64,000 nt of DNA, taken from contig CAIQPR010000013.1 in the NCBI GenBank assembly GCA_903873775.1, positions 1 to 64,000 of the forward strand, in the 5' to 3' direction. Numbering within the stretch: position 1 is the stretch's first letter; each line of letters opens with the position of its first letter. The position numbers were made by a program, and so were the translations under genes. The DNA comes from an uncultured Actinomycetes bacterium (lineage in GTDB: Bacteria; Actinomycetota; Acidimicrobiia; Acidimicrobiales; RAAP-2). Shown one piece after another: positions 1 to 64,000 of the stretch. The notes beneath the pieces were generated by a model. The model did not search any database. It saw only the letters and a program-made list of their open reading frames with translations, and was not told the origin of the DNA.

Positions 1-552
1 ATCGCGTACGTCGCCGCCGAAGGGCTGCCCGTGACCACCGTGCCTGGTCCGAGTGCCGTGATCGCCGCCCTGACGCTGAGCGGTCTCTCCATGGACCGCT
101 TCGCCTTCGACGGCTTCGTCCCGCGCAAGGCCGGTGAACGACGAGAGCTTTTGGCGTCGTGGGCCAGGGAGTCCCGGACGATCGTGGTGTACGAATCACC
201 GCAACGCATCGCGGCCACGCTCGCGGACGTGGCCGCGGTCTACCCCGATCGTCCCCTCGCGGTGGTGCGCGAGATCACCAAGATCCACGAGGAGGTGATC
301 CGCGGGACGGCTGCCGACGTGGCGAAACAGTTCGCCGAGCGTGAGGTGCGAGGGGAGATCGTTCTCGTGGTGTCGGGGGTTGCGAGTCACGTCGACGTTG
401 CGGACGATGACGTCCGCTCGGCGCTCGAAGACCACTTGTCACGCGGCGCCAGTGTGCGCGACGCCGCGGCATTCGTGTCGGATGATCTCGGTGTCTCGCA
501 CCGACACGCGTACGAGTTGGCGTTAGCGCTGCGACGAGGGGATGAGGCGTAG
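1..552 (+). CDS. rsmI: 16S rRNA (cytidine(1402)-2'-O)-methyltransferase RsmI, 5'-truncated by window edge
   Basis: Frame open from base 1; VPGPSAVIAALTLSGL, FVPRK, YESPQRI, REITKIHEE motifs typical of RsmI; tetrapyrrole methylase fold. Confidence 0.9.
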   Translation: MAYVAAEGLPVTTVPGPSAVIAALTLSGLSMDRFAFDGFVPRKAGERRELLASWARESRTIVVYESPQRIAATLADVAAVYPDRPLAVVREITKIHEEVIRGTAADVAKQFAEREVRGEIVLVVSGVASHVDVADDDVRSALEDHLSRGASVRDAAAFVSDDLGVSHRHAYELALALRRGDEA

Positions 553-568
553 TCAGTACCCTTGTTCC

Positions 569-2098
569 GTGGGCCGCTTCTACATCACAACTCCGATTTA
601 CTACGTCACAGACGCCCCGCACGTGGGCACGGCGTACAGCACGATCAATGCGGACGCCCTCGCGCGGTACCACCGCTTAGCCGGTGACGAGGTCTTGTTC
701 CTGACGGGAACGGACGAACACGGCCAGAAAGTCGCGGACACGGCCGAGGCCAATGGCGTCACGCCCCAGGAGTGGACCGACCGCACGTCGCAGCGTTTCC
801 GTGACGCTTGGACGATGCTGAACATCTCGAACGACGACTTCATCCGCACGACCGAGGACCGTCACGCGGAGTCGGTGCAGAAATTTCTGACGGCGATCTA
901 CGAGAATGGGTACATCTACAAGGGCGTGTACACCGGCATGTACTGCGTGAGTTGTGAGGACTACTACACCTCCGAATCGCTGAACGAAGGGCTGTGTCCC
1001 ATCCACCGCCGGCCCGTGGTGGAGATGGAAGAAGAAAACTGGTTCTTCCGACTGAGCGCGTTCGAAGACCGACTCCTCGAGTACTTCACCTCACACCCGG
1101 GGTTCACGACTCCCGAGACCAAGCGCAATGAAGCTCTGGCCTTCATCAAGGGTGGACTGCAGGACATTTCGATCACCCGAACGTCGATTTCGTGGGGTAT
1201 CCCGGTTCCCTGGGACAGCGCGCACGTGTTCTACGTCTGGTACGACGCCCTCATCAATTACTTGACGGCCATCGGCTACGGCCGCGACGACGCCGAGGTC
1301 GATAAGTGGTGGCCCCACGTCACGCACCTCATTGGTAAAGAGATCATTCGCTTTCACAGTGTCTGGTGGCCGGCGATGTGCATGGCGGCCGGTATCGAGC
1401 CACCCGCCCACGTACAGGTTCACGGATGGCTCCTCGTGGGTGGCCAGAAACTGGGTAAATCCATGGGCGCCTCCGGCGCGGTCAAGCTCACTGACATCGC
1501 GCCGAAGACCTTGGTCGATGAATTCGGCGTGGACGCGCTGCGGTATTTCCTCCTGCGCGACACGCCGCTCGGCACGGATGGAGAGTTCTCGATCGAGGCC
1601 CTGACCTCGCGGTACAACAGCGACCTCGCGAACAATCTGGGCAACCTTGTGGCGCGCGTGGCCACGGTCGTCGCGTCGAAGTGCGACGGCGTCGGACCGG
1701 CACCGTCGGCGAGCAGCCCGCTGGCGACCGAGGCGGCCGACGCCCTGAGCGGAGCTCGGGCGGCCTGGGAGAATTTCCAGCCCCACCTCGCCCTCGAACG
1801 CACGTGGCGTTTGATTGGTGCGGCCAACGCGTATCTCGAAACGCACGCACCCTGGAAGATGGAGCCGGGTGCGGAGGTTGATCAGGTCATGGGCGACGCG
1901 CTCGAGGCCATTCGCGTCGTCACGCTCCTGATCGCCCCGGCCATGCCGGCGACGGCGGACGCGATCTGGAGCCGCATTGGTTTGGACGGATCGCCCACGG
2001 ACGTGGGTCTCGACGCGGCCGCGTGGGGGGCCTATCCGGGGGGTCGTGCTGTCGTGAAGGGTGACCCCCTCTTCCCGAGGATCAAGTCGGACGCGTGA
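569..2098 (+). CDS. metG: Methionyl-tRNA synthetase
   Basis: YITTPIYYVTDAPHVGTAYSTINADALARY, GTDEHGQKV, KSMGASG motifs; likely GTG start at 569 rather than 542. Confidence 0.95.
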   Translation: MGRFYITTPIYYVTDAPHVGTAYSTINADALARYHRLAGDEVLFLTGTDEHGQKVADTAEANGVTPQEWTDRTSQRFRDAWTMLNISNDDFIRTTEDRHAESVQKFLTAIYENGYIYKGVYTGMYCVSCEDYYTSESLNEGLCPIHRRPVVEMEEENWFFRLSAFEDRLLEYFTSHPGFTTPETKRNEALAFIKGGLQDISITRTSISWGIPVPWDSAHVFYVWYDALINYLTAIGYGRDDAEVDKWWPHVTHLIGKEIIRFHSVWWPAMCMAAGIEPPAHVQVHGWLLVGGQKLGKSMGASGAVKLTDIAPKTLVDEFGVDALRYFLLRDTPLGTDGEFSIEALTSRYNSDLANNLGNLVARVATVVASKCDGVGPAPSASSPLATEAADALSGARAAWENFQPHLALERTWRLIGAANAYLETHAPWKMEPGAEVDQVMGDALEAIRVVTLLIAPAMPATADAIWSRIGLDGSPTDVGLDAAAWGAYPGGRAVVKGDPLFPRIKSDA

Positions 2099-2889
2099 GC
2101 GGCTGGACGGACGCACACTGTCACTTGCAGGAGAGGTATCTCTCCGGCGACGAAGCCGTCCGAGAGGACGTTACCGCCACCCTTGATCGAGCGGCAGCGG
2201 CCGGCGTGGACCGCATTGTGGTCATCGGCACCGACGAGACGACTTCGCGCGAGGCCATCGCGCTCGTCGACGACACAGTCCATTCGGTCGAACTCTTTGC
2301 GACCATTGGACTTCACCCGCACGACGCCGTCCAGGGCACGGGCCCGATCGCCGCACTGGCAGCGACGCGTCACCCCCGCATTGTGGGCATTGGGGAATGC
2401 GGGTTGGACTATTTCTACGAGCATTCACCCCGCGATAGTCAGCGACAGGCCTTCGCCGAGCAGATTCATCTGGCCCACGACTTCGATCTGGCACTCGTGA
2501 TTCACGCGCGCGACGCGTGGGCCGATCTTTTCGAGGTCCTTTCGTCGGAGGGTGTGCCTCCGCGAACCGTCATCCACTGCTTTACCGGGGGCCCGGCCGA
2601 GGCGGACGGGTGCCTCGAGCTCGGATGCGACATCTCGATCTCGGGCGTCGTCACTTTCAAGAACGCAACTGATGTGCGAGACGCGGTGCACCACGTGCCG
2701 CTCGACCGACTCCACGTGGAAACCGACAGCCCCTTCCTTGCCCCGGTGCCCCATCGTGGTCGAACGAACGAGCCGGCACTCGTGGTGACCGTCGGAACCT
2801 TCATCGCCGAGCTTCTCGACATACCACAAGAGGAATTGCGATCCGTGACACGGAGCAACACCGCGCGCCTCTTCGGACTTTCGGCGTAA
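2095..2889 (+). CDS. tatD: TatD family Mg-dependent DNase
   Basis: DAHCHL, GIGECGLDYF, HARDAW, HCFTG, ETDSPFLAP motifs; overlaps metG stop. Confidence 0.92.
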   Translation: MSGWTDAHCHLQERYLSGDEAVREDVTATLDRAAAAGVDRIVVIGTDETTSREAIALVDDTVHSVELFATIGLHPHDAVQGTGPIAALAATRHPRIVGIGECGLDYFYEHSPRDSQRQAFAEQIHLAHDFDLALVIHARDAWADLFEVLSSEGVPPRTVIHCFTGGPAEADGCLELGCDISISGVVTFKNATDVRDAVHHVPLDRLHVETDSPFLAPVPHRGRTNEPALVVTVGTFIAELLDIPQEELRSVTRSNTARLFGLSA

Positions 2890-2905
2890 ATTACCTTTTA
2901 TCAGG

Positions 2906-2911
2906 TATAAT
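2906..2911 (+). promoter_or_regulatory. Candidate -10 element TATAAT in an AT-rich island, followed by AGAAAATTTTTCT palindrome (2912-2924)
   Basis: Exact TATAAT hexamer in an unusually AT-rich intergenic stretch upstream of the 2926 gene. Confidence 0.5.
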
Positions 2912-2925
2912 AGAAAATTTTTCTG

Positions 2926-3801
2926 GTGAGGTTGCGCCTCGCCGCTCCTGCGCCTAGCGTTGTTCAACGGGTGTTACGCACCCAGTACGTGTCCCCGGAG
3001 AAGGGTGGAGTTCTGAGGACCAACGTTCAGCGGCCGCACCAGCGGGCGCTTTTACTGATAGCTGTCGTGGCGCTCTTGGTTGTGCCTCTGACCCTCTTGG
3101 GGAAGAGTTCGCACGGGGCGTCGGCGACGTTGACGGCCGCGCCGCGCCAGGAGCTCGTCTCCGCGGTGGTGCCCTCCTCGACTCCTCCCGTCACGTCCCG
3201 TTCAACCTCGTCACCCACTGTTCACCACCACGTCGCCACGACACCGGCCCCGAAGGTTCACCACCCGGTGGTTGCGATCCACGCGCCGCACGTGCGCACC
3301 TCGACGACCCCCAGGGTTCGTCCCGCGACCGCCGCGCACCTCGCGGCCGTACGGGCGGCGAACCGTCGCGCGGCCCTGGCCCAAGCGGCCGCGGCGCGTC
3401 GCGCCGTGCTCCGCGCTCGCGCCATTTACCACCAACGTCTTCTCGCAGAACACCGGGCCGCTGTCCGTCAGGCCGCCGCGCGCCGGGCCGCCGAGCGCCG
3501 CGCCGCCGCCCGAGCCGCCTGGGAGCGCCGTCACCTCCACGCGCCCGCCGCGGTTCACGGGCGGTACCGCACGGGTGTGGCGACCTGGTACAGCTGGCGC
3601 CCCGGGCAATGCGCAACCTCGTACTTGCCGAAGGGAACCCGAATTTACGTCCACGAAGTCGGCACCTCGTTGACCATCTCCTGCGTGGTCACGGACCGCC
3701 AGGCCCGCAACCCGGGACGTGTCGTTGACCTCAATGAAGAGAGTTTCAGCGAGTTGGCACCTCTGAATAAGGGTGTCGTTCGTGTCATTGTTACCTGGTG
3801 A
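2926..3801 (+). CDS. Secreted/membrane-anchored protein with Ala/Arg-rich linker and C-terminal RlpA-like double-psi beta-barrel domain
   Basis: N-terminal hydrophobic segment LLLIAVVALLVVPLTLL; C-term GVATWYSW...CATSYLPKGTRIYVHEVGTSLTISCVVTDRQARNPGRVVDLNEESFSELAPLNKGVVRVIVTW resembles RlpA-like DPBB. Start codon uncertain. Confidence 0.75.
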   Translation: MRLRLAAPAPSVVQRVLRTQYVSPEKGGVLRTNVQRPHQRALLLIAVVALLVVPLTLLGKSSHGASATLTAAPRQELVSAVVPSSTPPVTSRSTSSPTVHHHVATTPAPKVHHPVVAIHAPHVRTSTTPRVRPATAAHLAAVRAANRRAALAQAAAARRAVLRARAIYHQRLLAEHRAAVRQAAARRAAERRAAARAAWERRHLHAPAAVHGRYRTGVATWYSWRPGQCATSYLPKGTRIYVHEVGTSLTISCVVTDRQARNPGRVVDLNEESFSELAPLNKGVVRVIVTW

Positions 3802-4610
3802 CCCATACGCGCACGACGCTCGCCGCACTGCTCAGTGCGCACGGCCTCTCGCCGTCACGCGCCCTGGGGCAAAACTTCGTCGTTGACGCCAATACGGTTC
3901 GTCGCATCGCCCGTTTGGCCGGCGTCGGTGAGGGTGATCACGTGCTCGAAATCGGAGCAGGCCTGGGCTCATTGACATTGGCCCTTCTCGAAACCGGTGC
4001 CGACGTCATCGCCATGGAGGTCGACCGGCATCTGCTCGAGCCGCTGACGGCCGTGGTCGAGCCGGAGGGAGCTCGCGTCGTCCACGCGGACGCCCTCCAC
4101 GCGGACTATCCCTCCATTACGGCAGGGCGGCCCACGATCGTGGTGGCGAACTTGCCGTACAACATCGCCACGCCGCTGGTGCTCCACCTGCTCGAAACAG
4201 TGCCCAACATCGAGCGGATGCTGGTGATGGTCCAGTTAGAAGTGGCCGAACGGCTCGCCGCGCATGCGGGCGACGACGCCTACGGTGCCGCATCCCTGCG
4301 CGTCCAATACTTTGCCGAGGCCAAGGTGGTGGGCAAGGTACCCCCGTCGGTGTTTCTCCCTCGTCCCAAAGTCGATTCTGGTCTCGTGTCGGTCACGCGC
4401 CGACCGGGGGTCGCCATTGACCCGCAGCTGGTGAGTGAGGACGTCTTGTTTCGGGTGATTCGCACCTCGTTTCAGCACCGCCGCAAAATGTTGCGCCGAA
4501 GCCTGGAGGGCGTTGTGGCGCCTGAGGCGTTTGAACGAGCGGACATTGACCCAACGCGCCGTCCCGAAGAGTTGACATTGGCGGAATTTGCCCGACTGGC
4601 GGCGGCGTGA
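3798..4610 (+). CDS. rsmA: 16S rRNA dimethyladenosine transferase RsmA/KsgA
   Basis: ALGQNFVVD, VLEIGAGLGSLTLAL, VANLPYNIATPLV motifs. Confidence 0.94.
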   Translation: MTHTRTTLAALLSAHGLSPSRALGQNFVVDANTVRRIARLAGVGEGDHVLEIGAGLGSLTLALLETGADVIAMEVDRHLLEPLTAVVEPEGARVVHADALHADYPSITAGRPTIVVANLPYNIATPLVLHLLETVPNIERMLVMVQLEVAERLAAHAGDDAYGAASLRVQYFAEAKVVGKVPPSVFLPRPKVDSGLVSVTRRPGVAIDPQLVSEDVLFRVIRTSFQHRRKMLRRSLEGVVAPEAFERADIDPTRRPEELTLAEFARLAAA

Positions 4611-5377
4611 GCGTCCTTCAGCGCGCTGCGGCCAAATTGACCTGGACCCTCGAAGTCGTCGGCCGTCGTGACGACGGATACCACCTCCTGCGCAGTGAAA
4701 TGGTGTCACTCGCTCTGGCGGACGACATTGTCATTGACGAGAACGGATCGGGCTGCGTCTTTGTCGACGGTGCGGCGGCGCCGGTGGCCCACCTGATTGA
4801 TCCCGTGGACAATTTGGTGACGAAGGCCCTTGATCTGGTCGGTCGCTCGGCCGGGGTCGTCGTGACCAAGAGGATTCCCGTCGGTGGGGGTCTCGGTGGG
4901 GGTTCCAGCGACGCCGCCGCGATTCTGCGGTGGGCGGGAGTTCTTGACGCCGACGTGGCGGTGACCCTGGGCGGCGACGTGCCGTTCTGTCTACGTGGTG
5001 GGCGCGCGCTCGTCGAGGGAGTGGGGGAGCGCATTACGCGCTGGCCCGATCTCTCGCGCCAGGTGACGTTGATCCTCCCGGATTTTGGGGTCTCGACACC
5101 CGCGTGCTACCGGATGTTTGATGACATGTGGGCGGGTGGATGGCGCCCTCGCGGCCGCAATCACCTCTTCGAACCGGCGCTTCAGGTGGAGCCCCGATTG
5201 GCGCGAGCCCGGGACTTCATCGAGGATCTCACGGGTCGCCCGGTCGAACTCTGTGGATCGGGGTCGACGATGTTTATCGAGGGCGTGCTGCCCGGAGATC
5301 GCGAGTGGGACGTGCAGGGTCCCGACGGAAGCATTCACATCCTGGGAACGGAGACCTCGCCCGCAGTTGGGGCGTAG
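4607..5377 (+). CDS. ispE: 4-(cytidine 5'-diphospho)-2-C-methyl-D-erythritol kinase
   Basis: AAAKLTWTLEVVGRRDDGYHLL, PVGGGLGGGSSDAAA GHMP kinase motif; position after ksgA. Confidence 0.88.
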   Translation: MSVLQRAAAKLTWTLEVVGRRDDGYHLLRSEMVSLALADDIVIDENGSGCVFVDGAAAPVAHLIDPVDNLVTKALDLVGRSAGVVVTKRIPVGGGLGGGSSDAAAILRWAGVLDADVAVTLGGDVPFCLRGGRALVEGVGERITRWPDLSRQVTLILPDFGVSTPACYRMFDDMWAGGWRPRGRNHLFEPALQVEPRLARARDFIEDLTGRPVELCGSGSTMFIEGVLPGDREWDVQGPDGSIHILGTETSPAVGA

Positions 5378-5380
5378 GGA

Positions 5381-5482
5381 CTACTTACCGGCGGCGCGAC
5401 GCTGCCAGCGAGTTCGCTTCAGCATCTTCTTGTGCTTCTTCTTGCGCATGCGCTTACGGCGCTTCTTAATCAATGATCCCAT
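5381..5482 (-). CDS. Small ribosomal protein bS22 / AURKAIP1-COX24 domain protein, 33 aa
   Basis: Read directly on minus strand: MGSLIKKRRKRMRKKKHKKMLKRTRWQRRAAGK*; absent from the supplied ORF list because it is below the length cutoff. Confidence 0.92.
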   Translation of the reverse strand: MGSLIKKRRKRMRKKKHKKMLKRTRWQRRAAGK

Positions 5483-5540
5483 GGCCCGAATGACGCTACT
5501 AGGTTTCAGGGAGGTGGTGCCAGTTCGGGAGGTGTTCGCG

Positions 5541-5897
5541 GTGAGTGTGGATCTCGATCACGTGCAATTAGCCATACCTCCCGGCGGTGAAGCCGCCGCC
5601 GATGAGTTCTACGTGGGGTTCCTCGGCCTCGCCGTGCTCGACAAGCCCCCCGCGCTCGCCGCTCGCGGGGGCCGGTGGTACGCGACGGGCACTCTGCAGA
5701 TTCATTTGGGCGTCGACCGGGACTTTCGACCCGCGCGCAAGGCCCACCCCGCATTTCGGGTGCGGGACTTTGACGCCCTACGCCACGCGTTCCTCGCTGC
5801 GGACATTGACGTACGCGACGACACGGAGATTGAGGGCGTGGACCGCTTCTACGTGGATGATCCGTTTGGCAATCGCGTGGAACTGATTCGCGGCTAG
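5541..5897 (+). CDS. VOC (glyoxalase/bleomycin resistance) family protein
   Basis: LDHVQLAIPPGGEAAADEFYVGFLGLAVLDKP ... FYVDDPFGNRVELIRG typical VOC ends; GTG start at 5541 in frame with longer ORF 5085. Confidence 0.85.
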   Translation: MSVDLDHVQLAIPPGGEAAADEFYVGFLGLAVLDKPPALAARGGRWYATGTLQIHLGVDRDFRPARKAHPAFRVRDFDALRHAFLAADIDVRDDTEIEGVDRFYVDDPFGNRVELIRG

Positions 5898-6136
5898 TTC
5901 GTGTTCGCGATGCGTTCGATCCACAACGCTTGACGCGGGCACCCTCGCACGGCGAGGTTCGCCGAGGCGAGAGAGGCGTCGCGTCGGGCGTCCAGGGGTG
6001 CGTCTTTGATGATGGGGTATCCCCACTCGTCGACGTCCACGATGTCGGGTGCCAGCTCGGCGCAGTGACCGAATCCGTCACACAGGATCGGGTCCACGCG
6101 CAGAAAGAGTTTTTCGTGTCGCCGTTTCATTCCCAC
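5894..6136 (-). CDS. Ferredoxin (single-cluster, 3Fe-4S/4Fe-4S type)
   Basis: LRVDPILCDGFGHCAELAPDIV ... LAVRGCPRQAL. Confidence 0.88.
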   Translation of the reverse strand: MGMKRRHEKLFLRVDPILCDGFGHCAELAPDIVDVDEWGYPIIKDAPLDARRDASLASANLAVRGCPRQALWIERIANTN

Positions 6137-7398
6137 ACCAAGTCATTCTCGAGTTCGAGGCGAGGAACCGTGGCGAATCGCGAACGTCCCGCGTACGCGC
6201 AGGGTTGACCCGCCGCGTGGCGGTGAGCGTCGGCCGCAAAGACCTGGAGGGCGGAACGTAGCAGTCGCACGACGCCGTCGGGGTGGCGACACCCGCCGCG
6301 ACCCTCGATGACGTCACTGCGTTCCGACATGCGCGTGAGCGCCGCCGCCGCGTCGCGACCCCCGGTGACGAGTTGGGCGAGATCCTCGGCGAGTGCCGGG
6401 AGACCGAAGGCGCACGGTCCACACTGGCGAGCCGATTCGTGCGCCATCCAGCGGACGATGTTGTGGGTTTCGGTGATGCCGCACGCGGCGCGCGGTATGA
6501 CGACGATGACGCCCGCGCCGACCGAGGCGCCGAGAGGCCGCAGTACTTCGTTGGCCATGGGCGTGGAGAGATGTTCGGCGCTCAGGAAGCTGCCGCCGTA
6601 TCCGCCGAGGAGCACCGCCTGGGGATCGGTGTCGGCCCGCGCGGCTGCCAAGACCTCCGCGAGTGGTGTGCCGAGCGCAATTTCGAGCACGACCGGTCGC
6701 GTCACCGCTCCCGACACCGAGACCACCATTGAACCCGGACTCTGGGCGGTGCCGATGGAGCGGAACCATTCGGCACCCCAGCGGGTGATGAGGCCCACGT
6801 GAGCGTGGGTTTCGGCGTTGTCGACGAGGACGGGCGCGCGACCAATCCGCAAGATGCTGGGGCGCTGTGGTCGGTACTGGGGCAGAGTCTCGTTGTCGTC
6901 CAGCCAGTGGACGAGTGCCGACTCTTCGCCGGCAATGTAACGACCGGGAGGTGTGTGGATCTCCACAACCACACCGAGGGACCCGCGTCGCTCTCTCTCG
7001 CGCAAGGCACGCTCGAAGTGATTGACCATGGAGGCCTTTTCGCGGGCCACGCAGAGCGCGATGTGGCTCGCACCAATGGCCGTCGCGAGCGAGAGGGCAC
7101 CGTCGAGAACCAGGTGGGGATTGCTCTGGGCGATCGTCGCGTCCTTGTGCGAGGCCGGCTCTCCCTCCATGGCGTTGACGACCACAAACTTCTTGCGAGC
7201 GTGCTGATCACGCAGCAGGCGAGCCTTCGTCGCCGTGGGGAAGGCGGCGCCACCGCGACCGGTCAATCCCGCGCGATCGAGCTCGTCGAGCAAGTCGCGA
7301 CGAGGACGCCACTGTCCCCACATCGCCTCGTGTTGGGCGAGCGTCAGGGGACGGTCCGTGGCTCCCTGCAGGACGCGCGGGAGGACGGGGGCGCTCAT
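6127..7398 (-). CDS. NuoF-like NADH/FMN-binding oxidoreductase (51 kDa subunit family)
   Basis: AGLTGRGGAAFPTATK (FMN), VVNAMEGEPASHKD, SLBB-like SVSGAVTRPVVLEI, ESARQCGPCAFG and GGCRHPDG Cys motifs; start MSAPVL at 7398. Confidence 0.87.
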   Translation of the reverse strand: MSAPVLPRVLQGATDRPLTLAQHEAMWGQWRPRRDLLDELDRAGLTGRGGAAFPTATKARLLRDQHARKKFVVVNAMEGEPASHKDATIAQSNPHLVLDGALSLATAIGASHIALCVAREKASMVNHFERALRERERRGSLGVVVEIHTPPGRYIAGEESALVHWLDDNETLPQYRPQRPSILRIGRAPVLVDNAETHAHVGLITRWGAEWFRSIGTAQSPGSMVVSVSGAVTRPVVLEIALGTPLAEVLAAARADTDPQAVLLGGYGGSFLSAEHLSTPMANEVLRPLGASVGAGVIVVIPRAACGITETHNIVRWMAHESARQCGPCAFGLPALAEDLAQLVTGGRDAAAALTRMSERSDVIEGRGGCRHPDGVVRLLRSALQVFAADAHRHAAGQPCAYAGRSRFATVPRLELENDLVWE

Positions 7399-8075
7399 CG
7401 ACGGCCTCGGGGGCGGGGAGCCGGTGGCGGTGTGCGACGAGGTGGCTCGCTGCGGGGCACAGACGTCCGCGCCTTGGCGGGTGTGGCCGGTGCCGTCTGC
7501 GCCCGCGACAGAGGTGAATGGGCCGTGCGACCGGCGGCGCGATCGGGACGCTGCGTAATGCGCCAGAGACCCGCGGCGATCGCGACGACGAGGCAGGCGA
7601 CCTGCACCACAATCATCCACAGACGGTGCGCGTCAGAACCCACGGTGAACCCGTGCAGCAGAGCGGCCGCAAGGCTGAGCCAGCTGAGGTAGTGGATGTA
7701 GCGCCACGTGGCGTTGCGGAGACGGTCCTTGACCATGCTCGACACCCACACGGCCAGCATGAGGTCAATGGCGATAGTGCCAACCGCCACCGGCAGACGT
7801 CGGTAGTCCGACGTGAAGGGCACGAGGGCGGAAAAGACGCCGATCGGGACGTAGGAATCAACAACGGTCGTAAGCACGTGGATAGCGACGAACAACATCG
7901 TGATCATGGAAATGGAGCGGTGAATCTCGTTGATCTCAAAGCGCCCCACCGCGCGACCGCCCACGCGTGTGGCCACCATCGTGCCGAGCGTGACGGTGGC
8001 GGTGAGCAGGACGAGGGCCACCACTCCCGTCGCGCGAGACGTGTACCAGAGGTAGGGCGTCGTGAAGGCAATCAC
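7395..8075 (-). CDS. Ferric reductase-like transmembrane domain protein
   Basis: Multiple TM helices with spaced His (INEIHRSISMITMLFVAIHVLTTVVDSY; WRYIHYLSWLSLAAALLHGFTVGSDAHRLWM); overlaps apbE stop. Confidence 0.85.
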   Translation of the reverse strand: MIAFTTPYLWYTSRATGVVALVLLTATVTLGTMVATRVGGRAVGRFEINEIHRSISMITMLFVAIHVLTTVVDSYVPIGVFSALVPFTSDYRRLPVAVGTIAIDLMLAVWVSSMVKDRLRNATWRYIHYLSWLSLAAALLHGFTVGSDAHRLWMIVVQVACLVVAIAAGLWRITQRPDRAAGRTAHSPLSRAQTAPATPAKARTSVPRSEPPRRTPPPAPRPRGRR

Positions 8076-8971
8076 GCGGCCACCTCGGAACGATCCCAGC
8101 CCCCGACGAACTCCACGCGGCCGTCCTCGTGGACCAGCCGGGCCGCGTGACCAGCCTGCGCGATGTGGTACGCCGCCATGTCATCCCACACCAAGGCGGC
8201 GGTGGCGAAGGCGTTCGCGGTAACGCAATTGGGTGCCGCGACAGTCGCCACGGCGAGCGATCCGTGGACGCACTCTCCGCTCCGGGGGTCGATGATGTGA
8301 TTGACCGTGTCGTCACCGCTACGCCACACGCGGGTGGACCGTGACGACGTCGCGACGCCGCCGCCCGAGAGGGTGATGCGAGGTTCCTTGCCGGTAATCG
8401 TGAGTGAGGTGGCGAGTCCGATCACGAACGGTCCCGTCGGTCCTTCGCCGTGCACGGCGACGTCGCCGCCAACTTCCACGAGGACGCCGCCTGACGGGGC
8501 GAGTTCGCTCACGAGGATGTCGCAAAGAATCGCCTTGGCGGTCGCTCCAAAGTCGAGACGAACCCCCGGCGGGAGAGTCAGTAGGCCCTCGGGACCACGT
8601 TGAATGGCCGCCACGCCGGCAGCGGGCGAAGGCGTGGCGCCGCCACGACTGCCGTCGCGGGCCAGCTCGTCGTAATCGCGGTCATATCCGAGGGCTTCGA
8701 GGGCCGGAAGAATCGTGGGATCGCAGAGGCCGTCAGTGATCTGGGAGGCGTAGGTCGCCGCGGAAAAAACCATGTCAAACGTGGACGACATCGCGACGTC
8801 GGTCCATTCTCCCCGGTTGCGCCGGGAGAGTTCGGAAGTCGAAATAAAGCGGTTGACGGTGCCGTCGAACTCTTCGAGCCAGTGGGCGAGTCGCTCTCGC
8901 GCGAAGGGTTCGGCATCCGGGTCTGCCGTGGCGATCGTGCCACTCATGCCCCAGGTGGAAAAGGTGAACAT
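8072..8971 (-). CDS. apbE: FAD:protein FMN transferase
   Basis: STWGMSGTIATA, FDGTVNRFISTSELSRRN, LDFGATAKAILCD, VEVGGDVAVHG, NHIIDPRSGE motifs. Confidence 0.92.
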   Translation of the reverse strand: MFTFSTWGMSGTIATADPDAEPFARERLAHWLEEFDGTVNRFISTSELSRRNRGEWTDVAMSSTFDMVFSAATYASQITDGLCDPTILPALEALGYDRDYDELARDGSRGGATPSPAAGVAAIQRGPEGLLTLPPGVRLDFGATAKAILCDILVSELAPSGGVLVEVGGDVAVHGEGPTGPFVIGLATSLTITGKEPRITLSGGGVATSSRSTRVWRSGDDTVNHIIDPRSGECVHGSLAVATVAAPNCVTANAFATAALVWDDMAAYHIAQAGHAARLVHEDGRVEFVGGWDRSEVAA

Positions 8972-8972
8972 C

Positions 8973-9389
8973 TCAGTTGCAGGTAAGCGTGCCGGAAGGT
9001 GAGGTGTAACACGTCGTCGTGGTGGTCACGGGCACCGTCGTGGTCGTCGTGGTGGTGGGCGCAACCGTGGTGGTTGTCGTACCGCCACCGGTGCCGCCGC
9101 CCGTACCACCGCCCGTGGATCCGCCCGTGGAACCTCCACCCGAGCTCCCACCGGAGTTGCCGCCACTGGTCGTGGTTGTTGGGGTCGTGGTGGTCACGGG
9201 CACCGTGGTGGACGTGGTCGACGGCACCGTGGTGCTCGGCACGGCGTGCGCGGTGGCGGCGACATTGCTGGCGTAGGCGACGAGTCCGCCGGCGGACGCC
9301 ACCGAGATCACGAATGTCGCTTGCGTGACGCGGCGCACGCGGGTGAGTCGGCGGTCGCGTTCCTCAGTTGTGCGATTGATCCTTGACAT
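8973..9389 (-). CDS. Exported Thr/Ser/Gly-rich low-complexity protein
   Basis: TM segment FVISVASAGGLVAYASNVAATA followed by Thr-rich and GGSTGGSTGGG tract and terminal CYTSPSGTLTC; RBS AAAGGAG before ATG at 9389. Confidence 0.75.
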   Translation of the reverse strand: MSRINRTTEERDRRLTRVRRVTQATFVISVASAGGLVAYASNVAATAHAVPSTTVPSTTSTTVPVTTTTPTTTTSGGNSGGSSGGGSTGGSTGGGTGGGTGGGTTTTTVAPTTTTTTTVPVTTTTTCYTSPSGTLTCN

Positions 9390-9459
9390 GCGGACTCCTT
9401 TCACTGTCTAGTTTGCTGGCAAAGTGTGAACGTCGCGTCGTTGTTGCCTAAGAAAGCGC

Positions 9460-10821
9460 TTAATTTTCGGGAACGGTCCCTGGCAGCGTCAGGGAAAAGA
9501 TGGCGCCGCCGAGAGCGGCCGAACGCCCCACGGTCACGGTGCCACCCATCTCGTCGGCGACTTGTCGAACAATGGCGAGTCCCAATCCCGACCCGGGGAG
9601 AGCCCTCGAGCTCGCCGAACGCCAGAATCGGTCGAAGACAAACGGCTCGTCCTCGGCGGCCACGCCGGGTCCGTCGTCTTCGACCGTGAGTACACCGCCC
9701 GTCAGCGTCACGACCACGTGGCCGTTTTCGGGGGCGAACTTGATGGCGTTGTTGATCAAGTTATTGATCGCGCGTGTCAAGCGGTCCCGGCGACCTTCGA
9801 CCTCAAAGGGTGTCAGGGTGGCGTCCAGGGTGATGCCTCGCGTACGCCCGTGCGTGCGGGCGATGGTGACGCATTCATCCGTGAGGTCGTCCAGTCGAAC
9901 CGGTTCGGTGACCCCATCGATGCCCTCACCCCGGGCGAGTTCACCGAGGTCGGTAATGAGTGAGGCGAGTTCGTCGACCTGAGTGATCATGTCCGTCGTG
10001 ATCTGCCCCAACTCCTCGGTTGTCAGACGGTCGGCGTGGGCGAGCACTTGGGCGTTGGTGCGCAGTGAGGTGAGCGGGGTGCGCAACTCGTGGCTCGCGT
10101 CCAGCACCAATTGCCTCTGCAGACGTTGGGAGGAGTCGACCGAGGTCAGAAGTTGGTTGAACACGCGGCGCAATCGTCCAAGTTCGTCGTTGCGTCCTTC
10201 CTCCAAACGGTGGGCCACGTTGGACGTGGTGGCGACGCCTTCGATCTCGTTGGTCACGTCCTCGAGCGGACCCAGAGCCGCGGTGGCGGCCAAGTAGCCG
10301 AGGAGGATGGCGAGAAACACACCGAGAAGCGCGAGAACGAGCAGCGTGTAACCGAGAAGATGAAGTTGGTGCTGCTGGCCAGTGATATTGACACTGAAGA
10401 CCTGTGCGGCATTCGTGCGCAGCACGCACGGCGTTCCCCCGCACTGCAAGGTGGTGCCGGCCGGGACGGGCACAATCAACTCCCGGTACGCGTAGCCCTT
10501 CACGTAAATCGTCCGCGTCGTGGTGGGCGCCTTCAGGTTGGCCACCTTGAGCACCGTGGCGTCGACGGGCAGATCCGCGTCGGGGTACGCGGTGCCGTTG
10601 GCGAGGACGAGTTGGAAGGACACTCCCGCCACACTCTCGCCCTGACCGGGTTGATTCTGACCGGTGTCGCCGCGAGGTCCCTGCGAGGCGGCGACGAGCG
10701 ATTCGTCAACCGAACGCAGGAGGGCGTTGCGCGTGCTGAAGAATGACGCCGTGCACGCGAGAAGCACCGCGAGAGCGACCGCGACAGTCGTCGTGATGAT
10801 GAGGCGAGTGCGGAATGTCAC
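9460..10821 (-). CDS. HAMP-domain sensor histidine kinase (MprB-like)
   Basis: Two TM helices, LVLDASHELRTPLTSLRTNAQVL H-box, NNLINNAIKFAP N-box, VEDDGPGV, GSGLGLAIVRQV. Confidence 0.93.
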   Translation of the reverse strand: MTFRTRLIITTTVAVALAVLLACTASFFSTRNALLRSVDESLVAASQGPRGDTGQNQPGQGESVAGVSFQLVLANGTAYPDADLPVDATVLKVANLKAPTTTRTIYVKGYAYRELIVPVPAGTTLQCGGTPCVLRTNAAQVFSVNITGQQHQLHLLGYTLLVLALLGVFLAILLGYLAATAALGPLEDVTNEIEGVATTSNVAHRLEEGRNDELGRLRRVFNQLLTSVDSSQRLQRQLVLDASHELRTPLTSLRTNAQVLAHADRLTTEELGQITTDMITQVDELASLITDLGELARGEGIDGVTEPVRLDDLTDECVTIARTHGRTRGITLDATLTPFEVEGRRDRLTRAINNLINNAIKFAPENGHVVVTLTGGVLTVEDDGPGVAAEDEPFVFDRFWRSASSRALPGSGLGLAIVRQVADEMGGTVTVGRSAALGGAIFSLTLPGTVPEN

Positions 10822-11519
10822 GACGGACGCAGCGCGTAGCCCACTCCGCGCACCGTCTGCAGGAGACGCGGCTCACCATTTTCTTCCAGCTTGCGACGTA
10901 GGTAGCCGACGTAGACGGCGAGGGAGTTGGTGCCGGAGTCGAAGTTGTAGCCCCACACCAGGTCGAGAATCTGGTCGCGCGTCAGAACTTGTCGCGGGTG
11001 GTTCAAGAAGAGCTCCAGCAAATCAAACTCGATACGCGTCAGCTCGATCGCCCGATCACCGCGGGTGACGTCGCGCGTCTGGGGGTTGAGGGTGAGGTCC
11101 TCGAACCGCAGGACGGTCTCGTCCCCGTCCACGAAAGTTCGACGACGGAGCAGGGCCCGCAGGCGAGCGAGGAGTTCGGCGAGGTCGAAGGGCTTGACCA
11201 GATAATCATCGGCGCCGGCGTCGAGACCTTCAACACGGTCGTTCACCGCGTCGCGCGCGGTGAGCATGAGAATCGGGGTGGCGTCCCCGGCGCGCCGGAT
11301 CCGGCGGCAGATCTCGAGACCGTCGAGGTCGGGGAGTTGCAGGTCGAGCACGATGGCGTCCGGCGCGCGTAGTTGAACTGCCCGCAGGGCGCTGGACCCG
11401 TCTTCAAAGAGCTCGACGTCGTAGTTCTCCATGCGCAGCGCCCGACCCAGGGCCGAGCGAATCGCCGGATCGTCGTCGACGATCGCGACGTAGGAGTTAG
11501 ATGCGGACGATTGCGACAC
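10818..11519 (-). CDS. OmpR-family response regulator (MprA-like)
   Basis: VAIVDDDPAIRSALGRAL receiver, DAIVLDLQLPDLDGLE, winged helix VLTRDQILDLVWGYNFDSGTNSLAVYVGYLRRKLE. Confidence 0.94.
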   Translation of the reverse strand: MSQSSASNSYVAIVDDDPAIRSALGRALRMENYDVELFEDGSSALRAVQLRAPDAIVLDLQLPDLDGLEICRRIRRAGDATPILMLTARDAVNDRVEGLDAGADDYLVKPFDLAELLARLRALLRRRTFVDGDETVLRFEDLTLNPQTRDVTRGDRAIELTRIEFDLLELFLNHPRQVLTRDQILDLVWGYNFDSGTNSLAVYVGYLRRKLEENGEPRLLQTVRGVGYALRPS

Positions 11520-11565
11520 AGTTCCTCGCTGTTCCTGACGTGGGTTCTACGCCCTCTAGTGTTCG

Positions 11566-11622
11566 CTGGTGGCGTAAGCCACTGGTTGGGTCTTCGTAAG
11601 AATCTGCGAAGATTGTCGCAGA
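11566..11622. repeat. Clustered inverted repeats between response regulator and tRNA-Gln
   Basis: GTGGC-GTAA-GCCAC (11569-11582) and TCTGCGA-N6-TCGCAGA (11603-11622), overlapped by AATCT-GCGA-AGATT (11601-11614). Confidence 0.6.
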
Positions 11623-11629
11623 CAAACGG

Positions 11630-11702
11630 TGGCGAGTAGTTCAACCGGCAGAACAGCGGACTTTGGATCCGAAGGTTGGAGGTTCGAGCCCTCCCTCGCC
11701 AG
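11630..11702 (+). tRNA. tRNA-Gln (anticodon TTG)
   Basis: Acceptor TGGCGAG/CTCGCCA, anticodon loop CTTTGGA (TTG), T-loop TTCGAGC, discriminator G; 3' CCA not encoded. Confidence 0.93.
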
Positions 11703-11738
11703 CTCGTGTTCGTCACGGCGTCCCGGTAACGTGGCGCC

Positions 11739-12221
11739 GTGACGAGTCCCAAGATTGAGGACTACATCCTCCCGCCGCAGATTCTCCTGGGCGTGTCGAC
11801 CACGTTTCGCGGCGCGCTCGAAGAGGACGCCAACTACGAGACCGCCGTGCCGGCGCTGTGGCGCCAACTCGACGACATTGTGTCCGCGAATGACCTACAG
11901 CCTCTGCGACGGGTGGGCCTCATGAGCTTGACGGAGACGCTCGGGGTCATGCGCTACGACGCCTGTATTCCCACGACCGTGGAGTGCCCCGGTCTCTCGC
12001 CCATTTCTTTTCCGGGTGGTCGATACATCTGCGTCGAACACGAGGGTCTGCTGAGCGATCTCGCGACGACCGTACGGTGGTTCTACGGGGAGTACCTCCC
12101 CACGTCGTCCTACGAGGTGGTCGACGGCTACCACGTCGAGCTGTACGACCCCCGTTTTAATCCCACGAGCCCCGCATCGATCATGACCATCGGCGCGCCC
12201 TATCGCGTGGGCGGTTCTTAG
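11739..12221 (+). CDS. GyrI-like / AraC effector-binding domain protein
   Basis: MRYDACIPTTV, SFPGGRYICVEHEG, WFYGEYLPTSSYEVVDGYHVELYDPRFNP pattern of GyrI-like small-molecule-binding domains. Confidence 0.7.
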   Translation: MTSPKIEDYILPPQILLGVSTTFRGALEEDANYETAVPALWRQLDDIVSANDLQPLRRVGLMSLTETLGVMRYDACIPTTVECPGLSPISFPGGRYICVEHEGLLSDLATTVRWFYGEYLPTSSYEVVDGYHVELYDPRFNPTSPASIMTIGAPYRVGGS

Positions 12222-13102
12222 ATCACGTCTGCGAGAATCTGCGCTAGCTGCAACGGCGCGTCGCCCTGGACCGAGTGCCCGGCGCCCTCGACGTGAATAA
12301 CGCGACCGTGGGGTTGACGACGGAGAAATTCCTTTTCGTCCTCGTCGTCCACCACGGAACCGGCGGCCATGCCGCGGACGAGCGTGACCGGCATGTCGAG
12401 GGATGACAACGCGTCCCACAGATTTCCGACCTCGGGTGCCGTCAACTCGCTGCGGGGATGACGCTGGTGTCGCCACATCCATGTGCCGTCGTCCTGTTGC
12501 ACCGCGTTGTGGAGAATGCCGCGCCGCAGTGACGACACGCTGCGCGTCGGGTTGTGCTCGATCGTTCGCTGCAGCAGCGCGTCAAAGTCGGCGAAGGACG
12601 TGGGCCCGTTCACGAACGAGGTGATGTGCTTCGCCTTCTCCGCGTTCACCCCCGGCGTGATGTCGATGAGCACGAGGGAGGTGATCAATGCGGGGTGGTC
12701 GCGGGCCACCACCAGCGACGTGAGACCGCCCAAGGACATGCCCACGAGCGGTAGAGGAGTGGCGCTGGCCTGAGAAAGGGCCCGCGCGATATCGAGCGCG
12801 TGTTGGGCCACCGCCGTGTTGCCGAAGGGACCCGCATCGGAGTGGCCGTGTCCCGGGAGGTCGAAGGCGACCAGGGGTTCTTGGAGTGCCAGAGCGACGG
12901 TGTCGAACGTGTGCGCATTCTGTGCGCCACCGTGCACCAGGGCGAGTCGCGGGTCGCCGGGACCCCAGAAAAGTGCGCTGACGGCGCGACCGGGTTCCAC
13001 TTCAAGGCGTCGACGTTCCACGGGTGGGATCGAGACATCGAGGTTCCATTCCGTGATGTTCTCGTGGAAAAAGGAGAACTCGTCATAGGGAATTCGCGGC
13101 AT
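12218..13102 (-). CDS. Alpha/beta hydrolase
   Basis: LVHGGAQNAHTFD, DLPGHGHSD, GMSLGGLTSLV nucleophile elbow, GAGHSVQGDAP. Confidence 0.9.
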   Translation of the reverse strand: MPRIPYDEFSFFHENITEWNLDVSIPPVERRRLEVEPGRAVSALFWGPGDPRLALVHGGAQNAHTFDTVALALQEPLVAFDLPGHGHSDAGPFGNTAVAQHALDIARALSQASATPLPLVGMSLGGLTSLVVARDHPALITSLVLIDITPGVNAEKAKHITSFVNGPTSFADFDALLQRTIEHNPTRSVSSLRRGILHNAVQQDDGTWMWRHQRHPRSELTAPEVGNLWDALSSLDMPVTLVRGMAAGSVVDDEDEKEFLRRQPHGRVIHVEGAGHSVQGDAPLQLAQILADVI

Positions 13103-13139
13103 CACCGCATCGTACGGCACGGCTGGTAGAGATAGAGGG

Positions 13140-14231
13140 GTGAATCGACCTATGTGTGTCGTCGTTCTCGCTGCGGGCGAAGGTACGCGGATGCGTTCGA
13201 CGCGTCCCAAACCTCTGCACCACTTGTGCGGACGTCCCATGGTCCAGCACGTCTTGGACGCCGCGCGACACGACGAAGTACGCGCCACCGTCGTCGTGGT
13301 GGGTCACGGCGCCACGTGGGTCGAAAAGTCCATTCTTAAGCGCTCCAACGACACGGGTCCCGTGACCTTCGTCGAACAGGGTCAACAACTCGGCACGGGA
13401 CACGCGGTCTTGGTAGCCGTGCCGACCATCGATGACGCTCTTGGCGCCACCGACGGTGACGTCCTCATCATGCCCGGCGACACGCCCCTGCTGCGTCCGG
13501 CGACCATTCGGGCCCTCATTGCCGCCCATCGCGACGCGGGGGCGGGTCTCACCGTCCTGACGGCGATTGTGGACGATCCCACCGGCTACGGCCGCATCGT
13601 GCGGGGCAAGGACCACAAGATCGCGCGCATCGTGGAAGAGCGCGACGCCACCGACGCCGAACGTCAGATTGACGAGATCAATACCTCGATCATGGTGGTG
13701 CGCCAGTCGTTACTCGGACCGGCATTGCGTCTCGTGGGTCGCCAGAACGCCCAGAACGAGTACTACCTGACCGACCTCGTCAGCGTGCTGTACGCCGCGG
13801 GTCACGTCACGTCCGCGTTCATCCTCGACGACTCGGTCGAGGCGGCGGGCGTGAACGACCGGTCGCAACTCGCGGCGGCCGAGCGCGAACTTCGTCGACG
13901 CATCAATGATGAATGGATGCGTCGCGGGGTCACCATGTGGGATCCCGCGGTCACCTACGTGGACTCTGATGTGGTCCTGTCGCCGGACGTGACGCTGCTG
14001 CCCGGCACGGTCTTGAAGGGGCACTGCGTGGTGGGACCCGGAACGCACATTGGTCCGCACGCGGTGTTGAGTGACGTGACCGTGGGCGCGAATGCGCACG
14101 TCGGGACGGTCGAGGCGACCAACGTGCGTATTGGCGACGACGCTTGCGTCGGCTCGTTTTGTGTTCTCGAGCCGGGCACCGTGATCGCGAACGGCACGAG
14201 GGTGGTTGGTGGCGACCCGCGAACTCTCTGA
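13140..14231 (+). CDS. glmU: GlmU-type UDP-GlcNAc pyrophosphorylase with truncated left-handed beta-helix domain
   Basis: VVLAAGEGTRMRSTRPKPLHHLCGRPM, GQQLGTGHAV, MPGDTPLL, NTSIMVV; hexapeptide repeats end at LEPGTVIANGTRVVGG; immediately followed by prs. Confidence 0.85.
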   Translation: MNRPMCVVVLAAGEGTRMRSTRPKPLHHLCGRPMVQHVLDAARHDEVRATVVVVGHGATWVEKSILKRSNDTGPVTFVEQGQQLGTGHAVLVAVPTIDDALGATDGDVLIMPGDTPLLRPATIRALIAAHRDAGAGLTVLTAIVDDPTGYGRIVRGKDHKIARIVEERDATDAERQIDEINTSIMVVRQSLLGPALRLVGRQNAQNEYYLTDLVSVLYAAGHVTSAFILDDSVEAAGVNDRSQLAAAERELRRRINDEWMRRGVTMWDPAVTYVDSDVVLSPDVTLLPGTVLKGHCVVGPGTHIGPHAVLSDVTVGANAHVGTVEATNVRIGDDACVGSFCVLEPGTVIANGTRVVGGDPRTL

Positions 14232-14262
14232 ATGGGTCTCGGCCGAGCACTACGCTGACAGC

Positions 14263-15237
14263 GTGGAGTCACTGTCGAAGCGTCGCTTGATTGTTGCATC
14301 GGGTCGTGCGCACCGCGCGCTGGCACAGGACATTGCGGACCAGTTAGGTGTGAACCTCGCGGAACCGAATCTGCGCGAGTTCGCCAATGGTGAAATTCAC
14401 TGCCGTTATGACGAATCGATTCGCGGCGCGGACGTCTTCGTCGTCCAGACGCATTGCTCGCCGGTCAACGACACGTTGATGGAGCAACTGATCATGATTG
14501 ACGCCGCCAAGCGCGCGTCGGCCAAGAGAATTACCGCGGTGTGTCCGAACTACGGCTACGCCCGTCAAGATCGCAAGTCCCAGGGTCGCGAGCCGATCAC
14601 CGCGAAGTTGGTCGCCGACATGCTCCAGGTCGCGGGCGCGGACCGCGTGCTGTCGGTCGACTTCCACTCCGGTCAGATCCAGGGCTTCTTCAACGTGCCG
14701 GTGGATCACCTGGTCGCCGCCCCCGTTCTCGAGGATTACCTCAAGACGCACTCCGACCCGCACGAGCTGGTCGTGGTCGCGCCGGACGCCGGCCGCGTGA
14801 AGGTGGCGGAGCGGTATTCGCAGCACCTCGGAAGCCAGCTGGCCTTGGTTCACAAGACCCGCCCGCGCGGCACCGCCAATGTCTCCGAAGCCCGACACAT
14901 TGTCGGCGACGTCGAGGGGCGCCACTGCGTTCTCATCGACGACATGATCGATACCGCGGGCACCATTGTGGCGGCGTGCGACCTGTTGAAGACCTATGGC
15001 GCCGCGGACATCTGGGTGATGACGACGCACGCGATCTTCTCGGACCCGGCCATTGAGCGCTTGATGAACGCGCCGGTGAGCCGCGTCGTGGTCACCGACA
15101 CCCTGCCGCTGCCCCCGGAGCGCCGATTCCCCAAATTGGAAGTCCTTTCGGTCGCGCCCATCATTGCCACCGCCATTTCCGCCATTTTTGAGGACTCTTC
15201 GGTCTCGGAGATCTTCGGCGGCGAGAATCTGCTCTAG
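14263..15237 (+). CDS. prs: Ribose-phosphate pyrophosphokinase
   Basis: LREFANGEIHCRYDESIRGADVFVVQ, YGYARQDRKSQGREPITAKLVADML, VLIDDMIDTAGTI; GTG start at 14263. Confidence 0.95.
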   Translation: MESLSKRRLIVASGRAHRALAQDIADQLGVNLAEPNLREFANGEIHCRYDESIRGADVFVVQTHCSPVNDTLMEQLIMIDAAKRASAKRITAVCPNYGYARQDRKSQGREPITAKLVADMLQVAGADRVLSVDFHSGQIQGFFNVPVDHLVAAPVLEDYLKTHSDPHELVVVAPDAGRVKVAERYSQHLGSQLALVHKTRPRGTANVSEARHIVGDVEGRHCVLIDDMIDTAGTIVAACDLLKTYGAADIWVMTTHAIFSDPAIERLMNAPVSRVVVTDTLPLPPERRFPKLEVLSVAPIIATAISAIFEDSSVSEIFGGENLL

Positions 15238-15326
15238 CTCTTTTCGGGTCTCTCCGGCTCGGCTAGACTCTTCACCCTGTGCGCGAGCCTCGCTCGCCGT
15301 GCTTCGAAATTCCCAGAGGAGTTGTC

Positions 15327-15911
15327 ATGTCGCAGGTCACTTTGAGTGCAACGACCAATCGTGAGATCGGCTCGCGCCCGGTGCGCCGGCTGCGCGCCGA
15401 GGGCTTCATTCCCGGCGTTGTGTACGGCGAGGGCGTCTCTCCGCTGCCCGTCTCCGTCAACGCGAAGGACTTCCGCCACGCCGTGTCCGGTGACCAGGGA
15501 CTCAACACCCTCATCACGCTCGACGCCGACGGCACCGCCTTCACCGTCATGGCCCGTGAGATTCAGCGCCACCCGGTGCGCAACACCGTCGCGCACATCG
15601 ACTTTCAGGTTGTGGACCCGAACAAGGGCGTGACCGTGGAAGTCCCGCTGCACCTTGTGGGTGACGCGGTGGAAGTCCGTCACGCGGACTACGAAGTCGA
15701 CCAGCAGGCCTTCTCCTTGTTGATCACTGCTCGTCCGGACCAGATCCCGACGCACGTCAACGTGGACATCTCCGACCTGAAGGCCGGTGGATCGATCAAG
15801 GTGGGCGACGTCGTGTTGCCGGAGGGTGTGGTGGCCGCGGGTGACCACGGTCTGCCGGTCGTTGCGACGCGCGCTGGCCGCGCCGCCAAGACCGCCGCGC
15901 CGCAGGCCTAG
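15327..15911 (+). CDS. rplY: 50S ribosomal protein L25/general stress protein Ctc
   Basis: RPVRRLRAEGFIPGVVYGEG, VAHIDFQVVDPNKGVTVEVPLHLVGDA; ATG at 15327. Confidence 0.95.
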   Translation: MSQVTLSATTNREIGSRPVRRLRAEGFIPGVVYGEGVSPLPVSVNAKDFRHAVSGDQGLNTLITLDADGTAFTVMAREIQRHPVRNTVAHIDFQVVDPNKGVTVEVPLHLVGDAVEVRHADYEVDQQAFSLLITARPDQIPTHVNVDISDLKAGGSIKVGDVVLPEGVVAAGDHGLPVVATRAGRAAKTAAPQA

Positions 15912-15917
15912 TTCGTC

Positions 15918-16547
15918 GTGGCGCTTCGGCGGCCACGCGACGGGCAGGAGCGACGGGGGAGCGCCAGCGATCTGGTGATCCTGGGACTCGCCAATCCCGG
16001 TGCCCAGTATGAAGGTTCTCGCCACAATGTGGGCGGCGACGCCGTGCGACTTCTGGCGCAGAGGCACCACGCCACGCTGAAACTGGAAAGTCGTCAGCGG
16101 TGTCTCAGTGCGACCATTGTCACGGACATCGGACGCGTCACCTTGGCCGTGCCGACGACGTTCATGAACGAATCCGGCGCGGCTCTGCCACCCCTGTTCC
16201 GTCGGGTGTCTATGGAGGACCCCGCTCGACTCCTGGTGGCCCACGACGAGCTCGATCTTGACCCCGGACGCTTGCGTCTCAAGTGGGCCGGGGGTCTCGC
16301 GGGACACAATGGCTTGAAGTCCATCGCGGGCGTTCTGTCGACCCAAGATTTCTGGCGCCTGCGGATCGGCATAGGCAAGCCGCCGACGAAAGAGCAGGGC
16401 GCGGACTGGGTCCTACGACCACCCACGGGTGAACGGCGACGGGACCTCGTCCAGACAGTTGAGGCGGCCGCCGACGCACTCGAGCAGGCACTCAGCGTGC
16501 CGATGGACGAAGCGCAGCGCCGCGTGAATGCGCCGACGGGTGAGTGA
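15918..16547 (+). CDS. pth: Peptidyl-tRNA hydrolase
   Basis: LGLANPGAQYEGSRHNVGGDAV, PTTFMNESGAA, HDELDLDPGRLRLKWAGGLAGHNGLKSI. GTG at 15975 is an alternative start. Confidence 0.95.
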   Translation: MALRRPRDGQERRGSASDLVILGLANPGAQYEGSRHNVGGDAVRLLAQRHHATLKLESRQRCLSATIVTDIGRVTLAVPTTFMNESGAALPPLFRRVSMEDPARLLVAHDELDLDPGRLRLKWAGGLAGHNGLKSIAGVLSTQDFWRLRIGIGKPPTKEQGADWVLRPPTGERRRDLVQTVEAAADALEQALSVPMDEAQRRVNAPTGE

Positions 16548-19500
16548 GGTGAGCGCCCTCGCGCGTCTCCTGCCCCGACTCGATCGATCTCTGTCCGCCG
16601 CGTCCGGCGCGCGCGACGTGGTGGTGGGCACCTTTGCCGCACCCGCCGTGGTCGCCCACTACGCCACCTCCCATGAGTTGACGGTGGTGCTGACGCCGAC
16701 GCAAACGGTGGCGGACGAAATGTTCGCGGCTCTGCGGGTGCTCTGTGACGGCGACGTGGCCCTGCTGCCGGCGTGGGACACGCACCCCCTCGAGCGAGTG
16801 AGTCCGGATCTGCAGGTCATGGGCCAGCGTCACGAGATTCGCTGGCGCCTCGGTGACGGCGCTCGTGCGCCCCGGGTGCTGGTCGCGAGTGTGCGGGCCG
16901 CAACCCAGATTGTGACGCCCGAGCCCGTCGCGCCGCCGATATCGCTGCGCGTCGGCGACGTGCTCCAGCGCGATGATCTCATCGGCGACCTGGTGGGATT
17001 CGGGTATCGCCGGGAACACGCCGTCGAGCACCGGGGGGAGATCGCGGTGCGCGGCGGCATCGTCGACGTGTGGCCCTCGGGCGCCGACGAACCCGTCCGC
17101 ATCGATCTCTTCGGCGACGACGTCGAACGTCTGTGCGTCTTTGACGTGGGGGATCAGCGTTCTCTGCACGACGTCGACGAAGTGGAGATCTACGCGGCCC
17201 GCGAATGGCGCCCGTCGGCGTCCACCCGCGCGCGCTCGCGAGAGTTGGCGGACGAGTACGCGTGGGGTCGAGAGACATTTCACCGCATAGCCGACGGCAC
17301 CCTTTTTGATGGCATGGAGGGGTGGTTGCCGTGGTTCAACGACGCGCACACCACCATCCTTGACGACCTGCCCGCGTCGGCGTCGCTCGTCCTCGTCGAA
17401 CCCCAGCGCACCGAAGACCGCCTCCGCGAGCTGCTCGAGGAGGAACGCGATCTGGTCGAAGCGGTCGGACGAACGTGGGGTGTCGATCACGACCTGCCTC
17501 TGGTTCACGTGAGTTGGGACGACAGCGTCGCGCGTCAGGACGTCGGCCTGCGCGTTGGTGGTGCCGGAGGGGTCGGCTCGTTCCAGTGGCCGGTGAACAG
17601 TCCGCCCGTGGTCCAGGGTGATCCCGCGCGTCTCGCCACGCACGTGCGGTCGTGGGGTCCTCACCATCGCGGCGTCATCGCCGCGTCGTCGTCCGCGTCG
17701 GCGCACCGCATCGCGGAACTTCTCCGCGCGGAGGGCGTCGAAGTCTCGACGAATCCCGACGCCGTGCTCGAACTGCGCGTGAGTGTCGTCGTTGCTCCTC
17801 TGCCCCACGGTTTCAGCGTCGACGACGCCGACCTTACGGTGTGGAGCGAATCGGACGTCACGGGTCGACGTGCCGTTCACCGCGCGCCGCGCACGCGGTC
17901 GCGGGCCGTGGACGGCTTCTTTGATGGTCTGGCCATTGGTAGTTACGTCGTGCACCGCCAGCACGGGGTGGCGAGATTTTCGGGCTCGACGACCCGCGCC
18001 ATCAATGGCACCACTCGTGACTATCTCATTCTCGAATTCAAAGATGGACGCAGTTATTGGCCGACCGACCAGATTGACGCTCTGACTCCCTACACGGGTG
18101 GTGACGCGCCGACATTGTCCAAGATGGGCTCCGAGCAGTGGCAACGCACCCGGGCCAAGGCCCGCGCCGCGGCCACGCTGGTCGCGCAGGAATTGGTCGA
18201 GCTCTACCGGGCGCGCGTGGTCGCTCCGGGATTTGCCTTCAGTCCCGACACCGCCTGGCAGCTCGAGATGGAGTCTTTGTTTCCTTTCACCGAAACGGCG
18301 GACCAGTTGCGGGCGATCGCCGAGGTCAAAGAGGACATGGAGCGACCCCGACCGATGGACCGCTTGGTGTGTGCGGACGTCGGCTTCGGAAAGACAGAGA
18401 TCGCCCTCCGCGCGGTGTTCAAGGCGGTCCAGGACAACAAGCAGGCCGCGGTGCTCGTGCCGACGACGCTGTTGGCGAGTCAGCACTTCGCCACACTCAG
18501 TGAGCGCTTCGCCGGCTTTCCGGTCAAGGTTGAACTTCTGAGTCGCTTCGTTGACGAGTCGGATGTGCGTCGCACCATCGCCGGTCTGGCCGACGGATCC
18601 GTCGACGTGGTCGTAGGAACGCACCGCTTGCTGGATGAGAAGATCGTCTACAAAGACTTGGGCTTGTTGGTCGTCGACGAAGAGCAACGTTTTGGTGTGA
18701 CCCACAAAGAAGCCATCAAGAAGCGAGCCGTGGGTGTGGACGTGCTCACGCTGTCCGCAAGCCCCATTCCGCGCACCCTCGAAATGGCTTTCGCCGGCAT
18801 TCGTGACCTCTCCATGGTCACCACGCCGCCGGCCGAACGTCGGCCCATCCTGACCCACGTCGGGGAATACGACGAGGCCGCAGTTGTGGAAGCCATCCGC
18901 CGCGAACTCTTGCGCGAGGGCCAGGTGTTCTTTGTCCACAACCGGGTGGCGGATATCGACGAAGTGTCGAGACGTCTCGGGTCGCTCGTGCCGGACGCGC
19001 GGCTGGCGGTGGCGCACGGACAAATGGACGAGGGGTCCCTCGAGACGATCGTGAACGACTTCTGGCAGCGACGCTACGACGTGCTGGTTTGCACGACGAT
19101 TGTGGAGTCTGGCATTGACATGCCGAGTGTCAACACATTGATTGTCGATCGCGCGGACCTGTTGGGGCTCGGGCAGCTTCACCAATTGCGTGGTCGCGTA
19201 GGTCGCGCGGGTCAGCGCGCGTACGCGTACCTCTTTCATCCCTCCGACCGCGTGCTCAGCGAAACGGCCTACGAGCGGCTGCGGACCATTGGCGACAACA
19301 CGGCGCTCGGGAGTGGATTCAAGATCGCCATGCGCGACCTCGAGATTCGTGGTGCGGGAAACCTGCTCGGCCACGACCAATCGGGTCCCGTGGCGGCGGT
19401 GGGGTACGACCTCTACATGCAATTGGTGGCCGAGGCTGTGGCGGAGGCGAAGGGTGAGGTTCCTCGCGAGGTGGTCACCGTGTCGATGGACGTCCCCGGC

Positions 19501-19962
19501 GACGCGCACCTGCCCACGACCTACGTCGAGGCCGATGACGATCGCCTCGAGGCCTACCGACGCCTCGCCAGTGTCACCACGCTCGCCGATCTCGAGGACG
19601 TGCGCGCGGAGTGGGTGGACCGTTACGGACCGCTTCCTGCACCCGCCGAGGGACTCCTAACGTTGACCGAGTTGCGCGTCGAATGCCTGCGCGTCGGCGT
19701 GCGAGAGATTGTCGTCCAGCCGGCCAAGGTCGGCATTCGCTCTCGTCCCGCCGCACGGCTCGGACCCTTGGTGCTGCCGCTTTCGCAACAACTACGGGTG
19801 CGGCGCCTCTACGGGTCCCAGGCGTACGACGAGACCACCCACGAATTGCGCATCGAACTCGACCCTCGCGAGAACAGTCCGGCGCCGCTGATTGCGTTGC
19901 TCCGCGATGTAGTACCTCCCGACGCACCAACGCCCGCGGATGCGGTCGGTAGCATGGCCTAA
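16528..19962 (+). CDS. mfd: Transcription-repair coupling factor Mfd
   Basis: 1144 aa; GSYVVHRQHGVARFSG (CarD-like/RID), RLVCADVGFGKTEIALRAVFK, DEEQRFGVTHKE, TTIVESGIDMPSVNTLIVDRAD. GTG 16549 is an alternative start. Confidence 0.96.
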   Translation: MRRRVSEVSALARLLPRLDRSLSAASGARDVVVGTFAAPAVVAHYATSHELTVVLTPTQTVADEMFAALRVLCDGDVALLPAWDTHPLERVSPDLQVMGQRHEIRWRLGDGARAPRVLVASVRAATQIVTPEPVAPPISLRVGDVLQRDDLIGDLVGFGYRREHAVEHRGEIAVRGGIVDVWPSGADEPVRIDLFGDDVERLCVFDVGDQRSLHDVDEVEIYAAREWRPSASTRARSRELADEYAWGRETFHRIADGTLFDGMEGWLPWFNDAHTTILDDLPASASLVLVEPQRTEDRLRELLEEERDLVEAVGRTWGVDHDLPLVHVSWDDSVARQDVGLRVGGAGGVGSFQWPVNSPPVVQGDPARLATHVRSWGPHHRGVIAASSSASAHRIAELLRAEGVEVSTNPDAVLELRVSVVVAPLPHGFSVDDADLTVWSESDVTGRRAVHRAPRTRSRAVDGFFDGLAIGSYVVHRQHGVARFSGSTTRAINGTTRDYLILEFKDGRSYWPTDQIDALTPYTGGDAPTLSKMGSEQWQRTRAKARAAATLVAQELVELYRARVVAPGFAFSPDTAWQLEMESLFPFTETADQLRAIAEVKEDMERPRPMDRLVCADVGFGKTEIALRAVFKAVQDNKQAAVLVPTTLLASQHFATLSERFAGFPVKVELLSRFVDESDVRRTIAGLADGSVDVVVGTHRLLDEKIVYKDLGLLVVDEEQRFGVTHKEAIKKRAVGVDVLTLSASPIPRTLEMAFAGIRDLSMVTTPPAERRPILTHVGEYDEAAVVEAIRRELLREGQVFFVHNRVADIDEVSRRLGSLVPDARLAVAHGQMDEGSLETIVNDFWQRRYDVLVCTTIVESGIDMPSVNTLIVDRADLLGLGQLHQLRGRVGRAGQRAYAYLFHPSDRVLSETAYERLRTIGDNTALGSGFKIAMRDLEIRGAGNLLGHDQSGPVAAVGYDLYMQLVAEAVAEAKGEVPREVVTVSMDVPGDAHLPTTYVEADDDRLEAYRRLASVTTLADLEDVRAEWVDRYGPLPAPAEGLLTLTELRVECLRVGVREIVVQPAKVGIRSRPAARLGPLVLPLSQQLRVRRLYGSQAYDETTHELRIELDPRENSPAPLIALLRDVVPPDAPTPADAVGSMA

Positions 19963-21005
19963 TGCGCCGACTCGTCGTTGTTCTCGTCATTGCCCTCCTC
20001 GGAGCGGGTTTCGCCGGCCGCATTGTGAGCGCCGATGGTGCTCGCGTCGGCACCGCGAGCGTCTCCTCACCCACCCTGCGCGCCGAGCTGGCCGTCATTC
20101 ACAGCCACCCGCAGTACGCCTGCTACCTCGCCGGTCTCTACAGCATGGACGTGTCCTCCACGTCCACGGCGTTCAGCGCCAAGGGTTCCGCGACGTGGAC
20201 CGGAACTCAGGTGGAGGGCCTGTCGATTCGCAACTACGCGATTCGTCATTTGCACTGGTCCCCGAGCAGTGTCAATTACGCCACCGCGACCACGGAGTAC
20301 GCGAATGAGTTGACGAACGCGGCGGCGTCCGCGGCGGTGAGCTGCGCCACGTCCGCGACGAGTGCAGTTGCTCACTTGCCGAAGTGGTTCCTGCGCGATC
20401 AGCTGCTGAATGAAGCGGCGTCGGTGTACGTCGTCAGTCACGGAGCGGGGGTGTACCCGACGACTCTGGCCGGTCTCCACGCGTACTACAACGCGCACCC
20501 CGACTACTACCAAACGATTTGTGTGTCGGTGGCGGTGGTGCCGGTGGCGAATGTGAATCAATTCGAAGCTGCGCGCGAACAGGGTGCGAGTATCACGCAA
20601 TTGGCACACGAGTTCTCTGTGGAGTCCCAGGTGGCGCTCGGCTGCTACGGACCCACGTCGACGGCGTACACGTCGGTGCGCGCCGACACGTACGGCAACC
20701 CGTTGAACCAGTTCCCTGCGTCCTACCACCCGTACAACAACAACGGCTCCGAAGAGGCGCTATACGTCGCGGCCACGTCGACGACGCCGGCGAGTTTCTC
20801 GGAGTCTGCTCCCATCGTTCTCGAAGACGTGCGGGCCCATAACCAGAACATCGCCCTGCAATCGCAGTCCGCCGTTTTGGGCAGCGAGCACGTGTTCGTC
20901 GACCCCGCCTTCGGCGTGTGGTCGCCGACGAAGTTGAAGGTGTCAACGCTGTCGACCCCCCGTGCGTCGGTGACCCCGGGCGGCGGCAGCGCTCTGGGTC
21001 TGTAG
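19962..21005 (+). CDS. Secreted protein, possible divergent SurA/parvulin-like chaperone
   Basis: Signal peptide VVVLVIALLGAGFAGRI; position mfd-x-mazG; segment YYNAHPDYYQTICVSVAVVPVANVNQFEAAREQGASITQLAHEFSV weakly parvulin-like. Confidence 0.55.
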   Translation: MRRLVVVLVIALLGAGFAGRIVSADGARVGTASVSSPTLRAELAVIHSHPQYACYLAGLYSMDVSSTSTAFSAKGSATWTGTQVEGLSIRNYAIRHLHWSPSSVNYATATTEYANELTNAAASAAVSCATSATSAVAHLPKWFLRDQLLNEAASVYVVSHGAGVYPTTLAGLHAYYNAHPDYYQTICVSVAVVPVANVNQFEAAREQGASITQLAHEFSVESQVALGCYGPTSTAYTSVRADTYGNPLNQFPASYHPYNNNGSEEALYVAATSTTPASFSESAPIVLEDVRAHNQNIALQSQSAVLGSEHVFVDPAFGVWSPTKLKVSTLSTPRASVTPGGGSALGL

Positions 21006-22391
21006 GTGGCCCAGCCCACCGTCATCGTCGTCGGGCTCGGTCCCGGTGACGGTGAGTTGATGACGACGGCAGCGCGCACCGCACTCAGCACGGCCACGGT
21101 GGCTCGACTGCGCACGCGACGCCATCCCGCCGCCGCGCTGTTTCCGACGGTCGAGAGTTACGACGACTGGTACGACGAGGCGGAAAGTTTCGAAGAACTC
21201 TATGAACGCATCGTCGAGGACGTGGTGGGGCTCGCTCGCACGTCCCCCACTTCGGAGATGGTGTACGCCGTACCCGGTTCGCCGATGGTCGCCGAGCGCA
21301 CGGTGGAGCTTCTCGTCGCGCGCGAGGACGTTCGCGTGATGCGCCAACCCGCCGTCTCGGTGATCGACGTGGCCTGCGCAGCGTTAGGGCGAGATCCCAT
21401 GGCCGTCGGTCTTCGCGTCGTCGACGCTCTTGATGGGGTGGAGGCTTTTCGGGGGCCCGGACCGCTCTTGATTCTGCAGACCTACAGTCCGGAAGTTCTG
21501 GCGACGACCGCAGACCGACTTTCGCGCGATACTCCCGTCACGGTCGTGCACCACGCGGGACTTCCCGATCAGGTCATCACCACTCTTCCGGCACAGTCGC
21601 TCGCCACCTTCGCCGCCGCTGATCATCTGACGTCGCTATGGGTGGACGATCTGCGCACCGCGGGCGTCGCGATGGACGACCTGGTCGATCTCATGCGCAC
21701 ATTGCGTCGCGAGTGTCCCTGGGACCAAGAGCAGACGCACACCTCGCTGACCCGCCATCTTCTCGAGGAATCCTACGAAGCCCTCGATGCCCTCGAGGCC
21801 TACGATCCCGACGACCTACAGAGTGACCCGGCGCACGTGATCGAGGAATTGGGTGACGTTCTCTTTCAGGTGGTCTTTCACGCCGAACTCGGGAGTGAGG
21901 ACGATCGATTCGACGCCGTCACCATCGCCGACGGCGTGCGCGAGAAACTCATCAGTCGTCACCCGCACGTGTTCGAGGGCGTGGAGGTGGACGGGGCCGA
22001 CGACGTCGCCTCTCGCTGGGAGACGTTGAAGCGCGCAGAAAAGCAACGCAGCAGTGTCACCGACGGCATCGCTTTGCAACTACCCGCACTGTCCCTCTAC
22101 GCCAAGATGCGGCGCAAGGCCTTGTCTGTTGGCGTGCCCTTGCGCGACGAGGGTGACTTGCGTGAGCGCATTGCCGCTCTCGTGACGGCCCTCGACATAC
22201 CGAGCGCGCCGGTGAGTGACGCGATGGTGGACGAGGCGCCGCCCGCGTGGGGCGACATTCTCGCGGGGCTCGAAGATCTGGCACGCGTGGCGGGCATTGA
22301 TCTCGAGGCCGTGGTGCGAGAACGAGCCCTGCGACTACGCGAGGAGATTCGCGCCTACGAACTCGCGCAATCTCCGGCCCCGGAGGCGTAA
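21006..22391 (+). CDS. mazG: Tetrapyrrole methylase domain-MazG nucleotide pyrophosphohydrolase fusion (YabN-like)
   Basis: VVGLGPGDGELMT, YAVPGSPMVAE (methylase) then LRRECPWDQEQTHTSLTRHLLEESYEALDALE and EELGDVLFQVVFHAEL (MazG). Confidence 0.9.
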   Translation: MAQPTVIVVGLGPGDGELMTTAARTALSTATVARLRTRRHPAAALFPTVESYDDWYDEAESFEELYERIVEDVVGLARTSPTSEMVYAVPGSPMVAERTVELLVAREDVRVMRQPAVSVIDVACAALGRDPMAVGLRVVDALDGVEAFRGPGPLLILQTYSPEVLATTADRLSRDTPVTVVHHAGLPDQVITTLPAQSLATFAAADHLTSLWVDDLRTAGVAMDDLVDLMRTLRRECPWDQEQTHTSLTRHLLEESYEALDALEAYDPDDLQSDPAHVIEELGDVLFQVVFHAELGSEDDRFDAVTIADGVREKLISRHPHVFEGVEVDGADDVASRWETLKRAEKQRSSVTDGIALQLPALSLYAKMRRKALSVGVPLRDEGDLRERIAALVTALDIPSAPVSDAMVDEAPPAWGDILAGLEDLARVAGIDLEAVVRERALRLREEIRAYELAQSPAPEA

Positions 22392-23738
<1,347 letters not shown>

Positions 23739-23741
23739 CCC

Positions 23742-24158
23742 ATGCACCGGGTGGCCCAGAGACTCATCATGCCGCTCACGATCCTGACGGCGATCGGACT
23801 CATCGTCGCGTGGTTCCCGTTCTCAACGCTGATGAACCAGCGTTCGCAGATGGCCCAGGTGTCGGCCCAGATTTCCATGCTGCACCGACAGGGTCAGGCC
23901 CTCGAAAAAGAGCAGCGGAGTCTCTCGACGCCGGAAGCGACGGAGCGTCTCGCCCGACAGGAGTACCAATTGGTGCTGCCGGGGCAGCGACTCATCCAGG
24001 TACTCGACAACGGACAGGGCACGGCGGGCGACCCCGGTTCCGTGCCGCTCGTCTCGCCGCTCGGGGTGTCATCGACAACGACGAGTGGTCCGGCCACCCA
24101 TCACGCCCGCGCGGGCTTCTGGTCGCGCGTGGCGAGCACCCTCGAATTCTGGCGTTGA
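23742..24158 (+). CDS. Septum formation initiator FtsB/DivIC family
   Basis: Single TM, coiled coil QMAQVSAQISMLHRQGQALEKEQRSL, EATERLARQEYQLVLPGQRLIQVL; location after eno. Confidence 0.85.
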   Translation: MHRVAQRLIMPLTILTAIGLIVAWFPFSTLMNQRSQMAQVSAQISMLHRQGQALEKEQRSLSTPEATERLARQEYQLVLPGQRLIQVLDNGQGTAGDPGSVPLVSPLGVSSTTTSGPATHHARAGFWSRVASTLEFWR

Positions 24159-24637
24159 CCACCTTTAACGACGCGCTGCCCGATGACGAGGCCGCGGTGA
24201 CCCAGTTGCTCGGCCGCCCCGTGGCTGCTCGATTTGCCGTCGTCGTACGACGGACGGACGGCTCCCCGGTGGTGATCGAGAACGAACCGCACTTGCGCGA
24301 CGGCACGCCGCTACCGACATTGTTCTGGTTGGTGGATCGAGAGTTGCTCGAAGCCGTCAGTCGCCTCGAGAGCACGGGCGGCGTGCACCGTTACGAAGAC
24401 CTGGTCGACCCCGAGGAATTGGACGCCGCCCACGCCGCGTACGCCCGTCGACGAGAGTCGGCGGTGGTCCGTCGCGACCTCGTGCAGCCGACCGGCGGAG
24501 TGGCGGGGACGCGTCGGGGCGTGAAGTGTTTGCACGCCCACCTCGCCTACTTCCTCGTGGGCGGTCAGGACCCGGTGGGCGCCTTGGTGGCGGCCGAGGT
24601 GGGCGTGCCACCGCTCGTTATCTGTGAGGTTCGATGA
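24155..24637 (+). CDS. DUF501 family protein
   Basis: VTQLLGRPVAARFAVVVRR...PTLFWLVDRELLEAVSRLESTGGV...GVKCLHAHLAYFLVGGQDPVGALV; TTG start overlapping ftsB stop; conserved ftsB-DUF501-ppx order. Confidence 0.88.
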   Translation: MTTFNDALPDDEAAVTQLLGRPVAARFAVVVRRTDGSPVVIENEPHLRDGTPLPTLFWLVDRELLEAVSRLESTGGVHRYEDLVDPEELDAAHAAYARRRESAVVRRDLVQPTGGVAGTRRGVKCLHAHLAYFLVGGQDPVGALVAAEVGVPPLVICEVR

Positions 24638-25554
24638 CCGTCGCGGCCCTCGATTGCGGGACCAATTCCACGCGACTGCTCGTCGTGGACGATGAGGGGC
24701 GTGCCCTCGTGCGCGACATGCGCATTACGCGTCTCGGTCAAGGTGTGGACGCGACCGGAGTGCTCGCCGACGAGGCTCTGGCCCGCACGTGGTCGGTCTT
24801 AGAGGAGTATCACGAGGTCATGGTGACCGCCGGGGTTCGCGCCGCGCGGCTCGTGGCGACCTCCGCGGTGCGTGACGCGACGAATGGTCAGTTGTTTCTC
24901 GACCGCGCGGCGGAGATCACGGGGGCGGAGGTCGCGCTCCTGACGGGCGTGCAGGAGGCGGAGATGTCCCTGCGCGGGGCCACGAGCGATCTCGCGCCAG
25001 TAAGCGAACCGACGATGATCGTGGACATTGGCGGCGGGTCGACGGAGCTGGCGGCCCGTGTCGATGGCGACATCGTGAGGTACTCGATGCAATTGGGTTG
25101 CGTGCGGGTGACCGAACGCGTGCTCGGCGCACGGGTCGTGACGCCCGCGACCTCCGAGGCCGCCCGCGCCATGATCACGTCCGAGCTCGACGCCGCGTTC
25201 GGCGCTGATCCTCGCTTCTCACGTCTCGTCGGGAGTGTTCGCATCGTGGGTCTCGCCGGCACCGTGGCCACCTTGGCCCAATTAGTGGCGGGCCTATCCA
25301 CGTATGACCGAGACAGCGTTCACCACCGACGTCTGACGCGTCGCGACGTAGTCGAGTGGCGTGACCGACTCGGCGCGCTCGAGCCCGCCGAGCGGCTTCC
25401 GTTCCCGGGCATGGTGCCCGGGCGAGAAGATGTGTTGCCCGCGGGACTCTTCATTCTTGACGCCATCCTCGAGCGATTCGAGGTTGAGGAGCTCCTCTCG
25501 AGTGAGAACGACATCCTCGACGGCCTCGCGGCATCCATAGTGGCGCCGTCGTGA
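24634..25554 (+). CDS. ppx: Ppx/GppA exopolyphosphatase
   Basis: VAALDCGTNSTRLLVVD, ATSAVRDATNG, IVDIGGGSTELA, GLAGTVATLAQL. Confidence 0.92.
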   Translation: MTVAALDCGTNSTRLLVVDDEGRALVRDMRITRLGQGVDATGVLADEALARTWSVLEEYHEVMVTAGVRAARLVATSAVRDATNGQLFLDRAAEITGAEVALLTGVQEAEMSLRGATSDLAPVSEPTMIVDIGGGSTELAARVDGDIVRYSMQLGCVRVTERVLGARVVTPATSEAARAMITSELDAAFGADPRFSRLVGSVRIVGLAGTVATLAQLVAGLSTYDRDSVHHRRLTRRDVVEWRDRLGALEPAERLPFPGMVPGREDVLPAGLFILDAILERFEVEELLSSENDILDGLAASIVAPS

Positions 25555-25597
25555 GGGGACACGTAGTCTGCACGTGTCGAGTGAGGAGCGGACACTA

Positions 25598-26224
25598 GTG
25601 AGCATGAGGACGATGTCGTATGCGCCGCTCGTGCTGCACGGCCGTCGCCTTGTTCTTCGCACACTGACAGAAAACGACTACGAGGGATGGGTCGAGGTCC
25701 GCACGCGGTGCCGGGACTGGCTTCAGAAGTGGGAGCCCCGTCCCGCGAATTCGCAACACCTCGCAGAAGATCGGCGCAGTTTCGTCGGCCGGTGCGCCAT
25801 TCGAGAGCGCGAACGGCAACTCGGCACCGCCTACGGCTTCGGGATTTTCGTGGCCGGTCAATTCGCGGGCGAACTCACTCTCTCCTCCATCCAGCGTGGT
25901 CCCCTCCAGTCGGGCTTCGTGGGGTACTGGATCGATGAAGCCCAAGCGGGGCAGGGGTACGTGCCCGAAGCGGTCGTGACATTGCTGCAATACGCCTTTG
26001 ACACACTGAGACTCCACCGCATCGAGATCAACATCATTCCGCGAAATGCGTCGTCCCGACGCGTGGTCGAGAAGCTGGGTCTGCGCTTTGAGGGTGTGGC
26101 CGAGCGCTATCTCGAGATCGACGGGGCGTGGGAGGACCACGCACGATTCGCCATCACGGCCGAGGAGTGGAGCGATCGCGCGCCCGAGCTCGTGACGTCG
26201 TGGCTTCTGCCACGGGTTCACTAG
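25598..26224 (+). CDS. RimJ/RimL-type GNAT acetyltransferase
   Basis: LRTLTENDYEGWVEVR, VGYWIDEAQAGQGYVPEAV, LHRIEINIIPRNASSRRVVEKLGLRFEGVAERYL. Confidence 0.9.
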   Translation: MSMRTMSYAPLVLHGRRLVLRTLTENDYEGWVEVRTRCRDWLQKWEPRPANSQHLAEDRRSFVGRCAIRERERQLGTAYGFGIFVAGQFAGELTLSSIQRGPLQSGFVGYWIDEAQAGQGYVPEAVVTLLQYAFDTLRLHRIEINIIPRNASSRRVVEKLGLRFEGVAERYLEIDGAWEDHARFAITAEEWSDRAPELVTSWLLPRVH

Positions 26225-27162
26225 CGCGCGAAGAACTCGCGACCAACTAGTTGTTCGAGATCGACGGAGGTCACGTGGCCGCCGATGCGCTGAGCGATCT
26301 CCATTGCGGCGAGCGCACCCGTGCGAGGCACCACCACCACGCTGTCGTGTGACCCTCGCGCGACCAGCACGCCCTGGACCCGGGTGGAGCGAGCGACCGC
26401 GTCGATCTCGTCCAGTGAGACGTCGTGGTCGAGTCGCACCGCCGGCGAGGTGTAGTTCGTCTTCGGAATATCGCGAATATCTCGCCACATCGCGCGCGAA
26501 TCTCGCCGCACATTGACGGACGAACCCTCGACGTCGTCCCACTGCACGGGCACGGCGGTGATCTCGAGGCCCACGCGGCTCGCCAAGTAGAACAGTTCTA
26601 CGTCGTAGGCGAATCCCTCGACGAGGCCGAGTGCGCCGAGCAAACGAGCGGCGGGGAGGGTGAATCCCTTGCATCCGCACTGCGTGTCGCGGGAGGTCAC
26701 GCCCACCGTGCGGCGCACCAGGGCGTTGAACGCGGCTCCCGCGCGCGTGCGCAGTGCGGAGTCGTAGCGCACGGGTCCGTTGGACGCGCGTGTGCCGAAG
26801 GCGAGTGGTGTGGTCTCGAGTGCGGCGGTGATGGCCGGAATATGGCGCGGATCGATGGCCATATCGGCGTCACAGACGATCACGTGGCGGCCGCTCGCGA
26901 CGGTGAAGCCGAGACGCACGGCCGCACCCTTACCTCTATTGGTCTCTTGATGGATGACGAGGGAATGGGGGAGAACGCCGTACGTCACCGCGGCCGTGCG
27001 TCCCGTGCCGTCCGTGGACCCGTCGTCGACCACGATGACCTCGACGCGGTCGAGATCGAGAGTGTCGAGAACGGGTCGAAGTCGGGCGAATCCCGTTTCG
27101 ATACGGTCCGCCTCATTGAACGCGGGTATGACAATGGAAAGATCGAGCGACAAGGCGGTCAA
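26221..27162 (-). CDS. Family 2 glycosyltransferase (dolichyl-phosphate beta-glucosyltransferase-like)
   Basis: LSIVIPAFNEADRIETG, VIVVDDGSTDGTG, NRGKGAAVRLGFTVASGRHVIVCDADMAIDP, CGCKGFTLPAA; TTG at 27162 likely start (upstream extension overlaps neighbour). Confidence 0.87.
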   Translation of the reverse strand: MTALSLDLSIVIPAFNEADRIETGFARLRPVLDTLDLDRVEVIVVDDGSTDGTGRTAAVTYGVLPHSLVIHQETNRGKGAAVRLGFTVASGRHVIVCDADMAIDPRHIPAITAALETTPLAFGTRASNGPVRYDSALRTRAGAAFNALVRRTVGVTSRDTQCGCKGFTLPAARLLGALGLVEGFAYDVELFYLASRVGLEITAVPVQWDDVEGSSVNVRRDSRAMWRDIRDIPKTNYTSPAVRLDHDVSLDEIDAVARSTRVQGVLVARGSHDSVVVVPRTGALAAMEIAQRIGGHVTSVDLEQLVGREFFAR

Positions 27163-27173
27163 TCCTAGGGTGA

Positions 27174-28346
27174 CTACGGACGAGCAGCGCCAATGAGACC
27201 GTAGGTCCACAGTGGCGCGAGGGCGATGTTGGTGCCCGTGTGCTCCGCACCAATGATGGTGCTGGTGCCCCAGGGTCCGGATCCGACGTACATGATGACG
27301 TGGTCGACTTCATTGTCGCCGTCCAGGTTGTAGAAGAACATCAAATCGCCCGGTCGCAGTGCGCTCAACGGGACGTGCGGCAGTGATGCGTATTGCTCTG
27401 CCGCCGTGCGAGGAATCTCGACGCCGGCCTGTGCCCACGCCCACTGCGTCAATCCGGAGCAGTCAAACCCTTGCCCCGCTGTTTCGCCACCCCAGACGTA
27501 GGGCACGCCGATTTGGCTCTCGGCGGCGGCGACGGCCTTGGCCCCTGACTTCGATCCCTTGCCGTTGCCCCCGATGTTCTTCTGCATGTAGGGCCGAGTG
27601 GCGTCGATGACTTCGTTGGCGGCGGCCTGACCGCCGACTGAACTCGCGGCCGCAATGGCCGCTTCGACGCCCGCATTGTCGTGGCGCTTGGCGGCGGCGA
27701 TGCCGACGGCGATTTCGTAGGAGATGATTTCGTGGGCGAGTTGGCCCGACACGGCGTCGAGGGTGGCCTTCGTGTGTGCGGCGAGCTCATTGTTTTGGGC
27801 CAACAGGTACGAGATCTGTCGCGACTGCGCGATCGCCGCATCTCGCTGTCGCGTTTCTTGTGCGAGCACCAGCGTCAGAGCGTGCTTCTGGCGAGCGAGG
27901 GTGGACTCAATTTGGCTCAGATTGCCCAACACTTGATCCTCGTAGACGCTTTGCGCGTCACTCTGATTGACGTTGGTATTGAACAACGGGTTGCCTGAAT
28001 TACTGGCCGAGCCGTCGACGTACGCGTGAACGGCCGCGTTGACCAGGGAATTGATGGTCGCATCGAGCGCGCGCTGCTTGCGCTGCGCCTGACTCTTGAG
28101 TTCCGCGACGCTGGCGTCCAGACTCGCGAGCGTTTGCTGCTCGGCGTCGTAGCGCTGACCGAGTGCTTCGGAACGTGCTTGGGCGCCCGCGAGTTGAGCG
28201 GAGAGGCGAGCGATTTCTGCGCGGGTTTGCGCGATGGTCTGTCCGGACGCTGTTGGTATCGCGACGCCCAGCGCCACGACACCCACGGCGAGTAGACGAG
28301 CGCCCCACCGGATCGAGTTTGCGCTCCGACCGCGCACGCTGATCAC
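27174..28346 (-). CDS. Coiled-coil NlpC/P60 peptidoglycan hydrolase (RipA-like)
   Basis: Signal peptide, long coiled coil, then QIGVPYVWGGETAGQGFDCSGLTQWAWAQAGVEIPRTAAEQY ... LRPGDLMFFY...DHVIMYVG catalytic Cys/His. Confidence 0.93.
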   Translation of the reverse strand: MISVRGRSANSIRWGARLLAVGVVALGVAIPTASGQTIAQTRAEIARLSAQLAGAQARSEALGQRYDAEQQTLASLDASVAELKSQAQRKQRALDATINSLVNAAVHAYVDGSASNSGNPLFNTNVNQSDAQSVYEDQVLGNLSQIESTLARQKHALTLVLAQETRQRDAAIAQSRQISYLLAQNNELAAHTKATLDAVSGQLAHEIISYEIAVGIAAAKRHDNAGVEAAIAAASSVGGQAAANEVIDATRPYMQKNIGGNGKGSKSGAKAVAAAESQIGVPYVWGGETAGQGFDCSGLTQWAWAQAGVEIPRTAAEQYASLPHVPLSALRPGDLMFFYNLDGDNEVDHVIMYVGSGPWGTSTIIGAEHTGTNIALAPLWTYGLIGAARP

Positions 28347-28432
28347 GGGACAAGCCTAGTGAGAGCCTGCGGACGGGCGAAAGACCCTTCAGAAGTTCTT
28401 ATTTTCGCACTACGGTAGTAACGCCGAGGTAC

Positions 28433-28506
28433 GGGGGCGTAGCCCAATTGGCAGAGGCAGGGCGCTTAAACCGCCTCCAGTGAGGGTTCGAGTCCCTTCG
28501 CCCCTA
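28433..28506 (+). tRNA. tRNA with anticodon TAA (Leu), class I short variable loop
   Basis: GGGGGCG/CGCCCCT acceptor, A73, D-arm GCC-CAATTGGCAGA-GGC (Leu-like), anticodon stem GGGCG/CGCCT with loop CTTAAAC, 5-nt variable loop CCAGT, T-arm GAGGG-TTCGAGT-CCCTT; 74 nt; CCA not encoded. Confidence 0.88.
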
Positions 28507-28570
28507 CTGAAATTTCACGCGAGTCGCGGGCACGTGTCTCGTCACGCGGACCGCCGGGCGTCAACTGTTG

Positions 28571-29809
28571 TCAGTGCATTTGGGGTATGGGTGACGTCGT
28601 GTCGGGAGACCTCATTCCCGTGACGGCCGGCACCAACAAGGTCAGACCGACGATGACGAGACAGAGGACCGCGCAGGTGATCAAGGTGGTGGACACCCCA
28701 AAGTATTTTGACGCGGGACCCATGACCGCCATACCGATCGGCATGAACACCATGGACCCGAACCAGTCGTAGGCACTGACGCGCGAGAGGATGTCGGCGG
28801 GAATCTCCCGCTGCATGGTCGTGGTCCACAACGTCGCAAAGATCGCGACACCGGCGCCGGAGACAAACGACCCCAGGGCGATCATCCACGTGGGTCCGTG
28901 GTGCGCGAGGGCGAAGAGAGGCCACGCAAAGACGATTGTGGCCAACGTGGCGACCAAGAGCGGACGGCGAGGATTCCAGTGCAGCATGGCGATCCCGCCC
29001 GCCACCGAACCCAGTCCCTCGGCCGCGATGATGAATCCCCACGTGGATGCTCCACCCAAATACTCCTTGGCCACCACGGGTCCGAGCACGAACATAGATC
29101 CGAACATCAGCACGTTGAGGCACGAGAACTCCACCACAATGACCCAGAGCCACGTGCGTGACCAGAATTCCTTCCAGCCCGCGCTGAGTTCGTAGAGAAA
29201 GGACGTCGACGTGGACGAGCGGGTCCAGTCAATGGAGATGATGAGGAGCGAAAACACGCTGATCGCGTAGGTCACGCCATCGATGACGACGGCCCAGCCC
29301 GGCCGAGAGGCCGCCACGATAAGTCCCGCGAGGACGGGGCCCGCAATTTGTGCCGTCGAGCCCGACAAGCTGTTGAGCGCATTGGCCTGGAGGAGATTCT
29401 TCTCACTAACGACCTGAGGGACGAGTCCCGTGAGGGCGGGACTAAAGAACGCAGAACCAGTGCCGACCGCGGCGGCGAGCGCCATGAAACCCCAGAGGGG
29501 CACGTGTCCATTGAGAATCCACACGCCCAGCGCGATCTCCGCGACCGTTCGCAAGATGTCCGAACTCAGCATCACCACACGACGACTGAAGCGGTCGGCG
29601 ATGACGCCACCGATGAGAAGGAAGAGCACGATGGGCGTGAGGCCCGCCGCCGAGACGAGCCCGAGGTCCGAGGCGGTGCCGTGTTCGAGGACGGCAAAAG
29701 AGATCGCGACCGGCGCCATGCCGCTACCGATTTGTGATGCGGCCTGACCGAGAAAGAAACGTCGAAAGTTCCTTTCTGACAACGCACGTAAGGATTCTTG
29801 GACGCGCAT
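28571..29809 (-). CDS. MFS transporter (EntS-like)
   Basis: 12-TM pattern; NFRRFFLGQAASQIGSGMAPVAISFAVLE, GGVIADRFSRRVVMLSSD. Confidence 0.88.
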   Translation of the reverse strand: MRVQESLRALSERNFRRFFLGQAASQIGSGMAPVAISFAVLEHGTASDLGLVSAAGLTPIVLFLLIGGVIADRFSRRVVMLSSDILRTVAEIALGVWILNGHVPLWGFMALAAAVGTGSAFFSPALTGLVPQVVSEKNLLQANALNSLSGSTAQIAGPVLAGLIVAASRPGWAVVIDGVTYAISVFSLLIISIDWTRSSTSTSFLYELSAGWKEFWSRTWLWVIVVEFSCLNVLMFGSMFVLGPVVAKEYLGGASTWGFIIAAEGLGSVAGGIAMLHWNPRRPLLVATLATIVFAWPLFALAHHGPTWMIALGSFVSGAGVAIFATLWTTTMQREIPADILSRVSAYDWFGSMVFMPIGMAVMGPASKYFGVSTTLITCAVLCLVIVGLTLLVPAVTGMRSPDTTSPIPQMH

Positions 29810-29969
29810 CGCTTGATCCTAGAGCGGTCTCGGTCTCCACGAGAGAGGTGTGATCATCACGTTGATGTCGCCTGCGGTTCACACGACCACTTACCCGTTG
29901 GTCACCTCGCCGAGGTTGGTGAAAACCATGCAACTCTTGGGTCTCGGCGTTCTTTAGTATCGTCGCACC

Positions 29970-30716
29970 GTGGCAAAAAGCTCGACAGGAAAAATGGTTA
30001 GCCGCGTCGGTTCATCCGGCGGGGGCAAGACGTACAAGAAGGCACGACCGACGACGTACTACGCCGTCTTGGCGGTGATCGTCGTTCTGGGGCTTTCGGT
30101 TGTCGGGTATTCCCGGTACGAATTGACGCACCCGCACGTCGTCACGAACCCCACGCCGCACGCCGGAACGTTGAATTACGCGGCCGTCGCGACCGAAGAA
30201 TGTGGCACCACGCTGCCGGCGTTGACGCCGAATCCTGGCCACGTGTTCTCGTTCTCCATGTTGCCCAGCAACGTCATGAAGATCTCGCCGCAATCCTCGG
30301 CCACCGCCGGTGCGAAGTCCACGGCGGCGGTGTTCTTGCGCCAGTACAACGGGCTCGAGTTCTCGTCGAGAGCTCTGACCGTCGGCATCGCGTCGGGTTC
30401 GCCGAAGACGTACGTGGCGGGCGAAAAGTGCGCGGCCGGGACGAAGTACGCCGGAAAAGACGCGTACCCCGTGATCGCGTCGTGGGCCAACATCGCCCAG
30501 ACCAAGCCGACGTTGACGACCGACGCGGCATCCGTGCACCTCGACAACAGCGTGATGGTGGTGTTCGCGTACGAACCGAAGGGTGTTGACCCGGTGCGTC
30601 CGAGCAACGCCACGATCGAGGCCATGGTCGCCTTGCAGGAAGCAGCGTCGACCACGACCACGCTCCCCGTGACGACGACGACCAAGCCGGTCACGACGAC
30701 AACGGCAAAGAAATAG
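29970..30716 (+). CDS. Membrane-anchored protein of unknown function with Thr-rich C-terminus
   Basis: One TM helix YYAVLAVIVVLGLSVVGYS, two Cys in exported part, tail TTTTLPVTTTTKPVTTTTAKK. Confidence 0.75.
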   Translation: MAKSSTGKMVSRVGSSGGGKTYKKARPTTYYAVLAVIVVLGLSVVGYSRYELTHPHVVTNPTPHAGTLNYAAVATEECGTTLPALTPNPGHVFSFSMLPSNVMKISPQSSATAGAKSTAAVFLRQYNGLEFSSRALTVGIASGSPKTYVAGEKCAAGTKYAGKDAYPVIASWANIAQTKPTLTTDAASVHLDNSVMVVFAYEPKGVDPVRPSNATIEAMVALQEAASTTTTLPVTTTTKPVTTTTAKK

Positions 30717-30720
30717 GCAC

Positions 30721-31746
30721 ATGAAGGCGATCATCCTCGTCGGCGGTGAGGGGACGCGCATGCGTCCGCTCACGTACGCGATGCCGAAGCAAATGCTGCC
30801 CATCGCCGGCACGCCGATGCTCGAGCGGGTTCTGGCGAATCTCGCCGCCCACGGAGTGGACGAAGCCGTCATGTCGCTCGGGTACATGCCCGATCGTTTC
30901 CTCGAGGCGTATCCCGACGGCGTGATCGCCGGCATTCGCATGACGTACGCGGTCGAGCCCGAACGACTCGACACGGCGGGGGCCATTCGCTTCGCCGCCT
31001 TGCACGGTGGCATTGACGACACCTTCATTGTGATTAACGGCGACGTCATTACCGACCTCGACGTAACCCGATTGCTGGCGTTTCACCGCTCCCACGGAGC
31101 GCAGGCCACCATCGCGCTGCATCCCGTCGAGGACCCGTCTCGCTTCGGCGTCGTGGTCACCGACGAGCAGGGCCACGTGAAGTCGTTCGTGGAAAAGCCG
31201 TCTCGCGAAGAGGCGCCCTCGAATGAAATCAGCGCGGGAACGTACATTTTCGAACCCAGCGTTGTGAATCTGATCGAACCGGACGTCTCGGTCAGCGTCG
31301 AACGAGTGACATTTCCGGAACTCGTGAGTCGCGGCTCGCTCTACGCGTTGGCCGACGACGGCTACTGGCTCGACACGGGAACGCCGCAGGCCTATCTCGA
31401 CGCCCACCTCGACATTCTCTCGGGACTGCGACCCGTCCAACTCCCACCTGAGGTGATGGACGAAAACTGGATCCACCCGGACTCGACCATTGCCGCGAGT
31501 GCCCACATCTCAAGTTCCTGTGTCGACCGCGAGTGCGTGATCGGCGACGGCGCCGTCATCGTGCGGTCGGTCCTCATGCCCGGTGCGGTCGTGGGCGACG
31601 GGGCTCACCTCAGTGACTCCATCGTCGGACCTCACGGAAGAATTGGCGCGAGGGCCAATCTTTCCTCGACGACAGTGGTTGGCGCGGGGGAGAGCGTGGA
31701 GGACGACGCTGTCTTGGTCGACGCGCGCATCGGAGAGCGTCGATGA
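30721..31746 (+). CDS. Sugar nucleotidyltransferase (mannose-1-phosphate guanylyltransferase-like)
   Basis: MKAIILVGGEGTRMRPLTYAMPKQMLPIAGTPM, VINGDVITDLD, SFVEKPSREE, YWLDTGTPQAYLDAH, hexapeptide repeats. Confidence 0.88.
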   Translation: MKAIILVGGEGTRMRPLTYAMPKQMLPIAGTPMLERVLANLAAHGVDEAVMSLGYMPDRFLEAYPDGVIAGIRMTYAVEPERLDTAGAIRFAALHGGIDDTFIVINGDVITDLDVTRLLAFHRSHGAQATIALHPVEDPSRFGVVVTDEQGHVKSFVEKPSREEAPSNEISAGTYIFEPSVVNLIEPDVSVSVERVTFPELVSRGSLYALADDGYWLDTGTPQAYLDAHLDILSGLRPVQLPPEVMDENWIHPDSTIAASAHISSSCVDRECVIGDGAVIVRSVLMPGAVVGDGAHLSDSIVGPHGRIGARANLSSTTVVGAGESVEDDAVLVDARIGERR

Positions 31747-32696
31747 GAGTTTTGGTCACCGGCGCGGCCGGTTTCATTGGATCGACGACCGCCGAGTTGT
31801 TGCTGAGCGAAGGTCACGAGGTGACCGCTCTGGACAATCTCGTTACCGGTTTCCGTGACAATGTCCCGACGGGTGCTGAGTTCGTTGAAGGTTCCGTCGG
31901 GGACCGCGCTCTGATTCGCGCGCTCGGTCATTTTGACGCCTGTATCCACTTCGCCGGACTGATTGCGCCGGGTGACTCGATGGCGCGACCCGAGACGTTC
32001 TTTACGATGAACGTGGCCCAAACATTCGAACTTCTCGAAGGTCTCATCGAAAATGGCGTGCCACGCTTCGTCTTTTCGTCGTCATGTGCGGTGTACGGCG
32101 ATCGCGTCACCATCCCGATTGACGAGTCGCACCCCACGGCACCGCACAGCCCGTACGGCGAATCGAAGCTCGTCGTCGAGCACGGACTGAAGTGGCTCAG
32201 CCAACTGGGCAAGATCAAGACGGCGTCGCTGCGGTACTTTAACGCGGCCGGCGGGACACCCCTGCACCCCGAGAACCACCGCAACGAATTTCACTTGATC
32301 CCTCTCACCTTGGCCGCCGCCGCGGGTGACCGTGATGGGATCAGCATTTTTGGTGATGACTACGACACGCCGGACGGTACGTGCATTCGTGACTACATCC
32401 ACGTCGCCGACCTCGCCCGCGCCCACGTCTTGGCCGTCGAGGCCCTCGATCGGCACGACGCGCTCACTTTGAATCTCGGCTCGGGTGTCGGGTATTCGAA
32501 TCGTGAAATTGTGGAGGCGGTCGCTCGCCTCACGGGACGATCGTTCCCAGTGCGCTACGTAGAACGTCGTCCTGGCGATCCGGCAGCGGCCGTCGCGTCC
32601 AACGACCGAGCACGCGACGTGCTGGGCTGGGAACTGACGCACTCGTCACTCGATCAGATTGTTACCGACGCCTGGGCCGGCTACCAGCAGCGCTAG
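31743..32696 (+). CDS. NAD-dependent sugar epimerase (UDP-glucose 4-epimerase GalE-like)
   Basis: VLVTGAAGFIGSTTAELL, FSSSCAVYGD, SPYGESKLVVEHGLKW, RYFNAAGG, GTCIRDYIHVADLARAH. Confidence 0.92.
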   Translation: MRVLVTGAAGFIGSTTAELLLSEGHEVTALDNLVTGFRDNVPTGAEFVEGSVGDRALIRALGHFDACIHFAGLIAPGDSMARPETFFTMNVAQTFELLEGLIENGVPRFVFSSSCAVYGDRVTIPIDESHPTAPHSPYGESKLVVEHGLKWLSQLGKIKTASLRYFNAAGGTPLHPENHRNEFHLIPLTLAAAAGDRDGISIFGDDYDTPDGTCIRDYIHVADLARAHVLAVEALDRHDALTLNLGSGVGYSNREIVEAVARLTGRSFPVRYVERRPGDPAAAVASNDRARDVLGWELTHSSLDQIVTDAWAGYQQR

Positions 32697-33403
32697 CGAA
32701 ACAAGTCGTCATTGGATGCACGCACCACGTGCTCCCGAATGGAACCCTCGCCAAAGAGTGACGGGTCGATCCCGCGAATCACGGCAAACGGCGTGCCCGC
32801 ATTCTTCGCGAGAACGAGATTGGCGGCACCGGCGATCTCGTCGATCACCGCCACTTCGGTCGCCTCGAGGACGCGCCCATTGGCGTCGGTGCTCCCCCGA
32901 AGGTCGAGGACCGGGCGAAGCCCCGCGCACCCAATGGCCACGTCCGTCACGCCCTGGCGCCACACACGCCCGAAGGTGTCCGTGACGAGCACACCGACAT
33001 CCACGCCGCGCGCGCGTCGGAGGTCCGCGCGAAAGCGACGCGCCGAGCGATCAGGATCGACGGGCAGTAGCACCGCCGATCCGTCGTCGGTGTTGGACAA
33101 ATCGATGCCCGCGTTGGCACACACGAAACCGTGGTGCGTCTCGGTGATGCGCAGGGGTCCCCGCCGTCGAAGAACACGTCGCGACTCTTGTTCGACGAGG
33201 TGATTCTTGCCCTCGTCAGTGCCGTCGAACGCAACCACGCGACCTTCCGCTTTGGCGACAACTTTCGACGTCACGGCGACGACGTCGCCATCACGGATGT
33301 CGTCACCTTGGGCGTCGAGTGCGTCGAGGAACATCTGGACGAGATCGCTCGTCGCGCGAACCTCGCCAACGCCCTGGATGGCGAAGAGTTCGAGTCGACT
33401 CAC
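32693..33403 (-). CDS. cofE: Coenzyme F420-0:L-glutamate ligase, standalone CofE (FbiB N-terminal domain only)
   Basis: DVVAVTSKVVAKAEGR, THHGFVCANAGIDLSNT, VLVTDTFGRVWRQGVTDVAIG. Confidence 0.92.
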   Translation of the reverse strand: MSRLELFAIQGVGEVRATSDLVQMFLDALDAQGDDIRDGDVVAVTSKVVAKAEGRVVAFDGTDEGKNHLVEQESRRVLRRRGPLRITETHHGFVCANAGIDLSNTDDGSAVLLPVDPDRSARRFRADLRRARGVDVGVLVTDTFGRVWRQGVTDVAIGCAGLRPVLDLRGSTDANGRVLEATEVAVIDEIAGAANLVLAKNAGTPFAVIRGIDPSLFGEGSIREHVVRASNDDLFR

Positions 33404-34314
33404 GCCAGGACCTCACGCGCGAGGGCGCGCGCGTGCTCGGGATTCGACATGATCGTGGTGGTGATACGCACCTTCATGTCGAAGTTGGAAATCGCCTCCG
33501 CGAGGTTGGCGTCGGTGACGTCCATCACAAACGTCCCGCACACCTCGCGATAGAACTGCGCGACGCCGACACAGGACACGTCGTGACCGAGTTCGAGGAG
33601 CAGGCGATCGGCGGGACCCTTGATCGCGGCGCCGTTGATGATCGGGGACACCGCGATCACCGCGTCGCGCCGTTGCCGCAGAATGTCACGGACGCCCGGA
33701 ATCTGAAGAATGGGGTCGATGGAGATGAGTGGATTGGAGGGCGCGATCACGATGCGCTCAGCTTCTCGCAGGACATCCAGCACTCCCGGGGCCGGGCGGG
33801 CGGCAGCGGCGCCCTCGATGTCAATGGACGTCACCGGAATGCTGTGGTGATGTCGGACGAAGTAGTCCTGGAAGCTCAGGACGCCTGTCGTTGTGTGGAA
33901 GACCGTCGAGACCAGGTCATTGGTGACCGGGAGAAGCCGCTGGGCAACGCCGTGGTGTCGCGCAAGTTCCTCCGCCACCTCGGCTTTCGTCGCCCCCTCC
34001 GCGAGGCGTTGGGAGCGGTAGAGGTGGGTGGCGAGATCGCGATCGCCGAGGCGAAACCAGGCCTGTCCACCGAGAGCGTCGAGCTCGTCCATGACGCGCC
34101 AACTCTCGCCGCGCAGCCCCCAACCCAGCTCGTCGTTGTTCAGTCGAGCGAGGGTGTAGGTAATCGTGTCCAGATCGGGACAAATGGTGAGACCGTGCAG
34201 AACGAGGTCGTCACCCACATTGACCACGGCCGTCACCTCGGAGGGGTCGAGCACATCTTCGAGGGCGAGGAGGAGTCGCGCCGCGCCGACGCCTCCGCTG
34301 AGTACAGCAATCAC
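33400..34314 (-). CDS. cofD: 2-phospho-L-lactate transferase CofD/FbiA
   Basis: IAVLSGGVGAARLLLALEDVL, VNVGDDLVLHGLTICPDLDTITYTLA, GWGLRGESW, IAPSNPLISIDPIL. Confidence 0.94.
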   Translation of the reverse strand: MIAVLSGGVGAARLLLALEDVLDPSEVTAVVNVGDDLVLHGLTICPDLDTITYTLARLNNDELGWGLRGESWRVMDELDALGGQAWFRLGDRDLATHLYRSQRLAEGATKAEVAEELARHHGVAQRLLPVTNDLVSTVFHTTTGVLSFQDYFVRHHHSIPVTSIDIEGAAAARPAPGVLDVLREAERIVIAPSNPLISIDPILQIPGVRDILRQRRDAVIAVSPIINGAAIKGPADRLLLELGHDVSCVGVAQFYREVCGTFVMDVTDANLAEAISNFDMKVRITTTIMSNPEHARALAREVLA

Positions 34315-34354
34315 CCTTCAGACCTTAGAGGGCGCGTGGATAGGCTCTTACGTC

Positions 34355-35161
34355 GTGGATGACGCGTCGGTGCTACATGGGTGGCCCGATGGCTCCGCCG
34401 TCATCGTTGCTCGCTCGGCGGCGCGCGGCACGGACTATCTCGTTCACGTCGGTGACGCCGCACTCGTACGTTCGTGGGCGTCGGTGAGCAAGGTGGCCGT
34501 CGCCTACGCCATGGCGCGCGGGGTGGACGCCGGCGTGGTTGACCTTGAGTCTCATGTGACGGACGGGGCGACACTGGCCCAGGTCCTCAGCCACTGCGGA
34601 GGTTTAGGGGCCGAACGTGACGATCCGCGCTACCCCCCGGGCACGCGCCGCGTGTACTCCAACGTAGGTATCGATCTCGCGGTTGCGTCGGTGACGGACG
34701 CACCATCGCCGTGGCTGCGTGACAACGTCTGGGCTCCCTTGGGCCTCTCGAGCTGTGAACTCGTGGGACGCCCGGCGGCGGGTGTGCACGGGTCTCTGGA
34801 GGACATGACCGAACTCGCGTTGGCCTGGTTGCGTCACGACAATTTGTCGCCCGCGGTGGCGACTGCTTTCACGTCACCTTTCGCCCCAACTCTCGCCGGC
34901 GTCGTTCCGGGATTTGGTCGCTTCGACCCGTGCGCGTGGGGTCTCGGTGTTGAGGTGCACGACACCAAGCATCACTGGATGGGCACTATCGCATCCCCCG
35001 CCGCATTTGGCCACTTCGGGCAGAGCGGCACCCTGTTACTCATTGATCCGACGCGATCTCTCGTGGTCTCTGCCGCCGCGGGATCGCCCTTTGGACCGTG
35101 GGCGGTCGCGACGTGGCCCGCCTGGATGGACGAGGTCATCGCGTGGTGCGACAACACATGA
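34355..35161 (+). CDS. Beta-lactamase-related serine hydrolase
   Basis: SWASVSKVAVAYA (SxxK), RRVYSNVGIDLA (YxN), HFGQSGTLLLIDP; start inferred. Confidence 0.83.
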   Translation: MDDASVLHGWPDGSAVIVARSAARGTDYLVHVGDAALVRSWASVSKVAVAYAMARGVDAGVVDLESHVTDGATLAQVLSHCGGLGAERDDPRYPPGTRRVYSNVGIDLAVASVTDAPSPWLRDNVWAPLGLSSCELVGRPAAGVHGSLEDMTELALAWLRHDNLSPAVATAFTSPFAPTLAGVVPGFGRFDPCAWGLGVEVHDTKHHWMGTIASPAAFGHFGQSGTLLLIDPTRSLVVSAAAGSPFGPWAVATWPAWMDEVIAWCDNT

Positions 35162-36171
35162 CAACGCCAACCATCGGCATTGATCTGTCGGGGCCAAGTG
35201 AGCCCCTCGGCAATTGGATGGACCTCCTCGCCGACGAGCTCGCGGCAGACGGTCGATACGACATTGTGCGGTTTCGAACCGGACCGGGTGCGCGTGGACC
35301 CGCCGAAACGCGACTCGCCGGACGACGTCTATGGGGTCCCGGGTGGCGCCGAAGTCGCGGACGCAAGATCGACAATCTTCTTCCGCACGTTTCGCTGGTG
35401 CACGTGGCGGGACGGGCCACGCCTCCTACGGCGCGTGTGCCTCTCGTCGTCTCCGTCGATGACCTGCGGCCTCTCCGCGACGACGCGCGCGGACGGCAGC
35501 GGGCCGAACAGTTGCGTCGAGCCGTCGAACGCGGCGCGCAGCTGGTGGCGTCGTCACGCGCGGCATCACTTGAAGTGCAACGCCATCTTGGTCTACTGCG
35601 AGAACATGTCGTCGTCGTTCCTCCCCCGGTGCAGTGGAGTGAACCGGTGCACGCGGGTACCGAACTCGTGGTCAATCTCACGGGACGCACGGATGAGTTC
35701 CTTCTGATCGCTGACGCGCTCGTAGCCCTGGCGCGTCGTCGAGGTGCTGGTGTCGTCGTTCTCGCGAGTTCTGAAGCCGAGGCCCGCATTCGTCAGCGAG
35801 ACTTGGATGTCGTCTTTCGACCACGTCGACAAGCCGCGTCAGCGCTTCGCGTTGCTCGCACGGTGGTGCATCTCTCCGACGGCGCCAGATTTCCGTCTTT
35901 CGCCATCGCGGCACTGGCCGCGGGAGTTCCGACCTGTGCCACGATGACGCCAGTGAATCGAGAACTTCTGGACGGCGCCGCGTGGCTCGTGGATGAAAAA
36001 GATCCGACCGACTTGGTGGGCGTTATTGAAGCTCTCTTCGAAGATGACGCCCGGCGAGCCGTGATGTCGGCCGCGGGTCGCTCGCGCGCGACGGACTTTT
36101 CTCCCGCGACGGCGGCGCGGTCCTACGCCGAGCTGTACGACACGATCCTTCGCCAGCGGGAGTGGTCGTGA
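35158..36171 (+). CDS. Glycosyltransferase (GT4-like)
   Basis: Start ATG 35158; DARFPSFAIAALAAGVPTCATMTPVNREL, C-terminal Rossmann pattern, in tandem with two further glycosyltransferases. Confidence 0.75.
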   Translation: MTTPTIGIDLSGPSEPLGNWMDLLADELAADGRYDIVRFRTGPGARGPAETRLAGRRLWGPGWRRSRGRKIDNLLPHVSLVHVAGRATPPTARVPLVVSVDDLRPLRDDARGRQRAEQLRRAVERGAQLVASSRAASLEVQRHLGLLREHVVVVPPPVQWSEPVHAGTELVVNLTGRTDEFLLIADALVALARRRGAGVVVLASSEAEARIRQRDLDVVFRPRRQAASALRVARTVVHLSDGARFPSFAIAALAAGVPTCATMTPVNRELLDGAAWLVDEKDPTDLVGVIEALFEDDARRAVMSAAGRSRATDFSPATAARSYAELYDTILRQREWS

Positions 36172-37256
36172 CGACGCGCATCGAGATCAGTGTTGACCAA
36201 TTGAGTCGACCCCAGCCGGGCGGCATCGCCACGTACGTGCGAGGGCTTCTGGCAGGGTTGCGGGAAGTTGCGGACGACCGGGACCTTGTCGTGACCGCCT
36301 TGGCGCCCCGCGGTGGGCGGCGAGCCCTCGACGAGAGTGACTATGTGGTTCGGGAATCTCGACTGTCTCACGCGACGCTGACGCGCGCGTGGCGCCACGT
36401 TCCGCTGACCGTGTCCCGCGACGCCGACGTCGTTCACGCCACGTCGCTCGCGGGCCCCTTTGGGGGAGGTCTGTCGGGTACACGCCACTCCGTGGCTGTG
36501 CACGACCTTCTGTGGCGGGACTACCCGGAACTGTCCTCGCCTCGAGGGGTGTCCTTTCATGAACGACGTTTGCAGTACGTGCTCTCCCGTGACGAGATCC
36601 GACTCCTCACCATTTCTCCCGCGGTGGCGGAGCGTCTCGTGCGCGAGGGCCTCCCCGCCACTCGTGTTGCCACGGTGCGTTTGGGTGTGGCTCCAGCTCC
36701 CGCGACGACGCTCCGCCTCGAAGAACTTGCTCAGCGGGTGGGCGTTCCCGTCGACGACCTACGACACGGATTCACTCTGTGCGTGGGCACTCTCGAACCC
36801 CGCAAGAATCTTGAGCATCTCGCGGCCGCCCACGCACGAGCCCGCGAGGTAGAACCCGCACTCGGCCCGCTCGTCCTCGCGGGTCCTCGAGGGTGGGGCG
36901 ACGTGAACACGGGTGCGGCGATCACTGTCGGTTCGGTGACCACTGAAGTTCTCGCCGCGCTGCGTGCGCATTGTCGCATTGGCGCCTTTGTGCCGGTGGA
37001 CGAAGGTTGGGGACTGCCGGCCGTTGAATTCTTGGCGGCGGGCAGGCCGGTGGTCGTCACGCCGCGCGTGCCGTCGGTCGCCAACAACGCCGCCGCGTGC
37101 CACGTCGCAGGTACGGACGTCGACAGCATCGCCGTCGGTCTGCAGCACGCCGTTGCCGAGAGCGACGACGACGACGCTCGCCGGGCACGCGTCCTCTCCG
37201 TCTCACACTTGACGTGGCGCCAGTGCGCTCTCGATCACCTCGAGGCGTGGCGATGA
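36168..37256 (+). CDS. Glycosyltransferase family 4
   Basis: SRPQPGGIATYVRGLLAGL, CVGTLEPRKNLEHLAAAHARA, DEGWGLPAVEFLAAGRPVVVTPRVPSVA. Confidence 0.9.
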   Translation: MTTRIEISVDQLSRPQPGGIATYVRGLLAGLREVADDRDLVVTALAPRGGRRALDESDYVVRESRLSHATLTRAWRHVPLTVSRDADVVHATSLAGPFGGGLSGTRHSVAVHDLLWRDYPELSSPRGVSFHERRLQYVLSRDEIRLLTISPAVAERLVREGLPATRVATVRLGVAPAPATTLRLEELAQRVGVPVDDLRHGFTLCVGTLEPRKNLEHLAAAHARAREVEPALGPLVLAGPRGWGDVNTGAAITVGSVTTEVLAALRAHCRIGAFVPVDEGWGLPAVEFLAAGRPVVVTPRVPSVANNAAACHVAGTDVDSIAVGLQHAVAESDDDDARRARVLSVSHLTWRQCALDHLEAWR

Positions 37257-38383
37257 GACTCACCCTCGATGTCTCCGCGGTGCCCCCGCGCCCGGCCGGG
37301 GCGGGTCGCTACATCGTGGAACTCGCCAAGAGGCTGCCGACAACCGACGACCGTGTCACGCTTCTCACGCGTCGGGGGGACGACGCGCGGTGGCGCGACT
37401 GGTCGCCACACGCCGGCATCTCCGCGCGCGTGCCCCAGTCGCGACCGGCTCGCCTCGCCTACGAAGCTCTCCGCGCGGGGCGGACGTCCCTGATGCGCGA
37501 GAGCGATGTGTGGCACTCGCCGCACTACACCATGCCCCGAGGAGCCAGTTCTCCCGTCGTCGTGACGATTCACGACATGACGTTCTTTACCAATCCGGAG
37601 TGGCACGAGCGTCGCAAAGTGGAATTCTTCCGCCGCGCGATCCGCGTGGCGGCTCGCGACGCTCACGTACTCGTGACGGTCAGCGAGATGACGGCGCGTC
37701 TCCTCACGGAACTTACGTCCACGACCCGTCCGATCGTGGTGGCCCCCCTCGGTGTTGATCATGATCGCTTCTCGCGGGAGGGAGAGAGGAGCGGCTCCAG
37801 TCGATTCGATCTGGCCACTCCGTTCATTCTCTTCGTGGGCACGCTGGAACCCCGCAAGGGAATCGACGTTCTCTTGTCCGCTTTCAGTGACGTCGCGTCA
37901 CTTGATCCTGACGTCGAGCTGTGGCTGGTGGGTCAGACGGGTTGGGGAGTGGACGCGGTGCAGGAGCAGATGACGCGGCATCCGTATCAATCGCGTATTC
38001 GTCGATTGGATTATGTCGACGACGCGGAACTCCCGCAGCTCTATCGATCCGCTCGCGTGGTGGCCTATCCGTCTCGGGGCGAAGGATTTGGATTGCCGGT
38101 TCTTGAAGCACTGGCCTGCGGTGCGCCGGTCGTCACAACGCGCGACACTGTCATGGCTGAGGTCGCCGCCGACACCGCGCGGCTCGTTCCGGCCGGCGAT
38201 AGTGCAGCTCTCGCGGACGAGCTTGCGCGAGCACTTGTGCTCGACGACGCCGCGCGCGAGCATGTGGCCGCGAACGCCGTGGCGCGAGCCGCGCAGTTCA
38301 CCTGGGAGCGAACCATTGCCCAACACCGCGAGGCGTACGCGCTCGCGCAGTCCTCCGCCTCATTCTCCCGCGACGTAGAGTGA
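37253..38383 (+). CDS. Glycosyltransferase family 4
   Basis: AGAGRYIVELAKRL, VTIHDMTFFTNPEWH, FVGTLEPRKGIDVLLSAF, YPSRGEGFGLPVLEALACGAPVVTT. Confidence 0.93.
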   Translation: MRLTLDVSAVPPRPAGAGRYIVELAKRLPTTDDRVTLLTRRGDDARWRDWSPHAGISARVPQSRPARLAYEALRAGRTSLMRESDVWHSPHYTMPRGASSPVVVTIHDMTFFTNPEWHERRKVEFFRRAIRVAARDAHVLVTVSEMTARLLTELTSTTRPIVVAPLGVDHDRFSREGERSGSSRFDLATPFILFVGTLEPRKGIDVLLSAFSDVASLDPDVELWLVGQTGWGVDAVQEQMTRHPYQSRIRRLDYVDDAELPQLYRSARVVAYPSRGEGFGLPVLEALACGAPVVTTRDTVMAEVAADTARLVPAGDSAALADELARALVLDDAAREHVAANAVARAAQFTWERTIAQHREAYALAQSSASFSRDVE

Positions 38384-38390
38384 ACTCACT

Positions 38391-39290
38391 ATGCGGGCGT
38401 TGATCACCGGGGGACAAGGGTTCGTCGGTCGTCACCTCGCCGCGCATCTCCACGACCTGGGAGATGAGGTCACCGTCATCGACATTGAGCACGACGTGAC
38501 GAATGTCGATGACATGCGTGACGTCGTCACGAGCACCTCGCCGGATGTTGTGTACCACTTGGCCGCCATTAGCCACGTCGGCACATCGTGGTCGGATCCG
38601 AACGCCGTCCTCAAAGTCAACGTACTTGGGACGGCATCGGTTCTCGCCGCCGCTCGCTCGGTTCCCGACATCACGACCGTGCTGGTCTCGTCGGCGGAGG
38701 TCTACGGCGTCGTAGACGAAAGTGATCTTCCGTTACGCGAGACCACCCCCGCACGACCGGCCACGCCATATGCCGCGAGCAAACTCGCGGCGGAAATTGT
38801 GGCCCAACAGAGTGTGCGCGGCTACGGCCAGCGCGTCGTCATTGCACGCGCCTTCAATCACATCGGCCCAGGTCAGGCGCCGACGTTCTTTGTGCCCGCG
38901 CTCGCGCAACGGATTCGGGCCGCGCACGCGAAAGGTCTCACCTCCATTGCGGTGGGGAACCTCTCGAGTCGACGGGATTTCACGGACGTGCGCGATGTGG
39001 TGCGCGCGTACGCCGCCCTCGCGCGCGACGGACAGTCGGGTGAGGTCTACAACGTCGCCACGGGAGTGGACTACTCCATGCACGATGTGGCGGACATGCT
39101 CCGTGACGCCGTCGACCCGAGCATCACGTTCGACGTGGATCCGTCTCTTCTGCGTCCCGTGGACATTCCAGTCCTGCGGGGCAGCGCCGACAAGCTGACG
39201 GCGGCCACGGGCTGGCGTCCGACGTTCACGTTGCGCGACACGCTGCGTGATGTGCTGAACGCCACGCCGCTGCCCTCTAACGAGGACTAA
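38391..39290 (+). CDS. NAD(P)-dependent GDP-sugar dehydratase/reductase (GDP-4-dehydro-6-deoxy-mannose reductase-like)
   Basis: ALITGGQGFVGRHLAAHL, VSSAEVYGVV, PYAASKLAAE, ARAFNHIGPGQAPTFFVPA, RRDFTDVRDVVRAY. Confidence 0.88.
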   Translation: MRALITGGQGFVGRHLAAHLHDLGDEVTVIDIEHDVTNVDDMRDVVTSTSPDVVYHLAAISHVGTSWSDPNAVLKVNVLGTASVLAAARSVPDITTVLVSSAEVYGVVDESDLPLRETTPARPATPYAASKLAAEIVAQQSVRGYGQRVVIARAFNHIGPGQAPTFFVPALAQRIRAAHAKGLTSIAVGNLSSRRDFTDVRDVVRAYAALARDGQSGEVYNVATGVDYSMHDVADMLRDAVDPSITFDVDPSLLRPVDIPVLRGSADKLTAATGWRPTFTLRDTLRDVLNATPLPSNED

Positions 39291-39312
39291 CGACGTGGCG
39301 TTCGCGGGTTAC

Positions 39313-39771
39313 TTATTCGGCGTCGTCTGAGTCCGCGTCGTCGGCGACGACGGTGTCCTCGTCCGCCTTCGGCACGACACTCGCGCGCACCTTCGCGGTG
39401 GCTTCACGCGCCTGATTGACGGCGTCGCGCACGACCCCGGGGAACTTCTCTTCGATCGGGGCGATGGCGGCGTCCACCGTCTTCAGCGTCTTGTCGAGCT
39501 TCTCGTCCAACCACGCCGCGTGGCGCTTGGTCGCGACCGTCACGTCGTCGACGGTCTTCTTCATCTGCGCGGACACGCCGTCCGTGTCAACGGCGACATT
39601 GACGCCCTTGACGGCGGCGGACGCCTTCTGGGCGCCGATCACACCGACGCCAACGGCGGTGTAGACCACGTCCTTCGCCTTCTTCGCGACGGTGTTGGTG
39701 TCCGCAAACTCGCGGACCTTGGCCGTGGCCTCGCGACCAACCTTCGTTGCAACTTCTGTGAAATCTGCCAT
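39313..39771 (-). CDS. Phasin/apolipoprotein-like amphipathic helical protein
   Basis: MADFTEVATKVGREATAKVREFADTNTVAKKAKDVVYTAVGVGVIGAQKA...; acidic tail; ATG 39771 with GGAG RBS. Confidence 0.75.
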   Translation of the reverse strand: MADFTEVATKVGREATAKVREFADTNTVAKKAKDVVYTAVGVGVIGAQKASAAVKGVNVAVDTDGVSAQMKKTVDDVTVATKRHAAWLDEKLDKTLKTVDAAIAPIEEKFPGVVRDAVNQAREATAKVRASVVPKADEDTVVADDADSDDAE

Positions 39772-39812
39772 GGGAAACTCCTCACTTGGGTGTGAACTTA
39801 AGTATAGCAGAG

Positions 39813-39830
39813 TGCTAACTAAAGTTAGCA
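39813..39830. promoter_or_regulatory. Perfect palindrome TGCTAACT-AA-AGTTAGCA, candidate repressor operator
   Basis: 8-2-8 perfect inverted repeat in the divergent intergenic region; on the minus strand it lies just upstream of a TATACT -10-like hexamer. Confidence 0.65.
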
Positions 39831-39871
39831 ACACCACTTGCGTGCATCCCCCAACTAGCCTTGTTTTCCTG

Positions 39872-42800
39872 ATGGAAGCCCGAGCTCCGGCGGTTGTAGC
39901 CGTCGTCGTCACAACGGGTCTGGCTCCTGGTCTGGAAGGCACCCTGTCGACGTTGGCGGGGCAGGATTACGAGGAACTCAGCGTCCTCGTCATCGCCAAC
40001 GGGGAGGCTGAAGACACCGTGAGCCGCGTCGCGGCGGTGGTTCCGAACGCCTTCGTCAAAGTCCTCGACGACAACCTCGGTTTCGCCGCCGCCTGCAATG
40101 AAGCGGCGGTCATGGTGCAGGGCGCCGCCTTTCTCCTGTTTTGTCACGACGACGTCCTCTTCTATGAGGGTGCCGTGCGCCAAATGGTGGAAACCGCCTT
40201 CCGCGGGAACGCGGGTGTCGTCACGCCCAAGGTGGTCGCCTACGACGACCCCTTCATCTTGTTGCACGTAGGTCAGGTGGTCGACCGCTTTGGTGCGGTG
40301 CACGAACGCGTGGAGCTCGGCGAAATCGACCACGGTCAACAGGACCTTGAGCGGGACGTCTTCGTGGCGCCGGGTGGCGCGACATTGATTCGCACCGACC
40401 TGTTCACCACATTGCGGGGGTTCGATCCGTTGATCCCCGTGCTCGGCGAGGACCTCGATCTGTGTTGGCGCGCCCAAGTCGCCGGTGCGCGCATCATGAT
40501 CGCACCGGCCGCCGTGGTCGCGCACCGCCAAACGGTGGCGTCCGGTGAGCGTCCGGTGAATGCCATTGGCACGCGCAAGGCCTCTCGTCGTGATCTTCTC
40601 CGTCGCCACCAGTTGATGACGGTCCTCACGTGCTGGTCGTGGGTCACGCTGCTGTGGGTGCTGCCTCTCTACGCCGCGCTGGACGTGGCGGAAATCATCC
40701 TTTCCCTCGTTGGTCGAGACACCGACCGAGCGGGGGCCATTGCGGGGGCGTGGCGATGGAATCTGCGACAGCGCAAGCACGTGCGGCACCGTCGCAAAGA
40801 ATTGGCCGCCATCCGTGTTCTCTCTGACGGAGACGTCGCCCGTCTTCAGGTCGGTGGTGCCACCAGGCTCAAGACCTTCTTCGTCACGTTGTTCCAGGAC
40901 GGCCTCGATAGGGCCCGCGGCATCCTGCCGCCCGTTGAGGTTGATGATGACACGCCGGCCGGCGAAACCGTGGGCGGCGTCGGGTTCGCCTCCGCGTTCT
41001 CTGAAGATGAGAGTTTTGACGAATTCGGCGCTCTGAGCGCCGTCGACGACACAGGCGTACGGAACCGCTGGGCGCGTCTGTTCACGGGCGTGCGCAGTCA
41101 ACTCGTTCTAGCGGGCAGCATCATTGTCTTGTGGGTCTTCGGCGCACGCAACCTCGTGGCGGCCGCGTTGCCCAATGTGGGCCGCCTCGCGCCGCTCGAC
41201 TCGTGGTGGTCGACGTGGCGTCACTTTTTCGCGTCCTGGTCCCCCAATGGTGTGGGTACGGGAACGCCGGGCATGCCGGGCTACGGCGTTCTCGCCTTCG
41301 CCGGCACCTTCGTCTTTGGTCGCATGGGTGTGCTCCCGCGTATGGCCCTGATCTTTGCGGTGCCCTTCGGCGCGTGGGGTATGTGGCGACTGCTCCGCGG
41401 CGTCGTGTCCAATCGGGCTCGTCTCGCGGCGGTCGTGGCCTACGTCGCCTTTCCGGTCGGGGTCAACCTGATCGCCCGGGGGCGTATCGACGACCTCGTC
41501 GTGGTGGCTCTGTTGCCCTTCGCTACGCGGCGAATTCTGTTGATTCTCGATGTTCCCGGTTTTCGACGAGACCCGCTCGCCGCGCCCGTGGCGTTCGGAC
41601 GTCGGGGATTCGGTGCCACGCGAAACGGGCACGTGCTCGTTCTCATGCTGCAGGTCGCCCTCATGACCGCGATGGCGCCCGCCTCCCTGATCGCGATCAG
41701 TCTGATCGTGGTCGCACTGGCGTGGTCGCAGTGGCTCCTCGGGCGACGATCCCCGCGTCTCGAGCGCCCCTGGGGACTGCTCGGCAACATGATCGGCGGC
41801 ACCGCACTCCTGTTGCTCCCGATGACCTTTGACACCATCGCCGCGGGGCGTCAAGCCCCCCAACTTTTCGGGCTCGCCCAGTCGCCGGCCACTGGTCTTG
41901 GCGTGTCCGCGTTGGTGCGAGGACTCAACGGGCCCTTCGGCGCGGGATGGGCGGCGTGGCTCCTGCCCCTCGTGGCCCTCAGCAGCATGGTGCTCGCGCG
42001 CGGGGCACGCCGAGATTTCGTCGTACGTTTCTCGGCCATTGGTGCCCTGGTTCTCCTCGTCGCCACGGCGGTGGAGCGACACTGGACCGGACCCTTCGCG
42101 CCCGACGCCGATGTGCTGCTCGTCGTAATCGCCGTCGTGGTGGCTGTGTTGGTATCGGGCACGGTGGCGGCGATTGAAAATGATGTGGCCGCGGCGTCCT
42201 TTGGATGGCATCAAGTCGTGGTCGCGCTCAGTGTTGTGGCGATGGTGCTCGCCGCTGTGCCGTTGTTGGCGGAGTCGACGTCGGGTCGCTTCGACTTGCC
42301 GACGATCGGGACGCCACAGGCCCTGGGGTCGATCGCACCGTCGACTCTCGGTGGATACCGGGTGTTATGGCTCGGAAATCCGTCCATCCTTCCGGTTCCC
42401 GGGTGGACGGTCGCTCCCGGTCTCGCGGCCGCGACCACCACGGACTCGATTGGGAGTGGCGCCACGTTGTTCACGCCGCCGGACGCGGGTGCGTCCGATG
42501 ACTTACTGCACGCCGTCGATGAGGCCTTGCACGGACGAACCGCTCGTCTCGGTCAATTGCTCGCCCCGTCGGGCATCTCGAGCATCGTCGTAATGACCGC
42601 CTCGGCTCCGAGCTTCGAGAGCGAGCAGTCCTTGACGACCGTCAACCCTCCGGCCAATCTGATCCCCGCACTTCGGGCGCAAGGGGACCTGACCTTGGTG
42701 ACCGACACGCCCGGTTTCTTCGTGTTTTCCAACTCGCTCTTCCACGGCATCGTCGCCGAGCGCACGGAGCCACTCTCGCCCTCGGTGACGAGTTCCGATC

Positions 42801-43183
42801 ACGACTCCATTGTCGGGTGGACGCCAGCGCTGGACTTTGGGTACCGCCAGGGTCACGTGACGGGTGGAACCTTGCTCGCCGGACTCGCTCCCAGTTCGGC
42901 GTTCGCTCTCAGCGTGGGTGGAAAGAACGTGGAGCGTTCGGGCTCTCTCGGGTGGGCGGCGACCTATCGCACGACCGGCGGTAACGCGGAATTGGTGTTG
43001 CACCAGCTGCCGCTCAACGGACTTCTCGCGGGCCTGACACTGCTGTTGTGGTTTCTCTTCGCCGCCGGCTTTGGTGTGCTCGAGCGACTCGACGGCGTCA
43101 CGGCGCGACTTCGTCGACGTCCGGTGCCCGTCCTGACCGAGAGCCTCGGTGCCGGTGATCCTGTGACGACGGAGGCGTCGTGA
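39872..43183 (+). CDS. Very large membrane-bound GT2 glycosyltransferase
   Basis: N-term GT2 (VTTGLAPGLEGTLSTLAGQDYEELSVLVIANG; LFCHDDVLFYEGAV; GEDLDLCWRAQVAG), then multiple TM helices; ATG 39872. Confidence 0.9.
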   Translation: MEARAPAVVAVVVTTGLAPGLEGTLSTLAGQDYEELSVLVIANGEAEDTVSRVAAVVPNAFVKVLDDNLGFAAACNEAAVMVQGAAFLLFCHDDVLFYEGAVRQMVETAFRGNAGVVTPKVVAYDDPFILLHVGQVVDRFGAVHERVELGEIDHGQQDLERDVFVAPGGATLIRTDLFTTLRGFDPLIPVLGEDLDLCWRAQVAGARIMIAPAAVVAHRQTVASGERPVNAIGTRKASRRDLLRRHQLMTVLTCWSWVTLLWVLPLYAALDVAEIILSLVGRDTDRAGAIAGAWRWNLRQRKHVRHRRKELAAIRVLSDGDVARLQVGGATRLKTFFVTLFQDGLDRARGILPPVEVDDDTPAGETVGGVGFASAFSEDESFDEFGALSAVDDTGVRNRWARLFTGVRSQLVLAGSIIVLWVFGARNLVAAALPNVGRLAPLDSWWSTWRHFFASWSPNGVGTGTPGMPGYGVLAFAGTFVFGRMGVLPRMALIFAVPFGAWGMWRLLRGVVSNRARLAAVVAYVAFPVGVNLIARGRIDDLVVVALLPFATRRILLILDVPGFRRDPLAAPVAFGRRGFGATRNGHVLVLMLQVALMTAMAPASLIAISLIVVALAWSQWLLGRRSPRLERPWGLLGNMIGGTALLLLPMTFDTIAAGRQAPQLFGLAQSPATGLGVSALVRGLNGPFGAGWAAWLLPLVALSSMVLARGARRDFVVRFSAIGALVLLVATAVERHWTGPFAPDADVLLVVIAVVVAVLVSGTVAAIENDVAAASFGWHQVVVALSVVAMVLAAVPLLAESTSGRFDLPTIGTPQALGSIAPSTLGGYRVLWLGNPSILPVPGWTVAPGLAAATTTDSIGSGATLFTPPDAGASDDLLHAVDEALHGRTARLGQLLAPSGISSIVVMTASAPSFESEQSLTTVNPPANLIPALRAQGDLTLVTDTPGFFVFSNSLFHGIVAERTEPLSPSVTSSDHDSIVGWTPALDFGYRQGHVTGGTLLAGLAPSSAFALSVGGKNVERSGSLGWAATYRTTGGNAELVLHQLPLNGLLAGLTLLLWFLFAAGFGVLERLDGVTARLRRRPVPVLTESLGAGDPVTTEAS

Positions 43184-44547
43184 CGAGTCGCCACGCCCGC
43201 ACGCGCAGCAACCGGCCGGAGTTCTTTCTGGCGCTGTGCCTCGTCGTGGCCGTGTTCGTGAGCGTCGTGGGCCACCACAGCGACCGCAATGATCTCGTGC
43301 GGGGACTGAACATCCCCACCTCCGCCGAGTCGACGGCGCTGTACTGCACGGGCATTTCGGGTTCTGCCGGGACCGCGCCGGGCATTGTGACTTTCCTCAA
43401 TACCGACGCCGTCGATCACGTGGTCACCGCGACCGTCGTGCCGAGTCGGGGCACCGGGTTTGTCTCGACATTCTCCGTTCCCGCGCACGGCGTGACGCAG
43501 ATGGTTCCCTCGCAATTTCCGGGTTCGGACTATTACACCGTCAGTGCGCTCATACAGGGCGGTGGTGTGACGGCGTCGGTGTCCTTCGCGCGCAACACCA
43601 CGTCGGTGGTGCCGTGTGTGGGGGAGGGGAGCAACCAGTGGTACGCGTCGGGTCTCTCCACGCGCGTGGGGTCGGACGCCATTCTCTCGATCTACAACCC
43701 GACCGCCGGTGAGGACGTGGTCAACATCACCGCGCTGTCCGCGTCGGGCTTCTCGGCGCCCTCGTCGTGGCAGGGACTCGTCGTCGGCGCACACACGACG
43801 ACCGTCGTAGATCTTGGCGTGAACGTGGTGAACCAGTCGTCGGTCATGATCAATGTCCGAAGTCAACGGGGCGAAGTGGTCGCTGCGGCGTTGGAAGTGG
43901 GGAACGAAGGTCGCACGGCGACGTCGATGCTCTCGGGCGTCGACGAGCCGGCCACGGCAGCGTCGTTTCCGAGCGCCACGACCGAGAACGCGAGTCAGTC
44001 CAACCTCGAAATCGCCAATCCCACGAATCTGCCCGCCATCGTCGCCGTGACCGTCACTCAACCCCCCTACGCGACGCAAACGCTCAACATCAATGTGAAT
44101 TCATTGTCCGTCACCACCCTGCGCGTGTCGCCGTCGAGTGGGGTTCCCGCCGCCGGTCCGGCAGCTCTTTTCGTTCACTCGAGCACGCCCGTCGTCACGA
44201 CCTTGCAGACGACCAGTGGCTCCCAATCCTGGCTCACGAGTCCGACCGACGCCGGAACATCCCAAGCGATGGTCGATGTCACCGGTCAAGGCTTCGCCTC
44301 CGCGGCGGTGGTCAACAGCACGTCATCGGCGGCGCACGTGACGATCTGGTCGACCAACGCGTCCGGCCAACATCAGTCCTCGGTCATCGTCGCCGCGCAC
44401 GCGACGAGGATTCTCTCCGCGTCCGCTCTCCGCGGGTGGACGCAGGGAGCCGCATGGATCCAGTCCGATCAACCCGTCAACATCTCCGCCGTGATCGGTG
44501 GCCCGACCGGTCAGGCCAACACGCAGAACGCGTCAGGTTCCCGGTAG
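43180..44547 (+). CDS. DUF5719-like secreted protein
   Basis: Signal-anchor, repeated beta-rich modules (IYNPTAGEDVVNITALSASG; EIANPTNLPAIVAVTV); overlaps giant GT2. Confidence 0.8.
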   Translation: MTSRHARTRSNRPEFFLALCLVVAVFVSVVGHHSDRNDLVRGLNIPTSAESTALYCTGISGSAGTAPGIVTFLNTDAVDHVVTATVVPSRGTGFVSTFSVPAHGVTQMVPSQFPGSDYYTVSALIQGGGVTASVSFARNTTSVVPCVGEGSNQWYASGLSTRVGSDAILSIYNPTAGEDVVNITALSASGFSAPSSWQGLVVGAHTTTVVDLGVNVVNQSSVMINVRSQRGEVVAAALEVGNEGRTATSMLSGVDEPATAASFPSATTENASQSNLEIANPTNLPAIVAVTVTQPPYATQTLNINVNSLSVTTLRVSPSSGVPAAGPAALFVHSSTPVVTTLQTTSGSQSWLTSPTDAGTSQAMVDVTGQGFASAAVVNSTSSAAHVTIWSTNASGQHQSSVIVAAHATRILSASALRGWTQGAAWIQSDQPVNISAVIGGPTGQANTQNASGSR

Positions 44548-46539
44548 CGCCGGCGGTTCAAATCCGGCGCTGAGCGACGTCTCGCCGTCTGCAGAGGTCA
44601 TCGGAGGGGTGGCGCGCAGGGCGCTCACCGTCTTCGTCCCGTTCGGGTGCACCGGCTCGCCGTGCGCTTCGTCGATCAATCGAGCGGCCACCTCACCGTC
44701 GATGGTTTCGTTCTCGAGCAGGGCGTGCGCCAACGCGGTCAACCCGCGACGGTGGAGGGTGAGGACTTCAATGGCTCGTGCTTCCTGCTCCCGCAAAATG
44801 CGCTCAACCTCGTCGTCGATGACCTTCGCCGTGACATCGGAGTAATCCCGCGTGTGCACGAGATCCTCACCGAGGAACACCTGCCCATTCGAACCCCAGG
44901 CCATTGGTCCAATCTCCTTGGACATGCCCCACTCGCGCACCATGCGACGCGCGAGCTCGGTGTTGCGCTGGAGGTCGTCGCTGGCACCGGTGGACAAATC
45001 GCCGTACACGAGGAGTTCCGCCACGCGACCGCCCATGCGCATGCACAAGGAGTCCTCAATGTGCTGGCGGGAGTAGATGTGTCGGTCTTCCTCGGGCAGC
45101 GTCATCGTCACACCGAGAGCCATGCCGCGCGGAATGATCGTGATCTTGTGGAGGGCGTCGGCCTTTTCGAGGACGTAGGCGAGCAGAGCGTGGCCCCCCT
45201 CGTGGTACGCAATGCGTTCGCGCTCGTCATCGCGCAGAACGGTGGTGTCTCGCTTCTGACCCATCAACACGCGGTCCCGGGCGGACTCGAAGTCCTCCAT
45301 CGCAATGGACAACGCTTCTCGGCGAACAGCGTGCAGGGCGGCTTCGTTCACGAGATTGGCGAGATCGGCACCGGACATGCCCGGCGTGCCGCGCGCCACC
45401 AGTTCCAGACTGACATCGTCGTCGAGCCGCTTGTTCTTGGCGTGGACGCGAAGAATCGGGAGGCGCTCTTCGTAGTCGGGGAGCGGCACCACGATCTGTC
45501 GGTCGAAGCGACCCGGTCGCAGCAGAGCCTGGTCCAGCACGTCGGGTCGGTTGGTGGCGGCGATGATGACGACACCTTCGGTCGCTTCAAAGCCATCCAT
45601 CTCGCTCAGCATCTGATTGAGAGTCTGTTCACGCTCGTCGTGCCCGCCACCGAGTCCAGCGCCTCGCTTGCGACCGATCGAGTCAATTTCGTCGACGAAA
45701 ATGATGGCCGGCGCTTGCTTGCGCGCGGTCTGGAACAGGTCGCGCACGCGACTCGCGCCAACGCCCACGAACATTTCCATGAAGTCTGAACCCGACACGG
45801 AGAAGAAGGGGACTCCGGCTTCACCGGCCACGGCGCGCGCGAGCAGCGTCTTTCCTGTGCCGGGAGGACCCACGAGCAGAACGCCCTTGGGGATCGTTGC
45901 GCCGATGGCTTTGTAGCGACCCGGCGTCTTGAGGAACTCGACAACCTCGGAGATCTCCTGCTTCACGCCGTCGTATCCCGCCACGTCCGCGAACGTGGTC
46001 GTCGGACGATCCTCGCTGAAGAGCTTGGCCTTGGACCGACCGATGGACATCATGCCGTTCATCTGGCTGCGTGCGGAGCGCATCATGAACCACATCAATC
46101 CACCGAAGAGTCCGATGTAGATCAACCAGGGGAGGATGCTGGAAGTGAAGGTGGACGGATTGGCGAACTTGACGTCGATACCCTCGGCACGTAGCGCGGC
46201 CACGTCTTCCGAGATGACGGGGTCGGGTCCCGTGGTGGTGTAGGACTTGCCATCAATCAGGGTTCCGGTGATTTCGCCCGAACTGTTATTGATGGTTGCA
46301 GAAGCCACCTGCTGCGTCTTGGCGTCCGCCAGGAACTTCGAATACGTGAGAGAGACCGCATTGTTGCTCTTGCCGACGGAACTCACGAGTAGGAGGACCA
46401 AGATGACCGCGACGAGTCCGAGGGCGAGGAAGCGGCGACGAGGATCGGGTGTCGCGGCCCCCCCGGACTTCGGCGTGTTGGGACCCTTGGGCTGGGTCAA
46501 CTTCTTCCACGGTGAATCGTTATTCGGGGGCATCGTCAT
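44533..46539 (-). CDS. ftsH: ATP-dependent zinc metalloprotease FtsH
   Basis: [45 protein letters not shown] zinc site. Confidence 0.97.
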
Positions 46540-46620
46540 TACTTTCCATGCTAGGCCCCGTCTGTCACCTCGTTACCGCGCCGCACCAGACGGGGTGAGA
46601 ACCGTTGTTAGCCTGAACGG

Positions 46621-47379
46621 GTGACTACCACCGCACCGCTGGCGACCCCTCGATGGCTGCCGCGCGGGCGTGGGGCCGCCCTGATCATGCTGTGTTTGGG
46701 GGGTTTTATCGCCGGCGAGATCACGGCGCTGCTCTTCGCGATTATTGGGCATTCCTTCAGCGGAACCCACGTGTCCCTCCAGACGATTTCTCACCAGAGC
46801 GAACCACCCCCGTGGTATTTGATTGCGTCCCTCACGGGACTGTGGGTGGGATTTGGCGGTTGTGTCGTGGTGGCGCAGCGGCAGTTCTCCATTTTCCCCT
46901 CACGCGACGTGTTTTCGGCTCGCTGGCGGGACCTGTGGTTCATTCTCCTCGGCGTGGGATGCCAGATCGCGGTGGGCCTCGCCTACCTGCCGTTTCATCT
47001 CCATAACCTCAACGGCCCGACGAACAAGATTTTCGGTGGGGCGCACGGACCGGTCTTCGCGCTCCTCTGTCTGCTCACGGCTCTCGGTGCACCCGTGTTC
47101 GAAGAATTGTTCTTCCGCGGTGCCCTGTTATGTGGTCTGAGCAATCTCATCGCGAATCCCCCCGTCATCGTGTGGAGCCTGTGCGCGATTGCGCTGGACG
47201 GTGTGCTGTTCGGTGTCGCCCACGGCGAGCTCGTGCAGTTGCCGGGTCTCGCGGCCACCGGCATCGTGCTCGCGCTGGTGTACGCACGAACGAAGAGGAT
47301 GCTCCCGAGCATGATCACCCACGCCTCGTTCAACACTCTCGCCGTGCTAAGTCTCGTGGCCCAGCGCGCTCACGGATGA
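46621..47379 (+). CDS. CPBP family intramembrane metalloprotease
   Basis: TM-rich; APVFEELFFRGALLCGLSN, GVLFGVAHGE motifs. Confidence 0.88.
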   Translation: MTTTAPLATPRWLPRGRGAALIMLCLGGFIAGEITALLFAIIGHSFSGTHVSLQTISHQSEPPPWYLIASLTGLWVGFGGCVVVAQRQFSIFPSRDVFSARWRDLWFILLGVGCQIAVGLAYLPFHLHNLNGPTNKIFGGAHGPVFALLCLLTALGAPVFEELFFRGALLCGLSNLIANPPVIVWSLCAIALDGVLFGVAHGELVQLPGLAATGIVLALVYARTKRMLPSMITHASFNTLAVLSLVAQRAHG

Positions 47380-49709
47380 TGCGACAGCGACTCGCGTGGT
47401 GGACGCCACAACGGCTGGCCAACCTCGCTGTCATCGGCGTGGTGTGGCTCATCACGCTCGCCGCCCTGCACCCGTCGCTTCTCCTTCAGAACACGCTGGA
47501 GACGGGCGGCGACACGGGATCGCACGTCGCGACGGCCGCGTATCTGCGCGGCAATCTCGGCTCACTGACCTTGACGTCGTGGTATCCGGGGTGGTTTGAC
47601 GGATTCCCGAGCTATTCGTATTACTTCGTGCTGCCGGATCTTCTCGCAGCTCTCGGAAGTTACGTGGCGGGATTCGCCGTCGCCTTCAAGCTCGCCACCA
47701 TCTTGGGCTCCTTGCTCATGCCGCTGGCCGCATTCACCATGGCCAAGTTGTTCGGTGCCCGCGACCCGATTCCCGCCGCCCTGGCTGCGGCGACGCTGCC
47801 GTTTCTTTTTGATCCCGCCTTCACCATCGACGGTGGCAACCTGTATTCGACGTTGGCGGGCGAGTATTCATTTTCCTTGTCCCTCGCACTCTCGCTCATC
47901 ACCATTGGCTTGTTCGCCCGGGGGGTTCGCACGGGGCGCGGTCGCTGGACGGCGGCGGTGTTCTTAAGTTTGACCTTGGCGGCGCACCTGCTGCCGTGGA
48001 TGTTCGCCCTCGGCGTGATTGCTCTGCTCGTGGTGTTGGAGCTGCTGGGCCGCCACGGTGCCTTCGACCGTGATCGCCCGCCTCTCGGTCGACACGACGG
48101 ACGACGCGCGATCTGGTTTGCCGCGTCCGCGGGTGCACTCAGCCTCGCGCTGTCGGCGTGGTGGCTGTGGCCCTTCGCCACCTCGCAGCAGTACACGACC
48201 TCAATGGGATACACGAACGATGCGGTCTCGACGTTCCACGAGATCTTCACCAAGCTCGGCTTCTACAACGCACAGGGTGGTGTTGGCTCGGACCGCGTGG
48301 TGATTTGTCTGGCCGCCATTGCCTTGGTTCTGTCCTTTATCCTGAAGGACCGCCTGGGCATCGTGGTGTCTCTGTCGGCGGTCTTGGCGCTGATCGCGTT
48401 CATGGTGGATCCCCAAAGCGTCCTGTGGAATGAACGTCTCGTGCCGTTCTGGTTCATGTCCGTGTATCTCTCCGCGGGGTGGCTCGTCGGGGTCGTGCTG
48501 CGCGCGGGGGCTCGAGGACTCGCCCAGCTGCGCCGCGGCGCCGAGACATCGGCGGGGACCTTCGTACGTCAATGGACAGTGTGGGGAACCTTGTCGCTCG
48601 CGGTGCTCGCACCAGCCGTCGTCTTGCCGGGTACGTCCGACGGCTTCCTCGCGACGGCGGTCGGCATTACACCGGGGTCGAATCAGGTGTCGAACTGGGC
48701 CGCGTGGAATTTCTCCGGTTACGAAGGCAAAGGCGCCGCGTGGGTGGAGTACCACTCGATCATGACCATGATGGCCGACGTTGGTCACCGTGACGGATGT
48801 GGCCAAGCCATGTGGCAGTACGACCCCTCGGAGAGTCGATTCGGTACCACGATGGCTCTCATGTTGATGCCCTACTGGACCAACAACTGCATTGGTTCCA
48901 TGGAGGGCCTCTACTTCGAATCGTCCGCGACGACGCCCTATCACTTCCTCAATCAATCCGAATTGAGCGTCACGCCGAGCAATCCCGTCGTCGGGCTCGA
49001 CTACAGCACGGGCGTGAATTTGGACCTCGGCATTTCTCATCTCCAAATGCTCGGCGTGCGCTACTACGTCGCCTTTAGCCCGTCGATCATTCGCCAAGCC
49101 AACGCGGACCCGCGTCTCACCCTGGTGGCGTCAACCAGGACCTTTGCGAGCAGTGGAGCCACGTGGCGCGTGTACCTCATCCACTCGTCGCCCGTGGTGG
49201 AGGGAGTCTCGTACGAGCCGAACGTCGTGGCCGGACTCGAGAGTCGAGTGTCCTGGCTGGACGCGAATCAGTCGTGGTGGCTCTCGCCGTCACAGTGGCC
49301 GACATTGCTCGCCGACAGTGGACCATCCTCGTGGCCGCACGTGAACTCACCCTCTCATCTTCGACGAGTCCGGGTCGCTCACGTGCGCGTCACTGACGTC
49401 GTGCAACACGACACGTCGCTCTCCTTCCACGTCGATCGCGTCGGCGTGCCCGTCGAGGTCAAGGTGTCGTATTTTCCACGGTGGCACGTGACCGGAGGGC
49501 AGGGTCCGTACCGGGTGAGTCCCAACATGATGGTTGTCATTCCGACGTCGCACGACGTCTCCTTGAACTACGGAAGCTCGCCGCAAGTCACCGGCGGCAA
49601 TGTCATCACCGACATTGCGGTGATCGCATTGTTGGTGGCGCTGTGGCGCCGACGTCCGTGGCGTCGTCCTAGGGCTGCGGTGCGACAAGCGACAATTGAC
49701 GAGCAATAG
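47376..49709 (+). CDS. Large polytopic membrane protein (6-pyruvoyl-tetrahydropterin synthase-related/GT-C-like)
   Basis: ETGGDTGSHVATAAYLRGNL...WYPGWFDGFPSYSYYFVLPDLLAAL; ~10 TM then large exported domain; ATGA overlap with upstream gene. Confidence 0.7.
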   Translation: MMRQRLAWWTPQRLANLAVIGVVWLITLAALHPSLLLQNTLETGGDTGSHVATAAYLRGNLGSLTLTSWYPGWFDGFPSYSYYFVLPDLLAALGSYVAGFAVAFKLATILGSLLMPLAAFTMAKLFGARDPIPAALAAATLPFLFDPAFTIDGGNLYSTLAGEYSFSLSLALSLITIGLFARGVRTGRGRWTAAVFLSLTLAAHLLPWMFALGVIALLVVLELLGRHGAFDRDRPPLGRHDGRRAIWFAASAGALSLALSAWWLWPFATSQQYTTSMGYTNDAVSTFHEIFTKLGFYNAQGGVGSDRVVICLAAIALVLSFILKDRLGIVVSLSAVLALIAFMVDPQSVLWNERLVPFWFMSVYLSAGWLVGVVLRAGARGLAQLRRGAETSAGTFVRQWTVWGTLSLAVLAPAVVLPGTSDGFLATAVGITPGSNQVSNWAAWNFSGYEGKGAAWVEYHSIMTMMADVGHRDGCGQAMWQYDPSESRFGTTMALMLMPYWTNNCIGSMEGLYFESSATTPYHFLNQSELSVTPSNPVVGLDYSTGVNLDLGISHLQMLGVRYYVAFSPSIIRQANADPRLTLVASTRTFASSGATWRVYLIHSSPVVEGVSYEPNVVAGLESRVSWLDANQSWWLSPSQWPTLLADSGPSSWPHVNSPSHLRRVRVAHVRVTDVVQHDTSLSFHVDRVGVPVEVKVSYFPRWHVTGGQGPYRVSPNMMVVIPTSHDVSLNYGSSPQVTGGNVITDIAVIALLVALWRRRPWRRPRAAVRQATIDEQ

Positions 49710-50241
49710 TCATTGCCACGTCGAGCGGTGACGCCGACTCGGTAGAGACCCGGACATCTGGCGCCACCGGCTCCTCATAGGGATCATCAATGCCCGTCAT
49801 CTGGTGACGTTCACCCGCCCGCGCCTGGCGATAGAGCGCCTTGGGATCGCGCGCTTCACAGACGGACAACGGCGTGGCGAGATAGACCTCGGCGAAGGGG
49901 GCGTGAGCGCTCTCGTGTCGCTCGCGGACGGCCGCTCGTGCACTCGCGCGCGGTGAGATCAACGACACGATCACCACGACGCCTTGCGTATTGAGAAGTA
50001 AAGATATTTCACCCGCGCGACGAACATTCTCGTCGCGGTCGGCCGCGCTGAAGCCGAGGTCGCGACTGAGACCTCCACGTAAGTCGTCGCCGTCAATCAG
50101 GACGACGGTATGCCCGGCGTTCGCGAGAAGTTCACGTAACGCCGTCGCGGACGTGGTCTTGCCGGCGCCGGAGAGTCCGGTGAGCCAAAGAGTGTGACCG
50201 CGCGTAGACACGCGAGACACCGTAGTTGACGTGACAATCAA
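49669..50241 (-). CDS. cysC: Adenylylsulfate kinase
   Basis: LTGLSGAGKTTSATALRELL, DGDDLRGGLSRDLGFSAADRDENVRRAGE, TGIDDPYEEP. Confidence 0.93.
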   Translation of the reverse strand: MIVTSTTVSRVSTRGHTLWLTGLSGAGKTTSATALRELLANAGHTVVLIDGDDLRGGLSRDLGFSAADRDENVRRAGEISLLLNTQGVVVIVSLISPRASARAAVRERHESAHAPFAEVYLATPLSVCEARDPKALYRQARAGERHQMTGIDDPYEEPVAPDVRVSTESASPLDVAMTIARQLSLVAPQP

Positions 50242-50273
50242 CCCGGCGTCGCTATGGGGCGCGAGTAGGCTGA

Positions 50274-51635
50274 GTGGTCGTGGACACCTCGGCAGTATTC
50301 AAGGCGTACGACATCCGGGGTACCTATCCTGATCAAATTGACGAGCGAATGTTGCGTGCCGTCGGCAGCGCCTTCGCCACTTTCGTGGGCACCGATCACA
50401 TCGTCGTGGCGCGCGATATGCGCCCGTCGGGCGTCACGTTGGCGGCAGCATTCGCCGAGGGGGCGCGTGCCGTCGGCGTGCGAGTGACGGATCTCGGCCT
50501 TGCGAGCACCGACTTTCTCTACTTCGCCGCCGGCTACCTCGACGCACCGGGCGCGATGTTCACGGCCTCGCACAATCCCGCGCAGTACAACGGGATCAAG
50601 TTGTGCCTCGCCGGCGCCAAGCCCATCGGGACCGATACGGGTCTGCGCGACATTGAAGCGCTGACACACCAGTTCTACGAGCACCCCGCGGAGGGACCGC
50701 TCGCTCCCGCTGACGAGCAGGACATCAAGGCGGACTGGGTGCGCCACGTTCACTCCTTCATCAATGTCGACAGTCTGCGCCCCCTCAAGATCGTGGCCGA
50801 CACCGCGAACGGTATGGGCGGACTCATCGCCCCGCTGGTGTTTGCCGGCCTGCCCTTCGAGCTCGACATTCTCTATCCCGAACTCGACGGAACCTTCCCG
50901 AACCACCCCGCGGACCCGATCCAGCCGGAGAACCTTGTTGATCTGCAGCGTCGTGTGCTGGAGACGGGAGCGGACATCGGTCTCGCCTTCGACGGTGACG
51001 CCGACCGCGTGTTCCTGATCGACGAGAAGGCCCAGTTGATCTCGGGCTCCACCACCACCGCGATGGTCGCCCAAGTCATGCTCGAGCGCAATCCTGGTGC
51101 GACCATCCTCTACAACCTCATCTGCTCCAAGGCCGTCCCCGAAGTGATTGCGGAGAACGGCGGAGTGGGGATTCGCACGAGAGTCGGCCACAGTTACATC
51201 AAGTCCGTCATGGCGGACAGTGGCGCGATTTTCGGTGGCGAACACTCGGGTCACTACTACTTCCGCGATAATTACCGCGCGGACTCCGGCATCATCACTG
51301 CGATGGTCGTCCTCGAATTGCTGAGTCGTCACACCGAGCCGTTGTCGCAGGTCGTGGCGCCCTTCCAGCGTTACGCCGCGTCGGGAGAAATCAATACCAC
51401 CGTCGCGAACCCTCCGGCCACGGTGGACAAGGTGGCCGCCCTTCTCGCGGCCCGTGGTGATGCCACCGACCTTCTCGACGGCTTGACCGTGGACTACGGC
51501 GACTGGTGGTTCAACCTGCGCCCGTCGAACACTGAGCCCCTTCTCCGACTCAACGTGGAAGCTCGCACGCCCGAGGAGTGCGCAGGTCGCGTCGCTGATG
51601 TTCTCGAGATTGTTCGCGAAGCGCAAGGAGACTGA
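50274..51635 (+). CDS. Phosphomannomutase/phosphoglucomutase
   Basis: FKAYDIRGTYP, FTASHNPAQYNGIKLC, DGDADRVFLID, GGEHSGHYYFRD, RPSNTEPLLRLNVEA. Confidence 0.94.
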   Translation: MVVDTSAVFKAYDIRGTYPDQIDERMLRAVGSAFATFVGTDHIVVARDMRPSGVTLAAAFAEGARAVGVRVTDLGLASTDFLYFAAGYLDAPGAMFTASHNPAQYNGIKLCLAGAKPIGTDTGLRDIEALTHQFYEHPAEGPLAPADEQDIKADWVRHVHSFINVDSLRPLKIVADTANGMGGLIAPLVFAGLPFELDILYPELDGTFPNHPADPIQPENLVDLQRRVLETGADIGLAFDGDADRVFLIDEKAQLISGSTTTAMVAQVMLERNPGATILYNLICSKAVPEVIAENGGVGIRTRVGHSYIKSVMADSGAIFGGEHSGHYYFRDNYRADSGIITAMVVLELLSRHTEPLSQVVAPFQRYAASGEINTTVANPPATVDKVAALLAARGDATDLLDGLTVDYGDWWFNLRPSNTEPLLRLNVEARTPEECAGRVADVLEIVREAQGD

Positions 51636-51636
51636 C

Positions 51637-51864
51637 GTGGCCCTCGACGCACTGCTACTGAGCATCCTGGAAGATCCCGAGGATCACGCGGAGTTGCTCT
51701 ACATCGAGCACGCCGAGATTCTCTACAACCCTCGTCGCCGCGTGGCCTATGCGGTGCGCGACAACATTCCCGTCATGCTGCCGGACGAAGCGACACCCGT
51801 GAGTGACGAACAGCACGACGCGTACGCGAACGATCCGACCGCGGTCCGCACGGGCGCCCCGTAG
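51637..51864 (+). CDS. Trm112 family protein
   Basis: LDALLLSILEDPEDHAELLYIEHAEILYNPRRRVAYAVRDNIPVMLPDEA; RBS AAGGAG before GTG 51637. Confidence 0.85.
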   Translation: MALDALLLSILEDPEDHAELLYIEHAEILYNPRRRVAYAVRDNIPVMLPDEATPVSDEQHDAYANDPTAVRTGAP

Positions 51865-51884
51865 AACGATGCGACAGACGTCAT

Positions 51885-51920
51885 AAAAAAAGCCCCCGGG
51901 ACATCCCGGGGGCTTTTTTT
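51885..51920. terminator. Bidirectional rho-independent terminator
   Basis: Perfect palindrome AAAAAAAGCCCCCGGGA-CA-TCCCGGGGGCTTTTTTT between convergent genes. Confidence 0.96.
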
Positions 51921-51932
51921 ATGCGCGGCTCG

Positions 51933-53141
51933 TTAGTCGAGGCGCTCGACGATCATGGCCATGCCCTGACCGCCACCGACGCACATCGTCTCCATGCCGA
52001 AACGCTTGCCCTCGTCCTCGAGCGCGTTGAGGAGGGTCGTCATAATGCGGGCACCGGTCATGCCGAACGGGTGTCCCAGCGCGATGCCGCCACCCTTCAC
52101 GTTCAGCTTGTCCCAGCTGATGCCGAGGTGCTTGGCGCTCGGGATGACCTGCGCCGCGAAGGCCTCGTTGATCTCCACGAGGTCGATGTCGTCGATGGTC
52201 ATGTTGGCACGACGCAGGGCCTGGCGACAGGCTTCGATCGGACCCAGTCCCATGATCTCGGGGTTGAGACCCGACACGCCACTGGCGACGATGCGGGCGA
52301 GAGGCTTGATGCCTAGTTCCTTGGCGCGCGTGTCACTCATCACCACAACAGCGGCCGCGCCGTCGTTGAGGGGGCAGGCGTTACCGGCCGTCACGGTGCC
52401 ACCCTCGCGGAACACGGGGGCCAACTGGCTGAGCTTCTCGACGGTGGTGCCGGCACGCGGGCCGTCGTCCTTGGTCACCACGGTGCCGTCGGGGAGGGTG
52501 ACGGGAATGATCTCGCGGTCGAAGAAGCCGTTCTCCTGGCTGGCCACGGCGCGGGCCTGGCTCTGCGCGGCGAACTCGTCCATTTCCTGACGGCTGACCT
52601 TCTCGTATTCGGCGACGTTCTCGGCCGTCTGGCCCATCGCGATGTAGATGTCGGGCAGACCAGTCGGCGGCGTCCACGGGTCGCCGGCCTTCTCGGACCG
52701 CGCGGCGGTGCGCGCGAGGGCGTCGTTGAACAGCGGGTTCATGGCCTTACCGGAGTCACTCGCACCCGCACCGAAGCGCGAGACGGTCTCCACACCGGCG
52801 GCGACGAACACGTCGCCCTCGCCGGAACGAATGGCGTGAGCGGCCATGCGGATGGTCTGCAGTGAGCTCGAGCAGTAACGGTTCACGGTCACGCCGGGCA
52901 CGTTGTCGAGACCCGCGAGAATGGCGGCGACTCGCGCGACGTTGAAGCCCGCTTCACCGGCGGGTTGACCGCAACCCAAGATGAGGTCTTCGACGCTCTG
53001 GGGGTCCAGCTGGGGAACCTTCTCGAGCACGGTCTTGACCACGAGAGCGGTCAGGTCGTCCGGACGCATGTCGACGAGCGAACCCTTGAAGGCTCGACCG
53101 ATCGGGGTCCGTCCGGTGGCAACGATTACTGCTTCAGGCAT
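51933..53141 (-). CDS. Acetyl-CoA C-acyltransferase (thiolase)
   Basis: VNRYCSSSLQTIRMAAHAI, NACPLNDGAAAVVV, EINEAFAAQVI, GGGIALGHPFGMTGARI, CVGGGQGMAMIVE. Confidence 0.94.
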   Translation of the reverse strand: MPEAVIVATGRTPIGRAFKGSLVDMRPDDLTALVVKTVLEKVPQLDPQSVEDLILGCGQPAGEAGFNVARVAAILAGLDNVPGVTVNRYCSSSLQTIRMAAHAIRSGEGDVFVAAGVETVSRFGAGASDSGKAMNPLFNDALARTAARSEKAGDPWTPPTGLPDIYIAMGQTAENVAEYEKVSRQEMDEFAAQSQARAVASQENGFFDREIIPVTLPDGTVVTKDDGPRAGTTVEKLSQLAPVFREGGTVTAGNACPLNDGAAAVVVMSDTRAKELGIKPLARIVASGVSGLNPEIMGLGPIEACRQALRRANMTIDDIDLVEINEAFAAQVIPSAKHLGISWDKLNVKGGGIALGHPFGMTGARIMTTLLNALEDEGKRFGMETMCVGGGQGMAMIVERLD

Positions 53142-53157
53142 GAGTCCTCCTCGAGGG

Positions 53158-53173
53158 GTTACTGATTAGTAAC
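53158..53173. promoter_or_regulatory. Palindromic operator GTTACT-GATT-AGTAAC upstream of thiolase
   Basis: Perfect 6-4-6 inverted repeat immediately 5' of the thiolase RBS, downstream of a TATGCT -10-like element on the minus strand. Confidence 0.65.
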
Positions 53174-53212
53174 TCGTAGGAGCATACTCACGACGGGCGC
53201 CGCACCCCGGGT

Positions 53213-54334
53213 TCATACCGCGACGTGGAAACTGGCCTCCAGAACCAGTCCCGCGGCGGTTCCTGCGAGTAACCACACCGTGGGCGAACGCCGCACGGCC
53301 ACAATGGCCAGCGCCCCAACCGCGGCAATGGGCCACTGCCAGGGGTGGGTGCAACTACGTAGGAGCAAGTACGCCGAACCAACGATGGCCCCCGTCGCTG
53401 CCGGGCCGGCGCCGTCCAAGAAGGCGCGAGCGACGGGGTGTTGGCGGATGCGGGTGAGATGCCGCGCCCCCGCCCCCACGAAGAGAATGGATGGTGTGAA
53501 GGCGACGAGGGCCGCGAAGACCCCCGCCCCCAGTCCGCCCGCGGCATATCCCACGCCCGCGACCGTCGCGACCACCGGACCGGGCGTGAGCTGGCCGATG
53601 GCGACGACGGACGAAAAGGCGGCCGCAGTCATCCAGTGGTGGGTGCTCACGGCGTCGCCGTGCATGAGCGGCACGATCACGAAGCCGCCCCCAAAACTCA
53701 ACGCCCCGACCTTGAGGGCCATCCACGCGAGCGCACCTTTGGTGGCGGTGCCGCCGCCGACGGCGGCGAGAGCCGCGTGAGAGCGCTGGGTGACCGCGAT
53801 CTCCGCGACGCCCGAGAGAATCATCGCCACGACGAGGAGAAGCGGGGACAGGATGCAGGTCACGATCCCGACGAGGACGTAGAGACTGAGACGCACTTGG
53901 CGGGCTCTCGCCAGTTCGGCGATTTTGTAACCACGACCGAGATCGACCGCCGCGCGCAACGCCACGGCCGGCACCACGGCGGCGGCGCCGAGAGCGGCCG
54001 CCTCGAGGACCACCGGGTGGCCGGGTCCCACGACCAGCCAACTGAAGAAGAGCACCAGGGCCACGGCGGGGGTGATGAAGAACCCGGCTGCCGCGAGGAG
54101 GCCGGCGTATCCCCGCAGACGCCACCCGAGCCACAGCGCGAGCTGCGTCGATGCGGGTCCGGGTAGGAGTGACACCGAGGCAAAGGCGTCGGTGAATTCG
54201 TTCGCCTCGACCACGCCGGTGTCGACCCACTGTCGTCGCATCATCAAGACATGTCCGGGGGGTCCCCCAAAGCCCAACCACCCCAGTCGCAGGTAGCGCG
54301 ACGCGAACACGCGCCAGGATGTTTCGGTGCTCAC
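53213..54334 (-). CDS. chrA: Chromate transporter (ChrA, two CHR domains)
   Basis: LGWLGFGGPPGHVLMMRRQWVD, LPGPASTQLALWLGWRLRGYAGLLAAAGFF and second half VGALSFGGGFVIVPLMHGD, GQLTPGPVVATVAGVGY. Confidence 0.92.
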   Translation of the reverse strand: MSTETSWRVFASRYLRLGWLGFGGPPGHVLMMRRQWVDTGVVEANEFTDAFASVSLLPGPASTQLALWLGWRLRGYAGLLAAAGFFITPAVALVLFFSWLVVGPGHPVVLEAAALGAAAVVPAVALRAAVDLGRGYKIAELARARQVRLSLYVLVGIVTCILSPLLLVVAMILSGVAEIAVTQRSHAALAAVGGGTATKGALAWMALKVGALSFGGGFVIVPLMHGDAVSTHHWMTAAAFSSVVAIGQLTPGPVVATVAGVGYAAGGLGAGVFAALVAFTPSILFVGAGARHLTRIRQHPVARAFLDGAGPAATGAIVGSAYLLLRSCTHPWQWPIAAVGALAIVAVRRSPTVWLLAGTAAGLVLEASFHVAV

Positions 54335-54372
54335 GCTGTCAGGCTAGAAGCAAAGAGTGTCCGGAGCGTGAC

Positions 54373-56040
54373 TCAGCGTGACTCGAGCACCCACTCAGCG
54401 GCTTCACGCTGGTGCCGCGCGTAATCCATCTTGCCGTTGACGGCGCGGCCAATGGTCTCGACGAAGCGCACGGCGCGCGGGGCTTTGTAGTGCGCTAGGT
54501 GGCCCTTCACGTGCCCGATGAGTTCGCTTTCGTCCACGGTCTGGCCCGCGTGTAATTCGACGGCCGCGATAATGCGCTGGCCGTACTCGTCATCCGCAAC
54601 GCCCACCACACACGCGTCGGCGACGGCGGCGTGGGTCTTGAGAGCTTCTTCGACTTCTTCGGGGTAGACCTTCTCGCCCGCGGTATTGATGCACTGTGAT
54701 CCCCGACCCAGCAGGTGGATGGTGCCATCGGCGTTGACCTTGGCCATGTCGCCGGGCACGGAGTACCGGGCACCATCGAGTTCTTGAAAGGTGGCGGCTG
54801 ACTTCACGGGATCCTTGTAGTACCCGAGGGGAATGCGGCCGCCCAACATCAACTTGCCGACTTCGTCCGATCCGGGGATCACGTCCTGTCCGTTCTCGCC
54901 GACCACGCGCACGTCGGTGCCGAGCGCGAAGCGTGCGGTCTTCTGCGTGCCTTTGCCCGAGGACACCGAGGAACCCATGCCGAGGGCCTCGGAGGACGAG
55001 AACGCGTCCACCAACATCATCGACGGCTGGTGTTCCAACAGCGCGATTTTGATCTCTTCACTCCACATCGCACCCGAGGAGAGAAAGGCGAACACCGAGG
55101 ACAGGGTGAAGCGTTGCGGTTCGGCCCGTAGCGCCCGCACGAGCGGCCGCGCGAAGGGGTCGCCGACAATCACCACCACATTGACCTCGTGGTCGTCAAT
55201 GGTGCGGGCCATCTCGACGGCGTCGAAATGGCGTCCTTCGAGCAGCACGACGCGCCCACCACCGGCCAGCGTGTTGATCGCGGTGAAGAGACCCGTGCCG
55301 TGCATGAGGGGACAGGCCGGCAGCGTGGCGTAGCCGGGGCCCTCCTGCGCAATAGTGGCAATGAGGGACGTCACGTCTCCGTTGTCATCGAATTTCCGGA
55401 AGCTCCCATTGTTGAGTCGCGCGAAAAGGTCGTCGTTGCGCCACATGACACCCTTCGGCATTCCGGTCGTTCCTCCGGTGTACAGAAAGATGAGATCGTC
55501 CGGAGACAAGGGAGGCAGTTCGACGCGTGGCGACGCCACCACGGTGTCGAACGGCGTGGCCCAGGGCGGGCACACGCTCGTGCCGTCATCGACGAAGACG
55601 TAGTGCGTGAGACCCGGCACGCGCTCTCTCACCGCCGCGACAGTGTCGGTGAACGTGCCGTGAAAGACGAGCACGCGAGCGTCGGCGTTCTCGAAGAGGT
55701 AGACGAGTTCGTCGACGCCGTAGCGGTAATTTGTGTTTACGGGCACTGCGGCGTCAAAGAGGGCTCCGGCGAAACCAACGAGGTACTCGGGGCAGTTGTA
55801 GAGGTAGAGGGCAACTTTGTGGTGCTCTTCGAGTCCCTGCGACTGCATCCAGGACGCAAAGCCTTCGGCCTGATCCACGAAGTTCCGCCACGTGAGCGAC
55901 CGCGCGCCGTGTTCGATCGCAATCTGGTCCGGCTGCGTCTCGGCGATTGCTCGCCACACGGTGCCAAAATTCCACGTCGTCAAGAGCCCCCCTCTCGTTG
56001 GGGGAACACTACCGAGGACCGAGCCCCCGTGCTGACTCAC
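54373..56040 (-). CDS. Acyl-CoA synthetase (FadD-type AMP-ligase)
   Basis: IFLYTGGTTGMPKGVMW, LVDAFSSSEALGMG, GRGSQCINTAGEKVYPEEVEEAL, GKMDYARHQREA. Confidence 0.92.
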   Translation of the reverse strand: MSQHGGSVLGSVPPTRGGLLTTWNFGTVWRAIAETQPDQIAIEHGARSLTWRNFVDQAEGFASWMQSQGLEEHHKVALYLYNCPEYLVGFAGALFDAAVPVNTNYRYGVDELVYLFENADARVLVFHGTFTDTVAAVRERVPGLTHYVFVDDGTSVCPPWATPFDTVVASPRVELPPLSPDDLIFLYTGGTTGMPKGVMWRNDDLFARLNNGSFRKFDDNGDVTSLIATIAQEGPGYATLPACPLMHGTGLFTAINTLAGGGRVVLLEGRHFDAVEMARTIDDHEVNVVVIVGDPFARPLVRALRAEPQRFTLSSVFAFLSSGAMWSEEIKIALLEHQPSMMLVDAFSSSEALGMGSSVSSGKGTQKTARFALGTDVRVVGENGQDVIPGSDEVGKLMLGGRIPLGYYKDPVKSAATFQELDGARYSVPGDMAKVNADGTIHLLGRGSQCINTAGEKVYPEEVEEALKTHAAVADACVVGVADDEYGQRIIAAVELHAGQTVDESELIGHVKGHLAHYKAPRAVRFVETIGRAVNGKMDYARHQREAAEWVLESR

Positions 56041-57236
56041 GAACGATCGCGGGCCTCTTCGATGAGGTACCTGATCTGGATGGCCGCGGCCGCACCTTCG
56101 CCGACCGCCGCGGCGATTTGCTTCGTCGATCCGCTGCGCACATCGCCCGCCGCGAAGACGCCGGGCAGCGACGTCTGGAACATGTGGTCGGTCGCGAGAA
56201 AACCGCGCTCGTCCGTGGCGAGCGCACCCTTCAGAAAGTCGGTGTTCGGGTCGAGTCCGATGAACACAAATGCCCCGGCCGTCGCGTGTTCCACCAGCGT
56301 GTCGCCCTGGCGAAGCGTGAGTGACGTCAGTTTTCCTGAGGCGTCGGCGTTGAATCGTTCGACCGATGTTGAGAGCAGCACGGACATCTTCGGGTGAGCG
56401 AGAACCTTGTCCTGGAGGAGTTGGCTACCGGTCAATCGATCGAGCGCTTGGACCACGGTGACGTGGTCGACGAATTGGGTCAGGAAGAGACCCTCTTCGA
56501 GGCCCGAATTGCCGCCACCGATCACGGCGAGGTCGCTCGCCCCGCGGTAGAAGGGTCCGTCGCACGTCGCGCAGAAGTGAATGCCGGCACCAATGAGGTC
56601 GGCTTCACCTTCGGCGTTGGTGCGACGATAGGTTGAACCGGTCGCGATGAGCGCCGCGGTCGCCTCAATCGTGGCGCCGGTCGAGAGCGTGACGCTGACG
56701 CGTCCGTTCTCAGAGGCAATATCCGTCACGGCGACGGCTTGCAGGATCTCCACGCCGTACCGTTCGGCCTGTCGCGTAATACGGTCGGCGAGCTCCGCGC
56801 CGCTCACGCCATCGGGGAATCCGGGGTAGTTGTCGAACTTCTCCGTGACACCGGCTTGGCCCCCAGGTGCCGACTTCTCGACAACGAGAACAGACTGGTT
56901 CTCGCGGGCGGCGTAGATCGCGGTCGTGAGTCCCGTCGGCCCCCCACCGATGATGACGAGGTCGTACATCGAGTGCTGCGCGTCGCGGGACAAACCCATC
57001 TTGTCGGCGAGTTCGTCGTTCGAGGGTTCCGCGAGGAAACTGCCGTCCGCGAAGAGGATGGTGGGAATGATGCGCTTGCCACCGTTGAGTTCTTCCACCT
57101 GCGCGGTGCGCTCGGGGTGAGCGTCCAGGTCCACCCAGGTAAAAGGAATCCGGTGGGACGACAGAAATGACTTCGAACGTCGGCAATCGGGGCACCATGA
57201 CGCGCCAATGACGGTGATCTCAGGTTCAGTGCTCAT
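56037..57236 (-). CDS. Glutaredoxin/mycoredoxin domain fused to thioredoxin reductase-like flavoprotein
   Basis: N-term VIGASWCPDCRRSKSFL...LNGGKRIIPTILFADGSFLAEPSNDEL; C-term DLVIIGGGPTGLTTAIYAARE, FCATCDGPF, AVIGGGNSGLEEG, GVFAAGDVRSGSTKQIAAAVGEGA. Confidence 0.93.
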   Translation of the reverse strand: MSTEPEITVIGASWCPDCRRSKSFLSSHRIPFTWVDLDAHPERTAQVEELNGGKRIIPTILFADGSFLAEPSNDELADKMGLSRDAQHSMYDLVIIGGGPTGLTTAIYAARENQSVLVVEKSAPGGQAGVTEKFDNYPGFPDGVSGAELADRITRQAERYGVEILQAVAVTDIASENGRVSVTLSTGATIEATAALIATGSTYRRTNAEGEADLIGAGIHFCATCDGPFYRGASDLAVIGGGNSGLEEGLFLTQFVDHVTVVQALDRLTGSQLLQDKVLAHPKMSVLLSTSVERFNADASGKLTSLTLRQGDTLVEHATAGAFVFIGLDPNTDFLKGALATDERGFLATDHMFQTSLPGVFAAGDVRSGSTKQIAAAVGEGAAAAIQIRYLIEEARDRS

Positions 57237-57352
57237 TGTTCCTCCTCGACGACACCCGCGAACTTACCGTGTGACGCGCCGTCGACCCAGCGGCGTGGGG
57301 TATCTTCACTCGAGACGGCGCTTTGGACGGCGACGAGGTCAAGGGGGACCAG

Positions 57353-58531
57353 ATGAGCGAAGGTCGAGGGCTCCTCGCCCCTGCGGGGACATCCACGACG
57401 CCAACGGTGACGTCGGAGGACGACCCGCGACGGGTGGAGATACGACGCTGGCTGAGTGACCACCCGCACCCGACGGGCCGCGACCTCGCCGACGCGGGCC
57501 TCGTCGCTCCCCATCTGCCGGCGCCGTGGGGTCGCGGGGCCGACACCGAAACACAACTCCTGATCGATGAAGAGCTCCGACGCGCGGGCGTCACGCGACC
57601 CATCAACCCCATTGGCATCGGGTGGGCCGGGCCGACGCTCGTCTACGCCGGCACCGAGGAGCAGAAGGCGCGGTGGCTCCCGCGTCTTCTGAGTGGCGAG
57701 GACTTTTGGTGTCAACTCTTTAGTGAGCCGAACGCGGGAAGCGATCTCGCGTCATTGACCACGCGCGCTGAACGAGACGGTGACGAGTGGGTTATCACCG
57801 GGCAAAAGGTGTGGACCAGCTACGCCCACATTGCCTCGTGGGGCATTCTTCTGGCGCGCACGTCGAACGAGGGTGCACCGCAAAAGGGGATTAGTTACTT
57901 CGTGTGCCCGATGGACGCACCGGGCATCACCATTCGCCCTCTGGTCGACATGACGGGCGATCACGCCTTTAACGAAGTATTTCTCGACGAGGTGCGCCTG
58001 CCCGCCGATCACCTGATTGGGGAGGTGAACGACGGGTGGCGCCTCGCCAAGGTCACTCTCGGCAATGAGCGTGTGTCTCTCTCGGGCGAAGGGGCTTTGT
58101 GGGGTCGGGGCCCCACCGCGAAGGATCTCGTCGGTCTTGTGCGCGACCGCCCCGACGGCGTGAGTGCGCTCGAACGCGACGACCTCGTGCGCTGTTGGTC
58201 ACACGGGGAGATCCTGCGACTGTTGCGACTTCGGTTGCTGTCCGCGGCTCTCCAGGGAAAAGAACCCGGGCCCGAAGCGTCGGTGCGCAAAGCATTGGCC
58301 GACGACCACGGCCAAGAGGTGATGGGACTCGCGCAACGCCTCGCCGGCATGGGAGCCACGCTAGAGAATCACGGACCAATGGGACTGAGTGGCGACGAAG
58401 GTGCTGTTTGGTACCACGGCTTCCTCTACGCCCAGGCACTCACGATCGGCGGCGGCACCTCGGTTGTTCAGCGCAACATCATCGCCGAACGCGTTCTCGG
58501 ACTCCCGAAGGACGTGGCCGAGCGCCGTTAG
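57353..58531 (+). CDS. Acyl-CoA dehydrogenase
   Basis: FWCQLFSEPNAGSDLASLTTRAERDGDEWVITGQKVWTS; GGGTSVVQRNIIAERVLGLPK. Confidence 0.93.
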   Translation: MSEGRGLLAPAGTSTTPTVTSEDDPRRVEIRRWLSDHPHPTGRDLADAGLVAPHLPAPWGRGADTETQLLIDEELRRAGVTRPINPIGIGWAGPTLVYAGTEEQKARWLPRLLSGEDFWCQLFSEPNAGSDLASLTTRAERDGDEWVITGQKVWTSYAHIASWGILLARTSNEGAPQKGISYFVCPMDAPGITIRPLVDMTGDHAFNEVFLDEVRLPADHLIGEVNDGWRLAKVTLGNERVSLSGEGALWGRGPTAKDLVGLVRDRPDGVSALERDDLVRCWSHGEILRLLRLRLLSAALQGKEPGPEASVRKALADDHGQEVMGLAQRLAGMGATLENHGPMGLSGDEGAVWYHGFLYAQALTIGGGTSVVQRNIIAERVLGLPKDVAERR

Positions 58532-59868
58532 AGGTCACCACAGGGGACGTGGGCGCGCCACGGGACCGGCGTAATAGCCAACGTCGCGACGTCAGTGCTG
58601 GTTGCGCACTCGTGGCGGGCGAGAGAGATCTGCTGTTGCCACGTCGAGATGGGCCGGCGGTTCAGCAATGTTGATTGTGTGGGCAGCCACGAGATCAACA
58701 CGACGACAAAGATACCCGCCGCCACCCACCGCAGCGCTCGAACACGCTGGGTGGCCCACTGGGTCATGAGGGCGACGGCGAAGAGGAACAGCATGATGGG
58801 CACAATCGAATAGCGCGCGCTATCGGCAACCGCCTGCATGGGCGTAAGAAGCAGGTGCGGCACGCCGCGAACCGCGTAACTCAGCGCGAAGATGCCGAAA
58901 CTCCCGAGGAGGAACACCAACATCCACTCCCGTCGCCCTCCACCGAGTCGCGGAAACAACACTGCTGCCACGATCACCACCGTGACGAGGGCGACGTACG
59001 CGAACGCGTAGTGACCGTGGCGGAAGATACGTGTCGTGAGAGAAATGCCGCCGAAGGACGCCACAACCACGCGCAAGGAGTAGGCCTGCGCGATGATCTT
59101 CACGGTGGCGTGAACGCTGGTGGTTTGCTGGGCCGCGAAATCGCGCGCCATCACAATGCCCTGGAAGACGCTGCCGACGACCGCGGAAACGAGAAGGGTG
59201 AGGTCCGAGCGACCTCGCACGCGCCAGTAGCGATACGCCATCAGGGGCAGCAGCGCGAGGGCCAGAGGCGTTGAGGCGATGGTGGCGCCCACGAAAATCG
59301 CACTGAACCACTGGGCTCGTGGGGAGTCGGGTCGCCAAATCACGAGCCACGCGGCCGCGGGGACCATGAACCACTGCAAGTTGCACGTGTTGGCCAGTGA
59401 CTCCACGCGAAGAATCGGCAGCATCAAGAACGCCAGAAAGAGGAATGCTCGCAGCGATCGGGAGGTGATCAGCGACCTCGAGGCGACGTAGATCGTGGTG
59501 GCGCAAACCGCCGAAATGAATGTGCTCTCGAGTGCGACGAGATAACTGCTCCACGAGAGGGGGAACGCGGAGTTGATCCCCGCGAGGATCCGCGGGACGA
59601 GATCGCCGTAACCGTTGTAGTTCGTAAACAACGCACGAAGAAAACCGACCTCGTGTTGCTGGGTGAGGAAGATCGCTCCGTCTTCCGCCCAGAGCGTGTG
59701 CCACGCCCCGCCGTGTGCCGAGACGCGCACAAGCTCGATGATCGTGCCGACGGCGACGAGCAGGGCAATCACCCAAGGCGCCTCGACGAGTTCGGGGCGA
59801 TCACTCGGAAACACCGCCGAGGTGTGCGTGGACTCGACGGTTTCCGGGGTACTCGCCGGGGAGGTCAT
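58528..59868 (-). CDS. Polytopic membrane protein, GT-C-like, unknown function
   Basis: Multiple TM helices; WHTLWAEDGAIFLTQQ, YNGYGDLVPRILAGINSAFPL. Confidence 0.65.
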   Translation of the reverse strand: MTSPASTPETVESTHTSAVFPSDRPELVEAPWVIALLVAVGTIIELVRVSAHGGAWHTLWAEDGAIFLTQQHEVGFLRALFTNYNGYGDLVPRILAGINSAFPLSWSSYLVALESTFISAVCATTIYVASRSLITSRSLRAFLFLAFLMLPILRVESLANTCNLQWFMVPAAAWLVIWRPDSPRAQWFSAIFVGATIASTPLALALLPLMAYRYWRVRGRSDLTLLVSAVVGSVFQGIVMARDFAAQQTTSVHATVKIIAQAYSLRVVVASFGGISLTTRIFRHGHYAFAYVALVTVVIVAAVLFPRLGGGRREWMLVFLLGSFGIFALSYAVRGVPHLLLTPMQAVADSARYSIVPIMLFLFAVALMTQWATQRVRALRWVAAGIFVVVLISWLPTQSTLLNRRPISTWQQQISLARHECATSTDVATLAITPVPWRAHVPCGDL

Positions 59869-59898
59869 CTTTCCCAGCCTAGGAGATTGCGAAATTGG

Positions 59899-60417
59899 CT
59901 AGGAAGCCGGTGGCGCGAGTGGTCCCGCGTCCCCAAATCCCTGACGAATGCCCTGGCCGGCCCGTTGGCGCAACTGTTCGGGCTCAAAAAGCATCCAGTA
60001 AGCGTTGCGCGCGTGCTTGCGTGAACGCTGTTCGAATACGGACGCGAGGACGACGGGATCACTTGCTTCGTCTTCGTGCACGAAGACTTCGAGAATCGGC
60101 GTCGAGGTCAACAACTGCGCGAGCATGATGCCCTGGGCGGCTTCGTGAGCGCACTGCTTGTCAATCGGTGCGGAACCCGGCATGCCGAGGGCGACGACAA
60201 TGTCGCAGCCCTCTTTCTCAATCAGATTCTTGGCCGCCACCGCGAGGTCTTTGAAGCCCGGCACGGTCTGGGCGAGGGTGACGAAAGTCGTGCCGTAGCC
60301 CGGACACTCGCGCAACTCGGCCAATGCGGCTTCGCCCATGTTGTAACGCGCGAACATGGTGTCCACGACGCCAATGCGCTTCTTGCGGGGCTTTTTCTTC
60401 TTGTCGTTCTCGGCCAT
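59899..60417 (-). CDS. ribC: Archaeal-type riboflavin synthase
   Basis: IGVVDTMFARYNMGEAALAEL, TVPGFKDLAVAAKNLIEKEGCDIVVALGMPG, DKQCAHEAAQGIMLAQLLTSTPILEVFVHEDEA, RKHARNAYWMLFEPEQLRQRAGQGIRQGFGDAG match the archaeal RibC family as I recall it. Confidence 0.87.
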   Translation of the reverse strand: MAENDKKKKPRKKRIGVVDTMFARYNMGEAALAELRECPGYGTTFVTLAQTVPGFKDLAVAAKNLIEKEGCDIVVALGMPGSAPIDKQCAHEAAQGIMLAQLLTSTPILEVFVHEDEASDPVVLASVFEQRSRKHARNAYWMLFEPEQLRQRAGQGIRQGFGDAGPLAPPAS

Positions 60418-60418
60418 G

Positions 60419-60883
60419 TCACCCTCCAGGGATATCAGTGTAGGAGTGCTCCGTCGGTGTCCCGTCGGAGCACCACAGACGCACTTCGACACGAATGCCG
60501 TCGGCGCTGCGTATCTGCAGCAGACCGTCCGTGAGTTCCACCAGGGCGACCGGCCCGGGAGGGAGTTCCGCCACCCGACGAGCGAAAGTGTCCACGGCAC
60601 CGACAATCTCGGCGATCGTACGGACCAGCGCCCCGGTGTCGTCGGGTTCTAGGTCTCTGCGACCATCCAGAAGATCGACCGGCAGAAACGTGTCCCAGCT
60701 CACCCGTACGGGGTCGAGACCCTCCGCCCGCAGCCACAGGGCGGCGTCGTCGAGGTAGGGAAATGTTTTGAGTGAACGCGCTGATGTGCGAGGGGCCGGG
60801 CGCGGGGTGATGATGTCGTAACGCCCGTGTGCGTCTGCCCGCAGGGCGCGGCACAGGCTGTCGAGGAGCTGCGGGAATCGCAT
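60419..60883 (-). CDS. Hypothetical protein, 154 aa, directly upstream of archaeal-type riboflavin synthase
   Basis: ORF ends 2 nt before the downstream start; no family recognised (LRAEGLDPVRVSWDTFLPVDLLDGRRDL). Confidence 0.7.
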   Translation of the reverse strand: MRFPQLLDSLCRALRADAHGRYDIITPRPAPRTSARSLKTFPYLDDAALWLRAEGLDPVRVSWDTFLPVDLLDGRRDLEPDDTGALVRTIAEIVGAVDTFARRVAELPPGPVALVELTDGLLQIRSADGIRVEVRLWCSDGTPTEHSYTDIPGG

Positions 60884-60984
60884 CGAGGGACCCTAACGCG
60901 CGCGAACGTCCCGGGTCTTTTGGCACTGGGTCTCGTCCCGACGACGTTCTAGTGTGGTCGTGATACCTACGAGGGGAGTGGACC

Positions 60985-62289
60985 GTGGCGTGGGACTTTG
61001 AAACTGAGCCCGAGTTCGAAGAGCAATTGGCGTGGATGCGCGAGTTCGTGCGTGACGAGATTTTTCCGATCGAGACGCTCCGCCTTTCCTACGACGGGGT
61101 GCTCGAAGTCATCAAGCCGCTGCAGGAAGAAGTGCGACGTCGGGGCCTGTGGGCCGCGCACCTTCCCGCCGAAATGGGCGGCATGGGCTTCGGACAAGTA
61201 CGCCTCGGCTTGATGCACGAGATTCTCGGCCAGAGTCCTTATGGTCCTCTGGTCTTCGGCAACAATGCCCCGGATTCGGGTAACGCGGAATTGCTCGCGG
61301 TCGGCATGGAGATGACGGGTCGTCACGACATCAAGGAACGCTGGATGCAGCCGTTGCTTGACGGCACCATTCGCTCCGGTTTTTCCATGACCGAGCCGCA
61401 CACCGCGGGAAGCGACCCCCGCCTGCTGCAGACGACGGCCGTGCGCGACGGCGACGAGTGGGTCATCAATGGCCGCAAGTGGTACACGACGAACGGCTCC
61501 GTCGCCGACATTCTCGTCGTCATGGCCGTGACGAATCCTGACGTTCACCCGTACCAAGGTTCCTCCATGTTCGTCGTGCCCGTCACGACGCCTGGCGTCA
61601 AGATCCTGCGCGACGTGGGCGCGATGGATGATCCCCAGGTCGTCTATGGACGATTCGGCAACCACGCCGAGATCCTCTACGAGGATGTACGGATTCCTGC
61701 GGACCACCTGATCGGTCCCGAAGGCTCCGGCTTTCTTCTCGCCCAAGCGCGCCTGGGGCCCGGACGCATCCACCACTGCATGCGGTGGCTCGGTCAGTCG
61801 CAGCGGGCCTTTGACATGATGTGCGAGCGTGCGCTCAGTCGCTACACCCACGGCTCACTGTTGAGCGAGAAGCAGACGATTCAGAACTGGATCGCGGACT
61901 CCAAGGCGGAAATGCACGCGGCGCGCCTCATGACGCTGCACGCCGCCTGGAAGATGGACAAGGTCGGCGCCTCCGCCGCTCGTGTCGAAATCGCAATGAT
62001 CAAGTACTACGGCGCCACGGTGCTGCACAACGTGATCGATCGCGCCATCCAGACCTACGGATCTCTGGGTTATTCGGCGGACATGCCCCTGGAGGCGATG
62101 TACCGCGCGGCCCGCGCGGCCCGTATTTACGACGGACCTGACGAAGTGCACCGCCAGACCGTCGCGCGACACGCGCTGAAGGAGTACGCCCCGAGCGAGG
62201 TGCCGACGCAGCACATTCCCACCCGACGGGAGTCGGCGCTGGAGAAGTTCGCCGGCATCCTCGAGTTTCTCGAGGCCGAAGAGGTCTAG
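60985..62289 (+). CDS. Acyl-CoA dehydrogenase
   Basis: FSMTEPHTAGSDPRLLQTTAVRDGDEWVINGRKWYTTNG; YGSLGYSADMPLEAMYRAARAARIYDGPDEVHRQTVAR. Confidence 0.94.
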   Translation: MAWDFETEPEFEEQLAWMREFVRDEIFPIETLRLSYDGVLEVIKPLQEEVRRRGLWAAHLPAEMGGMGFGQVRLGLMHEILGQSPYGPLVFGNNAPDSGNAELLAVGMEMTGRHDIKERWMQPLLDGTIRSGFSMTEPHTAGSDPRLLQTTAVRDGDEWVINGRKWYTTNGSVADILVVMAVTNPDVHPYQGSSMFVVPVTTPGVKILRDVGAMDDPQVVYGRFGNHAEILYEDVRIPADHLIGPEGSGFLLAQARLGPGRIHHCMRWLGQSQRAFDMMCERALSRYTHGSLLSEKQTIQNWIADSKAEMHAARLMTLHAAWKMDKVGASAARVEIAMIKYYGATVLHNVIDRAIQTYGSLGYSADMPLEAMYRAARAARIYDGPDEVHRQTVARHALKEYAPSEVPTQHIPTRRESALEKFAGILEFLEAEEV

Positions 62290-63239
62290 AAGCCGAGCTC
62301 GGCGAGTCGCGCGTCGAGGTACGACACGAGAGACGCACCGTCGGCCTTCGGGTCGGCAGTGACGGTCTTTTTGGTCCGGTGAACGGGACGTTGCTCTCGA
62401 TCGAGCCACAGCCCACCGCCCACGGGCGCCGGATCCGTCGCCGCGAGCCAGACCGCACCGTCGGCACCCTGATCGGGGGTGCGCAGAAGAGGTCGCGTCA
62501 GGACGTTGAATGCCGGGAGGCTCGACGCCACCCCCGGGGTGGCCGCCCACCCTGGATGCACCGCGTAGAAGCGACGGCCACCCACCGGTTCGCGATCCTG
62601 CAGAGCGGCCACGAGAACGACCTGCGCTCGTTTGGCGCGCGCGTACGCGGTGGTGCCGCGATAGCCCTCGCGAGTGGCTTCGAGCGTGGCGAGGTCGAAA
62701 CGCTGCGTGTACATGCCGCCCGACGTCATAAAGATCACCCGTCGCTCGCGCGCCGCGTCGCTTCGTCCGAGGACGCGCGTCATCGCGTACGGCGCGAGGA
62801 CGTGGACTGCGAACGTCGTCTCGAGGCCCTGCGGCGTCGTGGTGTAGGAGCCGAGAAGTGCGCCGGCATTGTGCAGAATCACGTCCAGGCGATTGAGATG
62901 CTTGGCCTGATGGGCCAGGCGGTCCACGTCGTCGAGGTCGGAAAGATCAAAGCGCCAGGCGAGCAGTTGCTCGCCGCCTTCGCGTCGCAGTTCTTCGAGG
63001 GCGCTCTCATTGCGACCAACGGCGACGACATTGGCCCCGAGCTGGAGAAAGCGCGCAGCCGCCGCTCGTCCGAGACCCGAGGTCGCTCCCGTGACCAACA
63101 CCGTGCGACCCACCATCGAGGTGACGTCGGACCAGTCATTGCTGTGCTGACGAACGAGTGGTCCCAGTCGCGAGAAACTTCCCACGACCGTGGCTTCGAG
63201 CAGGCGATCGACGGTGCCGCGTCCGAGGGGGGTGCCCAT
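62286..63239 (-). CDS. Short-chain dehydrogenase/reductase
   Basis: GRTVLVTGATSGLGRAAAARFLQLGANVVAVGRN, LHNAGALLG, YARAKRAQ (YxxxK). Confidence 0.9.
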   Translation of the reverse strand: MGTPLGRGTVDRLLEATVVGSFSRLGPLVRQHSNDWSDVTSMVGRTVLVTGATSGLGRAAAARFLQLGANVVAVGRNESALEELRREGGEQLLAWRFDLSDLDDVDRLAHQAKHLNRLDVILHNAGALLGSYTTTPQGLETTFAVHVLAPYAMTRVLGRSDAARERRVIFMTSGGMYTQRFDLATLEATREGYRGTTAYARAKRAQVVLVAALQDREPVGGRRFYAVHPGWAATPGVASSLPAFNVLTRPLLRTPDQGADGAVWLAATDPAPVGGGLWLDREQRPVHRTKKTVTADPKADGASLVSYLDARLAELGF

Positions 63240-64000
63240 CAGCGGGGGGCGAGTCCCCGAATGGCGTCCTCAAGATCGATGCCGAACGGGATGACGGCGA
63301 GCGTCGGAATCTCGATTCCGGCGTCAATGAAGCGCTGAATGTGGTCCCGACACGCGTCGTAGGAGCCGTGGATGATGAGTTCGTCGACCAACGCATCAGG
63401 GATGACGTCGTTGGCCTTCTTGCGGTCGCCCTCGGACCAGGCGTCCCACATGGGCTGGAGAACTTCGGCGCGTCCGAGCCACTTGTGAAATTCCGCGTAG
63501 GTCGAAACCGTGAGGTACGACGAGATCATGCGTCGTGCGATGAAGCGTGCGGTGTCGGCGTCTTCGGTGGGTATCACGAAGAGTCGCGCCGCGATGGTCT
63601 TCCCCGGTCCCACTTCGGCACGGCACTGCGCGACGTCGGTGGCGGCCAACCAGTTGAGGATGGCGCCGTCCGCTTCGCGTCCGGCGAGGCGCAACATGCC
63701 GGGTCGCAGGGCGCCGAGCAGGATGGGCGGCTTGTCCGCGACCGGTCGGCTCAACTTGAAACCTTTGATCGTGAAGGTGTCGAACGTGTCGTCAATCTTT
63801 TCGCCGTCGAGCGCACGATTGATGAAGCGCAATACGTCACGCGTCTTCTTGTACGGCTCCTCGAAGGCGATGCCGTTCCATCGCTCCACGACGGGCAGAG
63901 ACGACGACCCCAGACCCATCGTGAAACGACCGGGCGCGGCTTCGGCCATCGACGCGATGGACATGGCGAGCAGGCCCGGACCTCGCGTGTACGCGGGCGT
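63239..64000 (-). CDS. LLM class (likely F420-dependent) oxidoreductase, N-terminus beyond window
   Basis: FTMGLGSSSLPVVERWNGIAFEEPYKKTRDVLRFI, GFKLSRPVADKPPILLGALRPGMLRLAGREADGAILNWL. Confidence 0.88.
   Translation of the reverse strand, partial: TPAYTRGPGLLAMSIASMAEAAPGRFTMGLGSSSLPVVERWNGIAFEEPYKKTRDVLRFINRALDGEKIDDTFDTFTIKGFKLSRPVADKPPILLGALRPGMLRLAGREADGAILNWLAATDVAQCRAEVGPGKTIAARLFVIPTEDADTARFIARRMISSYLTVSTYAEFHKWLGRAEVLQPMWDAWSEGDRKKANDVIPDALVDELIIHGSYDACRDHIQRFIDAGIEIPTLAVIPFGIDLEDAIRGLAPR

Follow-up and report, generated by a model that had tools for sequence, protein, structure and literature searches.

An Acidimicrobiales redox operon pairs an ApbE lacking a known substrate with a putative membrane-tethered redox stalk

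The window, a 64,000-nucleotide stretch of DNA from an uncultured member of the Acidimicrobiales, contains seven minus-strand genes (5894–11519) in the order RR-HK-X-ApbE-FRD-NuoF-Fd (Table 1). We propose, with a probability of roughly 55%, that the ApbE of this operon serves the Thr/Gly-rich stalk X, which would thereby become a domainless, tethered redox carrier fed by an outward NADH chain. Judged by sequence, the operon encodes no recognised substrate for ApbE, and X occupies the substrate slot. The original prediction regarded the gene combination as unusual; flavinylation clusters joining a ferric-reductase-domain protein (FRD) and a NuoF-like protein are already published, with 31 described by Meheust et al. 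2021 (eLife, PMC8238504). The real oddity, which that prediction missed, is the exported low-complexity protein in the substrate slot, and what is new is an ApbE with no known substrate beside it.

Table 1. Features of the operon in the window
Feature	Position	Strand	Basis
RR, OmpR-type response regulator	10818..11519	-	Response_reg 2e-34, Trans_reg_C 1e-26
HK, sensor histidine kinase	9460..10821	-	HisKA + HATPase_c; two TM, HAMP-like
X, membrane-anchored tail-out Thr/Gly-rich stalk, 138 aa from ATG at 9389	8973..9389	-	conserved N-terminal helix and C-terminal tail, variable linker
Cys-bracketed hairpin of X, CYTSPSGTLTCN, residues 127-138 (C-terminal)	8976..9011	-	conserved tail pattern and AF2
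ApbE-type FAD:protein FMN transferase	8072..8971	-	ApbE Pfam 1.4e-35
FRD, ferric-reductase-domain (MsrQ-like) membrane protein	7395..8075	-	Ferric_reduct 7e-8, above cut-off
NuoF-like NADH/FMN/Fe-S protein	6127..7398	-	Complex1_51K 1e-33, NADH_4Fe-4S 6e-14
Fd, single-cluster ferredoxin	5894..6130	-	Fer4_15 4e-6, above cut-off

Every gene of the predicted seven-gene operon was found where it had been placed, and the description of its junctions as mostly 4-nt overlaps is fair: RR/HK, ApbE/FRD, FRD/NuoF and NuoF/Fd overlap by 4 nt (Fd counted from the ATG at 6130), the X stop lies 1 nt before the ApbE start, and the gap between HK and X is 70 nt. In a gene-neighbourhood check set in advance, the gene set recurred together, with its order kept as far as the contigs extend, in all 80 loci fetched from related actinobacterial MAGs, and it also recurs in a sister genus; this recurrence is far beyond chance. 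The X stop in the fetched loci usually lies 1–14 nt upstream of apbE. As predicted, the operon is flanked by glmU on one side and ispE-ksgA on the other, and this is so in nearly all of the loci. Sister-genus loci L190 and L191 carry the same operon in the same genomic place. Because the location is identical throughout the genus and in the sister genus, a recent insertion or mobile origin can be rejected, and the earlier wording that the operon is "inserted" in a housekeeping block is misleading.

Conserved residues give good support to a predicted electron chain from NADH through the NuoF-like protein and Fd to a two-heme FRD. The FRD, a membrane protein, belongs to PF01794, has two bis-His heme sites, as in MsrQ-like systems, and is predicted to bind two b hemes; H52, H66, H128, and H141 are invariant in the alignment, both His pairs occur in 74/76 proteins, and a Pro-rich tail lies in the cytosol. 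The NuoF-like protein keeps three of the four N3 cysteines, the first being replaced by Ala (75/80) or Ser (4). It scores 220 bits against an equivalog cut-off of 559 and hence does not qualify as a complex I NuoF; a better Complex1_51K match of the genome is located at C28. Fd has the three-Cys motif CDGFGHC...CP, in which C19, C25, and C66 are invariant and the C-x5-C spacing is found in 78/78. With its FMN and one Fe-S cluster, the NuoF-like protein would oxidise NADH and pass electrons by way of the small Fd to the two FRD hemes, and presumably across the membrane and outward. Intact FMN/NAD and heme-ligand motifs, together with the conserved operon structure, thus support the originally predicted path from NADH through the NuoF-like protein, an Fe-S cluster, and membrane heme b to the outside, while the direction of flow is one that we infer.

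The adjoining RR and HK genes encode the domains of a two-component system. RR is 80–90% identical among congeners; the HAMP match of HK (21.1 bits) is just below the Pfam cut-off of 25, and its extracytosolic sensor region carries CGGTPC. This system likely controls expression of the operon, making the chain inducible.

No known ApbE substrate was found in the cluster or in the searches beyond it, which covered FMN_bind, NqrB/RnfD, DUF2271, and DUF3570. FMN_bind is absent from the window genome and from eight congeners that keep this ApbE, NqrB/RnfD is absent from all nine of these FMN_bind-less genomes, and DUF2271 and DUF3570 are absent from the congeners tested. The FRD itself was rejected as the flavinylated protein, its alignment containing no [ST]GA[ST]. 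Published clusters of MsrQ-like and NuoF-like proteins typically include FMN_bind (PMC8238504), and the window genome is 91% complete, so the operon could be an ordinary MsrQ-like flavinylation system, its FMN_bind protein being encoded at another locus or missing because of gaps in the assembly, with X as an accessory cell-wall or O-glycosylated spacer. This appears improbable, however, as congeners that are 96–97% complete also lack FMN_bind and none of 20 NuoF-type loci across the phylum contains the FMN_bind-type motif [ST]GA[ST]Y. Moreover, FMN_bind, where present, has its own ApbE locus: a separate second ApbE occurs in 16/16 congeners with FMN_bind and in 0/9 without it (p = 5e-7 if the genomes were independent), so the ApbE of the operon is independent of FMN_bind.

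X has no Pfam or NCBIfam match. Its AF2 model consists of a helix (residues 8–47), a disordered stretch (48–120), and a C-terminal block (pLDDT about 78) in which strands 127–129 and 135–137 pair the two Cys strands. The tail pattern C-x-[ST]-[STA]-[PA]-S-G-x3-5-C-x-COOH is present in 70/70 relatives, with extra residues allowed in one protein; both Cys are invariant in this set, and the linker varies. A degenerate FMN_bind domain was considered and rejected: X has no FMN_bind match, and its tail is not shared with type-A proteins.

In other Acidimicrobiales families, the slot occupied by X usually holds a tagged stalk. Among 34 slot-equivalent stalks from outside the genus, many of them from related genomes and therefore not independent, 25 end in [ST]-G-[AG]-[ST], where shuffled sequences give an expectation of 1.7 (maximum 6 in 2000). 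Eight have canonical [ST]GA[ST], 17 more have G for A, and the tag is missing from nine. The sister-genus stalks (L190/L191) end in SGGS/TGGS. A tagged stalk also occurs in 2 of 11 FRD loci that have no ApbE nearby, which, like the nine untagged stalks, speaks against a pairing of stalk and ApbE. The C-terminal tag looks like a natural flavin-attachment site, and stalks bearing it would be a new kind of ApbE partner.

The ApbE model (pLDDT 91.6) matches solved ApbE/FmnB structures in Foldseek, and Ser209, His225, Lys146, Asn253, and Thr257 are invariant in 71/71 relatives. The fold, Ser209, His225, and Thr257 agree with an ApbE transferase; against it, Asn253 stands in the position of the catalytic Asp (Asp285 in V. 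cholerae ApbE). The protein could instead bind flavin or hydrolyse FAD to supply FMN, as an Ftp-like protein, leaving NuoF-Fd-FRD to reduce free flavin or iron directly; the Asp-to-Asn replacement fits, and T. pallidum Ftp is both a pyrophosphatase and a transferase (PMC4767422). We consider this highly improbable, since the FAD-stacking aromatic of non-hydrolysing ApbEs (E. coli Tyr60) is by alignment retained as Phe42 in 71/71, the ApbE appears cytosolic, and the tag-like stalk tails beside the same ApbE clade would go unexplained. The same Asn occurs in ApbEs paired with SGGS stalks, with Glu in those paired with most TGAS stalks, and the clade containing the window's ApbE falls within the SGGS-type ApbEs (100/100 for the clade; 96/86 with L190/L191).

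In the window, X carries PSGTLTC: T-L-T-C follows SG, no canonical [ST]GA[ST] is present, and the would-be FMN-bearing residue is Thr in only 35/70 relatives. The redox group would then be a disulfide or else a flavin bound to a different hydroxyl. X of this genus may no longer be flavinylated at all, the terminal disulfide hairpin acting as a redox element or structural cap, with electrons passing to thiol/disulfide or straight to a soluble acceptor and ApbE retained for another protein. Invariant hairpin Cys beside an unconserved acceptor residue, the modelled pairing of the Cys strands, and a second Cys pair (C-x4-7-C) in the HK sensor of 53/64 relatives speak for this possibility. We nonetheless find it doubtful: the ApbE active site is invariant and apbE is tightly coupled to X, the sister genus has the SGGS tag at the same locus, and neither another known substrate family nor a stalk with a similar tag turned up in the searches made. 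In the window genome (G000) and in G012, G015, and G018, the tag pattern (three NCN codons before the tag) matched only short, mostly out-of-frame ORFs.

We therefore return to X as the partner of ApbE. In the proposed model, X is the extracytosolic electron acceptor, taking the place that an FMN_bind protein has in classical ApbE systems. ApbE has no signal peptide by hydropathy alone (≤0.15 in the first 60 aa), so modification of X would have to come before export; the cytosolic enzyme may attach FMN close to the C-terminus of X either ahead of export or while it is under way. Since X is disordered, the redox group would sit on a flexible tether, from which electrons could be handed to an external acceptor, possibly Fe(III), quinone-like, or a disulfide. 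The acceptor site in other Acidimicrobiales would be the C-terminal [ST]G[AG][ST] tag, which in the window's genus may have become the Cys-bracketed hairpin, with the flavin on another hydroxyl or the disulfide taking the redox role.

More tentatively, these stalks could represent an unrecognised class of ApbE substrate: domainless and membrane-tethered, with a C-terminal [ST]G[AG][ST] bearing FMN as a swinging carrier, the hairpin of this genus being a non-canonical, disulfide-closed flavinylation site. Such a class might explain some of the ~4% of genomes that encode apbE and no known substrate in the 2021 survey (PMC8238504). If this hypothesis is correct, no flavin carrier simpler than such a short tag on an exportable, disordered tail would be known. 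It would suit an ApbE that works in the cytosol, since nothing folded must cross the membrane, and domain-based surveys would miss such carriers. The 2021 survey required that ApbE, FMN_bind, DUF2271, or DUF3570 carry a signal peptide or lipidation site (PMC8238504), and would skip the window operon because its ApbE lacks a signal peptide (by hydropathy only).

The closest known systems are the MsrQ-like systems with NuoF-like proteins (PMC8238504), which share with the operon a PF01794 two-heme membrane protein, ApbE, a cytosolic NuoF-like donor, and occurrence in Actinobacteria. The window operon differs in that no FMN_bind, DUF2271, DUF3570, or NqrB was found and in having a disordered stalk in the substrate slot. 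Actinobacterial FMN_bind proteins (PF04205, for example in type-A loci L070–L076) resemble X in their N-terminal membrane anchor, Thr/Ser-rich linker, and position beside apbE, but X ends after the linker, with a 12-residue hairpin in place of the FMN_bind domain. ApbE flavinylates short motif tags at protein termini experimentally (reviewed in PMC12052999). These tags, and flavinylated FMN_red tails (PMC12052999; PMC11334425), likewise place a short motif at a terminus or on an unstructured C-terminal extension, but they are engineered or carried by a folded flavoprotein, whereas the stalks have no folded domain and would provide natural C-terminal flavin tags for comparison with engineered ones. 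The NuoF-like protein shares the FMN/NADH fold and NADH_4Fe-4S domain with complex I NuoF and HndC-HydB, but is far under the NuoF equivalog cut-offs, lacks the first N3 Cys, and occurs in an FRD-Fd context. Finally, the FRD has the bis-heme core of the NOX/STEAP/MsrQ ferric reductase domain proteins; unlike them, it has no fused FAD/NAD domain, its reductase being provided in trans by the NuoF-like protein and Fd.

The operon comprises a two-component pair (RR/HK), a Thr/Gly-rich exported stalk anchored in the membrane (X), ApbE, a ferric-reductase-domain, MsrQ-like membrane protein (FRD), a NuoF-like protein, and a single-cluster ferredoxin (Fd). The seven consecutive minus-strand genes of the original prediction were all found where it placed them.

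Genes of the operon and the adjacent tRNA in the window
Feature	Position	Strand	Remark
RR	10818-11519	minus	
HK	9460-10821	minus	
X	8973-9389	minus	
ApbE	8072-8971	minus	
FRD	7395-8075	minus	
NuoF-like	6127-7398	minus	
Fd	5894-6130	minus	
tRNA-Gln	11630-11703		upstream of operon

Overlaps of 4 nt occur at RR/HK, ApbE/FRD, FRD/NuoF, and NuoF/Fd (Fd taken from its ATG), with 70 nt between HK and X and 1 nt between X and ApbE. Besides the tRNA, a GyrI-like gene, an alpha/beta hydrolase, and glmU lie upstream; downstream is a convergent VOC/glyoxalase-like gene, which shares the final 4 nt of the ferredoxin gene (5894-5897), followed by ispE and ksgA. The HK sensor contains a close Cys pair (CGGTPC), present in 53 of 64 relatives and absent in 11, which suggests redox or metal sensing.

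A GTDB contig scan identified 80 loci, mostly from Acidimicrobiaceae or actinobacterial MAGs, with isolate names including palsa, bog, and fen samples. Operon order is identical in all 80, to contig ends, and the flanks are the same in nearly all. Nearly all carriers in the genus have the order glmU, hydrolase, RR, HK, X, ApbE, FRD, NuoF, Fd, ispE, ksgA, and two sister-genus genomes (L190 and L191) have the same operon in the same place. The gene set recurs together in related genomes, and the operon is real, conserved, and functional-looking. Because order and place are kept across these genomes, it is old and vertically inherited, contradicting the earlier view that it was inserted into a housekeeping block.

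The operon ApbE is intact: its AF2 model (pLDDT 91.6) matches known ApbE/FmnB structures in Foldseek, and Ser209, His225 (V. cholerae Ser241/His257), and Thr257 are invariant (71/71), with Asn at the position of the catalytic Asp285, also in 71/71. Hydropathy revealed no signal peptide. No FMN_bind was found in the window's genome or in eight congeners, three of these 96-97% complete; NqrB/RnfD is absent from all nine FMN_bind-less genomes, and DUF2271 and DUF3570 from all 16 congeners examined. A separate second ApbE occurs in 16/16 congeners with FMN_bind and 0/9 without (p = 5e-7 if genomes are independent). The second, conventional FMN_bind and ApbE loci of congeners (L070-L076) have Thr-rich linkers and [ST]GA[ST]YTS.

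At its N-terminus, X (70 proteins, 69 loci) has a conserved helix rich in Arg that includes one membrane segment; a variable linker of Thr/Ser/Pro/Gly follows, and the C-terminus reads C-x-[ST]-[STA]-[PA]-S-G-x3-5-C-x-COOH (70/70, one with extra residues). Mean column identities of these three parts are 0.66, 0.35, and 0.68, respectively. The AF2 model shows a helix (8-47), disorder, and then a terminal beta-hairpin whose paired strands contain Cys127 and Cys137. The X stop is mostly 1-14 nt upstream of apbE; in L087 (L034) and L190 the stalk gene occurs twice in tandem ahead of apbE.

NuoF-type loci were also gathered from further families across the order and the phylum; there, the slot before apbE encodes a membrane-anchored stalk rich in Ser/Thr/Pro/Ala. 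Within its last 14 residues, 25 of 34 stalks contain [ST]G[AG][ST], either the canonical [ST]GA[ST] (8/34; e.g., ..SATGAS-COOH, ..HATTGASVVVP) or an SGGS/TGGS-like tag (17/34). Shuffling each tail (2000 trials) gave a mean of 1.7 tagged stalks and a maximum of 6, a test that overstates stalk independence because the genomes are related, yet linkers differ. At FRD loci, tagged stalks occur in 26/41 with ApbE versus 2/11 without ApbE nearby. The known ApbE motif is D-x-x-[ST]-G-A-[ST], and engineered flavinylation tags work best at termini (PMC12052999). Flavinylation of tagged stalks is likely, and the search via the operon has turned up a candidate new ApbE substrate class; flavinylation of the window's X, with Leu at the canonical acceptor position, is uncertain. 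In the ApbE tree, the window's clade (100/100) lies among SGGS-type ApbEs and joins L190/L191 at 96/86. The Asp-to-Asn change is also common to SGGS types, so it is older than the hairpin. Directly ahead of apbE in the second cluster of G032 (L054, 2278-3582) is a 434-aa exported protein resembling, by eye, phosphodiester glycosidases.

The FRD retains both His pairs, and the NuoF-like protein its FMN/NAD motifs; the first N3 cysteine is Ala in 75/80 and Ser in 4, with C326, C329, and C370 remaining. The ferredoxin has three cysteines in C-x5-C...CP, the pattern of single-cluster ferredoxins. As the FRD lacks a fused flavin/NAD domain, the NuoF-like protein and Fd are probably its reductase. 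FRD, NuoF, and Fd also occur together in other parts of the phylum, where some genomes have no ApbE close to them. In L193 and L196, from large-genome (7-9 Mb) actinobacteria, the NuoF-like protein and ferredoxin are fused, the FRD bears a long tail rich in Pro or Arg, and neither ApbE nor a stalk was found in the neighborhood. In many other families (L054, L187, L236-L245, L260, L261, L264, L266-L268), the FRD has an extra extracytosolic part of ~150 aa, a Thr/Ser-linker and beta-rich domain absent from the window's FRD, which possibly docks the stalk tag.

Parts, order, residues, and tail conservation are evident from sequence, as is the absence of the known substrates searched for. We infer that electrons would pass outward from NADH through the NuoF-like protein, Fd, and FRD hemes to a redox group on the X tether and an external acceptor, with RR/HK putatively controlling the operon. 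The disordered tail offers a rationale, rather than evidence, by which a cytosolic ApbE could use cytosolic FAD before export. The combination of ApbE and ferric-reductase-like neighbors with a NuoF-like subunit and a low-complexity exported protein had been considered non-standard; its FRD/NuoF-like part was already known, from 31 published MsrQ-like clusters with a NuoF-like protein (Meheust et al., PMC8238504). The operon is a new variant of these MsrQ-like flavinylation-associated systems, with which it shares the NuoF-like protein.
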